Assembly: GCA_003235715.1 (NCBI GenBank)
Contig: QJVM01000051.1
Location: 1 to 44,047 of the forward strand
Origin: Nitrospirota bacterium
GTDB lineage: Bacteria; Nitrospirota; Thermodesulfovibrionia; SZUA-242
DNA length: 44,047 bases
Reading direction: 5' to 3'
Both the position numbers and the translations under genes were made by a program. Each line of letters opens with the position of its first letter. Position 1 is the stretch's first letter. Below the pieces are notes generated by a model. That model ran no database searches and was not told the DNA's origin. It was given only the letters and a program-made list of their open reading frames with translations. Shown here in pieces: positions 1 to 44,047 of this stretch.

Positions 1-14
1 AGACCCTGTAACCC

Positions 15-1427
15 ATGTCTGAACCCATACGCGTTCGATTTGCACCGAGCCCCACCGGATACCTTCATATCGGGGGCGCGAGAACCGCGCTCTTCAACTG
101 GCTTTATGCCCGGGCCACCGGGGGAACCTTTATTCTGCGCATCGAGGATACCGATCGGGACCGTTCCACGGATGATTACATCCAGGCCATCCTGGAGGGC
201 ATGGAGTGGCTGGGCCTCACACATGATGAGGGTCCGTACCGCCAGACCGACCGGATGGACAGCTATCGCAGACACCTGGACCGGATGCTCTCGGAAGGGA
301 AGGCATATTACTGTTACTGCACCAAGGAAGAACTCGAAGAGAAGAGGTCTCTGGCCGCGGCCAGCAAGCAGGAGTACGGTTACGACGGCACCTGCCGCGA
401 CCGGAAGAACCCCCGGGAAGGTATTACGCCCGTTATCCGTTTCCGGATGCCGCCCGGTCTCACGGTCTTTGAAGACCTGATCCGGGGACACATCCGTTTT
501 GAGAACAGTCAGTTCGATGATTTCATCATCGCCCGGGCCGATGGCACGCCCGTATACAACTTCGTGGTCGTGGTGGATGACCTCGATATGGGAATCACGC
601 ATATCATTCGGGGCGATGACCATATCAATAATACGCCCAAGCAGATACAGCTCTATCGCGCGCTGGGCGACCGGGAACCCCCCAAGTTTGCCCACCTGCC
701 CATGATTCTCGGGTCTGACAAAACGCGTCTGTCCAAGCGGCACGGAGCCACCTCCGTCATGGCCTACAAAGAGATGGGCTACCTGCCCGAGGCCCTCAAT
801 AACTACCTGGTCCGGCTCGGCTGGTCCCATGGCGACCAGGAAGTCTTTTCGATGAAGGAGATGATCGAAAAATTCTCCTTCGAGAATATTGGCAAGGCGG
901 CGGCCGTCTTCAATCCCGAGAAACTGCTCTGGCTGAACGGACATTACATCCGGAACACGGACCCGGCAAAGCTTGCGGAACTGCTGTTCCCCTTCCTGGA
1001 GCCTCGTGGGCTGACCGCCGGGGAGCAGGCGCGCAACCCCGCATGGCTCGCCAAGGCGGTGGCCACACTCAAGGAGAGAAGCCAGACCCTGGTGGAGATG
1101 GCGGACCAGATGAGGTACTACCTTGCAGATGAGATCGACTTCGATGAGAAGTCGGCGTCAAAATTCCTCACGCCGGATAGCGTGCCCGTTCTCTCGCTGC
1201 TCCGGGAACGACTGGCCGGACTGGAAAACTTCTCACACGACGGATTGGAGTCCCTCTTCAAGGCCTTGTGCGAGGAGAAGGGGCTCAAACTCAAAAACCT
1301 GGCCCAGCCTGCCCGTGTGGCGCTGACGGGCGGCACCGCCAGCCCGGGCATCTATGAACTGATCGAGGTCATGGGCAAAACCATGACCCTGAACCGGCTG
1401 GACAAAGCCATCACGCGCCTCGGATGA
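15..1427 (+). CDS. gltX: Glutamyl-tRNA synthetase
   Basis: 470-aa ORF; class I aaRS signatures RFAPSPTGYLHIGGARTALFNW (HIGH-like) and KTRLSKRHG (KMSKS-like). Confidence 0.97.
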   Translation: MSEPIRVRFAPSPTGYLHIGGARTALFNWLYARATGGTFILRIEDTDRDRSTDDYIQAILEGMEWLGLTHDEGPYRQTDRMDSYRRHLDRMLSEGKAYYCYCTKEELEEKRSLAAASKQEYGYDGTCRDRKNPREGITPVIRFRMPPGLTVFEDLIRGHIRFENSQFDDFIIARADGTPVYNFVVVVDDLDMGITHIIRGDDHINNTPKQIQLYRALGDREPPKFAHLPMILGSDKTRLSKRHGATSVMAYKEMGYLPEALNNYLVRLGWSHGDQEVFSMKEMIEKFSFENIGKAAAVFNPEKLLWLNGHYIRNTDPAKLAELLFPFLEPRGLTAGEQARNPAWLAKAVATLKERSQTLVEMADQMRYYLADEIDFDEKSASKFLTPDSVPVLSLLRERLAGLENFSHDGLESLFKALCEEKGLKLKNLAQPARVALTGGTASPGIYELIEVMGKTMTLNRLDKAITRLG

Positions 1428-2776
1428 ACTCCTGGTCGCCCGTATCCTGGAGGCAGAAGCCGGCCACACAGATCCCGGTCTATCCTTCACAAGACGCCCT
1501 GGATGCCGCGCTTGAAGAGCTTGCCGTGCTGCCTCCGCTGGTCACAGTCTGGGAAATCGAGGCCCTCAAATCCAAGATTGCGGAGGCCGCCGACGGTCGG
1601 GCCTTTATGCTCCAGGGCGGGGACTGTGCCGAAAGCTTTGCCGACTGCACCCGCTCGGCCGTCCTGAACAAGCTTAAGATCCTTCTTCAGATGAGCGTGA
1701 TTCTGGTTCACGGGCTGGACCGACGGGTCATACGGGTGGGCCGGTTTGCAGGCCAATACGCGAAACCGCGCTCCGCGGACACGGAAACCCGGGACGGCGT
1801 CACCCTCCCCAGTTACCGGGGGGACCTCATCAATCACATCGGCTTCACGCCCGAGGAAAGAACACCGGATCCGGCTCTCCTGCTTCGGGGGTATGAGCGG
1901 GCCGCCCTGACGCTGAACTACGTGAGGTCCCTCGTCGAGGGGGGGTTTGCGGATCTGCATCATCCTGAGAACTGGGACCTCGAGTTTGTGGGCCATTCCC
2001 CCCTGGCCGAGGAATACCGGAAGGCGGTATCCGAGATCAGCCGCTCCGTTCATTTCATGGAGGCGATCCTTGGCACCCGGGCCTTTGAGGTCAACCGGGT
2101 GGATTTCTACGCCGGCCATGAGGCCCTCCACCTTTATTACGAAGAGGCCCATACGAAACAAACCGCAGGGTACGAAGGGTGGTACAACCTCACCACGCAT
2201 TTCCCGTGGATCGGCGCCCGCACGGTCGATATCCATTCGGCTCACGTCGAATACATGAGGGGCATCCGGAATCCCATCGGAATCAAGGTGGGGCCGGCCA
2301 TGACGCCGGAGGGACTCACGCATCTGCTATCCGTTCTCAATCCGATGCTTGAACCGGGACGCATCACCCTCATCCACCGCTTCGGAGTGCAGAAGATCCA
2401 ATCCGTCCTGCCGCCCCTGGTGGAGGCGGTCCGGAACAGCGGCCATCCGGTTCTCTGGATCTCCGACCCTATGCACGGAAACACCATCACCACAGCGGAC
2501 GGGGTCAAGACCCGCAGGTTCGAACACATCCTGGCCGAACTTCGCTATGCCTTTGTCATTCACAACGACCTCGGCTCACGGCTTGGCGGAGTGCATTTCG
2601 AACTGACCGGCGAAAATGTGACGGAATGTGTCGGCGGTGCACGGGGATTGAGTGAAGCGGATCTTCACAAGGCCTATCGATCCCAGGTCGACCCCAGGCT
2701 CAACTACGAACAGGCCGTGGAGATGGCCATGCTCATCGTGGATCTGGCCCAGACGGACCCTCCGTCCCAAACCTGA
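1424..2776 (+). CDS. 3-deoxy-7-phosphoheptulonate synthase, class II (plant-type DAHP synthase)
   Basis: 450-aa ORF with class II DAHPS motifs: LQGGDCAESFADC, VGRFAGQYAKPRS, GHEALHLYYEEA, WISDPMHGNT, GGVHFELTGENVTEC. Start overlaps the gltX stop by 4 nt. Confidence 0.95.
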   Translation: MNSWSPVSWRQKPATQIPVYPSQDALDAALEELAVLPPLVTVWEIEALKSKIAEAADGRAFMLQGGDCAESFADCTRSAVLNKLKILLQMSVILVHGLDRRVIRVGRFAGQYAKPRSADTETRDGVTLPSYRGDLINHIGFTPEERTPDPALLLRGYERAALTLNYVRSLVEGGFADLHHPENWDLEFVGHSPLAEEYRKAVSEISRSVHFMEAILGTRAFEVNRVDFYAGHEALHLYYEEAHTKQTAGYEGWYNLTTHFPWIGARTVDIHSAHVEYMRGIRNPIGIKVGPAMTPEGLTHLLSVLNPMLEPGRITLIHRFGVQKIQSVLPPLVEAVRNSGHPVLWISDPMHGNTITTADGVKTRRFEHILAELRYAFVIHNDLGSRLGGVHFELTGENVTECVGGARGLSEADLHKAYRSQVDPRLNYEQAVEMAMLIVDLAQTDPPSQT

Positions 2777-2919
2777 GCTCTCTTGACACCGCCGGATACG
2801 CGGCACCCCCATCCGTCCCCCTGCGCCACCATTCCCCCCCTTCTAACCAAAAGGCTGGAGAACTCGCGGATGACCCTATGGGTTGCGGGCTCGCTCAGGA
2901 AAGGGGCCGGCAAAAAGAA

Positions 2920-2947
2920 GCGGGGCCGTTCGGCCCCGCCTTTATTT
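2920..2947. terminator. Bidirectional intrinsic terminator between convergent DAHP synthase (+) and nrfA (-)
   Basis: GCGGGGCC-GTTC-GGCCCCGC perfect 8-bp stem followed by C-TTTATTT on +; on - the stem is followed by TTCTTTTTG. Confidence 0.85.
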
Positions 2948-2966
2948 CGGCTGGGTTGCCGCTGGG

Positions 2967-4451
2967 CTACATCTTCTTGATCATGAGGATTCGGTCCGTA
3001 ATGCCGTAGGGGTCCTCGACCTCCACGCCCGCCTGTGCCATCAACTGCTTCTTGCCCCTGTTGTTCAAATACTTATCAAGCTCCAGGTCGACCACCATGG
3101 GGACCTCCACACCTGCCTGGGTGAGCGCCTGTCGGAGAAGGGCCTCGGCCTTGCCGGCGAACCCCACCGCATCGCCCAGGATCCGTGCCGCCTCCGTAGG
3201 ATTATGGAAGCCGACTGAGTTCTCCGCGCCCACATAAAGGGACCGGAAGAACGCTTCCATGTAGAAATCCTTCGCTTTCTCATAGAATTCGGGGTCAATG
3301 TTCTTTCCCGCGGCCTGGGCCGCGTGGGTCTGCTCCAGCAGTTTCGCCACCGTGGCGGTCGCATACCCGGCTCGCAGCATCAGGGAAACGGTCCGGTCCT
3401 GAATCGCGAATACCTGTTCCCGCAGCCACTCGACACTCTCCGTGTGGCACTGCATGCAGGCCTTCAGGTCCTCCTTCAGAGGGCTCGTTACCCGATGGTT
3501 CGACGCCTTGACCGCACCCACCTTGGTATAGGACATATGGCAATCCGCACAGGCCGCTCCGGCCTTCCAGTGGACGCTGTTCATCGAGAAGAGTTCGAAC
3601 TCCGGATGACGCATAAACGGCATCTTGAATCCCGTCACCTTCTGCGTCCATTCCCCTACACTCTTATCCTCCCGGATTTGTTTGATGATGTTCTCCACCG
3701 GGATGTTTCCCCAGGAACTGCCCTGCCACGGGAAGTAAATGCCCACCGATTTCTTGTTTTCGTCCTTCTTGATGTTATAGGTCACATGGCACTGGCCACA
3801 CACCACACTCCGCATCTCCTGATGCGTCAGCTTGTTCGGATCCACGCCGATGGCTTCCAGCGCCTTCACCAGCGTGAAGCCCCTGGAGATCTTCAGGGAC
3901 ATATCCTTGTTGTCATGACAATCCACGCACGCCACCCCCAGTTCCTGATGCTTCTCCGGAATCATCAGGCGGACCTCGTTCCAGGGTTTGCTGTAGTAAT
4001 CAATCCCGTGCTCGGCTTCCAGCTTTGGGGCATAGGGCGTCTTGCATGTCAGGCACACCCCGCCGGCGCCAACCCGTGAGGGATCGATCTCGATCTGGTC
4101 CTTCAGCATATACAGATGCCCCCGGGGCTCGTTGTATTCCACCCCGAAGCCCCAGCCGTTGAAAAGCAGGGCCATGAACGGAAATTCAGACAATTTGTCA
4201 TACGTAATATTGTCAGCGTCGAACCCCTTCTTGTAACGGCTCTTGCCCGCCGGCGTGGCCTCCCCCGTCTTCTTCCAGAGTTCATATTCCGTGGGATAGG
4301 CTTTCCCCCATTCCGCCGGGTCCATCTCCCCGTCGGGGATAGTGACCGCCTTGACCTGCTGGGGTTTGGGCTGCTGACAGGCAGGCATCAACATGAACGG
4401 GACGACCACAACCATCAACAGAGCCACCATCAGAAAGACATTCCTCTTCAT
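2967..4451 (-). CDS. nrfA: Ammonia-forming pentaheme cytochrome c nitrite reductase, catalytic subunit
   Basis: 494 aa; catalytic CXXCK heme motif (CLTCK) plus CVDCH, CGQCH, CADCH, CMQCH; NrfA context such as MPFMRHPEFELFSMNSVHWKAGAACADCHMSY. Immediately downstream of nrfH. Confidence 0.96.
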   Translation of the reverse strand: MKRNVFLMVALLMVVVVPFMLMPACQQPKPQQVKAVTIPDGEMDPAEWGKAYPTEYELWKKTGEATPAGKSRYKKGFDADNITYDKLSEFPFMALLFNGWGFGVEYNEPRGHLYMLKDQIEIDPSRVGAGGVCLTCKTPYAPKLEAEHGIDYYSKPWNEVRLMIPEKHQELGVACVDCHDNKDMSLKISRGFTLVKALEAIGVDPNKLTHQEMRSVVCGQCHVTYNIKKDENKKSVGIYFPWQGSSWGNIPVENIIKQIREDKSVGEWTQKVTGFKMPFMRHPEFELFSMNSVHWKAGAACADCHMSYTKVGAVKASNHRVTSPLKEDLKACMQCHTESVEWLREQVFAIQDRTVSLMLRAGYATATVAKLLEQTHAAQAAGKNIDPEFYEKAKDFYMEAFFRSLYVGAENSVGFHNPTEAARILGDAVGFAGKAEALLRQALTQAGVEVPMVVDLELDKYLNNRGKKQLMAQAGVEVEDPYGITDRILMIKKM

Positions 4452-4467
4452 GGGTTCCCCCTCCTTT

Positions 4468-4941
4468 CTACAAGGTTGCCATGGCTCCGGTGCGCTTGTG
4501 CGCGAGCCTTCGATGGCAATCCCAGCACTGCCTTTCCTGGTTAATCATGGACACCGTGGTTTCATGACAGCGGATGCAGTTGGCCTGGAGCACTTCCCGG
4601 CCGTGGTCCGTGATGCGGATGGTGTCAGGGGCCAGCCCTGAGTAGAAGAAGCCTACATCCTTCATGCCGTCGATGGCTTTCCAGACGTAGTGCGCGGCCC
4701 GGTTTTCATTGGGCAGGTGACAATCGACACACTTGCCTCTCCTGTGCGCGCCGGCGTGGGACCAGGCCTCGAATTCCGCTTCCATGACGTGGCACCCCCC
4801 GCAGAATATCGGGGCCTCGGTCTTGGCCATCAGCTTGGGCGGCCCGAAAAACAGGAAGGCAAACAGCGCGGCACCTGCCGCAATGACGACCAGGAGAACT
4901 CCCATCACCCTTCCGTAGCGTCCTTTACCCATAGTTCTCAC
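4468..4941 (-). CDS. nrfH: Cytochrome c nitrite reductase small subunit, NapC/NirT family tetraheme quinol dehydrogenase
   Basis: 157 aa; N-terminal TM helix and four CXXCH motifs (CGGCH, CVDCH, CIRCH, CWDCH); 16-nt gap to nrfA. Confidence 0.94.
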   Translation of the reverse strand: MRTMGKGRYGRVMGVLLVVIAAGAALFAFLFFGPPKLMAKTEAPIFCGGCHVMEAEFEAWSHAGAHRRGKCVDCHLPNENRAAHYVWKAIDGMKDVGFFYSGLAPDTIRITDHGREVLQANCIRCHETTVSMINQERQCWDCHRRLAHKRTGAMATL

Positions 4942-5025
4942 CCCCTTTTCAGGTGGACGGTTCGTTACGCAATGACAGGGTCCGTGTTCTTCGACAGATA
5001 TCGACTACTCCCTCCTTGTAGCCCA

Positions 5026-5053
5026 AGTCTATCAAAATTCCATTACCAGTCAA
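5026..5053 (-). promoter_or_regulatory. Candidate sigma70-type promoter upstream of nrfHA
   Basis: Minus strand TTGACT-N16-TAGACT, about 85 nt upstream of the nrfH ATG; matches 5/6 and 4/6 of the consensus hexamers. Confidence 0.4.
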
Positions 5054-5240
5054 TCTCATAATCAACAAGAGGAGACCCAACGCTTCCGTTGCAGAAGCCT
5101 TGGGGCAAATCGCAGGGTCAAAACGTTGTGAATCAACGAGTTAGGGCCATTCGAAAGCAACAGGCGGGATACGGGAACATCGGGGCAAACTCGGCCGGGA
5201 GACCACGTCCGATTTGAACAGGGAAAAACAGGAAGAAAGG

Positions 5241-6152
5241 TTAGATCTGTCTGCCGTTGACGACGCGCTCCAGCCACTTGCGGATGCGGTTGGCATCACC
5301 CATGGGCGTAAGCTTTCCCCACGAATCCAGGAGCACAATCACCAGCGGACGTTCCGCGATCCAGGTCTGCATCACCAGGCATTTCCCGGCCTCATGAATG
5401 AATCCTGTCTTGGAAACGTCAATGCGCCAGTTGTCATTGCGCACGAGGGCATTGGTATTGCCGAATTCCCGAGTACGCCCCTTGACCTCCACCTTGTACT
5501 TCTCCGTGGTGGAAAAGGTGCGAATGGTGGGGTACGTCGCAGCCTCGCTGATCAGTTCGACGAGGTCCCGGGCCGTCGATACATTCCGGGCCGATATTCC
5601 GGTGGGATCGAAAAAGACCGTACCGCGAAGCCCCAGTTCCCCCGCCTTCCGGTTCATGGTTTTCACAAATTCGGCCTTTCCGCCCGGGTAATGCCGAGCC
5701 AGGGCTGAGGCCGCACGGTTCTCCGAGGCCATCAGGGCGAGCCTCAACATATCACCCCGCTTGAGTCTGGAGCCCACGGGGAGCCTGGAGGCACTCCAGC
5801 GTATCCGGTCCACGTCATCGCGGGTTACCGTGAGCTCTTCCTCGAAATCCTGTCCGGCATCGAGCACCACCATGGACGTCATCAGTTTGGTAATGGACGC
5901 GATGGGCACGACCGCGTCGGAATTCTTTTCATAAAGCACAGAACCGTCGGACAGGTCGGCCACGATGGCTGAGGCCGAACGAAGCGCAGGACGCCGGACC
6001 TTGGCCATCTCGATGGTACCGGCAAGGGTTATCCCTGGTGGCTCGGGCCGAAAAACGGGAAGCGCCGGACTTTCTCCGGCCAGAGTCCCTGCGGGAGAAA
6101 CGAGAAATGCGTTGACCGCGAGACCAAAGATCAAGGTATAGGCTTTCTTCAC
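5241..6152 (-). CDS. D-alanyl-D-alanine endopeptidase (PBP7/PbpG-like, peptidase S11)
   Basis: 303 aa with signal peptide; SxxK (SITKLMTSMVV), SxN (SENRAAS) and KTG (SKTGF) motifs. Confidence 0.92.
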   Translation of the reverse strand: MKKAYTLIFGLAVNAFLVSPAGTLAGESPALPVFRPEPPGITLAGTIEMAKVRRPALRSASAIVADLSDGSVLYEKNSDAVVPIASITKLMTSMVVLDAGQDFEEELTVTRDDVDRIRWSASRLPVGSRLKRGDMLRLALMASENRAASALARHYPGGKAEFVKTMNRKAGELGLRGTVFFDPTGISARNVSTARDLVELISEAATYPTIRTFSTTEKYKVEVKGRTREFGNTNALVRNDNWRIDVSKTGFIHEAGKCLVMQTWIAERPLVIVLLDSWGKLTPMGDANRIRKWLERVVNGRQI

Positions 6153-6411
6153 TGTTCAACCTGGCGAATCGGTATTGGGCCGGCCAGTGATAGCCGGTGG
6201 CACGACCGCGGACATTCTATACTGAAAACCATTTAATGTGAACCCCTTACACGGAATCCCCTTCTTTTCGGCTTGAAGTTTTGGAATATACAGCCCCCCT
6301 TAATGGCCTTACAGGACCCGTTTTGTCCGGAGTTCAGGGTGGCCCCGAGCGTCCCGGCAGGGACAAAGCAGATCGAACAACCTGTTCCTGCCCTATAATG
6401 ACGGCACAGTC

Positions 6412-7770
6412 ATGACACACACACGAAGCGAAAAGCCTCGACGTTTCTGGCGGCGCATCTGGGACACGGACCCGACAGGACAGCCGGCTATCAAGGCCGT
6501 GTGCATCCGGAGCCTGCGCGTGTTTCACGTGGTGGTACAGGAGGTCTCGGGTGGACACCTCACCATCAGGGCCCAAAGCCTGGTTTATACCAGTCTGCTC
6601 TCCCTGGTCCCGCTTCTGGCAGTGAGTTTTTCCGTCTTGAAGGGGCTTGGAATTCATGCCCGTTACGAGATCGTGCTTTACTATTTTCTCGAACCTCTCG
6701 GAGACCCCGGCGTGGAGTTGTCCATGACGCTGATCGGGTTCGTCGAGAACGCCCAGGCGGGAATCATTGGAACGGTCGGTCTGGCCTTCCTCTTCTATAC
6801 GGTCTTCTCCCTGGTGAGCAAGGTTGAGGAATCCCTGAACGACATCTGGTACGAGAAGAACAAGAAGCTGTGCCTGACGAGGTTTGCCACGTATATCAGC
6901 GTGATCCTGGCGGCTCCCCTGCTTGTGGCTTTAGCCGCCGGTTTTGCCGCCACGTTCCGGGAAATCGCGGTAGTCAAGAGTCTCATGGAGAGGTCCGGTT
7001 TGGTTTCGGTCCTGCCGGTCTTCAGCAAACTGCTGTTTCTTGCCATTGTCTCCGCTTCCTTTACGTTGATTTACGCCGTGCTGCCCAATGCCCGCGTCCG
7101 ACCCGTCCCCGCCCTGACCGGGGGCATCTTTGCGGGCACGTCCTGGCTCGTCACGGGTTGGCTCTTTGCCCGTTTCGTGGCCACCTCCGCCCGATACTCG
7201 GCCATCTACTCCAGTTTCGCCACGATTATCCTGTTTCTCATCTGGCTCTACTGGAGCTTTCTGATTCTGCTCCTGGGCGCAAAGGCCGCCTTCTACACGC
7301 AGTACCCCGGACTTCACAGGGCCGTTCGCTTGAAAACCGTCGGGGTTTCCGACGCCGAAGCATGCGCCTTGCGGACGATGTACATCCTCTCCAGAAACTT
7401 CCATGAAGGAATTCCTCCCCCCGGTATCGAGTCCCTCGTCAGGAACCTGCGCATGCCCTTTGAACTGGTCAAGGACGTTCTGGCCGCCCTCGAGAGTCGC
7501 GGTCTCGTGGTCAAAGTGGCCGAGTCCAGCGAGCAAACCTGGCTGCCGGCGCGGGATGCAGAGAGCATCACCGTACGGGAAACCCTCGAATCGGTGGGCG
7601 TCGTTGGAAGGAGAGAAGCACGCGGGGCCACAACGGAGAACCCGGTGTGGAGCCTGCTCGCGGAATCAGACCGTATACGAAACGAGTTTCTCGATAACAA
7701 GACCCTGGGCCAGATGGTGAGGTCGGAAGGCGAAAGGAGAGAGGAAACCGGTTCGAATGAGACCCGATAA
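6412..7770 (+). CDS. YihY/BrkB (UPF0761) family inner-membrane protein
   Basis: 452 aa, multiple TM helices; LTIRAQSLVYTSLLSLVPLLAVSFSVL, IWLYWSFLILLLGAKAAFY typical of YihY; C-terminal winged-helix-like segment. Confidence 0.88.
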   Translation: MTHTRSEKPRRFWRRIWDTDPTGQPAIKAVCIRSLRVFHVVVQEVSGGHLTIRAQSLVYTSLLSLVPLLAVSFSVLKGLGIHARYEIVLYYFLEPLGDPGVELSMTLIGFVENAQAGIIGTVGLAFLFYTVFSLVSKVEESLNDIWYEKNKKLCLTRFATYISVILAAPLLVALAAGFAATFREIAVVKSLMERSGLVSVLPVFSKLLFLAIVSASFTLIYAVLPNARVRPVPALTGGIFAGTSWLVTGWLFARFVATSARYSAIYSSFATIILFLIWLYWSFLILLLGAKAAFYTQYPGLHRAVRLKTVGVSDAEACALRTMYILSRNFHEGIPPPGIESLVRNLRMPFELVKDVLAALESRGLVVKVAESSEQTWLPARDAESITVRETLESVGVVGRREARGATTENPVWSLLAESDRIRNEFLDNKTLGQMVRSEGERREETGSNETR

Positions 7771-7778
7771 GGGAGGGC

Positions 7779-10700
7779 TCAAGGGTTTGACCCGCCGGGC
7801 AGGATCGGTTCGATCACCTTCACCGGTGCGCCCAGAACCCTCCCCAGAAGTCCAAGCAGTCTCTTGCCGGTTCCCAGAGCAGACATGGGACTGATCGTGG
7901 GTTCCGTCACCGTGCCTCGGACCTCCAGGGGAACGGTCACGATGCTTCCGTCAAGAATGTAGGACACGATGGGGATTCGTTTTACCACGGCATCCACCGT
8001 GGTAAAGGGTGCAACCAGAATTTCACCCTGGATTTCGTTTGTTTCCAGGTTTACGGTTCCGGCCATGACCAGGTCCATGGCCCCTCCGTCAAGGGCGGCT
8101 TGCCTGATATTCAGAATTCCGTTCGCCATGTCCCCCTGCACATCCAGGGAATTGTATGCAAAGCCCTTATCTAGGCCCTCGAAACCGGCCCCCTTGATCA
8201 CCTCGGTCACGGTCAGAAACTCCAGGACCCGGGCCAGGAGAACCGCCCGGTGAATCCGGCCGTCCGTGGCCTTCATCGTAAAGACCCCGGTGGCGGACCT
8301 TATCAGTTCGGAGGGAGCCCCCGCCGACTTCACGCTTCCAGAGAGATCGAATACACCGGTCATGGCACTTCGTTTTTCCGAAAGGCAGAGAACCGTGGGG
8401 GCGAACTCCTGCTGCCGAGCCTGAAGGTTGAGGTCAAGACGAAAGCGATCTCCAACCTGTTCCACGGTTCCGGTGCTTGAAATATCACACAGGGCCGCAT
8501 CCCGGATATCCAGGCGGCGGCTTCCGTCAGGTTCAAGAACCAGGTCGCCGAGGAAAGGCCGCCAGGTATAACCGCCCAACTCAAGGTACCCCGCCTGCAG
8601 GCGGACAACACCCTTTACGGGGAAAGCCCGTTCTCGAGCTTCCTTCTTGTCTGTTCCCGTCGTGGCCTCCCGGTCCCGCAGAGCTGCGCGGATCCGGCTC
8701 CAGGGAATTCCTTCTGCCGAAACATCCAGGCTCAAGACAAGCGCGTCCTCGCTGGCCCTCACTTCGCCGCCGGTCAAAAAGGTTTGGTCAAAAACCCGGA
8801 GTTCGGCATCCTGAACATGAAGCACACTGCCGCGCCCAAGGAGCGAAACCCGGTCTATGTGGACCGGTCCGACCGGCGTCACAGGCAGGGTAAATCCCCG
8901 GCCTGCAAGACGCCCCGTAAAGAGGGAATCAAAAGGTTGCGCAAAATCCAGGTGAAAGAGAGCCTCTCCCTCGAGCAGAGAATCTTGCCACCAGCCTTCT
9001 GGGGCCCGAATCATGCCATCGAGAGTCTCTTGCCTCAGAGTGCCTCGGAATTCAACGTCTGCGGTCCTTTTCGTGGCCACAAGGCGCATGCGGGCTGAAG
9101 AGGAACCGTCGCGAATCTCCAGGTCATCCACCTCGATATCACCGGGCGTGTACCGAATGGCGGTGCGAACGGTCACGCCGGACTCAAAGCCCAAGGTCCC
9201 CTGCAGGTTCCCTCCCTCGCCCGACCGGTGCCTGATCCAAAGATTCGAAAACGATACGGGCGTCATCACCTGAATCTTCTCCGGCAACCGCAGACGGCCG
9301 GAGACGTAACGGGTCGCCTCGGTCCCGGCAAGGCCGGACAAATCCAGATTCCATTCCGCCGGTCCGGCCCGATAACCCGATACGCCCACGTCACCCCAGA
9401 CCTCCGCCTGCATGGCCCGCATCCGCAGGTAACGCGCGGCAAAAGCGTCTGTCGATACCTCGAAATCCCCCCGGTCGATCGTCAGCTCTCCGGGGAGAGC
9501 CTCGGTCCGCCCCGTGACCTCACGGAAGCGACCGGTCAGATGATAGGTCCAGGCCCTGGGCACAAAAAGGGGACCCTCCAGATTCACCTCCGAGATTTCG
9601 GCTATACCGCGCTCCACCGACTGGATGCCCAAAGTCAACTCCGCCCCGGTCTGCGTTCTCCGGACGAGTGCCAGAAACTCCGGCAGATCGGCCTTGCCGC
9701 CGCCGTTGTCAACGCGCAACACCGGTTCCCCCGCCCAGGACACCCTGCCGGAGACCCCGCCGAAGGAACTCGACCCCATGCTGCCAAACAGATGTCTGAA
9801 TCCAACGGACCGGTCCGCATAGTCTGCCGTACCCCGGTCCACCCTGAGCCGAAAGGGAAGTTTTTCATGGCTTACCGCGAGGCTCAACGCCGCGTCCCGT
9901 ACCTTCACATCAATGTGGCGGCGCGTACCTCCGAGGGCGACCCTCCCCTCAGCCCTTCCATAGACGTCCCTCAGACGGAACAGCTCGCTCCGAACCCGGT
10001 CATTACGGATGTATTCCTTCAGGAGGGCAAGAAGGGTTTTCATGCTAATCTCGCCATCACCCTCCAGACCAAAGACCCCGTCCGCGCGGAACAGATCGAG
10101 GATCAAGCCTGCTCCCGTGAGCCGCCCTCCTTCAATGGTCCCGCTCAGATTTCTGCCCGATAGAATCCCCTGCTCTATCCTCACGTTCCCGGTGGCTTCG
10201 GATATGGGAAACGGAAAATGCGGCACTTCTATTTCAAGCCCCTCGCCCCTTCCAGCCAGAACCCAATTGGCCGGGGCCAGAAGCCCGCGTGCATCCGGCC
10301 CGTGCGCCACAAATTCGACGCCCGATACCCTCCCGCCCCGGAGAATTCTGAAAAGGCCATGGGAGCCCTCCAAAGCAGGAAACACGGGAACGAGCACGTG
10401 CCTGACCGCGGCCACATCAGCCTGTGTTAACTGGATATCGGCCCGTGTACCGGCGTCGTCTGCATATCCTTTCTGATAATGCCCGGAGGCCTGGAGTTCA
10501 GGCTGCCCGATACGGAGGTCGTCGATGGCCAGGTCCAGGCCATCCTCCCTCACCGCCAGAGCCCCCTTCAAGCCCACCTTCTCAACGCTGAACTCCCGGC
10601 CCTCGTACCGGACCGGAAAGCGCGGGGCGGCCAAGGTGAATCGATAATCCTGAGCCAGCCCCCGAATGGACATGTCCATTTCCACGTCTGCAGGCAAGGG

Positions 10701-11450
10701 ACCCGGAAGGGTGACTCCACTCCGGGGAAGAAACTCCTGCAGGATATCTGCGTGGAAATCCTGAAGGCTCAGCGCACCCTCGAAGTGCGCCTCCGCTATC
10801 CGGGCCGAGGCCATGAGGGACATCCTCCGCCATAAGGAAGAGTCTGCGTCCAACAGAATATGAAGGAGGCTGCCGCGGACCTCTGCTGAAAGGTTCACGT
10901 TTTCCAGCCGAATCCTCGGTCGACCCGCAAGCTGAAACTCGACCCGGCCCTCAAAGGTGGATACCTGGAGTTCAGGAGGAAAGAGAGAAAGAAGACCTGC
11001 TGCCGTAAGCACCTGGGCCGAAAGTTCCTCAAAGAAAGAGGCATTCAAGGTTCGTTCGACGGGTGGCGTCACACGCGGGGTTTCCACGGGGACCACACGC
11101 ACCTGCGGCCGGATCAGTTCAACTCCACCCGGAACCAGGGATCCTCTCAGCAGATTCCTAAGGGACGGGTATAAACGGATCTCATCGGTACGGGCATCCA
11201 CCCCTCCCCGGGAAGACAGGGATACCCCATCCAGCACAAGCGAAGGAAAAGGGAGGACGTGAAAATCCATCCTGTCGATGTGAACGCTGCGACCCAGATA
11301 GCGCGAGGCGGAGACGGTGACGAACTCCCTCACGGTATCGGTTCGAATCACCCGGGGTGCGTAATAGAGAAAAACCAGGGCGAGAAGTCCCAGGAAGGCC
11401 GCAATTCCCAGACCCCACAGTGCAATCTTTCGCTTCAAAGACAGGCTCAA
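7779..11450 (-). CDS. AsmA-like (AsmA/TamB/YhdP superfamily) large membrane-anchored protein
   Basis: 1223 aa; single N-terminal TM, repetitive beta-rich body, C-terminal LDVQGDMANGILNIRQAALDGGAMDLVMAGTVNLETNEIQGEILVAPF typical of AsmA/DUF3971 C-termini. Confidence 0.82.
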   Translation of the reverse strand: MSLSLKRKIALWGLGIAAFLGLLALVFLYYAPRVIRTDTVREFVTVSASRYLGRSVHIDRMDFHVLPFPSLVLDGVSLSSRGGVDARTDEIRLYPSLRNLLRGSLVPGGVELIRPQVRVVPVETPRVTPPVERTLNASFFEELSAQVLTAAGLLSLFPPELQVSTFEGRVEFQLAGRPRIRLENVNLSAEVRGSLLHILLDADSSLWRRMSLMASARIAEAHFEGALSLQDFHADILQEFLPRSGVTLPGPLPADVEMDMSIRGLAQDYRFTLAAPRFPVRYEGREFSVEKVGLKGALAVREDGLDLAIDDLRIGQPELQASGHYQKGYADDAGTRADIQLTQADVAAVRHVLVPVFPALEGSHGLFRILRGGRVSGVEFVAHGPDARGLLAPANWVLAGRGEGLEIEVPHFPFPISEATGNVRIEQGILSGRNLSGTIEGGRLTGAGLILDLFRADGVFGLEGDGEISMKTLLALLKEYIRNDRVRSELFRLRDVYGRAEGRVALGGTRRHIDVKVRDAALSLAVSHEKLPFRLRVDRGTADYADRSVGFRHLFGSMGSSSFGGVSGRVSWAGEPVLRVDNGGGKADLPEFLALVRRTQTGAELTLGIQSVERGIAEISEVNLEGPLFVPRAWTYHLTGRFREVTGRTEALPGELTIDRGDFEVSTDAFAARYLRMRAMQAEVWGDVGVSGYRAGPAEWNLDLSGLAGTEATRYVSGRLRLPEKIQVMTPVSFSNLWIRHRSGEGGNLQGTLGFESGVTVRTAIRYTPGDIEVDDLEIRDGSSSARMRLVATKRTADVEFRGTLRQETLDGMIRAPEGWWQDSLLEGEALFHLDFAQPFDSLFTGRLAGRGFTLPVTPVGPVHIDRVSLLGRGSVLHVQDAELRVFDQTFLTGGEVRASEDALVLSLDVSAEGIPWSRIRAALRDREATTGTDKKEARERAFPVKGVVRLQAGYLELGGYTWRPFLGDLVLEPDGSRRLDIRDAALCDISSTGTVEQVGDRFRLDLNLQARQQEFAPTVLCLSEKRSAMTGVFDLSGSVKSAGAPSELIRSATGVFTMKATDGRIHRAVLLARVLEFLTVTEVIKGAGFEGLDKGFAYNSLDVQGDMANGILNIRQAALDGGAMDLVMAGTVNLETNEIQGEILVAPFTTVDAVVKRIPIVSYILDGSIVTVPLEVRGTVTEPTISPMSALGTGKRLLGLLGRVLGAPVKVIEPILPGGSNP

Positions 11451-11470
11451 AGGGCGTCCTCAAAAAGAAA

Positions 11471-11490
11471 GGGCAGGATGGATCCTGCCC
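11471..11490 (-). terminator. Intrinsic terminator for the minus-strand ZntB-containing operon
   Basis: GGGCAGGA-TGGA-TCCTGCCC 8-bp stem; minus strand continues TTTCTTTTTG. Confidence 0.75.
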
Positions 11491-11587
11491 CCATGATATC
11501 GCTAAATCGTGTGGGGGTCATGAATAGGAAACAGAACCGGGGGGCGTCAGCGTCCAGGACCGTCCCACGCAATCCCGGAAACCCTGT

Positions 11588-12562
11588 TTAAAGCCATTTC
11601 TTCCTTTTCATGACGAGAAGCTGCAACGCGGCCGCAACACCCAGAAGAATCACCACTTCGGTGAAGGCCCATTCGTTCTCGGAGCCCGGAATGCCCCCGA
11701 CGTTGATCCCGAGGAGGCCCGTAACGAAACCCAGCGGGAGGAAGATGGCGGCCACAATGGAAAGGATATACATTCGTCGTTCCGTCTGCTCCGAGAGACG
11801 ACTCACCAGTTCCTCATGGGTTACCGCCGCCCTGTCGCGGGCGGAATCCAGATCCTCCACATAGCGCGCAATCCTGTCCGTGGTTTCCCGAAGGTGGAGC
11901 CGATCCCCGTCCGTAAGCCAGGAAACCTTCTCCACTTGCAGCCGCGCCATGGCCTCCCGCTGGGGGGCAAGATATCGCCTCAGCGCAATGATCTGCCGGC
12001 GTATATCCGAAAGCATCGGCCGGAGCTCGCGGCTTTCCGCGTGGAGCACGCGCTCCTCCAGTTCATTGACGCGGTCGTCGACGCTCTCAACCACGTCCCC
12101 CATTCGGGTGACCAGACGGTCCGAGACCATCACGAGAAACTCTGCGGACGTCCCCGGCCCCTCGCCGCGGTCAACGTCCGAAGCCATGTCGGCGATGGAC
12201 AGGACCCGGCGCCGCCGGGAAGAAATGATTCGGGTCCCGTCAAACCAGAGCCGGAGCGATACCATGTCCTCGGGGTCAGACCCGGGATTCATGTTCACGC
12301 CCCTGAGAAAGACCAGCAGTCCGTCAGGAAAGGTCGCGCTCCCGGGCCGCGTATCCTCCTGCTGAAGGCCCCGGACAGCCACCTCATGAAGACCGCTCTT
12401 CTCGTCCAACCACAAAGCCGCGTCCGGGGCGGCGTAGTTCAGGTGCACCCAGAGGAGTCCATGGGCCGGTTCCCAGGAACCCAGTTCTTCCCGTTCGAGC
12501 CGTCGTCCTCCTCCCTGTCCGTCAAGCAGGTAGACATGAATAAAACCGCTTTCTCTGTTCAC
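11588..12562 (-). CDS. CorA/ZntB-family divalent metal ion transporter (ZntB-like)
   Basis: C-terminal two-TM region with a GIN signature (VTGLLGINVGGIPGSENEWAF). The ORF track starts at 12637; a GTG at 12562 preceded by AGGAGG is a better start (inference). Confidence 0.88.
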   Translation of the reverse strand: MNRESGFIHVYLLDGQGGGRRLEREELGSWEPAHGLLWVHLNYAAPDAALWLDEKSGLHEVAVRGLQQEDTRPGSATFPDGLLVFLRGVNMNPGSDPEDMVSLRLWFDGTRIISSRRRRVLSIADMASDVDRGEGPGTSAEFLVMVSDRLVTRMGDVVESVDDRVNELEERVLHAESRELRPMLSDIRRQIIALRRYLAPQREAMARLQVEKVSWLTDGDRLHLRETTDRIARYVEDLDSARDRAAVTHEELVSRLSEQTERRMYILSIVAAIFLPLGFVTGLLGINVGGIPGSENEWAFTEVVILLGVAAALQLLVMKRKKWL

Positions 12563-12611
12563 AGAGGCCTCCTCTTCGTGCCGCCTGGACAGCCCGGACG
12601 TTGAGACCCTC

Positions 12612-13475
12612 TCATGTTTCTTGCCCTGAAACAGCATTTCCGTTGACCACGCGTATGGGGAGGGGGTCGGTCATGCTGCCCGTGTAAAAGGTGATGTGCG
12701 GAAATGGAATTTCGATATTCGCGGCATCGAAGGCCTGTTTGATCTCGAACTGGATGCTCGTCTTGAGAGCGAGAAAGTTCTCACGCTTGGCCCAAACGGA
12801 AAATTGAATATTCAGGGACGAATCCCCGAACCCCTGAAAGATGAAAAGCGGAGGAGGTTCTTCCAGACAGAGCGGATTCCGGTCCGCCACCTTCAGGAGC
12901 ACTTCACGGACCCGCTCCAGGTCTTCCTTGTAGGCCACCCCCACCTGGAGGTCAATTCTTCGTATGGGGAACTTGGTCAGCGTGGTGACCACGGCCTTGA
13001 CCAGCGTTTCATTGGGAATGCGCACGTAAAGATTGTCAAAGGTTCGAATCTTCACGGACAGGAGGTCCACGGAAAGGACCTCTCCGGTAACGTCCTCAAC
13101 CCGTACGAGGTCGCCGATGGAAAAGGGTCGTTCCACGAGCAGGAAGAGCCCGCTGATCAGGTTAGAAGCCGAGGTTTGGGACGCAAACCCCACCGCCACG
13201 GAAAGAATCCCGGCCGCGCCGAGAAGAACGCCCAGGTTGAATCCCATCTGGTGGAGACCTGTGACGAGAAAGAGCCCCGACAGGGCGTAGAAGATGCCGC
13301 GTCGTATCAGGAGACCTTCGTGGTTCGTCACCCGGTTCTTGAGGAGCTTCACAACGGCCGAACTGACCAGCCGGGCCACGACGAGACCGACCAGCACGAT
13401 GACGACGGCCCGGAGGATTTCCAGCACCCTTTCCGCACCGAACAGACCCACCATTTCAGACACCTCCTTCTGCAT
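12612..13475 (-). CDS. MscS-family small-conductance mechanosensitive ion channel
   Basis: 287 aa; TM3/beta-domain motif LGAAGILSVAVGFASQTSASNLISGLFLLVERPFSIGDLVRVEDVTGEV; GGAGGTGA Shine-Dalgarno. Confidence 0.93.
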   Translation of the reverse strand: MQKEVSEMVGLFGAERVLEILRAVVIVLVGLVVARLVSSAVVKLLKNRVTNHEGLLIRRGIFYALSGLFLVTGLHQMGFNLGVLLGAAGILSVAVGFASQTSASNLISGLFLLVERPFSIGDLVRVEDVTGEVLSVDLLSVKIRTFDNLYVRIPNETLVKAVVTTLTKFPIRRIDLQVGVAYKEDLERVREVLLKVADRNPLCLEEPPPLFIFQGFGDSSLNIQFSVWAKRENFLALKTSIQFEIKQAFDAANIEIPFPHITFYTGSMTDPLPIRVVNGNAVSGQET

Positions 13476-13510
13476 GACCTCACCTCCAGCGAGTCTTCCG
13501 GCACATGCGG

Positions 13511-14311
13511 CTACTTGAATATGGAACTAAAGGCCCGAACCAGCATCCCGGTTTCCGGCTTCTGGCGGGGTTCCACCAGGCGGACCGGCCTCTCCGCCTG
13601 GGATGGGGGTACTTCTCCCACCCGAACCTCGGCCATCTCGGTTTCGGCCTGTCGGACCAGGCTCAGCGGTTCCGTCCAGAGCAGTCCCTGGGCATCCGTA
13701 TAAAGGCCAAGATAGGGCACCGGGATGCTCAACCGTTCCAGAAAAAGATTACTGGGAGCCCGGTTGTGGACCATGACCGGCGTGATGGCCCGATGAGGGC
13801 GCCGGGGGACCTCACCGAGTCGAAGTCTGGCGCTGGTCCGAGTGGCATAACAGATCTCGCCCTCGAGGGTAGATGACCCGAACCATGTGTCCGAGGGCCT
13901 CACAATCGGAAGCTCCTGGAGAAACACCGGGGGGTCGTTGACCTCGATCCGAACCCAGAGCGGCGTACTTACAAATATGGTGGCGTCGATACCCGAAGGA
14001 ATATAAAAGGGGGTGTGGGGCCGGGTCACAACGGGCCGGTCGGCAAGGGCGGGTTTGAGAGACAGCCTGGCGGAGGTCAGACCAAAGACATATCGGGACA
14101 CCACGGCCCGTTCCGAAGGCTCGCATCGCCCGAACTCAACGCGCCATTCCAGAGGTCGGTCCTCCTCATGGCTGGTATATTCATGAGCCACCCTCCATTC
14201 CGAGTCCGTCCGCGTAATCCAGACGGAGAAGGGGCCGATCTCCCAGCAGAGGGTCTCGCCCACCGGGAATTCCATTTCCTTCCACCAGAGAGACTGATTT
14301 GTTCCGTTCAT
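13511..14311 (-). CDS. DUF432-like protein
   Basis: 266-aa beta-rich ORF between MscS and the kinase-like gene, with a GGGAGG SD; FYIPSGIDATIFVSTPLWVRIE resembles DUF432 proteins as I recall them. The family call is tentative. Confidence 0.6.
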   Translation of the reverse strand: MNGTNQSLWWKEMEFPVGETLCWEIGPFSVWITRTDSEWRVAHEYTSHEEDRPLEWRVEFGRCEPSERAVVSRYVFGLTSARLSLKPALADRPVVTRPHTPFYIPSGIDATIFVSTPLWVRIEVNDPPVFLQELPIVRPSDTWFGSSTLEGEICYATRTSARLRLGEVPRRPHRAITPVMVHNRAPSNLFLERLSIPVPYLGLYTDAQGLLWTEPLSLVRQAETEMAEVRVGEVPPSQAERPVRLVEPRQKPETGMLVRAFSSIFK

Positions 14312-14323
14312 GAATCCTCCCGG

Positions 14324-15052
14324 TTACCACTCCATGGTCTCCAGGTACTTCCGGATATGAGACATCTTACGAAACTTTCGGAGAATGAGCGAGCGTTTGA
14401 GGCCGCAACAGATGAATTTCACGACCTCGGGCTGTCGCCTGTATGTCCTCGCCCCGCCCAGGATTTCATAGAAGACCCGGATCAGGTCGCAGATATCCTC
14501 CTGCTTGTTCTCCGCCTTGGGCGTTTCCCAGTGGAACGGATCGAATATCTTCGGTTCAAACGTCAGCCCCACGCGCTTGGTGATGATGTTCTCCAGGTGC
14601 AGGTCTCCGTGGTACTCCCCTTCCCGATGAATCTGCTCCATCCCGATCGCCAGCACGTACAGCAGGTGCAGGGCTTCAAAGGTCGAAAGTCGTCTCCCGG
14701 GAAGTTCTCTGATGAATTCCGACAGCGGTCTTCCTTCCACATATTCCGAAATGAGGATGGTCACGGGAATGTCATTGAAACGGAAACGCTCCTCGGTGTG
14801 GTACTGGATGAGCAGAGAGCAATTCCGCAATTTGTGCAGCTTCTTGGCATACCGCCGTGACGCCCGGTTGGCCAGATTTCGCTGCGGATAGAAAAGCTTG
14901 GCCGCCCGCTCGATGCCGGTTCGCATTTCCACGATCCGGTAGACCTCGCCCTCCCAGCCTCCACCCAGTTTGGAGACCACCTTGTACTTGTTCAGGATCC
15001 GGAATCCTGAAGGAAGGTCAAAGCAGTCAATCCGATAATTGCGTTTCTTCAA
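14324..15052 (-). CDS. Protein kinase-like (Ser/Thr kinase / LPS-kinase fold) protein
   Basis: 242 aa; Gly-rich KLGGGWEGEVYRI, AAKLF lysine, catalytic loop YHGDLHLENI, DFG-like IFDPF. Probable TTG start at 15052 (SD GGGAG). Confidence 0.8.
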   Translation of the reverse strand: MKKRNYRIDCFDLPSGFRILNKYKVVSKLGGGWEGEVYRIVEMRTGIERAAKLFYPQRNLANRASRRYAKKLHKLRNCSLLIQYHTEERFRFNDIPVTILISEYVEGRPLSEFIRELPGRRLSTFEALHLLYVLAIGMEQIHREGEYHGDLHLENIITKRVGLTFEPKIFDPFHWETPKAENKQEDICDLIRVFYEILGGARTYRRQPEVVKFICCGLKRSLILRKFRKMSHIRKYLETMEW

Positions 15053-15157
15053 GACAAAGACACTCCCTTAAGATGCCCTATCGGAATCCGCGCGGAGCGG
15101 TGAACGCCCGCAAGGCGACGGGATGGAAGCTCGATTTCGCCCACGCGCGGCACTCCG

Positions 15158-16498
15158 TCAGGTAACCGGAAAGACGAAGTAGAAATTGTTCCCGCCGGGG
15201 GTCGCTTCATATCCGACCACCCCCTCGTGCAGTTCAACCACATTTCTCACGAAGGCCAGACCATGTCCCGCCCCCGGTCGGCCGCTTGCGTTCGGTCCGC
15301 GAAATCCGTCCTCGAAGAGGCGCTCCCGGGCATCCGGAGTGAGATGCGGCCCGGTACTGAAGACATTGTATTTGATGCCGTCACGGCCTTCCCCAAAGAA
15401 ACCGGGAAGGAGCTGTCTGCCGTAGGAAACCCGCCTTCTGGATTCACCGGCCTGCCCCTCGGGCACCTCGGTGTACTTGATGGCGTTGGAAAACAGGTTG
15501 GCGTAGACCTGGGCCATGAGCCCCACATCCACCACCAGGATCGTCTCTTCTTCAGGCACGTGGCTCAGGCGATCATCCACGACAATGCCGGCCGCCACAA
15601 ACTTGTCCATATAGCGCTCGAGTTGAGGCTCGATCACATCCCTCTTCATGTTACAGCTCTTCTTCCGGGCCGTGAGTCGACCCTCGTCAAAATGGCTTCG
15701 CCGGAATAGGGTTTCGAGGAAAAGGCTGGTGTTCTTGTAATGGCCGTTGATGTTCCGGAATTCCTGCCATAGCCCCCGGTTCACATCGACCAGCTCGGCC
15801 AGCAACGTTCGAAGCTCCGGGTCGGTCTCGGTTCGTGCCTCGACATACTCCGAAAAGAGCCGTTCCACTTCTCTGTTCTTGTCCACCAGACCCTGCAGGT
15901 TTCGGAGATAGAGTTTATAGACCATATTGGGTACGATGACATTATGTTCAATGTCCGCGACGAGACCGCTGATGAATTTCAGGTGTTCGACGTGCCGTGC
16001 GGAGAGAAAACGGTTGTGCATGGAATAGCCGATGCGGTTCGCATATTTCTGGAAGAACAGTTGTCCGTCGCGGGTAAGGGGGGCAGGGGGCAGCATTTCC
16101 AGCATGCCCAGCAGGTTATCACTGGCGTCAAAGGGAAGCTCGTTCAGCCGCATGACCTTGCCTCGCACCGGGAACACGTACCCCCCGGTTTCTTCCACGA
16201 TATAAAACTCCTCAGAACTCCGGATGTAGGCCGGGGCCGGGACATAAAGTTCTTCGGCCAGGCTGCAGGCCACCAACACAGGGGTTCCCTCGCGGGCCAG
16301 ACCCGGCGCAAAGAGCCGGGCATCCATATCCAGAAAAACCTTGGGGACGCTTACACAGAGGGCGTAGAATTCTTCGAAACTTTCAAATTCCTGGGCAAGA
16401 TCGAAAAAGGCCTTGAACGCGTTGTTCTGCTTTTCACTGAAGCTGTAATTCTGATAATCCGCCTTCTTTTCGAGCAGCCGTCTCGTGACTGATTCCAT
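15158..16498 (-). CDS. Sensor histidine kinase (putative N-terminal sensory region plus HATPase_c)
   Basis: 446 aa; possible H-box VADIEHNVIVPNM, N-box VYANLFSNAIKYTE, G2-like GAGHGLAFVRNVVELHEG. No receiver domain in the ORF. Confidence 0.82.
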   Translation of the reverse strand: MESVTRRLLEKKADYQNYSFSEKQNNAFKAFFDLAQEFESFEEFYALCVSVPKVFLDMDARLFAPGLAREGTPVLVACSLAEELYVPAPAYIRSSEEFYIVEETGGYVFPVRGKVMRLNELPFDASDNLLGMLEMLPPAPLTRDGQLFFQKYANRIGYSMHNRFLSARHVEHLKFISGLVADIEHNVIVPNMVYKLYLRNLQGLVDKNREVERLFSEYVEARTETDPELRTLLAELVDVNRGLWQEFRNINGHYKNTSLFLETLFRRSHFDEGRLTARKKSCNMKRDVIEPQLERYMDKFVAAGIVVDDRLSHVPEEETILVVDVGLMAQVYANLFSNAIKYTEVPEGQAGESRRRVSYGRQLLPGFFGEGRDGIKYNVFSTGPHLTPDARERLFEDGFRGPNASGRPGAGHGLAFVRNVVELHEGVVGYEATPGGNNFYFVFPVT

Positions 16499-16649
16499 GA
16501 ATACCTTTGAAGACCATATTCCCCTGCAGGTCCGTCCGGGACAGGACAGTCCTGGAAGTCAGGGACGAAGAATAAATGTTGAAGATTACCCTTCAGTCCG
16601 GTCTTTGTCAACGAGAACACCCTGTGAAAAACCCCTCAAGGGAAACCCG

Positions 16650-17627
16650 GTGCAGACCTCCTGCGACAGGGGAATTTCAGGCTCATCGGACCCCGACCGA
16701 CGAAGGGGCCTCGCCGGGACGGCCGGCCTCCTGGGGGCCATGGCCTTCAGTCTCCTCCTCGCGGGACCCGTGCACGCGACCCCGGAGTATGCCGCACGCT
16801 CAGGGCAATCCTGCAAGACCTGTCATCTGGAAGCGGGCACGGGCGGGCCGCTTTCTGAAACCGGGCTTGAATTTGCCGCGTCCGGTTACGCGTGGCCACC
16901 TTCAGGCGGATATCGGGTGTTGGGGCCCATCCGCAAGCCCGTGCGGTTCGTGATCGGCTATATCCACATCCTTACGGCATTCCTGTGGTTCGGAACGATC
17001 CTGTATGTGCATATTCTGCTGCGACCCGCCTATGCCTCCAAGGGACTGCCCAAAGGGGAGGTCCGGCTGGGCCTTGTCTCCATGGTGACAGTTGGCATCA
17101 CCGGTATTCTGCTCCTGGTGTCCCGGGTCCGGGGCCTGTCGGTTCTCGTCAACAGTCCCTGGGGCCGCACCCTTCTTCTGAAGATCGTCCTCTACCTTGC
17201 CATGGTGGCCTCGGCCATCTTCGTGGTACGCGTCCTGGGTCCCCGCCTCGGTCGGTCCAAGCCACGCCTCCGTCCTCCGGACGACCGGGTCTTCGGGCCG
17301 GAAACGCTGGCTCCCTATGACGGGCAGGAGGGTCGCCCCGCCTATGTGGCTTATAGAAACAAGGTGTATGACGTAACCGGACTCAGGTTGTGGAAAGGCG
17401 GTTTACACATGAAACACAGCTCCGGAGCAGACCTGTCCGAAGCCATCCGAAAAGCTCCTCACGGCGACGAAAAGCTGGCCTCCGTCAAGGTCGTGGGCCA
17501 ATATGACGCCCATCGACCTGCACGGAAGACCGCGGCCCAGAAACTTTTCTACGCCATCGCCTATGCGAACCTCGCCATGGTCTTCGCCGTTCTGCTTGTG
17601 ATCGCCTGGTGGAGATGGGGTCTCTGA
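16650..17627 (+). CDS. Membrane fusion protein: monoheme cytochrome c segment, CopD-like multi-TM region, cytochrome b5-like heme domain
   Basis: SCKTCH heme c motif after a signal peptide; multi-TM RFVIGYIHILTAFLWFGTILYVHILLRPAY; cyt b5-like YDGQEGRPAYVAYRNKVYDVTGLRLWKGGLHMKHSSGADLSEAIRKAPHG; C-terminal TM. Start chosen at the GTG at 16650; the ORF opens at 16485 over the divergent kinase start. Confidence 0.78.
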   Translation: MQTSCDRGISGSSDPDRRRGLAGTAGLLGAMAFSLLLAGPVHATPEYAARSGQSCKTCHLEAGTGGPLSETGLEFAASGYAWPPSGGYRVLGPIRKPVRFVIGYIHILTAFLWFGTILYVHILLRPAYASKGLPKGEVRLGLVSMVTVGITGILLLVSRVRGLSVLVNSPWGRTLLLKIVLYLAMVASAIFVVRVLGPRLGRSKPRLRPPDDRVFGPETLAPYDGQEGRPAYVAYRNKVYDVTGLRLWKGGLHMKHSSGADLSEAIRKAPHGDEKLASVKVVGQYDAHRPARKTAAQKLFYAIAYANLAMVFAVLLVIAWWRWGL

Positions 17628-17640
17628 AGACCAAGCGCAA

Positions 17641-17666
17641 ACGGGGTGCCGTCTCCGGCACCCCGT
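17641..17666. terminator. Hairpin between convergent cyt b5 fusion (+) and groEL (-)
   Basis: ACGGGGTGCCG-TCTC-CGGCACCCCGT, 11-bp perfect stem; flanking T-tracts are weak. Confidence 0.65.
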
Positions 17667-17700
17667 AGAGGACTCGACCCGATACGTCGAAGTCTTGCTC

Positions 17701-19329
17701 TTAGTACATGTCCTCCATGCCCCCGCCCGGCATAGGAGGGCCGGCTTTCTTCTTTTCCGGTATATCGGTGACCATCACGGACGTCGTGAGCAGGAGGCCC
17801 GCCACCGATGCCGCGTTCTGAAGGGCGGTCCGTGTCACCTTGGTCGGATCGATAATCCCCGACGAAACCATGTCCGTATATTCCTCTTTCTGGGCGTCGA
17901 ACCCGTAGTTGATCGATTTGGACGCCTGCACCTTATCCACGACCACCGTCCCCTCGATTCCCGCGTTCTGGACGATCTGCCGGATAGGTTCTTCAAGGGC
18001 CTTCCTGAGGATATTGACACCAATCTTCCGATCATCGTCAAAGGAAAGCTTGTCCAGAGCCGCACGACAGCGCAGGAGAGCCACGCCCCCTCCGGGAACG
18101 ATCCCTTCCTCAACAGCGGCTCGAGTGGCATTGAGGGCATCTTCGACACGGGCCTTCTTCTCTTTCATCTCGGTTTCGGTGGCAGCCCCAACGTTAATCA
18201 CGGCCACACCGCCCACGAGCTTGGCCAGCCGCTCCTGAAGCTTCTCACGATCGTAATCGGAGGTCGTCTCACTGATCTGATTCTTGATCTGGCCTACTCT
18301 CCCTTTGATGTCGGCTGGTTTTCCCGCACCTTCTACGATGGTGGTGTTGTCCTTGTCAATGGAGATTTTCTTGGCCCGGCCCAGATCGCTCACGGTCACG
18401 GACTCAAGCTTAACCCCGATATCTTCAGAGATGACCTTACCGCCCGTCAGGATGGCGATGTCCTCAAGCATGGCCTTCCTGCGGTCTCCGAATCCGGGAG
18501 CCTTTACGGCACAGACCTTGAGGGTCCCCCGGAGCTTGTTGACCACGAGGGTGGCCAGAGCCTCCCCCTCCACGTCCTCGGCGATAATGAGAAGCGGTTT
18601 GCCCATCTTTGCGGTCTGCTCCAGAATGGGAAGCAGATCCTTCATCCCCGAAATCTTCTTTTCATGAATCAGCATGAGGACGTCCTCGAGGTTGCATTCC
18701 ATCCGGTCGGCGTCGGTGACAAAATAAGGGGAGATATAGCCCCGATCGAACTGCATGCCTTCCACCACATCCATGGTGGTCCCCATGCCTTTGGCTTCCT
18801 CCACCGTGATGACGCCATCCTTGCCAACCTTGTCCATGGCATCGGCAATGAGTTCACCGATGGTCGTATCGCTGTTGGCCGAGATGGCCCCCACCTGGGC
18901 AATTTCCTCCTTGCCCGAAATCTTCTTGCTCATCTTCTTGAGCTGTTCGAGGACCGCCTCCACGCCGGCGTCTATGCCCCGTTTCACATCCATGGAATTG
19001 GCCCCTGCGGTCACGGTCCTCATGCCCTCCCGGAAGACGGCGTGGGCCAGAACCGTGGCGGTCGTGGTGCCATCTCCCGCAACATCCGACGTCTTGCTGG
19101 CGACCTCCCGGACCAGCTGGGCCCCCATATTCTCAAAAGGGTCCTCCAGTTGAATCTCCTTGGCCACGGTCACCCCGTCCTTCGTGATCGTCGGGGATCC
19201 GAACTTCTTGTCGATTACGACGTTGTGCCCTTTGGGTCCGAGGGTGGTCTTGACCGCGTTCGTCAGGGTGGTCACCCCGCTCAGAATGGATTGCCGGGCC
19301 CGGTCGTCGAAAAACAACTGCTTTGCCAT
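17701..19329 (-). CDS. groEL: Chaperonin GroEL (60 kDa)
   Basis: 542 aa; [49 protein letters not shown]-terminal PGGGMEDMY. Confidence 0.99.
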
Positions 19330-19360
19330 GATTCATCTCCTCCTTGTTCTTTCTGAACGA

Positions 19361-19621
19361 TTAACTGAGAACGCCAAGAATATCTTCTTCCTTGATGATG
19401 AGGTACTCCTCGTCATCAAGCTTGATCTTGGAGCCGGAATAACGGTCAAAGAGAACCTCCTCACCCTTCTTGACGCCCTTCACTTCCGAGCCCACGGCCT
19501 GAACCGTTCCCCGCTGGGGCTTTTCCTTGGCAGCATCGGGAATGTACAGCCCTCCCTTGGTCCTTTCCTCCTCGCTCGAATACTTGACGAAAACCCTGTC
19601 CTTCAGCGGCTGGACTTTCAT
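19361..19621 (-). CDS. groES: Co-chaperonin GroES (10 kDa)
   Basis: 86 aa; [44 protein letters not shown]; directly upstream of groEL. Confidence 0.98.
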
Positions 19622-19673
19622 CGATTTCCTCCTCTGGTCATTTCCTTTATCTGTCCCGCCGCAAGGGCGGGTT

Positions 19674-19688
19674 TACGGGAATCCCGTA
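19674..19688. promoter_or_regulatory. 15-bp palindrome (TACGGGA-A-TCCCGTA) just downstream of the groES promoter; candidate operator
   Basis: Perfect 7-bp inverted repeat with a 1-nt centre, about 8 nt after the inferred TSS; CIRCE-like position but not CIRCE sequence. Confidence 0.55.
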
Positions 19689-19702
19689 CTGTTGCGGCCA
19701 AT

Positions 19703-19731
19703 AATATATCTCAGCGGGACCTCCGGGTGAA
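19703..19731 (-). promoter_or_regulatory. Candidate sigma70-type promoter for groESL
   Basis: Minus strand TTCACC-N17-TATATT (4/6 and 5/6 matches, optimal 17-bp spacing). Confidence 0.55.
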
Positions 19732-20084
19732 GACGGTCGTTTCATGAACCTTGCGGGTCGAACAGCCCTTTTCAAGAGGGATGGAATCTGCTTCACATCC
19801 TCCCCGCTCCGGAACGGTCTTGAACGACGCCTCGCCAGGTCGAGGGCCCTCAGCATCGAACTCTCCGATAGGCGGCCGCAACGGCATGGGTCCTCCACGC
19901 CGTTGAAGGCCCACCATACTTCGTTTCCAGGTGTCGGTTTTAGGGCTATACCCAGCCGGTCTTACAGTGGTCCAGAACAGGTTCGACCGTTCTTCAGGAA
20001 ACGGCCCGTCTTCATTTGCGAGCGTTTGCCGGAACAAACCTGTAAATCCCGTCTCTTTAAAATATCAAGATGGATAAAACAGGA

Positions 20085-20122
20085 CGGCCCGTGACCCCAC
20101 GCGGGAAATTCGTCACGGGCCG
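20085..20122 (-). terminator. Intrinsic terminator for the Hsp20 cluster
   Basis: CGGCCCGTGAC / GTCACGGGCCG 11-bp perfect stem with 16-nt loop; minus strand continues TCCTGTTTTA. Confidence 0.7.
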
Positions 20123-20131
20123 CCTGGCCTG

Positions 20132-20647
20132 CTATTCTGTCTGGACCGTAATCTTCTTCTCGAGTTCTAGGCCCGACACGGACTTGGGGACCCTGACCGT
20201 CAGCACGCCCTTCTTGAAGGTCGCCTCCGCCTTTCCAGCCTCAATGTCCTCGGGGAGCTGGATCGAGCGTTCAAAGCTTCCATAAGAGCGTTCCGTCCGG
20301 TGATAGTCAGCCTTCTTCTCCTCGCTCTCATGCTTCTTCTCGCCCCTCAGTCGGAGCACATTCCGGGTCAGCGTCACGTCCACGTCCTTCTCGTCCATCC
20401 CGGGAAGTTCCGCCGAGATGGTGAACTCCTTTTCGTCCTCCCTGATATCCACTCTGGGATGGTAAGCACCCCAGGTCCCTCCAAGGAGGTTACCGAAAGG
20501 GGCCATTTCGAAGTCGCGGGTCAGGTCGTCAAAGAGCCGGTCCATACTTCTTTGAAAAGCGTAGATCGGGTCGTCATCCTCTCGCCTGACCTCGATGTTT
20601 TTCTTTGACCAGTTCCACGGTGCCAGATCCTTGATCGTCATCTTCAT
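20132..20647 (-). CDS. Hsp20/alpha-crystallin family small heat shock protein
   Basis: 171 aa; alpha-crystallin domain PRVDIREDEKEFTISAELPGMDEKDVDVTLTRNVLRLRGEKKHESEEKK...FERSIQLPEDIEAGKAEATFKKGVLTVRVPK. Confidence 0.95.
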   Translation of the reverse strand: MKMTIKDLAPWNWSKKNIEVRREDDDPIYAFQRSMDRLFDDLTRDFEMAPFGNLLGGTWGAYHPRVDIREDEKEFTISAELPGMDEKDVDVTLTRNVLRLRGEKKHESEEKKADYHRTERSYGSFERSIQLPEDIEAGKAEATFKKGVLTVRVPKSVSGLELEKKITVQTE

Positions 20648-20676
20648 CCCCCCTTTCTTCAGGGTTGTCGCCTCAG

Positions 20677-21081
20677 TTATCCCGCCTGAACCGTAATCTG
20701 GCGGGGTTTTACGGTTTCTGCCTTGGGGAGCGTAAGTTCGAGCACCCCGTCCTTGACCTTGGCCTTGATACCGTTCCGGTCCACCTCGTTGGAGATCGTG
20801 AACGCCCTCTGGTAATCACCCACAGGATACTCACGGTAGACCAGCTCGTGTCCGACCGGCGAGGCCTCTTCCACGGTGCCGGTTATCGTCAGAACATTCT
20901 TCTCCAGCGTGATGTCCACATGGTTCGCATCGACGCCGGGCATATCGGCCACGAGGTAGATGTTCTCCGTATCCTCGTAAATGTCCGTATTGGGAAGGAA
21001 CACGTTTCTCCTGCGCGTTCTTTCAACGCCCTCCGGAGCCGTGGCCTCCTTCTTCTGCAGTTCATCATTCCGTGTTGCCAT
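20677..21081 (-). CDS. Hsp20/alpha-crystallin family small heat shock protein
   Basis: TDIYEDTENIYLVADMPGVDANHVDITLEKNVLTITG...IKAKVKDGVLELTLPKAE; start reassigned to the ATG at 21081, since the ORF-track start at 21234 overlaps the upstream Hsp20. Confidence 0.92.
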   Translation of the reverse strand: MATRNDELQKKEATAPEGVERTRRRNVFLPNTDIYEDTENIYLVADMPGVDANHVDITLEKNVLTITGTVEEASPVGHELVYREYPVGDYQRAFTISNEVDRNGIKAKVKDGVLELTLPKAETVKPRQITVQAG

Positions 21082-21133
21082 ATACGTCACCTCCTTAAAT
21101 CGCGTCCGTTTTAGATAGTTTGTTCCAACCTCG

Positions 21134-21571
21134 TCACGAGTGGATCTCGATCTTGCGCGGTTTTTCCTCCTCAGCCCTTGGCAGACGGATGTGGAGCACG
21201 CCGTTGGAGCATTTGGCTTCCACTTTGCCGGCATCGGCCCTGAAGGGCAGTGAAATGGTTCTCGTGAATTCTCCGGTGGGACGCTCTCTGCGGTGCCAGG
21301 AGAACTTTCCTTCGTCGACGTCCGTCTTCCGGTCCCCTTTAAGGGTGAGTGTTTCTCCGGTCACGGAAATGCTAATGGTTTTTGGGTCCACCCCGGGTAT
21401 TTCCGCCGTCAGCACCGCATCGTCTGTCGAGGCCCAAAGGTTCATCGCCGGGTACCCTGCAGGGGTCCGTCTCTCGAATCCTTCAAACAGGCGGTTGAAT
21501 TCGTTCCGCATCCTTTCCAGTTCGCTCAGGGCCCCAAATCCAAGGGGTCTGTCATACATTCTGAGTAACAT
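21134..21571 (-). CDS. Hsp20/alpha-crystallin family small heat shock protein
   Basis: NLWASTDDAVLTAEIPGVDPKTISISVTGETLTLKGDRK...KVEAKCSNGVLHIRLPRAEEEKPRKIEI; likely ATG at 21571 (MLLRMYDRPLGF). Confidence 0.92.
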   Translation of the reverse strand: MLLRMYDRPLGFGALSELERMRNEFNRLFEGFERRTPAGYPAMNLWASTDDAVLTAEIPGVDPKTISISVTGETLTLKGDRKTDVDEGKFSWHRRERPTGEFTRTISLPFRADAGKVEAKCSNGVLHIRLPRAEEEKPRKIEIHS

Positions 21572-21877
21572 CTCCGTTAACCTCCTTCCCATGTTCGGGT
21601 TTCCTCGCCTTCTCACGGAAGGCACCTCCTTCATGAGGCATCCCCATAAATGCAGTACGCGTGCCAGATTGGGCCGCCCGAAGGATACGAGGGACGGGAC
21701 TTCCGGAGGTTGAGAAAATCGCAGGATAATCAAAGAGATGAGATACTTCTGAAGCCTGCCTGGAGAACTAGGCCACTCCAGGTCCAAACAGGAGGTTAGG
21801 GATAACGTCGCAAATCACGGGAACGCGACGTCGCAACCCGTAGAGGCGTGTGAAGGGGTGCAACCGCCAGGTGCAGC

Positions 21878-24826
21878 TTAGTCGACCTTCCGGAGGAGGG
21901 CCACGGGGAAGTGCAAAAGGAGGTCTCCGGCGGCTACCGGGGATGGTTCATCGGTAGGGTTCACCTCGATCCGTTCCTCGGTCAGTACATTAATATAAGA
22001 TCCGGACAGCGATTCGGCAAACCGGATATCCGTATCCCCCCACACCTCCCGACCAAGTGGAGTTCGGTTCCCGCCGGTCAGTCTCCAGAACCACCTCGGG
22101 GCCAGCACGATGAGGGTCTCTGTTTCAAGACTTCTCGAGAAAACGCACAGGTGGTCCCCATTCTCTCCACTCGTTTCAACAGGGACGTAATCGCCGCTCT
22201 CAAAGAGCGCGGGCAGAGACCTTCGGAGACGCAGCAGCGTGGCCGTAAGATAGAGCTTGGCCCTTCCATCCTCCAGGGAATCCAGGAGGGAAAGGCTGTA
22301 CGCGGCACGATCGTTTCCGGACTCGACAGCCCTGTCCATCTCTTCGATCAGCTGGATACGGTGCTCGTAGTCCACGGGTCTCCGATTGTCCGGGTCGACC
22401 AGACTGAAGTCCCAGACTTCGGTTCCCTGGTAGATATCCGGAACTCCGGGGCAAGTGAGTTTGAGCAGGGTCTGGCTCAGACTGTTGTACAGGCCATGGC
22501 GGCTGAGCGACTGCACGAAGGGAACGAGATCGTTCAGAAAGGAATTCGCCTCGGGAGTGGAAAGGAGTCGGTCCACAAAATGAGTGACTCCCTCTTCGTA
22601 TTCCTCGTTCCGGATAATCCAACTCGAATGAACCTTGGCCTCCCGAACCGCCTTCAGCATGTAAGCCTTGACCCGTTCCCGGAACTCCCCGAGGGCGGAA
22701 TCGAAAACCGGCCCGGGCGGAAGGGCCCCGGCGATCACCTGATACAGGTGATATTCGTCGTTTCGTGAAGGAGCCCACGTATCGGCAAGCTTCCTCTTGA
22801 ACCGACGGTTCGCACGTCCCCAGAGGGTCAGGCGCTTCCGCCATTCCCCCGGCATTTCCGAAAGCACGCTGAGCCGACTCCTCACATCTTCACTCCGTTT
22901 CGTATCGTGCGTCGACGTGGCGAGCATGGACCCAGGCCAGCGTCGGGCCCGCTCAGCGTTGGACCAGTGGAACCCCGCCATCGACTGTCCGAACCGCCTG
23001 GGATCTCCGCCGACCTCGTTCAGACTGAGCAATCGGTTGAAGATGTAGAAGGAGGTATCCTCCATCCCCTTGGCCATGACAGGCGCCGTATACTGCTGGA
23101 AACGCATCACGAATTCGACGGCCATACGTCGGTACACCGGCGGCTGATGCTCGGGGATCTCCATGTTCAGAATGGCCTGCACGAAATCGAAGATGGTCCG
23201 GTCCCGGGCCGTCGTGGTTTTCCGCGCCTTCCCCACGGCCCAGTCGATGTACCGCCGGTCATCCTGAGAGGGTCCGGTTTCGGTAACATACGTCCGGTAC
23301 ACGGGGAACCAGGCCACAATCTCGGTGAGCGCGTCCCGAAGAGCCTTCAACGTAAAGTCACGCGTATGGGGATCAAATTCCGTAATCCGGTCCAGCTGGT
23401 TGGCCAGCACGTGCATCTCACTCGAGAGTGACACATCCATGATCAGCTTCTTGGCCTGGTACAATAACTCGTCAAAGTCGAAGAACTCGCGGCTGAACCA
23501 GCGATAGACCCGCTCCATCTCCTTCAGCGCGGGAGCATAAACCAGGAACCCGCCCAGCTCGTTGGCAAAGTCATAACCCGTGGTGCCTGCCACGGGCCAG
23601 TCCTCTGGAAGCCTTTCATAACTGGCCAGGATCTTCTCCACCGTGACATAGAAGGCAGACTCCTGGCCTCGGTCTCGGCCTTGCCCCTCGGACTTGACGA
23701 TTCTTTCCCTGATGGCCTGCTGCAGCCTGCGATAGTAACCCGCCGGATCAAAAAGGCCATCCGGGTGGTCGATCCGAAGGCCCTGGACCACGCCTTCCCC
23801 AATGAGGTCAAGGATGAGACCGTGGGTGGTCTGAAAGACCTCTTCCCTTTCCATTCGGAGGCCGGCCAGTTCATTGATGTCAAAGAAGCGCCTGTAGTTG
23901 ATCTCGTCTGCGGCCACCTGCCAGTACGCCAGACGATAGGCCTGCTTGTCCAGAAGCGCATGAAGCAGACCTCCGCGGAGCCCCCCGGTTTCGCTGGTGT
24001 TGATGGCCAGGACCGCCGCATCGATGTGGGTGCGCACGGCTTCGTTCTTTTCGTAATGCCGGGCCAGTCGTTCCTTAAGCTTCTCTTTGGCAATGCGCCG
24101 TTCCTCGAGACGCTTCGGGTCGGTTTCCGCCCGGCCGGGAAGAAGGGCCAGTTCCGGAATGAGTGCCTGAAGCGGCTCCGGAAGATTCTCACGAGCCGAA
24201 CTGCCCTCCGGGCCCCATGACAGGATCTCGGGATAGGTCTTCGGGTCCACGGGAAAACGATGGTTGTAATACTGAATATGAAAGGACCCGTGCCGGGCCT
24301 CGAAGTGAAGCTCCAGTTCTCCGCGCTCAATAACATTCCCGTACCGGTCCCCCAGAACCGGAAGCAGGACCTTCTGCCTGAGTTCGTCCTTGAAGGGACT
24401 CCAGTCAATGTGAAAATAATCGGCATAGGGCGAGGCCTGCCCTGACTCCAGCACATCCAGCCACCACTGGTTGTCGTTTCCCCCCACGCCCATGTGGTTT
24501 GGAACAATGTCCAGGATCTGTCCCATCCCACAGGCCCTCAGCGCCTCAACAAAGGTCTGGTAATCCTCCCGGGTTCCTATCTCTGGGTTGATCTCGTTGT
24601 GGTCCACGATATCGTAACCATGGGTACTGCCCGACCGGGCCTTTAAATAGGGGGAGGAATAGACATGGGTGATGCCCAACCGGGCCAGATAAGGCGCCAG
24701 ATCCGCGGCCTGGCGAAAGGTGAAGTTCCTGCTGAACTGAATCCGGTAGGTGGAGGAAGGGGTCCTATTCACGGGCGCTCCCCGGGCTCGGAGTCTGACC
24801 CGGCATCCCCGTTTCCAATGCGGCAC
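21878..24826 (-). CDS. treY: (1->4)-alpha-D-glucan 1-alpha-D-glucosylmutase (malto-oligosyltrehalose synthase)
   Basis: 982 aa; STYRIQFSRNFTFRQAADLAPYLARLGITHVYSSPYLKARSGSTHGYDIVDH, LDIVPNHMG, GLRIDHPDGLFDP, STHDTKRSEDVR, TCPGVPDIYQGTE. A GTG at 24772 is an alternative start. Confidence 0.96.
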   Translation of the reverse strand: MPHWKRGCRVRLRARGAPVNRTPSSTYRIQFSRNFTFRQAADLAPYLARLGITHVYSSPYLKARSGSTHGYDIVDHNEINPEIGTREDYQTFVEALRACGMGQILDIVPNHMGVGGNDNQWWLDVLESGQASPYADYFHIDWSPFKDELRQKVLLPVLGDRYGNVIERGELELHFEARHGSFHIQYYNHRFPVDPKTYPEILSWGPEGSSARENLPEPLQALIPELALLPGRAETDPKRLEERRIAKEKLKERLARHYEKNEAVRTHIDAAVLAINTSETGGLRGGLLHALLDKQAYRLAYWQVAADEINYRRFFDINELAGLRMEREEVFQTTHGLILDLIGEGVVQGLRIDHPDGLFDPAGYYRRLQQAIRERIVKSEGQGRDRGQESAFYVTVEKILASYERLPEDWPVAGTTGYDFANELGGFLVYAPALKEMERVYRWFSREFFDFDELLYQAKKLIMDVSLSSEMHVLANQLDRITEFDPHTRDFTLKALRDALTEIVAWFPVYRTYVTETGPSQDDRRYIDWAVGKARKTTTARDRTIFDFVQAILNMEIPEHQPPVYRRMAVEFVMRFQQYTAPVMAKGMEDTSFYIFNRLLSLNEVGGDPRRFGQSMAGFHWSNAERARRWPGSMLATSTHDTKRSEDVRSRLSVLSEMPGEWRKRLTLWGRANRRFKRKLADTWAPSRNDEYHLYQVIAGALPPGPVFDSALGEFRERVKAYMLKAVREAKVHSSWIIRNEEYEEGVTHFVDRLLSTPEANSFLNDLVPFVQSLSRHGLYNSLSQTLLKLTCPGVPDIYQGTEVWDFSLVDPDNRRPVDYEHRIQLIEEMDRAVESGNDRAAYSLSLLDSLEDGRAKLYLTATLLRLRRSLPALFESGDYVPVETSGENGDHLCVFSRSLETETLIVLAPRWFWRLTGGNRTPLGREVWGDTDIRFAESLSGSYINVLTEERIEVNPTDEPSPVAAGDLLLHFPVALLRKVD

Positions 24827-24838
24827 GGCCCCCGAGAG

Positions 24839-26668
24839 TCATCGCGCCTCTTCAACAAACACCTGGACAGTCCAGGGGGCGGGGCTGAGGGTATCCGCAG
24901 AGGCCTCAGGGCCGAAAATGAGCCTGCCGGCAGGGCGTTTCACCGGCTCGCCCGGGGCAGGCCCGAGATTCGCCATCAGATGAAGCACAGCCCCATCCCC
25001 CAGGGTCCACTGGACGCAAAGCAGTCTGTGCCGGTACAGCCTGCGTTTCGCCAAACCCGCTCTCATGCCGGTGAGGCGCGGAATGATCTCCTGGCGGCGG
25101 AGCGCCAGAAGATGCTGATGGAAGCGGAACCAACTGAGGTGGGGCTCCCGGTTCAAGGCGTCCCATTCCAGCACCGACGCTTTGAACGTGGCGGTCTCTA
25201 CGGGGTCCGGAATTCTTTCGCGTACCCGCGGGTCGGCAAACTCCGGAAACCGGGCAAACTCCCTTCTTCGGCCTTCCGCAACCGCATGCCTGAGATCATC
25301 CCCGAAATCGCAGAAGAACAGAAAGGGTTGATCGGCCCCCCACTCTTGTCCCATGAAGAGAAGGGGCGGCGACGGGGCCAGAAGCATAACCGCCGTGAGG
25401 GACCGGAGGACCTCCTGGGGCGCCAGAGCAGAAATCCTCTCGCCAAAAGCCCGGTTGCCCACCTGGTCGTGGTTCTGGATAAAGGAGACGAAGGCCGAGA
25501 GGGGCAGGTGAGCCGAGGGCTCTCCCCGCAGGGCTCCGTTCCGGTAGGGCGAAGGATCATTCTGATAGGCAAAGCCCTCGGTGAGACAACGGCCGAGCTG
25601 GCCCAGAGGGTCCTTCGCATAGTCCTTGTAATAGCCTCCCACCTCTCCGGTCCCAAGAACATGAAGGGCATGGTGGATGTCGTCATTCCACTGGGCGACG
25701 TAAAACTCCGGCTGGCCCGTTCCCTTGCGGGCCAGGAACCGGGATTCGTTGTGATCGTTCTCAAGCACCAGATGAATATGACGGTGCAGTCCCGGTCCCG
25801 AATTCACCCGCTCTGCAATCTCTTCCAGAATATGGGGTGAAGAATCGTCCGCAATGGCGTGCACCGCATCGAAGCGAAGCCCGTCCAGATGATACTCTTC
25901 CAGCCAGTACAGGGCGTTCTGGATAAAGAACTCCCGCACGGTTCCGGTCGGGTCGGCATCGAAATTGATGGCCGCGCCCCAGGGAGTTTCATGCCGTTTG
26001 TTGAAGAACTCGGGGCAGTAGGCGTGCAGATAATTGCCCTCAGGCCCGAAATGGTTGTACACCACGTCCATGAAGACCATGATCCCCCGATGATGGCACG
26101 CCTGAACCAGCCTCTTGAGGTCCTCCGGCTTTCCGTAGGACGCATCGGGCGCAAAGGGAAGAACTCCGTCGTAGCCCCAGTTCCGTTTCCCGGGAAAATC
26201 AGAGACTGGCATCAGTTCGATGGCCGTGATGCCCAGGGCCACAAGATGGGCCAACCTCTGCTCCACCCCGGCATAGGTTCCTTCCGGGGAGAAGGTTCCC
26301 ACGTGCAGTTCGTAAAGAACGGTTTCCTCCCACGGCCGTCCGGTCCAACGGTCATCGGTCCAGGACCATCCCGTGATATCGACCAACTGACTGGGACCAT
26401 GGACGTCTTGCGGCTGAAAGCGGGAAGCCGGGTCCGGAACGCGGAGTTCTTCATCGATGCGATACGCATAAAGGCCCTCCGGTGACGCCTCCGCCTCCCT
26501 CTGATGCCATCCGCCCGGTACGGGGTGCATGGGAAGCAGCGTCTCGGAGTCTGCCTGGAAAAGGCAAAGGTCGACCTTTCGGCACGAGGGGGCCCAGAGG
26601 CGGAAGCGGTATCGACCGTTTCCGACGTCTTGCGGGCCAAAGGGCATTTGGTGCATGCGCTTAACCAT
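24839..26668 (-). CDS. treZ: Malto-oligosyltrehalose trehalohydrolase
   Basis: 609 aa; YELHVGTFSPEGTYAGVEQRLAHLVALGITAIELMPVSDFPGKRNWGYDGVLPFAP, DVVYNHFGPEGNYL, GLRFDAVHAI, VSFIQNHDQVGNRA. Confidence 0.96.
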   Translation of the reverse strand: MVKRMHQMPFGPQDVGNGRYRFRLWAPSCRKVDLCLFQADSETLLPMHPVPGGWHQREAEASPEGLYAYRIDEELRVPDPASRFQPQDVHGPSQLVDITGWSWTDDRWTGRPWEETVLYELHVGTFSPEGTYAGVEQRLAHLVALGITAIELMPVSDFPGKRNWGYDGVLPFAPDASYGKPEDLKRLVQACHHRGIMVFMDVVYNHFGPEGNYLHAYCPEFFNKRHETPWGAAINFDADPTGTVREFFIQNALYWLEEYHLDGLRFDAVHAIADDSSPHILEEIAERVNSGPGLHRHIHLVLENDHNESRFLARKGTGQPEFYVAQWNDDIHHALHVLGTGEVGGYYKDYAKDPLGQLGRCLTEGFAYQNDPSPYRNGALRGEPSAHLPLSAFVSFIQNHDQVGNRAFGERISALAPQEVLRSLTAVMLLAPSPPLLFMGQEWGADQPFLFFCDFGDDLRHAVAEGRRREFARFPEFADPRVRERIPDPVETATFKASVLEWDALNREPHLSWFRFHQHLLALRRQEIIPRLTGMRAGLAKRRLYRHRLLCVQWTLGDGAVLHLMANLGPAPGEPVKRPAGRLIFGPEASADTLSPAPWTVQVFVEEAR

Positions 26669-26884
26669 GGCATGTCCATCTTACCATCCCGGTGAACACC
26701 GGACGTGGAGCTTCAAAGAATGCTTCGCCAGAAAGACCCCGCTACTGCATGGGTTGCTATCATCAGTCCCAGCCGGTATAGTAGACCCTGTTGCACGGAT
26801 TCCGGCAAGTCCCGGTTCCGACGTCTGGTTGAAACTCCCGCCTTCTGCCGCGTCGTTTCCCCGTTCTTGTTCCCGTCACAAAAT

Positions 26885-26914
26885 TTCATCGGGCTTTAAC
26901 GTTCCTGTAACAAT
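26885..26914 (+). promoter_or_regulatory. Pho-box-like array of 11-bp repeats upstream of the 26968 small ORF
   Basis: TTCAT, TTAAC and GTAAC cores spaced exactly 11 nt (26885, 26896, 26907). TAACGTTCCTGTAACAAT is an 18-nt exact match to the region upstream of pstS. Confidence 0.75.
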
Positions 26915-26967
26915 GCCGCGGTACGGTATACCCGAACGGGTGAAATCTCATTGAAGGAGGTGAACGC

Positions 26968-27189
26968 ATGATGGTGCTTGATATTCGAAGCGAGAAACAA
27001 AGTCTTCTGGCCGGCAGAGTCCGCCATGCCCTGACCGGAGGAGCCAACCGCCCCCGGGAGATGGCTGTGCTGGTCCGGTCGGCTGATGACGAACAGGTTG
27101 TGCAGTACCTCGCCGAACTCTCGGGTTACCGGACGACCTGTCCCATGGGCCCGGGTTCGCGAATCCTCGTCTTAAGAAAGGCGGCCTGA
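26968..27189 (+). CDS. Small hypothetical protein, possibly TusA/SirA-like without the CPxP motif
   Basis: 73 aa with strong SD AAGGAGGTGAACGC-ATG; general TusA-like layout LDIR...MAVLVRSADDEQVVQYLAELSGYRTTC...GSRILVLRK. Confidence 0.7.
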   Translation: MMVLDIRSEKQSLLAGRVRHALTGGANRPREMAVLVRSADDEQVVQYLAELSGYRTTCPMGPGSRILVLRKAA

Positions 27190-27246
27190 TGCCCGATAGG
27201 CAAAGAGACACGACGAGGACATTTCCGAAGAAAGGAGGAAGAATCG

Positions 27247-27453
27247 ATGAAGACCATGACCGTTTCAAAGGGCACGTATCGGACAGACATCCTGTTCTCG
27301 ACATCCTGCCCCTACCTTGATCCGCAGGATTCCGTCTGCGGCGCATCGCTGACACGGATTCACGTGGAAGAGGTCAAGAAAACCAAACTCTGCAGTACAG
27401 ACAATTCATGGGACTGCCCCATGCTTCTGTCCAAGATCCTGAGAAGGTCCTAG
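27247..27453 (+). CDS. Small Cys-rich hypothetical protein
   Basis: 68 aa with SD AAAGGAGG; C-X9-C-X17-C-X7-C arrangement (SCPYLDPQDSVCGAS...KLCSTDNSWDCPM). Confidence 0.7.
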   Translation: MKTMTVSKGTYRTDILFSTSCPYLDPQDSVCGASLTRIHVEEVKKTKLCSTDNSWDCPMLLSKILRRS

Positions 27454-27461
27454 CCTTTCCC

Positions 27462-27485
27462 AAGGCTTGATCTCTCAGGCCTTTT
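27462..27485 (+). terminator. Likely intrinsic terminator after the small ORF pair
   Basis: AAGGCTTGA-TCTC-TCAGGCCTT (9-bp stem with one G-U) followed by a short T run. Confidence 0.55.
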
Positions 27486-27567
27486 CCCATTTTCTCCAGC
27501 CAGGCCGGTAAAAACACCCTTTCCCTGAGAAGGGCCCGCCTGAACTGCGTCGTGATGACCTTGACCC

Positions 27568-28269
27568 TCAGTCTTCCGAGGGTTGACGCGTCCGTGAGCT
27601 GTCGATGAACTCCTGGGGAGTCTTCATATGCCGGACGATCTTGCCATCGATGAGATAGATCACCAGTTCCGCCACATTTGTGGCATGGTCCGCAATCCGC
27701 TCCAGATACTTGGAGACATAACTGATCTTGATAGCCCTCTGGACCGCGCCGGAATCCCGCATCATGATGGCGGTCAGTTCCTCTATAACGGCGGCGTTCA
27801 GGTCGTCCACCTCGTCATCCCGAATGATCACGTCCCAGGCCAGCTGACGGTCACCCCGGACGAAAGCATCAATCGCGTCCCGCACCATCCCCTGGGCGAT
27901 CCGTCCCATGTGGGGGATATCCACGTAGGGTTTGAGGTTGGGTTCCTCATTCAACTCCAGGGCCCGCTCGGAAATATTGACCGAGTTGTCGGCGATCCGC
28001 TCCAGGTCTGACGTGATCTTCATGGCCGTCGTGATGAAACGGAGGTCTGATGCCATGGGTTGCAGGAGCGCCAGCAGCTTGATACACTCCTCGTCGACGG
28101 CCACATCCATGGCATTGATCACGTGGTCGTTCTCGATCACTTGCCGGGCCAGTTCACTGTCCCGGTCCACAAGAGAACGGACGGAATCCCGGATGGAGGT
28201 TTCCACGGAACCCGCCATCCGGATCAACATGCCCCGCAATTTTTCTATCTCTGCTCCCCTGGCCACCAT
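27568..28269 (-). CDS. phoU: Phosphate transport system regulator PhoU
   Basis: 233 aa; LRGMLIRMAGSVETSIRDSVRSL, DLERIADNSVNISERALEL, KYLERIADHATNVAELVIYLIDG. Confidence 0.96.
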   Translation of the reverse strand: MVARGAEIEKLRGMLIRMAGSVETSIRDSVRSLVDRDSELARQVIENDHVINAMDVAVDEECIKLLALLQPMASDLRFITTAMKITSDLERIADNSVNISERALELNEEPNLKPYVDIPHMGRIAQGMVRDAIDAFVRGDRQLAWDVIIRDDEVDDLNAAVIEELTAIMMRDSGAVQRAIKISYVSKYLERIADHATNVAELVIYLIDGKIVRHMKTPQEFIDSSRTRQPSED

Positions 28270-29033
28270 CAGCCGAACCTCCCTGTAATGTAATCCTCGG
28301 TCAGCTTGTTGCCCGGATTCGTGAAGATCCGGTCCGTATCGCCTATTTCAATGAGTTCCCCCAGCATGAAGAACCCCGTGGTATCTGAAATGCGGGCCGC
28401 CTGCTGCATGTTGTGCGTCACGATGATGATCGTCACCGTCCTCTTCAGGGCCACCACCAGTTCCTCGATCTTGGCTGTGGAAATCGGATCCAGCGCAGAA
28501 GTCGGTTCGTCAAAGAGAAGAACCTCCGGCTCAACCGCCAGAGCCCGGGCAATGACGAGGCGCTGCTGCTGTCCTCCCGAGAGCCGGTAGGCGCTTTTCC
28601 CTAGCTGGTCCTTCACCTCGTCCCAGAGGGCGGCGCCTCGGAGGGCATTTTCCACGCGTTCGGAGAGTTCAGAACGCTTGCGCAGGCCTTTCAATTTGAG
28701 CCCGTAAGCGATGTTGTCAAAGATACTCATCGGAAAAGGCGTGGGTTTCTGAAACACCATACCCACCCGGCTCCGAAGGTCGATGAGGTCCACATCGCGT
28801 GACAGGATGTTCCGTCCTCCATAGAGGATTTCCCCCTCATACCGGTTTCCGGGATAAAGATCGTGCATCCGGTTGAAACAGCGCAGAAGCGTGGTCTTGC
28901 CACAGCCAGAGGGACCGATGAGGGCGGTCACCGAGTGCTTGCGCGCATAAAGGGAAACCGCCTTCAGGGCGTGGACCCCTCCGGCGTAGTAAAAATCGAG
29001 ATTCTTGACCTCCAGAGTGCTCTCGGGCGTCAC
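28269..29033 (-). CDS. pstB: Phosphate ABC transporter ATP-binding protein PstB
   Basis: Walker [10 protein letters not shown], signature [41 protein letters not shown] start at 29033 overlaps the pstA TGA (GTGA). The longer ORF-track start lies inside pstA. Confidence 0.96.
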
Positions 29034-29875
29034 CGATGACTGTACCTCCAGCGAATGATAGCGCGACCGGCCACCGTGAGGATCAGGATAAAAAGCGTGA
29101 TCACCAGGGAGGCCGCCCAGGCCTGGGTGTGCCATTCCTCGAAGGGGCCCATAGCGTACTGGAAGATCGTAGCCGTCAGGGAGGCGATGGGCTGTCCCAT
29201 GTCCGCCGAGTAATAGGCGTTATTGAAGGAGGTGAACAGCAGGGGCGCCGTTTCTCCGGAAACACGGGCCACCGAAAGAAGTACCCCGGTCAGGATGCCG
29301 GTGGCGGCTCCCCGGTAGACTACCTGGATGATGACCTTGTAATAAGGAGCCCCGAGAGCGAAAGCCGCCTCCCGCTGGCTCCAGGGAACCAGAGTGAGCA
29401 TATCCTCTGTCGTCCGGACGACCACGGGGATCATGATCAGGGCCAGGGCCGCGGCTCCGGCCCACCCGCTGAAGTGTCCCAGGGGCCTCACAAGAACCGC
29501 GTAAACAAACGTCCCGATGACAATGGAGGGAACGCTGACCATGATATCGGCCAGGATGCTGATGAACCGGGCAAACCCCTTGCCGCGAGCGTACTCGGCC
29601 AGAAAGGTTCCCCCCAGGATACCGAGGGGCACTCCGAACAGCGTTGCAAAAAACGTGATAAGCAACTGTCCGACAAACGCGTTCCGCATCCCTCCACCCG
29701 CCACTCCCGGCGGGGCAGGGTCCTTCATGAAGAGCTCGGGAGTCAGAGCCCCGATTCCGTGTATCACCACGTCGCTCAGAATAAAGAAAAGCCAGAACAG
29801 CCCCAGCGCCGCCGCCAGCGTGCTCAGGGAAAGCCCTCCATATCCCCGCAGTTTTCTCCACTGCTGGCCGGTCAC
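29030..29875 (-). CDS. pstA: Phosphate ABC transporter permease PstA
   Basis: 281 aa; multi-[44 protein letters not shown] typical of PstA. Confidence 0.95.
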
Positions 29876-30918
29876 GCGCGCTCCTTTCTCTGGGCCCGGA
29901 GCAGGATGTACTTGGCCAGAGCCAGTACAACCAGGCTGAAGACAAAGAGAATGAGGGCCAGGTGAAAAAGAGCCGAAAGATAAGTGTCTGAGTCGGCCTC
30001 GGTGAATTCATTGGCCAGGGTCACGGTTATACTGGCGGCACCGTCAAAGAGGGACGACGTGATCTGGTGGTTGTTGCCGAGAACGAAGGCCACGGCCATT
30101 GTTTCGCCCAGGGCCCTGCCCAGCGACAACACAATACCCCCGAAAACTCCAAGTCTGGCGTGGGGAAGGATCACGTCCCGGATCACCTCCCACTTGGTGG
30201 CCCCCAACCCGTAGGCCGACTCCTTGACAAGAGCGGGGGTCAGGTTGAAGGCGTCCCGGGAGATGCTGGCCGCGAAAGGCACGATCATGATGCTCAGGAT
30301 CACGCTGGCCGTAAACAGGTCGATACCCATAGGGGTTCCGGCAAACAGCTGTCCGATGACCGGGATGTCGCCAAAGACGCTCTGAAGAGCGGGCTCCACA
30401 TGGTCGGCCATGATCGGGGCCAGAGTGAAGAGCCCCCACATCCCGAAGACGATGCTGGGGATCGCCGCGAGCAGTTCAATGGCTACCCCGATAGGGCCCT
30501 TCAGGAAGTTGGGAGAGACCTCGGAAAGAAAGATGGCAATCCCGAGGGCCACCGGGATGGCGAACACGAGGGCCAGCACCGTGGTTACGGCCGTGCCGAA
30601 GAGACCTGTGGCCGCACCAAAAAGTTCCTCTACCGGGTTCCACTCGGTCGAGAAGATAAAACCTATGGGGCCAAACTTCTCGATTGAAAGAACGGATTCG
30701 GACAGAAGGACCCCCAGAATCCCGAGAACGATGACGATGATGAAGACCCCGGCTGCGCCGGTGAGCGTCGCGAACAGAACATCGACCGGGGATCGCCGCC
30801 TGAAGAAAGCCGCAAGCCCTCGGGGTTCTGCCCGTGACAAAACAGGACCGGGCAAGGCCGTGGCCTCGCCCGTTCCCGGATCGTCCCTGTCAGGTTTTAT
30901 ATACCCGCCTTCTTCCAA
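29872..30918 (-). CDS. pstC: Phosphate ABC transporter permease PstC
   Basis: 348 aa; ELLAAIPSIVFGMWGLFTLAP, GATKWEVIRDVILPHARLGVFGGIVLSLGRALGETMAVAFVLGN. Confidence 0.95.
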   Translation of the reverse strand: MEEGGYIKPDRDDPGTGEATALPGPVLSRAEPRGLAAFFRRRSPVDVLFATLTGAAGVFIIVIVLGILGVLLSESVLSIEKFGPIGFIFSTEWNPVEELFGAATGLFGTAVTTVLALVFAIPVALGIAIFLSEVSPNFLKGPIGVAIELLAAIPSIVFGMWGLFTLAPIMADHVEPALQSVFGDIPVIGQLFAGTPMGIDLFTASVILSIMIVPFAASISRDAFNLTPALVKESAYGLGATKWEVIRDVILPHARLGVFGGIVLSLGRALGETMAVAFVLGNNHQITSSLFDGAASITVTLANEFTEADSDTYLSALFHLALILFVFSLVVLALAKYILLRAQRKERA

Positions 30919-31913
30919 TACTCCCTCACCTTGTTCTTCAGGCTCTCCGGAAGAGGCACGTACACCAACCGCTCGGCCGTGGCGTCTCCGCTCTTGAAAG
31001 CCCAGTCAAAGAACCGGGTCGTTTTCAGATTCGATTCGGACTTCTCGCGGGCCAGGAGAATAAACGTTGCCCCGGCAATCGGCCAGGCCTTGGCTCCGGG
31101 CGCATTGGTCAGCCAGAGATGAAAATGTCTGGCCGGGTCGAAATCCGCGGAGGTCGCGGCTTCCTTGAAGGATTCCATGTCCGGCTCCACAAAGGTCCCG
31201 GCCGCGTTCTTGAGCTGGATATGTGCCAGTTTATTTTGCTTCGCATAGGCAAATTCCACATATCCAATGGCATTGCGGGTCCGCTTCACGTAGTTGGCCA
31301 CCCCCTCGTTTCCCTTTCCCCCGATTCCCGCGGGCCACTTCACCGCCTTGCCGGCCCCCACCGTGTCTTTCCAGGCGGAGCACGCCTCGCTCAAATACGT
31401 GGTGAAGATGGCGGTCGTGCCAGACCCGTCCGACCGGTAGACCACCGTGACAGATTCGTCCGGGAGCTTCAATCCTGGATTCAAAGCGGTCACCGCCGGG
31501 TCGTTCCACTTCTTTATCTCCCCGAGAAGGACTCGGCAGAGAGTCTCCGAATCCAGCCTGAGGTCTCCCGCCTTCACTCCCTTGATGTTGACCACAGGAA
31601 CGACCCCGCCGATCACGGCCGGAAACTGGAGCAGCTTTTCCTTCTCCGCATCCTCAGGAGACAGAGGGGCATCGGAGGCGCCGAAATCAACGGTGCGTGC
31701 CGTGATCTGGCGCTGACCCCCGCCGGAGCCAATGGACTGGTAGTTCACCTGAACTCCGGTGATCCCGTTGTACTCGTAGGCCCAGGCCGAATACACAGGA
31801 AAGGGGAATGAAGCTCCGGCGCCGTTCAGCCTTTCAGCCGCCTGAACGCCGGTAACCGCGACCAGCAGAACGAGCACGACAAGGATGGTGCTTTGAACAA
31901 AAGGGTTCTTCAT
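30897..31913 (-). CDS. pstS: Phosphate ABC transporter substrate-binding protein PstS
   Basis: 338 aa with signal peptide; NGAGASFPFPVYSAWAYEYN, NYQSIGSGGGQRQITARTVDFGASDAPL, VYRSDGSGTTAIFTTYLS. Confidence 0.97.
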   Translation of the reverse strand: MKNPFVQSTILVVLVLLVAVTGVQAAERLNGAGASFPFPVYSAWAYEYNGITGVQVNYQSIGSGGGQRQITARTVDFGASDAPLSPEDAEKEKLLQFPAVIGGVVPVVNIKGVKAGDLRLDSETLCRVLLGEIKKWNDPAVTALNPGLKLPDESVTVVYRSDGSGTTAIFTTYLSEACSAWKDTVGAGKAVKWPAGIGGKGNEGVANYVKRTRNAIGYVEFAYAKQNKLAHIQLKNAAGTFVEPDMESFKEAATSADFDPARHFHLWLTNAPGAKAWPIAGATFILLAREKSESNLKTTRFFDWAFKSGDATAERLVYVPLPESLKNKVREYWKKAGI

Positions 31914-31943
31914 GTTTCCTCCTTCGTAAAGTCTACGATCGAA

Positions 31944-31964
31944 TTGTTACAGGAACGTTACAGG
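31944..31964 (-). promoter_or_regulatory. Pho box upstream of pstS
   Basis: Minus strand CCTGTAACGTTCCTGTAACAA: two GTAAC cores 11 nt apart, then 10 nt to a TAGACT -10-like hexamer and GGAGG SD. Confidence 0.8.
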
Positions 31965-32102
31965 GTTGTCCTCGCCTCGCGAGACTGGGACACGGCCACC
32001 CGCCTGGAAAACCGCTTCCATCAACACCGTGTTGTTCTCGAACGCGCTCCGCAGGGGAACGTTCCCGTACAGCCTGCATGGAAGAAACACTACAAGCCCC
32101 AT

Positions 32103-32129
32103 GTTACAGGATAATGACAATGAGGTTAA
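32103..32129 (-). promoter_or_regulatory. Second Pho-box-like array between phoR and pstS
   Basis: Minus strand TTAACCTCATTGTCATTATCCTGTAAC: TTAAC/GTCAT/GTAAC cores spaced exactly 11 nt, then 10 nt to TAGTGT. Confidence 0.6.
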
Positions 32130-32246
32130 ATTTCGGACAGGACAGGACCGACCTGTGGTCGAAGACCGGCCAGAGAGGAAAATAGGGGAACGACCCAAGG
32201 GCCTTTCAGCGAGGGGCCATGGAACGGGCCCATGAAAGGAAACAGG

Positions 32247-33998
32247 CTATGCAAGCGGATCCGTAAGGATACGGACCGTAGTCCCTTTTCCAGGACGGCT
32301 TTCCACGTTCATCTGCCATCCATGGGCACGCACGAGGTGCTTCACAATGGCTAGTCCCAGACCCGTGCCGCCTTCAGCCCTCGACCGGGCCGGGTCCACG
32401 CGGTAGAACCGCTCGCCGATACGGGGAAGATGTTCTTCCGGGATGCCCACTCCGGTGTCTCGAACAAACAGGGATACCCCGCTGTCCACGGCTTCCGCGC
32501 CGGCGGTAACCTCGCCGTGGGTCGTGTACTTCAGGGCATTGTCGACAAGGTTTGTGAGGATCTGCACCAGACAGCGCTCGTCCGCCCGGACTGCAGGCAC
32601 GCTTGGAGAGAGGATCACCTTAAGAGAAACCCCCTTGTCCCGCGCCTTCCGTTCGAAGTTCCCCACCACGCTCTGGAAGACCCCCTCAAGGGCGACGTCC
32701 TTCTTCTGTATCTGAACCGTTCCGGATTCGAGACTGGAAATGGTCAGCAGGTCATCCACAAGACTGTTGATCCGGTCACTGTTGGAACGGATGATTCCAA
32801 GAAAGCGCAGGGCCGTCTCCCGGTCTTGGAACCCTTCCTCGAGGAGGGTGTCGGCAAATCCCCGGATGGACGTGATCGGGGTCTTGATCTCGTGGGACAC
32901 GTTGGCTACAAAATCCCGTCGCATTCTTTCTAGCTGCTTGAGTCGGGTGATGTCACTGAACAGGAGCACGCAGGCCGGTTCACCGGCCGTCACCACCTCG
33001 AAGAAGGGCGCCACCTTCACGATGACATGCCGTTCACGCCCCTCGAGCAAGAGGGTAAGCTCCTTTTCCTCCGGAAGCCGGGTCTTCTTGGCCCGGTCGA
33101 GCAGAGCCAGGAATTCCGGGTTCCGGACGACTTCCGTGACCGGCCGGTTCACCAACGACTGGTCAAAGAAGTCCGAGGCCGCAGCGCTGTACAGCACGAT
33201 GGTATCCGAAGCATTGATGATCAGCAGGGCATCGGGGATGTTCTTCAGGATCGTGCCCAGGCGTTCGTTTTCAAGCTCGTTGGAGGAAATAAGTTCCCGC
33301 AGTTCCTCGGCCATTGTGTTCAGGTTCGTGGCGATCTGACCAAACTCGCCCACCCCCTCGAGGATCAGGCGGCTTTTCAGTTCCCCCCGGGCCAGGGACG
33401 TGGAGAAATCCGTCACCTGTCCCACCATGCGTCGAAGCCTGACCGCTTGCCACAGGGAAAAACCGCCCGTCACGAAAAGAAGCACGATAAGGGCACCCAG
33501 AACCCGGTGGCGAAGCTCCTGAATGGAATCGTTGACCGCCTTGAGCGGAACAGCCAGCCGTATGAACCCTGAGGGTTTCTCAGCGGTGCCCGTCCTGAGG
33601 GCGAAATAGAGGAAGTCGTAGCCCAGGGTCGTGCTGAACCGAACCGAAGACCCGGTGTTCTGCAGTATGGATTGCTGGATCTCGGGCCGCCTCAGATGGT
33701 TCTCCATCTCTGCGGCGGCTCCGTCCGAATCTCCAAGGACCACGCCGTCCCAGCTTACGATCGTGACCCTTGACCCGATACGGGCTTTGATTTTCCGGCA
33801 GGAGTCATCCAGGTTCCCCCCCCTGCCGGGGTCCAGCTGCTCCGCGATGAGGATCGCCTGCTTCTTCAGGCTTTCGGTGAGATTCTCGATGCGCGTCTGG
33901 CGCACGACCTGGGTGATGTATATCTCGGAAAACAGGAGGGACACCCCAACCAGCAAGGCAAATACGACCAGGACCGGCCCGAAATATCCCCTTCTCAC
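32247..33998 (-). CDS. phoR: Phosphate regulon sensor histidine kinase PhoR
   Basis: 583 aa; HAMP-like and PAS regions, H-box FVANVSHEIKTPITSIRGFADTL, N-box LVDNALKYT, VRDTGVGIPEEHLPRIGERFYRVDPARSRAEGGTGLGLAIVKHLV. Confidence 0.93.
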   Translation of the reverse strand: MRRGYFGPVLVVFALLVGVSLLFSEIYITQVVRQTRIENLTESLKKQAILIAEQLDPGRGGNLDDSCRKIKARIGSRVTIVSWDGVVLGDSDGAAAEMENHLRRPEIQQSILQNTGSSVRFSTTLGYDFLYFALRTGTAEKPSGFIRLAVPLKAVNDSIQELRHRVLGALIVLLFVTGGFSLWQAVRLRRMVGQVTDFSTSLARGELKSRLILEGVGEFGQIATNLNTMAEELRELISSNELENERLGTILKNIPDALLIINASDTIVLYSAAASDFFDQSLVNRPVTEVVRNPEFLALLDRAKKTRLPEEKELTLLLEGRERHVIVKVAPFFEVVTAGEPACVLLFSDITRLKQLERMRRDFVANVSHEIKTPITSIRGFADTLLEEGFQDRETALRFLGIIRSNSDRINSLVDDLLTISSLESGTVQIQKKDVALEGVFQSVVGNFERKARDKGVSLKVILSPSVPAVRADERCLVQILTNLVDNALKYTTHGEVTAGAEAVDSGVSLFVRDTGVGIPEEHLPRIGERFYRVDPARSRAEGGTGLGLAIVKHLVRAHGWQMNVESRPGKGTTVRILTDPLA

Positions 33999-34696
33999 AG
34001 GTCCGCCTCCACGTAGTACCCGATGCCGCGCCGGGTCTTGATGTACATCGGCGAGGAAGGGTCGTCTTCGATTCGGGACCTGAGACGACGGATGTGGACA
34101 TCCACGGTCCGGGGTTCCACAAAAGCCTCGTCCTTCCAGACCGCGTCCAGCAGCTGGTCCCGGCTGAAGATACGGCCCTTTTTCTGAACCAGATAGTGAA
34201 GCAGGCGGAATTCGGTCGCGCTGAGGTCCACCTTCTGTCCGTTCTTCGTGACCGTGTAGGCCTCCGGATCGATGATCAGGCCCTCGAACTGAATCCGTCC
34301 GGTGGCTTCTTCGGAAGCCGACATTCTTCGCAGCACGGCCTTGATCCGGGCTAAAAGCTCCCGCGGGCTGAAAGGCTTCGTGATATAGTCGTCGGCCCCG
34401 AGTTCCAGTCCGAGAACGCGGTCCACTTCTTCGCTCCGGGCCGTAAGCATGATAATCGGGGTCAATTTCGTGGCGGGATTTCCCCGAACCATCCGACAGA
34501 TTTCCATCCCCGGAAGCCCCGGAAGCATCAGATCCAGAAGGATCAGATCAAAGGATTCCTGACGGATCCGGGACAAGGCCTCTGCTCCGTCACGGACCAC
34601 CGTCGCCTGATAGCCCTCTTTCGAAAGGGTATGGAGCACCAGGTCGGCAATATCCCTTTCATCTTCGACAATGATTATCCGTCTCAACGTGGGCAT
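33995..34696 (-). CDS. phoB: Phosphate regulon response regulator PhoB (OmpR family)
   Basis: Receiver IIIVEDERDIADLV...DLILLDLMLPGLPGMEICR plus winged-helix LSATEFRLLHYLVQKKGRIFSRDQLLDAVWKDEAFVEPRTVDVHIRRLRSRIE; start reassigned to the ATG at 34696. Confidence 0.93.
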   Translation of the reverse strand: MPTLRRIIIVEDERDIADLVLHTLSKEGYQATVVRDGAEALSRIRQESFDLILLDLMLPGLPGMEICRMVRGNPATKLTPIIMLTARSEEVDRVLGLELGADDYITKPFSPRELLARIKAVLRRMSASEEATGRIQFEGLIIDPEAYTVTKNGQKVDLSATEFRLLHYLVQKKGRIFSRDQLLDAVWKDEAFVEPRTVDVHIRRLRSRIEDDPSSPMYIKTRRGIGYYVEADL

Positions 34697-34858
34697 GAAA
34701 TTCACGGGTGCCTTTCGGTCCCGGAGAGCCCCAGAACGCCGGGGCCTCGTCTTCATTTCAAAAACAGGGTATCCTAAGAACCAGGTCTGCGATAAACCGT
34801 GGAACACCCTGTCCATGGTACTACATTACCTGTCATTTTTCTGCGCAAAGGAGGCATT

Positions 34859-35176
34859 ATGAAACGCACTGCAACCGCACTCTTCGTCGTTCTTTTCCTT
34901 GGAGCCCCTGTGTCCGGAGTCTGGGCCGGCGACCCTGAAGCCGGAAAGGCCAAAGCCACGGTCTGCGCCGCCTGCCATGGGCCCGCGGGATTCAGTCCCA
35001 GCGGACAGTGGCCGAATCTCGCAGCGCAGAAGGAGGAATACATCGTTCTGCAGCTCAAGGCCTTCAAGGATGGATCGAGGAAGAATGCCCTCATGTCTCC
35101 CCAAGCGGCCTCCCTCTCTGATAAGGATATCGAGAATCTGGCCTCCTATTATGCATCCATGAAGTGCGCGCCCTAG
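34859..35176 (+). CDS. Small class I cytochrome c (c553-like)
   Basis: 105 aa with signal peptide; CAACH heme motif, distal M in [37 protein letters not shown] at 34859. Confidence 0.93.
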
Positions 35177-35239
35177 GCCCTTAGCCGAGGCTCCTCTCGC
35201 GCCTCCGGCGTATTCTGACTTTTACCCTTTTGTGTCCGG

Positions 35240-35287
35240 CCGGGCGCAGGATTCCCTGACAGGGTTCTGCGCCCGGTTGCGTTTTTT
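35240..35287 (+). terminator. Intrinsic terminator downstream of the cytochrome c gene
   Basis: CCGGGCGCAG / CTGCGCCCGG 10-bp stem (inner CCCTGACAGGG hairpin) followed by TTGCGTTTTTT. Confidence 0.85.
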
Positions 35288-35362
35288 CTGACGCCTTGCT
35301 GCATCCCGCCTGTTTCCCTCCTATAATGGAAACGAACGCCCTTCACGCCGGGATACACCGAC

Positions 35363-38137
35363 ATGAAATCTCGACGCATCGGAGAATACCTGGCCGAACG
35401 AATCCACGGTGGCCGTGCGGTCGTCGAAGAAGCGCTGTGTAGCCAGGTCGCTTTGGCCACTGACGGGACAGGGGTGCCTCTTGGACAGCTCCTTATTGAA
35501 TCCGGTCATGCCGACCGTGCCGCCGTCAACGATTGCCTCACCCTTCAGCGACAGGATATTCTGGCCTCGGTCCAGCTGTTCCGAACGTTGAGCCAGGAAT
35601 GGGTCCGCCGGATTGCCGAAGTCAGCAGACAGATCTCCCTTCCCGCAGAGACCGTGGTCTTTCGGCAGCATGGCCCGGGAGATGGCTTTTACGTTCTTGT
35701 CACGGGTTCCGTCCGCGTCTACCGGGAATCGGAACATGGCCCTGAGACCACGCTGAGTGTTCTCGGTCCGGGCAAGACCTTCGGCGAGATTGCGCTCCTG
35801 ACCGGCGAACCGCGTTCGGCCTCCGTCATCACCGTGGAAGCCTCCCAGCTTCTCGTCGTGCCCCGGAAAAACTTTGAAGAACTGCTCTCGGCCGTCCCCG
35901 AACTTTCAAAAACCTTTGTTCGCATCCTGGCGGAATGGCTTTCACACGGAGATCGAACCATCGAAGCCGCCTCAGCCACCGAGCGGGATTATCAACAGTT
36001 CGTCTCAGCACACCTGCGGCCCATTCCGTCGCGGCTGAGCGGAAAAAGCCGGGAGTTCACAGGACTTCTCGCCAGGATACGCCAGCTTGCGGAAGGTGAC
36101 CGGCCGGTTTTGGTCACGGGCGAACCTGGCACCGAGAAACTGGAAGCAGCCAGTCTCATTCACCGCTTCAGCACACGACGGGGCAAGCCGTTTCTGTGGA
36201 TCGATGCCAGAAGTATCGTCCTGGACGGCATGGAGCAGGGCCCGACTCTTCAGGACCGGGTCCGACAGGAACTGGCCCAGTGCAGCGCCCTTTTCGGCCG
36301 GTCCAGGGAGGCGCTGCCCTTTGCCCCGGCTAGCCGGCTGGGCCTGCTCCGTGTGGGGGACGGAGGGACCGTGGTCATCCACAACACCGAAGACCTGGCC
36401 CCCGGGGTCCAGAAACATCTGGGCCGCTATCTGGCCACAGGAACCTATCATCCCTTGGGCGCGGAAGAGCCCGAATCTTCTTCGGTTCGCATCGTGATGA
36501 CCTCGTCCCTCGGGCCGGACCTGTATGCGGAAGCCGAAAGTATTCATCCCACGCTGAAGACGTTCCCGGAGTCCGACGTACTCTGGATCCCGCCCCTTCG
36601 ATCCCGGAAAAAGGACATTCGCCACCTGGTCGGAACCATGCTTCAAAGTCTGGGTCGCGAGTTCGGCAAGAAGGTAGAGGGACTCAGTGAGGAGGCCTAT
36701 CAGGCCATCATGGCCTATGACTGGCCCGGCAACACCGATGAGCTGGAGGTCGTGATCCGTCGTGGTGTCAGTATTGCGGAGCACGACCATCTTTGGCCTC
36801 AGGATATCTTTCTTGCCCAGCCACCGGTCACGAGTCGATACACCTTCAACCTCCTAAAGCTGGAACCGGTCCGGAAGTTCTTCCTGCAGGGAACCTTTGC
36901 AGCGCGGGCGCAGATCGTAACCGGCCTCTTCATTGTGGCCGTGGTGGCGTCAGGATTCCTCGGTTCTGAAAATCCGTCCCGGAATGTGGCTCCCGTGCTC
37001 ACGTGGGGCGTCTGGGAACCTCTGCTTGTTCTCAGTTGTTTTGGCTTGGCCAGGATGTGGTGTTCCGTCTGTCCCCTCAGGGGCCTGAGCCGGACCCTTC
37101 AGAAGCTGGGAACTCTTGAGAAGAACGTTCCCGGCATCGTTCGAAGGTACGGATATCTGGTCGCCGCAGGGGGCATCGGACTCATCTTCTGGGCGGAGTC
37201 TGCTTTTCATATGCTTCAGTCGCCTGTGGCCACGGCGGTCCTTATCACCGTGATCCTGATATATGCGTTGTCTGTGGCCTCGCTTTACAAAAGGATGGCC
37301 TGGTGCCGTTATCTCTGCCCCCTGGGGGCGATGGTCGGCTTAATTTCCAGATGCTCAGCCATTGAACTCCGGTCCAATTACAACATCTGCTGCAGCGACT
37401 GCGCCCAGCCCGTGTGTTTCACGGGAAATGCGTCAGGCGAAGGGTGTCCCATGTTCGAAGGTCCCTTCAGCGTTCGAGACAACCAGGATTGCACTCTCTG
37501 CGGAAACTGCATTCGGGTCTGCGAACGGAATTCTCCTGTTCTCAATCTCCGCATCCCCGGCCAGGAACTCTGGGCTATCCGTAAGCCCGACCGAAGAGTG
37601 GTCGCCTTGGGACTCGTACTTATAGGAAGCCAGGTCTTTCGCGCGTTGGAGGACAGTGGCGCTTTCAGCTCTCTGGTTACATCAGAATTCTGGAAACCCG
37701 CTTCAGCCCTTTTGGTGATTTTGTACACGCTACTCATGGCACTGCTGGCCGGGCTGTGGGGTTCCAGGCTTTTCAAGAATCCCGGAACGGGCCATACCGA
37801 AGCCATGGGGTTTATGGTCTACGGCCTGATTCCCCTTGCCGCCACCTTTGAACTCGCCTGGCATCTAGCACGTTTTCTGTCTTTGGGTGGAACTTTGGGA
37901 CGCGTTACCTCGGAGCAGTTGGACCTGCGGTTTGTTCTCCCCTCGTATCAAGCCTCGGAGACTTTCATAGGTTTCTCAAGCGTGCTGATTCTTCTTTGCG
38001 GCATGGTTTGGTCCCGGGTGGTGCTAACCCGCCTGTGGGGGGCCCACGGAACTTCCGCCCAAAGGCGGGAACTTCCGCCCTGGGGAAAGTGGCCCGGACT
38101 CGTTCTCGGTATCCTGCTGATCTGGCTGATCTATTGA
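35363..38137 (+). CDS. Multidomain fusion: N-terminal region, cyclic-nucleotide-binding domain, degenerate sigma54-type AAA+ domain, NapH/NosR-like membrane domain with 4Fe-4S motifs
   Basis: 924 aa; cNMP GPGDGFYVLVTGSVRVY...FGEIALLTGEPRSASVITVEASQLLVV; AAA-like PVLVTGEPGTEKLEAA...LFGRSREALPFAP...GGTVVIHNTEDLAPGVQKHLGRYL...LWIPPLRSRKKDIRHLV...YDWPGNTDELEVVI; TM plus WCRYLCPLGAMVGLIS and CTLCGNCIRVC. Confidence 0.85.
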   Translation: MKSRRIGEYLAERIHGGRAVVEEALCSQVALATDGTGVPLGQLLIESGHADRAAVNDCLTLQRQDILASVQLFRTLSQEWVRRIAEVSRQISLPAETVVFRQHGPGDGFYVLVTGSVRVYRESEHGPETTLSVLGPGKTFGEIALLTGEPRSASVITVEASQLLVVPRKNFEELLSAVPELSKTFVRILAEWLSHGDRTIEAASATERDYQQFVSAHLRPIPSRLSGKSREFTGLLARIRQLAEGDRPVLVTGEPGTEKLEAASLIHRFSTRRGKPFLWIDARSIVLDGMEQGPTLQDRVRQELAQCSALFGRSREALPFAPASRLGLLRVGDGGTVVIHNTEDLAPGVQKHLGRYLATGTYHPLGAEEPESSSVRIVMTSSLGPDLYAEAESIHPTLKTFPESDVLWIPPLRSRKKDIRHLVGTMLQSLGREFGKKVEGLSEEAYQAIMAYDWPGNTDELEVVIRRGVSIAEHDHLWPQDIFLAQPPVTSRYTFNLLKLEPVRKFFLQGTFAARAQIVTGLFIVAVVASGFLGSENPSRNVAPVLTWGVWEPLLVLSCFGLARMWCSVCPLRGLSRTLQKLGTLEKNVPGIVRRYGYLVAAGGIGLIFWAESAFHMLQSPVATAVLITVILIYALSVASLYKRMAWCRYLCPLGAMVGLISRCSAIELRSNYNICCSDCAQPVCFTGNASGEGCPMFEGPFSVRDNQDCTLCGNCIRVCERNSPVLNLRIPGQELWAIRKPDRRVVALGLVLIGSQVFRALEDSGAFSSLVTSEFWKPASALLVILYTLLMALLAGLWGSRLFKNPGTGHTEAMGFMVYGLIPLAATFELAWHLARFLSLGGTLGRVTSEQLDLRFVLPSYQASETFIGFSSVLILLCGMVWSRVVLTRLWGAHGTSAQRRELPPWGKWPGLVLGILLIWLIY

Positions 38138-38235
38138 GGAATCGGCAGATCCTCCAGCATGTTTTGCGGCCCCGGTCCGCACCGTTCTATTATGTAACCG
38201 GTGTGATTTGACCCCATCCATCAAGGAGGCCCTTC

Positions 38236-38340
38236 GTGTACAGAACATTCTTGCTTGCGGCAATTCTCCTCTGGACGGCCCTGGCTGCAGGTTGCGGACT
38301 TCCGGACCTTCCGGGACCCATCGGCATTCCCGGCATCTGA
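38236..38340 (+). CDS. Tiny predicted lipoprotein (34 aa)
   Basis: Not in the ORF track; GTG start after AAGGAGG: (M)YRTFLLAAILLWTALAAGCGLPDLPGPIGIPGI; signal peptide with LAAGC lipobox. Confidence 0.6.
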   Translation: MYRTFLLAAILLWTALAAGCGLPDLPGPIGIPGI

Positions 38341-38397
38341 AAAGGTAATGCGCCGGACAGAAAAAGTGTGTTCGTCGTCCCGACGGGGCGCCTCGCC

Positions 38398-38727
38398 ATG
38401 AAGAAAGCTCCTTTCGAAACCCTGGTCTGTTCTCCATGGTGCCGGTTCTACAAGGGCGGCAAGGAAGAGATGGCCTGTGCGGGGCTCATATTCTTCCAGA
38501 ACCGTTTTGAATGGAACAGCCTGAACAAGCTTCTCCAGACCCTGGAACCCATGTCATGGAACGCGTCCGAGGATCAGCTGCTGGCGGGTGTTCTCTGCGA
38601 CCCCTGTGAGTTCCGTGTGGATGGGTGCGGGTTCCGGGAAGGCGAGGAGGATTCTCCTCCCTGCGGGGGCTATATTCTCCTGGAACTCCTGATCCGGCAG
38701 GGTCTTGTTCAGCGGGAAGACCTCTAA
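38398..38727 (+). CDS. Cys-rich conserved hypothetical protein
   Basis: About 109 aa with paired Cys clusters: CSPWCRFYKGGKEEMAC and CDPCEFRVDGCGFREGEEDSPPCGGY. Confidence 0.7.
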   Translation: MKKAPFETLVCSPWCRFYKGGKEEMACAGLIFFQNRFEWNSLNKLLQTLEPMSWNASEDQLLAGVLCDPCEFRVDGCGFREGEEDSPPCGGYILLELLIRQGLVQREDL

Positions 38728-38734
38728 GGGTCCT

Positions 38735-39214
38735 ATGGAACAGATCCCGTTTCACATTTCGCCGGCCGGGTCTTCGGAGGACTTTGCCGCAGGCCGCGCC
38801 CTCATGGAAGCGTATGCTCGTGAACTCGGCATGGACCTCGGTTTCCAGAATTTTGAATGGGAGATGGAACACCTTGCCGAAGTGTACGGCAGTCCCCGGG
38901 GCTGTCTCCTGCTCGGCCGGTCGGGCACGGGTGCGGCGGGGTGTGTCGGTCTGCGAGAACTCGGCAGAGACGTCTCTGAAATGAAGAGGCTCTATCTCAG
39001 GCCTGAACAGCGGGGTAAGGGGCTGGCAACGCTCCTCGCCACGGTATGCGTCGGGCAGGCGAGGGCCATGGGCTACCGGAAGATCGTGCTCGACACCCTG
39101 CCCGGCATGGAGGCCGCTCACCGCGTTTACGAAATCCTGGGGTTCAGGCCTGTCCCGGCGTACTATGAGAATCCGCATGAGGGAACCCGGTACCTTGGGC
39201 TGAGTCTGGTCTAG
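38735..39214 (+). CDS. GNAT-family N-acetyltransferase
   Basis: Acetyl-CoA site MKRLYLRPEQRGKGLATLLATVCVGQARAMGYRKIVLDTLPGMEAAHRVYEILGFRPV. Confidence 0.9.
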   Translation: MEQIPFHISPAGSSEDFAAGRALMEAYARELGMDLGFQNFEWEMEHLAEVYGSPRGCLLLGRSGTGAAGCVGLRELGRDVSEMKRLYLRPEQRGKGLATLLATVCVGQARAMGYRKIVLDTLPGMEAAHRVYEILGFRPVPAYYENPHEGTRYLGLSLV

Positions 39215-39338
39215 GGGGGATCCGTCTTGCCCGCCGAGGCCAGCCCGAAACAGGTTCGATACGGTTCCCTCGTTTCCGGATGATGACGCCGGGATTCCTT
39301 CTGCCCGGGGACGCAAGCCGAAAGGCTGTAATACAGGC

Positions 39339-39989
39339 GTGAAAAACGATCTTAACCGTATCTATCACCTTCTCTTTGAACGGTTCGGCCCTCAGCATTG
39401 GTGGCCCGGCGATACGGCCTTTGAGGTGGCGGTGGGGGCCATCCTGACTCAGAACACGAACTGGACCAATGTGGAGAAGGCCATCAGGAACCTGAAGCAG
39501 GCACAGCGTCTTTCGGCCAAAGGCATAAACAACCTCCCGGAGCGACGACTCGCCGAGCTGATTCGGCCGTCCGGATATTTCAATCAGAAGTCACGAAGAC
39601 TGAAGGATTTCGTCGGATACCTGACGGAGCATTACCGCGGAAGCATGGCGGCCATGGCCCGGTCGGCACTGAAGGACCTGCGACATGAACTGCTTGCGCT
39701 GAAGGGAATTGGCCCGGAAACCGCTGATTCCATTCTCTTGTATGCCTTGAACAAGCCGGTCTTTGTGATCGATGCCTACACCCGGCGGGTCCTGACCCGG
39801 CACGGATTTGTGGATGAAGAGGCCACCTATCATCACCTTCAGGAACTGTTTCACCGTTACCTGGAGCCGGAGGTTCGTTTGTACAATGAATACCATGCCC
39901 TCTTTGTGCGCGTATGCAAGGAACATTGTTTGAAGAGAAGGCCGTCCTGCACCGGCTGTCCCCTGGAACGCCTGCCCCATTCCGTATGA
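39339..39989 (+). CDS. HhH-GPD family DNA glycosylase (endonuclease III-like, Fe-S)
   Basis: 216 aa; VGAILTQNTNWTNVEKAI, ELLALKGIGPETADSILLYALNKPVFVIDAYTRRVLTR, C-terminal CKEHCLKRRPSCTGC. Confidence 0.9.
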   Translation: MKNDLNRIYHLLFERFGPQHWWPGDTAFEVAVGAILTQNTNWTNVEKAIRNLKQAQRLSAKGINNLPERRLAELIRPSGYFNQKSRRLKDFVGYLTEHYRGSMAAMARSALKDLRHELLALKGIGPETADSILLYALNKPVFVIDAYTRRVLTRHGFVDEEATYHHLQELFHRYLEPEVRLYNEYHALFVRVCKEHCLKRRPSCTGCPLERLPHSV

Positions 39990-40045
39990 TTCACGGTTTA
40001 CCGCGAAGCCTCGGGCGGAACACGGCCCATTTGATATAATACGCG

Positions 40046-40777
40046 ATGCCTCTCCGGGAAGACTTTGAAAAAACGGGCAATCTCCTGTTTCGTTACCGCA
40101 GTTATTTCCCGCTCCTCCTCCTTCCTCTCATACTGGCGACGATATCGCGACCTCCCGAACCCTCCGCTCTTGAGGAGACCTGGGACAAGTTCTGTTTCCT
40201 CGTGACCGCGGTTGGCCTTGTGCTTCGGGCGCTCACGGTCGGCTATGTGCCGAAGGGCACCTCCGGGCGGAACACGAAACGCCAGAAGGCGGAGCATCTG
40301 AATTCCACCGGGATGTATTCCGTCGTGCGACACCCCCTGTATCTGGCCAATTTCATGGTCTGGCTCGGTATGGTCCTCTTCACGAAATCCCTCTGGTGCG
40401 TGCTCGTGGCCGTGCTTGCCTTCTGGATTTATTACGAGCGGATCATGTTTGCGGAAGAGGAATTCGTCAGGGAAAAGTACGGGGAGGAGTACCTGAAATG
40501 GGCCGAAAACGTGCCGGCTTTCATTCCGCGCCTGAGAAACTGGAAAACGCCCCGCATGTCCTTCTCCATGAAGAGCGTTCTGGCCCGGGAGTACACGACG
40601 ATCTTTGTGGCCGTTTCGTATTTTGTCCTTATGGACACCCTTGAAAACTTCTTTCAGGTCGGGGAGCTTTCCGTGGACCCGTTCTGGAGGAACCTTTTCG
40701 TGTTGACCGCCGTCTTCTACGGGCTGGTCCGGCTCGTCAAGAAGAAGACCCGAGTGCTCAAGGTCGAAGGGCGCTGA
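40046..40777 (+). CDS. Isoprenylcysteine carboxyl methyltransferase (ICMT/PEMT)-like membrane methyltransferase
   Basis: 243 aa; multi-TM, YSVVRHPLYLANFMVWLG...FAEEEFVREKYGEEYLKWAENVPAFIPRL. Confidence 0.82.
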   Translation: MPLREDFEKTGNLLFRYRSYFPLLLLPLILATISRPPEPSALEETWDKFCFLVTAVGLVLRALTVGYVPKGTSGRNTKRQKAEHLNSTGMYSVVRHPLYLANFMVWLGMVLFTKSLWCVLVAVLAFWIYYERIMFAEEEFVREKYGEEYLKWAENVPAFIPRLRNWKTPRMSFSMKSVLAREYTTIFVAVSYFVLMDTLENFFQVGELSVDPFWRNLFVLTAVFYGLVRLVKKKTRVLKVEGR

Positions 40778-40819
40778 CGGACGATCGGCGCCCGCGAGCG
40801 TCCCCTTCCTTCGTTCAAC

Positions 40820-41491
40820 TTAATCCATCAGTTCGGTAAAGAGATGAATGCTCGTGAACTCGTCTGACCGGGTTACGGGCAGAGCGGAACTGGCACCGGC
40901 CTTGTGAAGGAGATGACGGATGCCAAAGGTTCTCGCCGTCCTCAGCACCGCCTGGGTATCGTCCACCAGCACGGCATAGACTTCGTATCCTTCCCCGAGG
41001 ATGCCGGCCAGTCTTCCCCAGAACTCGAGCCGCTCCTTGGGATAGCCCAGATCCCCCGACGTCACGACCCGGTCGAGGAACGGCCCGAGTCTGGTCTTCC
41101 GCATCTTGATGTCCAGAGCCTTGAAATGTGCATTGGTCACGAGCACGACGGACTTCTGCTTCCTCCTCATCTCTGTAAGAAACGGGATGACATGGGGATG
41201 TACGTCGATGAGGTGCTCGGTCTGTTTCTTGAGCGCCGGGATATCGATCTTCAATTGGGAGGACCAGTAGTCCAAATCCGTCCACTGGAGGGTCCCTTCA
41301 GTCTTTCGATACCTTTCCAGCAGATCCCGCCGGGCTTCTTCCGGCGTCAGGTGGTTCTTCTCGGCATAGCGCTCGGGCAAGAGATGTTCCCAGAAGTAGT
41401 CATCGAAATAACGGTCCAGAAGCGTGCCATCCATGTCGAGCAGGATGTATCGAATCTCATCGTTGATGAGGTGGGCGAATCTTCCGGCCAT
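40820..41491 (-). CDS. HAD-superfamily hydrolase (YrfG-like nucleotidase type)
   Basis: ILLDMDGTLLDRYFDDYFWEHLLPERYA, VLVTNAHFKALDIKM, HAD-type VLVDDTQAVLRTARTFGIRHLL; start set at the ATG at 41491, since the longer ORF extension is antisense to nagZ. Confidence 0.88.
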   Translation of the reverse strand: MAGRFAHLINDEIRYILLDMDGTLLDRYFDDYFWEHLLPERYAEKNHLTPEEARRDLLERYRKTEGTLQWTDLDYWSSQLKIDIPALKKQTEHLIDVHPHVIPFLTEMRRKQKSVVLVTNAHFKALDIKMRKTRLGPFLDRVVTSGDLGYPKERLEFWGRLAGILGEGYEVYAVLVDDTQAVLRTARTFGIRHLLHKAGASSALPVTRSDEFTSIHLFTELMD

Positions 41492-41548
41492 GGCGGTGTA
41501 GTATATCGCCAGGGGACGGGATTTTGTTGATCTTCTGAGGGGCTTGGC

Positions 41549-43048
41549 ATGAGCAGAACCAGTGACCGGTTTCGGAGGATGGCGGGCCTTGTAGTGCCGC
41601 GCATGCAGGGCGAAAAGCTTGAGACCGACCTGGGTGAGTTTCGCCGGATGGTCCGCGACGGGTTTCGGGCCTTCATCGTCTTCGGGGCCCGCTTGCAGAC
41701 CCTCCGTGAAGGCATACGGGAACTCGAGCGGGAGGCAGGGGCTCCACTCCTGGTTCTCTCGGACCTCGAACAGGGGGTGGGGCAACAGGTGGAGGGAGGG
41801 ACCCTCGTTCCTTCGGCCATGTCCCTGGCCCATGCCATCGACCGGCGGAGCGCCGCAGATCACGACCTTTTCAGACATCTGTTCAGTCTCCTCGCATGCG
41901 AAGCCCGCATGGCCGGAGTCAACGTCGTCCTCGCACCCGTCGCGGACCTCCACGTCAATGACAGGAATCCCATCATCTGCACCCGGGCCTACGGCTCTGA
42001 TCCTGAAGAGGTGGCCTGGTTTACCGAGGCCCAGGTCCGGGGCCTTCAGGAAAATCCGGTCGAACGGGCCGTGCTGGCCTGTGCCAAGCATTTTCCCGGC
42101 CATGGCCGGACCGAGGTGGATTCTCATCTCCACCTCCCCCGGATTCATGAGTCTCTGGACGTCCTGACCAGATTCGATCTCCTGCCCTTCCGTGCCGCGG
42201 CCCGTGCAGGATGCCGAATGATCATGCTTGGACACCTGCTCGTCCCTTGCCTCGACCCGGACAGACCGACCAGCCGCTCGGGTCGGGTCATTCGGGACCT
42301 TCTCCGAAACGAAATGGGGTATGAAGGCCTGATCATCACTGACGCAATGAACATGGCGGGGGCCATCGAAGACGTGGGTGCCGAGACCGCCTGTCTCCAG
42401 TCCTTTCAGGAAGGTTGTGACCTGATCCTGCATCCTCCGGATCCGTACCAGGCCGTTGATATCCTGACCGCGCACTGGACGCTCCTGGAGCCGAGGTTCG
42501 ACGAGTCATGGAAGCGGGTCCAGAAGGCTTTTGACCGCGTGGGTCCGTGCACGGCCGGGGCCCCCGGAGCTGAATACATTACGGAAGAAATGACGCGGCT
42601 CGTGAACGGCCTGGTCCCCAGATCGCTCCGCGTGGAGAAAGGGCAGGCCTCGGTTTCAGGAATGGACGCGCTGGTGGTTCTTGACGAAGACCTGGCACCT
42701 TCCAACGGCAGGGAACTCGAAACGGGGTTTCGAAGAGCGTATCCGCATCTCGCCGTTTACGCCCCGGCATCGGTCGATGTTCTGGATGCCGAAGCCCTTT
42801 GTAACCGCGAGGTCGTGGTCGCCCTCTTTTCCAGAATTTCAGGCTGGAAGGGCAGAAGCGGGCTGTCTCTGTGGCGCGAGGCATTGCTGGAACGAATCGT
42901 CCGCACCGCCCGACGGTCCGTCGTCATTTCCTTCGGTTGCCCCACGCTTCTCCTTCCAGCCCGGGAAGCAGATACGCTGATACAGGCATGGTGGGCTTCG
43001 CCCCTGGCGGAGCGCGCCGTCGTCCAACGGCTATGCGGGAAGTCCTGA
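41549..43048 (+). CDS. nagZ: Beta-N-acetylhexosaminidase, GH3 (NagZ-like)
   Basis: 499 aa; DLEQGVGQQVEGGT, KHFPGHGRTEVDSHLHLPRI, GYEGLIITDAMNMAGAIE. Confidence 0.92.
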   Translation: MSRTSDRFRRMAGLVVPRMQGEKLETDLGEFRRMVRDGFRAFIVFGARLQTLREGIRELEREAGAPLLVLSDLEQGVGQQVEGGTLVPSAMSLAHAIDRRSAADHDLFRHLFSLLACEARMAGVNVVLAPVADLHVNDRNPIICTRAYGSDPEEVAWFTEAQVRGLQENPVERAVLACAKHFPGHGRTEVDSHLHLPRIHESLDVLTRFDLLPFRAAARAGCRMIMLGHLLVPCLDPDRPTSRSGRVIRDLLRNEMGYEGLIITDAMNMAGAIEDVGAETACLQSFQEGCDLILHPPDPYQAVDILTAHWTLLEPRFDESWKRVQKAFDRVGPCTAGAPGAEYITEEMTRLVNGLVPRSLRVEKGQASVSGMDALVVLDEDLAPSNGRELETGFRRAYPHLAVYAPASVDVLDAEALCNREVVVALFSRISGWKGRSGLSLWREALLERIVRTARRSVVISFGCPTLLLPAREADTLIQAWWASPLAERAVVQRLCGKS

Positions 43049-43671
43049 TAACCGTCGCCGCCTTTTTCCTGTTTGCCGCCGTCCACTCCACCTGTGCGGC
43101 CGACCGGGTGAAGCAATGGAACGCGGGACTTTTTGGAAAGACTTTCGTGCAGAAATACTTCCGTTTCCTGTACATGGTCCTCAGTCTCGGGACAACCCTA
43201 GGCTGCTTCGCCTGGATCCGGAGCCTCCCGGACGTGGACCTTTTTCGTTTGCCGACGGCTCTCGCGTACTTCTTCCGGCTTATTCAACTGGGCGCCCTGG
43301 CCTTCATCCTCTCCTGTTTCGAGGTGATCAATTTCAGGGAGTTTTCGGGGTTCACGCAGGTGCTCCGTCCTGAAACCGACGAAGCTCAAAGGAGAGACCT
43401 TGAAGGGATTCGTCACCGACCCATCGAGCGAAAAGGTCCGTACCGTTACATGAGACATCCCATGTATGCCGGCGCCTTGCTGATCTTTGTTTTCAGCCCC
43501 GATTACTCGCGCAACTGGCTTGCGGTCCGCGTTCTGGCCATTCTCTACCTGTTTTACGGAATGTGGATCGAGGAACGCCGGCTTGTAGAGCGCTATGGCG
43601 AGGAATACCGTTCCTACCAGAGAGACGTCCCGCCCTTGATACCCCGCATCGGACCGAAGACATCTTCCTGA
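43033..43671 (+). CDS. Second ICMT/NnrU-like membrane methyltransferase
   Basis: 212 aa from the ATG at 43033; RYMRHPMYAGALLIFVFSPDYSRN...IEERRLVERYGEEYRSYQRDVPPLIPRI. Confidence 0.82.
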   Translation: MREVLITVAAFFLFAAVHSTCAADRVKQWNAGLFGKTFVQKYFRFLYMVLSLGTTLGCFAWIRSLPDVDLFRLPTALAYFFRLIQLGALAFILSCFEVINFREFSGFTQVLRPETDEAQRRDLEGIRHRPIERKGPYRYMRHPMYAGALLIFVFSPDYSRNWLAVRVLAILYLFYGMWIEERRLVERYGEEYRSYQRDVPPLIPRIGPKTSS

Positions 43672-43814
43672 AGACCGGGTCAAGCCTGACCCTGCCCGTG
43701 AAAATAGTTGAAGAAGGCCCGGGTTTCGTGTATTAAGATTGGGGAGCGGGGTTCGGGAACCCATCCCTGCCATAGCCCCGGTTGAAATCTCACTTATACG
43801 GGCGTGACGTTTCT

Positions 43815-44047
43815 GTGGCAAGACAGCGTCTTATAATCCCTTTATGGGCCCTGGGGGCAGCCCTTCTGGTCACGGCCTGCGCCAGCCAGGGCGCCGGACT
43901 TTTCCGTTCCGAAGGTTGTATCAACTGTCATCGTTTCAGGGGCGAAGGCGGCAACATCGGACCGGACCTCACAGGGGTTACAGACCGGAGGTCCGAGGAA
44001 TGGATTGCCCGCCAGATCCATAATTCCAAGGAACACAATCCGGATTC
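43815..44047 (+). CDS. Cytochrome c lipoprotein, truncated by the window edge
   Basis: GTG start; VARQRLIIPLWALGAALLVTACASQGAGLFRSEGCINCHRFRGEGGNIGPDLTGVTDRRSEEWIARQIHNSKEHNPD; lipobox LVTAC and CINCH heme motif; not in the ORF track. Confidence 0.8.
   Translation, partial: MARQRLIIPLWALGAALLVTACASQGAGLFRSEGCINCHRFRGEGGNIGPDLTGVTDRRSEEWIARQIHNSKEHNPD

What the first reader, a model, noticed from the sequence alone, without database searches (positions are those of the whole stretch)
35363..38137. 924-aa fusion of cNMP-binding domain, degenerate sigma54-type AAA+ and a membrane 4Fe-4S domain
Seen directly: an N-terminal region, a cNMP-binding domain with a good phosphate-binding cassette (GEIALLTGEPRSASV), then a region collinear with sigma54 activator AAA+ domains, then a multi-TM domain with WCRYLCPLGA and CTLCGNCIRVC, as in NapH/NosR-type polyferredoxins. 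The AAA+ part looks decayed for sigma54 work. Walker A is GEPGTEKL instead of GxTGTGKE, the GAFTGA loop position reads REALPFA, Walker B reads VVIHNTE instead of LFLDE, and no C-terminal HTH is present. Yet the fold-level motifs PPLRSRKKDI and YDWPGNTDELEVVI remain. Inference: the AAA+ domain may have been reused as a nucleotide-sensing or scaffold module that couples a ligand signal to membrane electron transfer, rather than activating transcription.
Basis: partly seen in the sequence, partly recalled or inferred. Interest (0 to 1): 0.78.

Follow-up and report, generated by a model that had tools for sequence, protein, structure and literature searches.

The report
Membrane iron-sulfur protein with dead AAA+
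A bacterial membrane iron-sulfur protein carries, fused in one chain, two domains related to second-messenger sensors and a broken copy of a gene-activating motor; dozens of relatives in unrelated bacteria keep the iron-sulfur part perfectly and the motor broken, so the motor has probably been reused as a scaffold rather than lost by accident.

Summary
The ORF at 35363-38137 (+) is real, unbroken and matches the description. Pfam finds cNMP_binding, Sigma54_activat, AAA_lid_14 and Fer4_5 in one 924-aa chain.

It is not a local decay. I collected about 33 proteins of the same architecture from Desulfobacterota, Scalindua, cyanobacteria and other lineages, including isolates. None has GAFTGA, the Walker B Asp-Glu pair, either arginine finger or an HTH. 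The 12 Fe-S-type cysteines are invariant in 27 of 28 aligned proteins; the exception is truncated. The degenerate P-loop (GEPGxE) is itself a conserved signature in the window's clade and in a cyanobacterial subgroup. Five cyanobacterial genomes encoding the protein have no sigma-54. On a tree, all the degenerate AAA+ domains lie on one side of a branch (support 100/99) from canonical activators.

Best reading: a sigma-54-independent membrane redox protein in which a catalytically dead AAA+ module links cytoplasmic ligand-binding domains to a NapH/NosR-like polyferredoxin. Anatomy is well supported; ligand, electron partners and coupling are inferred. Some cyanobacterial members lie beside cysteine synthase and sulfide genes. 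No paper describing the architecture turned up.

The parts
35363..38137 (+). 924-aa ORF: MshEN-like + cNMP-binding + pseudo-AAA+ + membrane Fe-S module
   Evidence: full-length relatives
35363..35560 (+). residues 1-66: MshEN-like helical domain; motif I (R5 I6 G7 L10 V21 L25 Q28) and motif II (P39 L40 G41 L44 G48 V55 L59 Q62) keep the published 24-residue spacing, Arg of motif II replaced by Pro, spacer 10 instead of 5
   Evidence: profile of 6 relatives vs PDB: PilF E=2.7e-9, PilB 1.1e-6, MshE 0.0067; motif definition from PMC5013675; no single-sequence Pfam hit
35561..35947 (+). residues 67-195: cyclic-nucleotide-binding (CRP-like) domain with intact phosphate-binding cassette FGEIALLTGEPRSASV
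   Evidence: PF00027, 88.6 bits; cassette kept in most of the window clade, lost in cyanobacteria and Scalindua
35897..36013 (+). residues 179-217: long connecting helix, CRP dimerisation-helix position
   Evidence: AlphaFold2 model
36029..36562 (+). residues 223-400: degenerate sigma54-type AAA+ core
   Evidence: PF00158 64 bits; Foldseek to 1ny6/6luf/1ojl, target TM about 0.9
36119..36142 (+). degenerate Walker A GEPGTEKL (residues 253-260)
   Evidence: alignment with own-genome canonical activators; GEPGxE recurs in L163, L165, L166 and cyanobacterial type B
36308..36325 (+). GAFTGA-loop position reads EALPFA (residues 316-321)
36371..36385 (+). Walker B position reads VVIHN (residues 337-341), no Asp-Glu
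36563..36832 (+). residues 401-490: AAA+ lid (PPLRSRKKDI, YDWPGNTDELEVVI); arginine fingers and sensor II Arg absent
   Evidence: PF25601 56 bits
36845..37642 (+). residues 495-760: NapH/NosR-like membrane Fe-S module
   Evidence: PF12801; TIGR02163 NapH/MauN 48 bits at 624-724, below cut-off
37061..37072 (+). CxxCP motif C567-C570 at the end of a predicted TM helix
37304..37318 (+). CxxxCP motif C648-C652 (WCRYLCPLG)
37388..37522 (+). 8-Cys ferredoxin-like region C676, C680, C685, C695, C710, C713, C716, C720
   Evidence: invariant in 27 of 28 aligned members
37643..38134 (+). residues 761-924: C-terminal TM helices
34799..35176 (+). small monohaem cytochrome c upstream (CAACH); separated by a strong terminator-like hairpin, so probably a separate transcript
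35237..35279 (+). intrinsic terminator-like hairpin (18 pairs, T run) between the cytochrome gene and this ORF

Best explanation
Shown by sequence: this is one member of a widespread family of membrane iron-sulfur-type proteins built as [optional sensor domains]-[CRP-like domain]-[sigma54-type AAA+ domain without its catalytic and sigma-54-contacting residues]-[NapH/NosR-like polyferredoxin with 12 conserved cysteines]. Inferred: the Fe-S clusters sit on the cytoplasmic face and exchange electrons between the quinone pool and a partner. The cytoplasmic MshEN-like and CRP-like domains bind small signals (candidates c-di-GMP and a cyclic mononucleotide). The dead AAA+ domain acts as an oligomeric hinge or platform that passes the ligand state to the Fe-S module, switching electron flow or redox signalling. 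It does not activate sigma-54 transcription.
For: Family-wide loss of GAFTGA, Walker B Asp-Glu and both arginine fingers, with 12 invariant cysteines in 27/28. No RpoN in five cyanobacterial genomes that encode the protein. Pseudo-AAA+ domains fall on one side of one branch against canonical activators, 100/99 support, all 200 bootstraps. AAA+ fold retained in the model. Intact phosphate-binding cassette in the window. MshEN-like N-terminus. Predicted TM layout and positive loops suggest that the cysteines are on the cytoplasmic side. The same Fe-S module is fused elsewhere to a DOMON-like domain or to an unidentified N-terminal region, so it is a module that takes different input domains.
Against: No biochemical data. 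The cNMP cassette is lost in the cyanobacterial and Scalindua branches, so a cyclic nucleotide is not the general ligand. The motif II Arg of MshEN is Pro and the spacer is longer. No partner is fixed by gene order in the window: the cytochrome gene upstream is cut off by a terminator-like hairpin. No solved structure resembles the Fe-S module. AAA+ oligomerisation is assumed, not predicted.
Confidence: 0.45

Rival explanations
1. Membrane redox sensor rather than electron carrier: the polyferredoxin reads the redox or sulfide state and the cytoplasmic part relays it to a regulator, as NosR and NirI influence nos and nir expression.
For: NosR/NirI carry CXXXCP motifs and are reported to regulate gene expression (PMC8139620). 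Cyanobacterial type A genes lie beside cysteine synthase, rhodanese, SQR-like and ArsR-type genes. A Synechocystis gene of the same annotation label (slr1529) changes metabolism when deleted (PMC5318462; homology not tested).
Against: No DNA-binding domain and no conserved regulator neighbour in the window clade. The CRP-like domain normally binds a ligand, suggesting input rather than output.
Confidence: 0.25
2. Membrane-anchored anti-activator: the dead AAA+ subunit joins rings of true sigma-54 activators and poisons or recruits them to the membrane.
For: The window genome has RpoN and about 22 strong sigma-54 activator hits; the AAA+ fold is close to them.
Against: Five cyanobacterial genomes carrying family members have no RpoN and no strong canonical activator hit. 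The arginine fingers and GAFTGA that contact neighbours and sigma-54 are lost.
Confidence: 0.1
3. Pure electron-transfer protein whose cytoplasmic domains are remnants without function.
For: The Fe-S module (48% to close relatives) is more conserved than the AAA+ core (34%); stand-alone versions of the module exist.
Against: AAA+ core and lid persist over large distances with conserved fold residues, the GEPGxE signature is conserved in two separate groups, and the lid is as conserved as the Fe-S module (46% vs 48%).
Confidence: 0.12
4. ATP-binding switch: the AAA+ domain binds but does not hydrolyse nucleotide and so reports energy charge.
For: Walker A GTGKT or GSGKT is intact in cyanobacterial type A and close to intact in several deltaproteobacterial members.
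Against: The window and its closest relatives have GE.G[TA]E with the Lys mostly lost and no Walker B Asp-Glu.
Confidence: 0.08

Closest known systems
Bacterial enhancer-binding proteins (NtrC, PspF, NorR, NtrC1)
   Same: AAA+ core and lid of the same fold and sequence family; sensor domains placed N-terminally
   Different: No GAFTGA, no Walker B Asp-Glu, no arginine fingers, no HTH; membrane Fe-S module in the HTH position; present in genomes without RpoN
NapH/MauN ferredoxin-type proteins (TIGR02163) and NosR/NirI polyferredoxins
   Same: Membrane module with CxxCP and CxxxCP motifs and a ferredoxin-like cysteine region
   Different: NapH model matches at 48 bits against a cut-off of 213; no FMN-binding domain of NosR found; cytoplasmic CRP-like and AAA+ domains instead
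MshEN domain proteins (MshE, PilB, PilF)
   Same: N-terminal 66 residues match by profile with the two-motif spacing
   Different: Not joined to a secretion ATPase; motif II Arg replaced by Pro; longer spacer
Degenerate enhancer-binding proteins such as VpsR or TyrR (recalled, not tested)
   Same: sigma54-type AAA+ that no longer works with sigma-54
   Different: Those keep an HTH and bind DNA; here the output domain is a membrane Fe-S module

Membership tests
sigma-54 activator (bEBP) | AAA+ core and lid of the family | tested here: met
   PF00158 64 bits, PF25601 56 bits; fold match
sigma-54 activator (bEBP) | GAFTGA sigma-54 contact loop | tested here: not met
   absent in the window and all aligned relatives
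sigma-54 activator (bEBP) | Walker B Asp-Glu and arginine fingers | tested here: not met
   no member has Asp-Glu; FREDLYYRL arginines lost in all
sigma-54 activator (bEBP) | C-terminal HTH | tested here: not met
   lid is followed by TM helices; no HTH in Pfam scan
sigma-54 activator (bEBP) | sigma-54 in the genome | tested here: inconclusive
   present in G000, G053, Desulfosediminicola, Scalindua; absent in five cyanobacterial genomes with the protein
NapH/NosR-type polyferredoxin | membrane Fer4_5 with conserved Cys motifs | tested here: met
   PF12801 above cut-off; 12 Cys conserved
NapH/NosR-type polyferredoxin | NCBIfam NapH score above cut-off | tested here: not met
   48 bits, cut-off 213
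NapH/NosR-type polyferredoxin | bound [4Fe-4S] clusters and electron transfer | not testable with these tools
   needs spectroscopy
cNMP-binding domain protein | fold and phosphate-binding cassette with Glu and Arg | tested here: met
   88.6 bits; FGEIALLTGEPRSASV
cNMP-binding domain protein | ligand binding | not testable with these tools
   needs binding assay
MshEN c-di-GMP receptor | sequence similarity to MshEN | tested here: met
   family profile vs PDB E=2.7e-9; single-sequence Pfam negative
MshEN c-di-GMP receptor | both RLG...LxxxLxxQ motifs with 5-residue spacer | tested here: inconclusive
   spacing inside each motif kept, motif II Arg to Pro, spacer 10 residues

The most novel reading that the evidence does not exclude
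A new class of second-messenger-gated membrane redox proteins, spread over several bacterial phyla, in which a catalytically dead sigma54-type AAA+ domain was recruited once as a structural coupler between cytoplasmic ligand sensors and a polyferredoxin. The cyanobacterial members labelled as nitrogen regulators would then be membrane redox proteins, not transcription factors.
Probability: 0.35. Interest if true: 0.78.

Novelty: new variant of a known kind. Interest (0 to 1): 0.62.

Why it matters
If true, an AAA+ motor family known for transcription activation has been turned into a membrane redox coupler, conserved from Desulfobacterota to cyanobacteria. It would give bacteria a direct protein link between cytoplasmic signals and membrane electron flow. 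It would also correct the transcription-regulator labels carried by some cyanobacterial members, in organisms that have no sigma-54 at all. The family includes members in cultured strains (Leptolyngbya PCC 6406, Nodosilinea, Desulfosediminicola), so the idea can be tested.

Tried and rejected
Frameshift join or assembly artefact: rejected; same architecture in isolate genomes. Local decay of a regulator: rejected; the loss is family-wide. Operon with the upstream cytochrome c: weakened by a strong terminator-like hairpin between them. sigma-54-type promoter upstream: pattern scan found none, only a chance-level GG-N10-GC. Solved relatives of the Fe-S module: none by sequence or fold. Literature searches for the architecture: no relevant hit. 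Pfam for the N-terminal 66 residues one sequence at a time: no hit; only the family profile revealed MshEN. The MshEN loci fetched from the window genome were not used further. Tree of the Fe-S module alone puts the tripartite proteins in two groups, so a single origin of the full fusion is not shown, only of the AAA+ part, and long branches plus shared deletions could inflate that.

Full report
OBSERVATION. The ORF at 35363-38137 (+) is a single 924-aa frame. Pfam places cNMP_binding at 92-176, Sigma54_activat at 226-382, AAA_lid_14 at 413-482 and Fer4_5 at 625-663, all above curated cut-offs. One detail: in GEPGTEKL the Walker A lysine is kept and the residue lost is the glycine before it, replaced by Glu.

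ANATOMY. AlphaFold2 with 19 homologues (mean pLDDT 79, pTM 0.51, so relative domain placement is not reliable) gives four parts: an N-terminal helical domain, a CRP-like beta-roll followed by a 39-residue helix, an AAA+ core with lid, and a multi-TM module. Foldseek matches the AAA+ part to NtrC1, FlrC, ZraR and PspF with target TM-scores near 0.9. The N-terminal 66 residues give no Pfam hit alone, but a profile of six relatives finds only MshEN-containing proteins in the PDB, down to E=2.7e-9. The two 24-residue motifs defined in PMC5013675 can be laid on the window sequence with exact internal spacing (Arg5, Ile6, Gly7, Leu10, Val21, Leu25, Gln28; Leu40, Gly41, Leu44, Gly48, Val55, Leu59, Gln62). 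The Arg of the second motif is Pro39 and the spacer is 10 rather than 5 residues, so c-di-GMP binding is possible, not shown. The C-terminal module was modelled alone at pLDDT 85 and has no structural relative in the PDB. Hydropathy and loop charge suggest that the cysteine-rich region lies on the cytoplasmic side; this is inference.

FAMILY. A search of 61 related genomes found one full-length relative at 41% identity. A genome-collection scan added 20 more from Desulfohalobiaceae, Desulfosediminicola (complete genome), deltaproteobacterial and Pseudomonadota MAGs, Scalindua and many cyanobacteria. A survey of 396 genomes of the window's phylum gave seven tripartite members (window included) and many other fusions of the same Fe-S module, including one with a DOMON-like domain. 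Two more cyanobacterial members lie on plasmids. Five more paralogues came from genomes already holding a member. Six full-length members were scanned with Pfam, the window included, and all show the three domains; the only score under a curated cut-off is Fer4_5 in L055 (21.2 against 22 bits). Scalindua members have an extra GAF domain.

THE AAA+ DOMAIN IS DEAD ACROSS THE FAMILY. Aligned with canonical activators of the same genome, all members lack GAFTGA, the Walker B Asp-Glu pair and both arginine fingers. The Walker B Asp alone survives in a few members, never the Glu. Sensor II Arg remains only in some cyanobacterial type B proteins and not in the window. Walker A varies: intact G[TS]GKT in cyanobacterial type A, GE.G[TA]E with Lys mostly lost in the window clade (P0004, L053, L163-L166), and GEPGLEKDN conserved in cyanobacterial type B. 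The recurrence of GEPGxE argues for a conserved state, not random decay. By contrast the 12 cysteines of the Fe-S module are invariant in 27 of 28 proteins; the exception, L069, is truncated in that region. Five cyanobacterial genomes encoding the protein have no sigma-54 DNA-binding domain hit, whereas the window genome, G053, Desulfosediminicola and Scalindua do. A tree of the AAA+ and lid region puts all 32 pseudo-AAA+ domains on one side of a branch from 14 canonical ones (100/99, all 200 bootstraps). Long branches and shared deletions call for caution. The Fe-S module tree needs two changes for the tripartite label, so domain swaps or losses may have happened.

LIGAND SIDE. The phosphate-binding cassette is intact in the window and in most of the deltaproteobacterial members and lost in Scalindua and cyanobacteria. 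A cyclic nucleotide is therefore a candidate ligand for the window clade and its deltaproteobacterial neighbours only.

CONTEXT. In the window the gene stands between a cytochrome c gene, separated by a strong terminator-like hairpin, and unrelated genes. In two genomes of one genus (G239, G053) it follows a cysM-like gene, a Prok-JAB gene and a small unidentified gene on the same strand. In seven of the thirteen cyanobacterial type A loci examined a cysteine synthase gene is the next or next-but-one gene downstream, and rhodanese, SQR-like, Rieske, DsrE-like and ArsR-type genes recur nearby. Type B loci show no such context. A C-terminal-module query matched 41 of 146 sampled cyanobacterial genomes, mostly in open frames of 826-907 aa; I infer, but did not check in each, that these carry the AAA+ part.

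LITERATURE. Four searches for the architecture found nothing relevant; the library holds open-licence papers only. The plasmid member in Aulosira is annotated nitrogen assimilation regulatory protein, the same label as Synechocystis slr1529, called ntrX or nrtX in papers, whose deletion was among the mutants with the largest metabolite changes at 72 h (PMC5318462). That slr1529 belongs to this family is a lead, not a test.

VERDICT. The reuse hypothesis is strengthened from one degenerate protein to a family. Nucleotide sensing by this AAA+ domain is unlikely; scaffold or coupler is likelier. The step from ligand to electron flow is inference.

Noticed in passing
window 2967-4451 (-): Cytochrome c552-type (NrfA-like) ammonia-forming nitrite reductase candidate, 494 aa, PF02335 at 505 bits.
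   Followed up: no
window 15158-16498, 30897-31913, 32247-34816 (-): A histidine kinase-like protein, a PBP-type solute-binding protein, and a PhoR/PhoB-like kinase and response-regulator pair next to it.
   Followed up: no
L169 5037-7787, L170, L171, L172, L173: About 930-aa fusions of a DOMON-like domain with the same Fe-S membrane module, in the window's class.
   Followed up: partly
L012 889-3009: About 700-aa proteins with a signal-peptide-like N-terminus and the same Fe-S module, common in the class.
   Followed up: no
L050, L051, L062, L063, L070, L077, L078: Cyanobacterial sulfide-type gene islands with cysteine synthase just downstream of the type A protein, two of them on plasmids.
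   Followed up: partly
L164 4116-8979 and L168: cysM-like, Prok-JAB, small unidentified protein and the tripartite gene in one same-strand run, reminiscent of JAB-linked cysteine synthesis.
   Followed up: partly
L077 6419-9126: Type A gene of Nostoc parmelioides split in two overlapping frames: frameshift or sequencing error.
   Followed up: no
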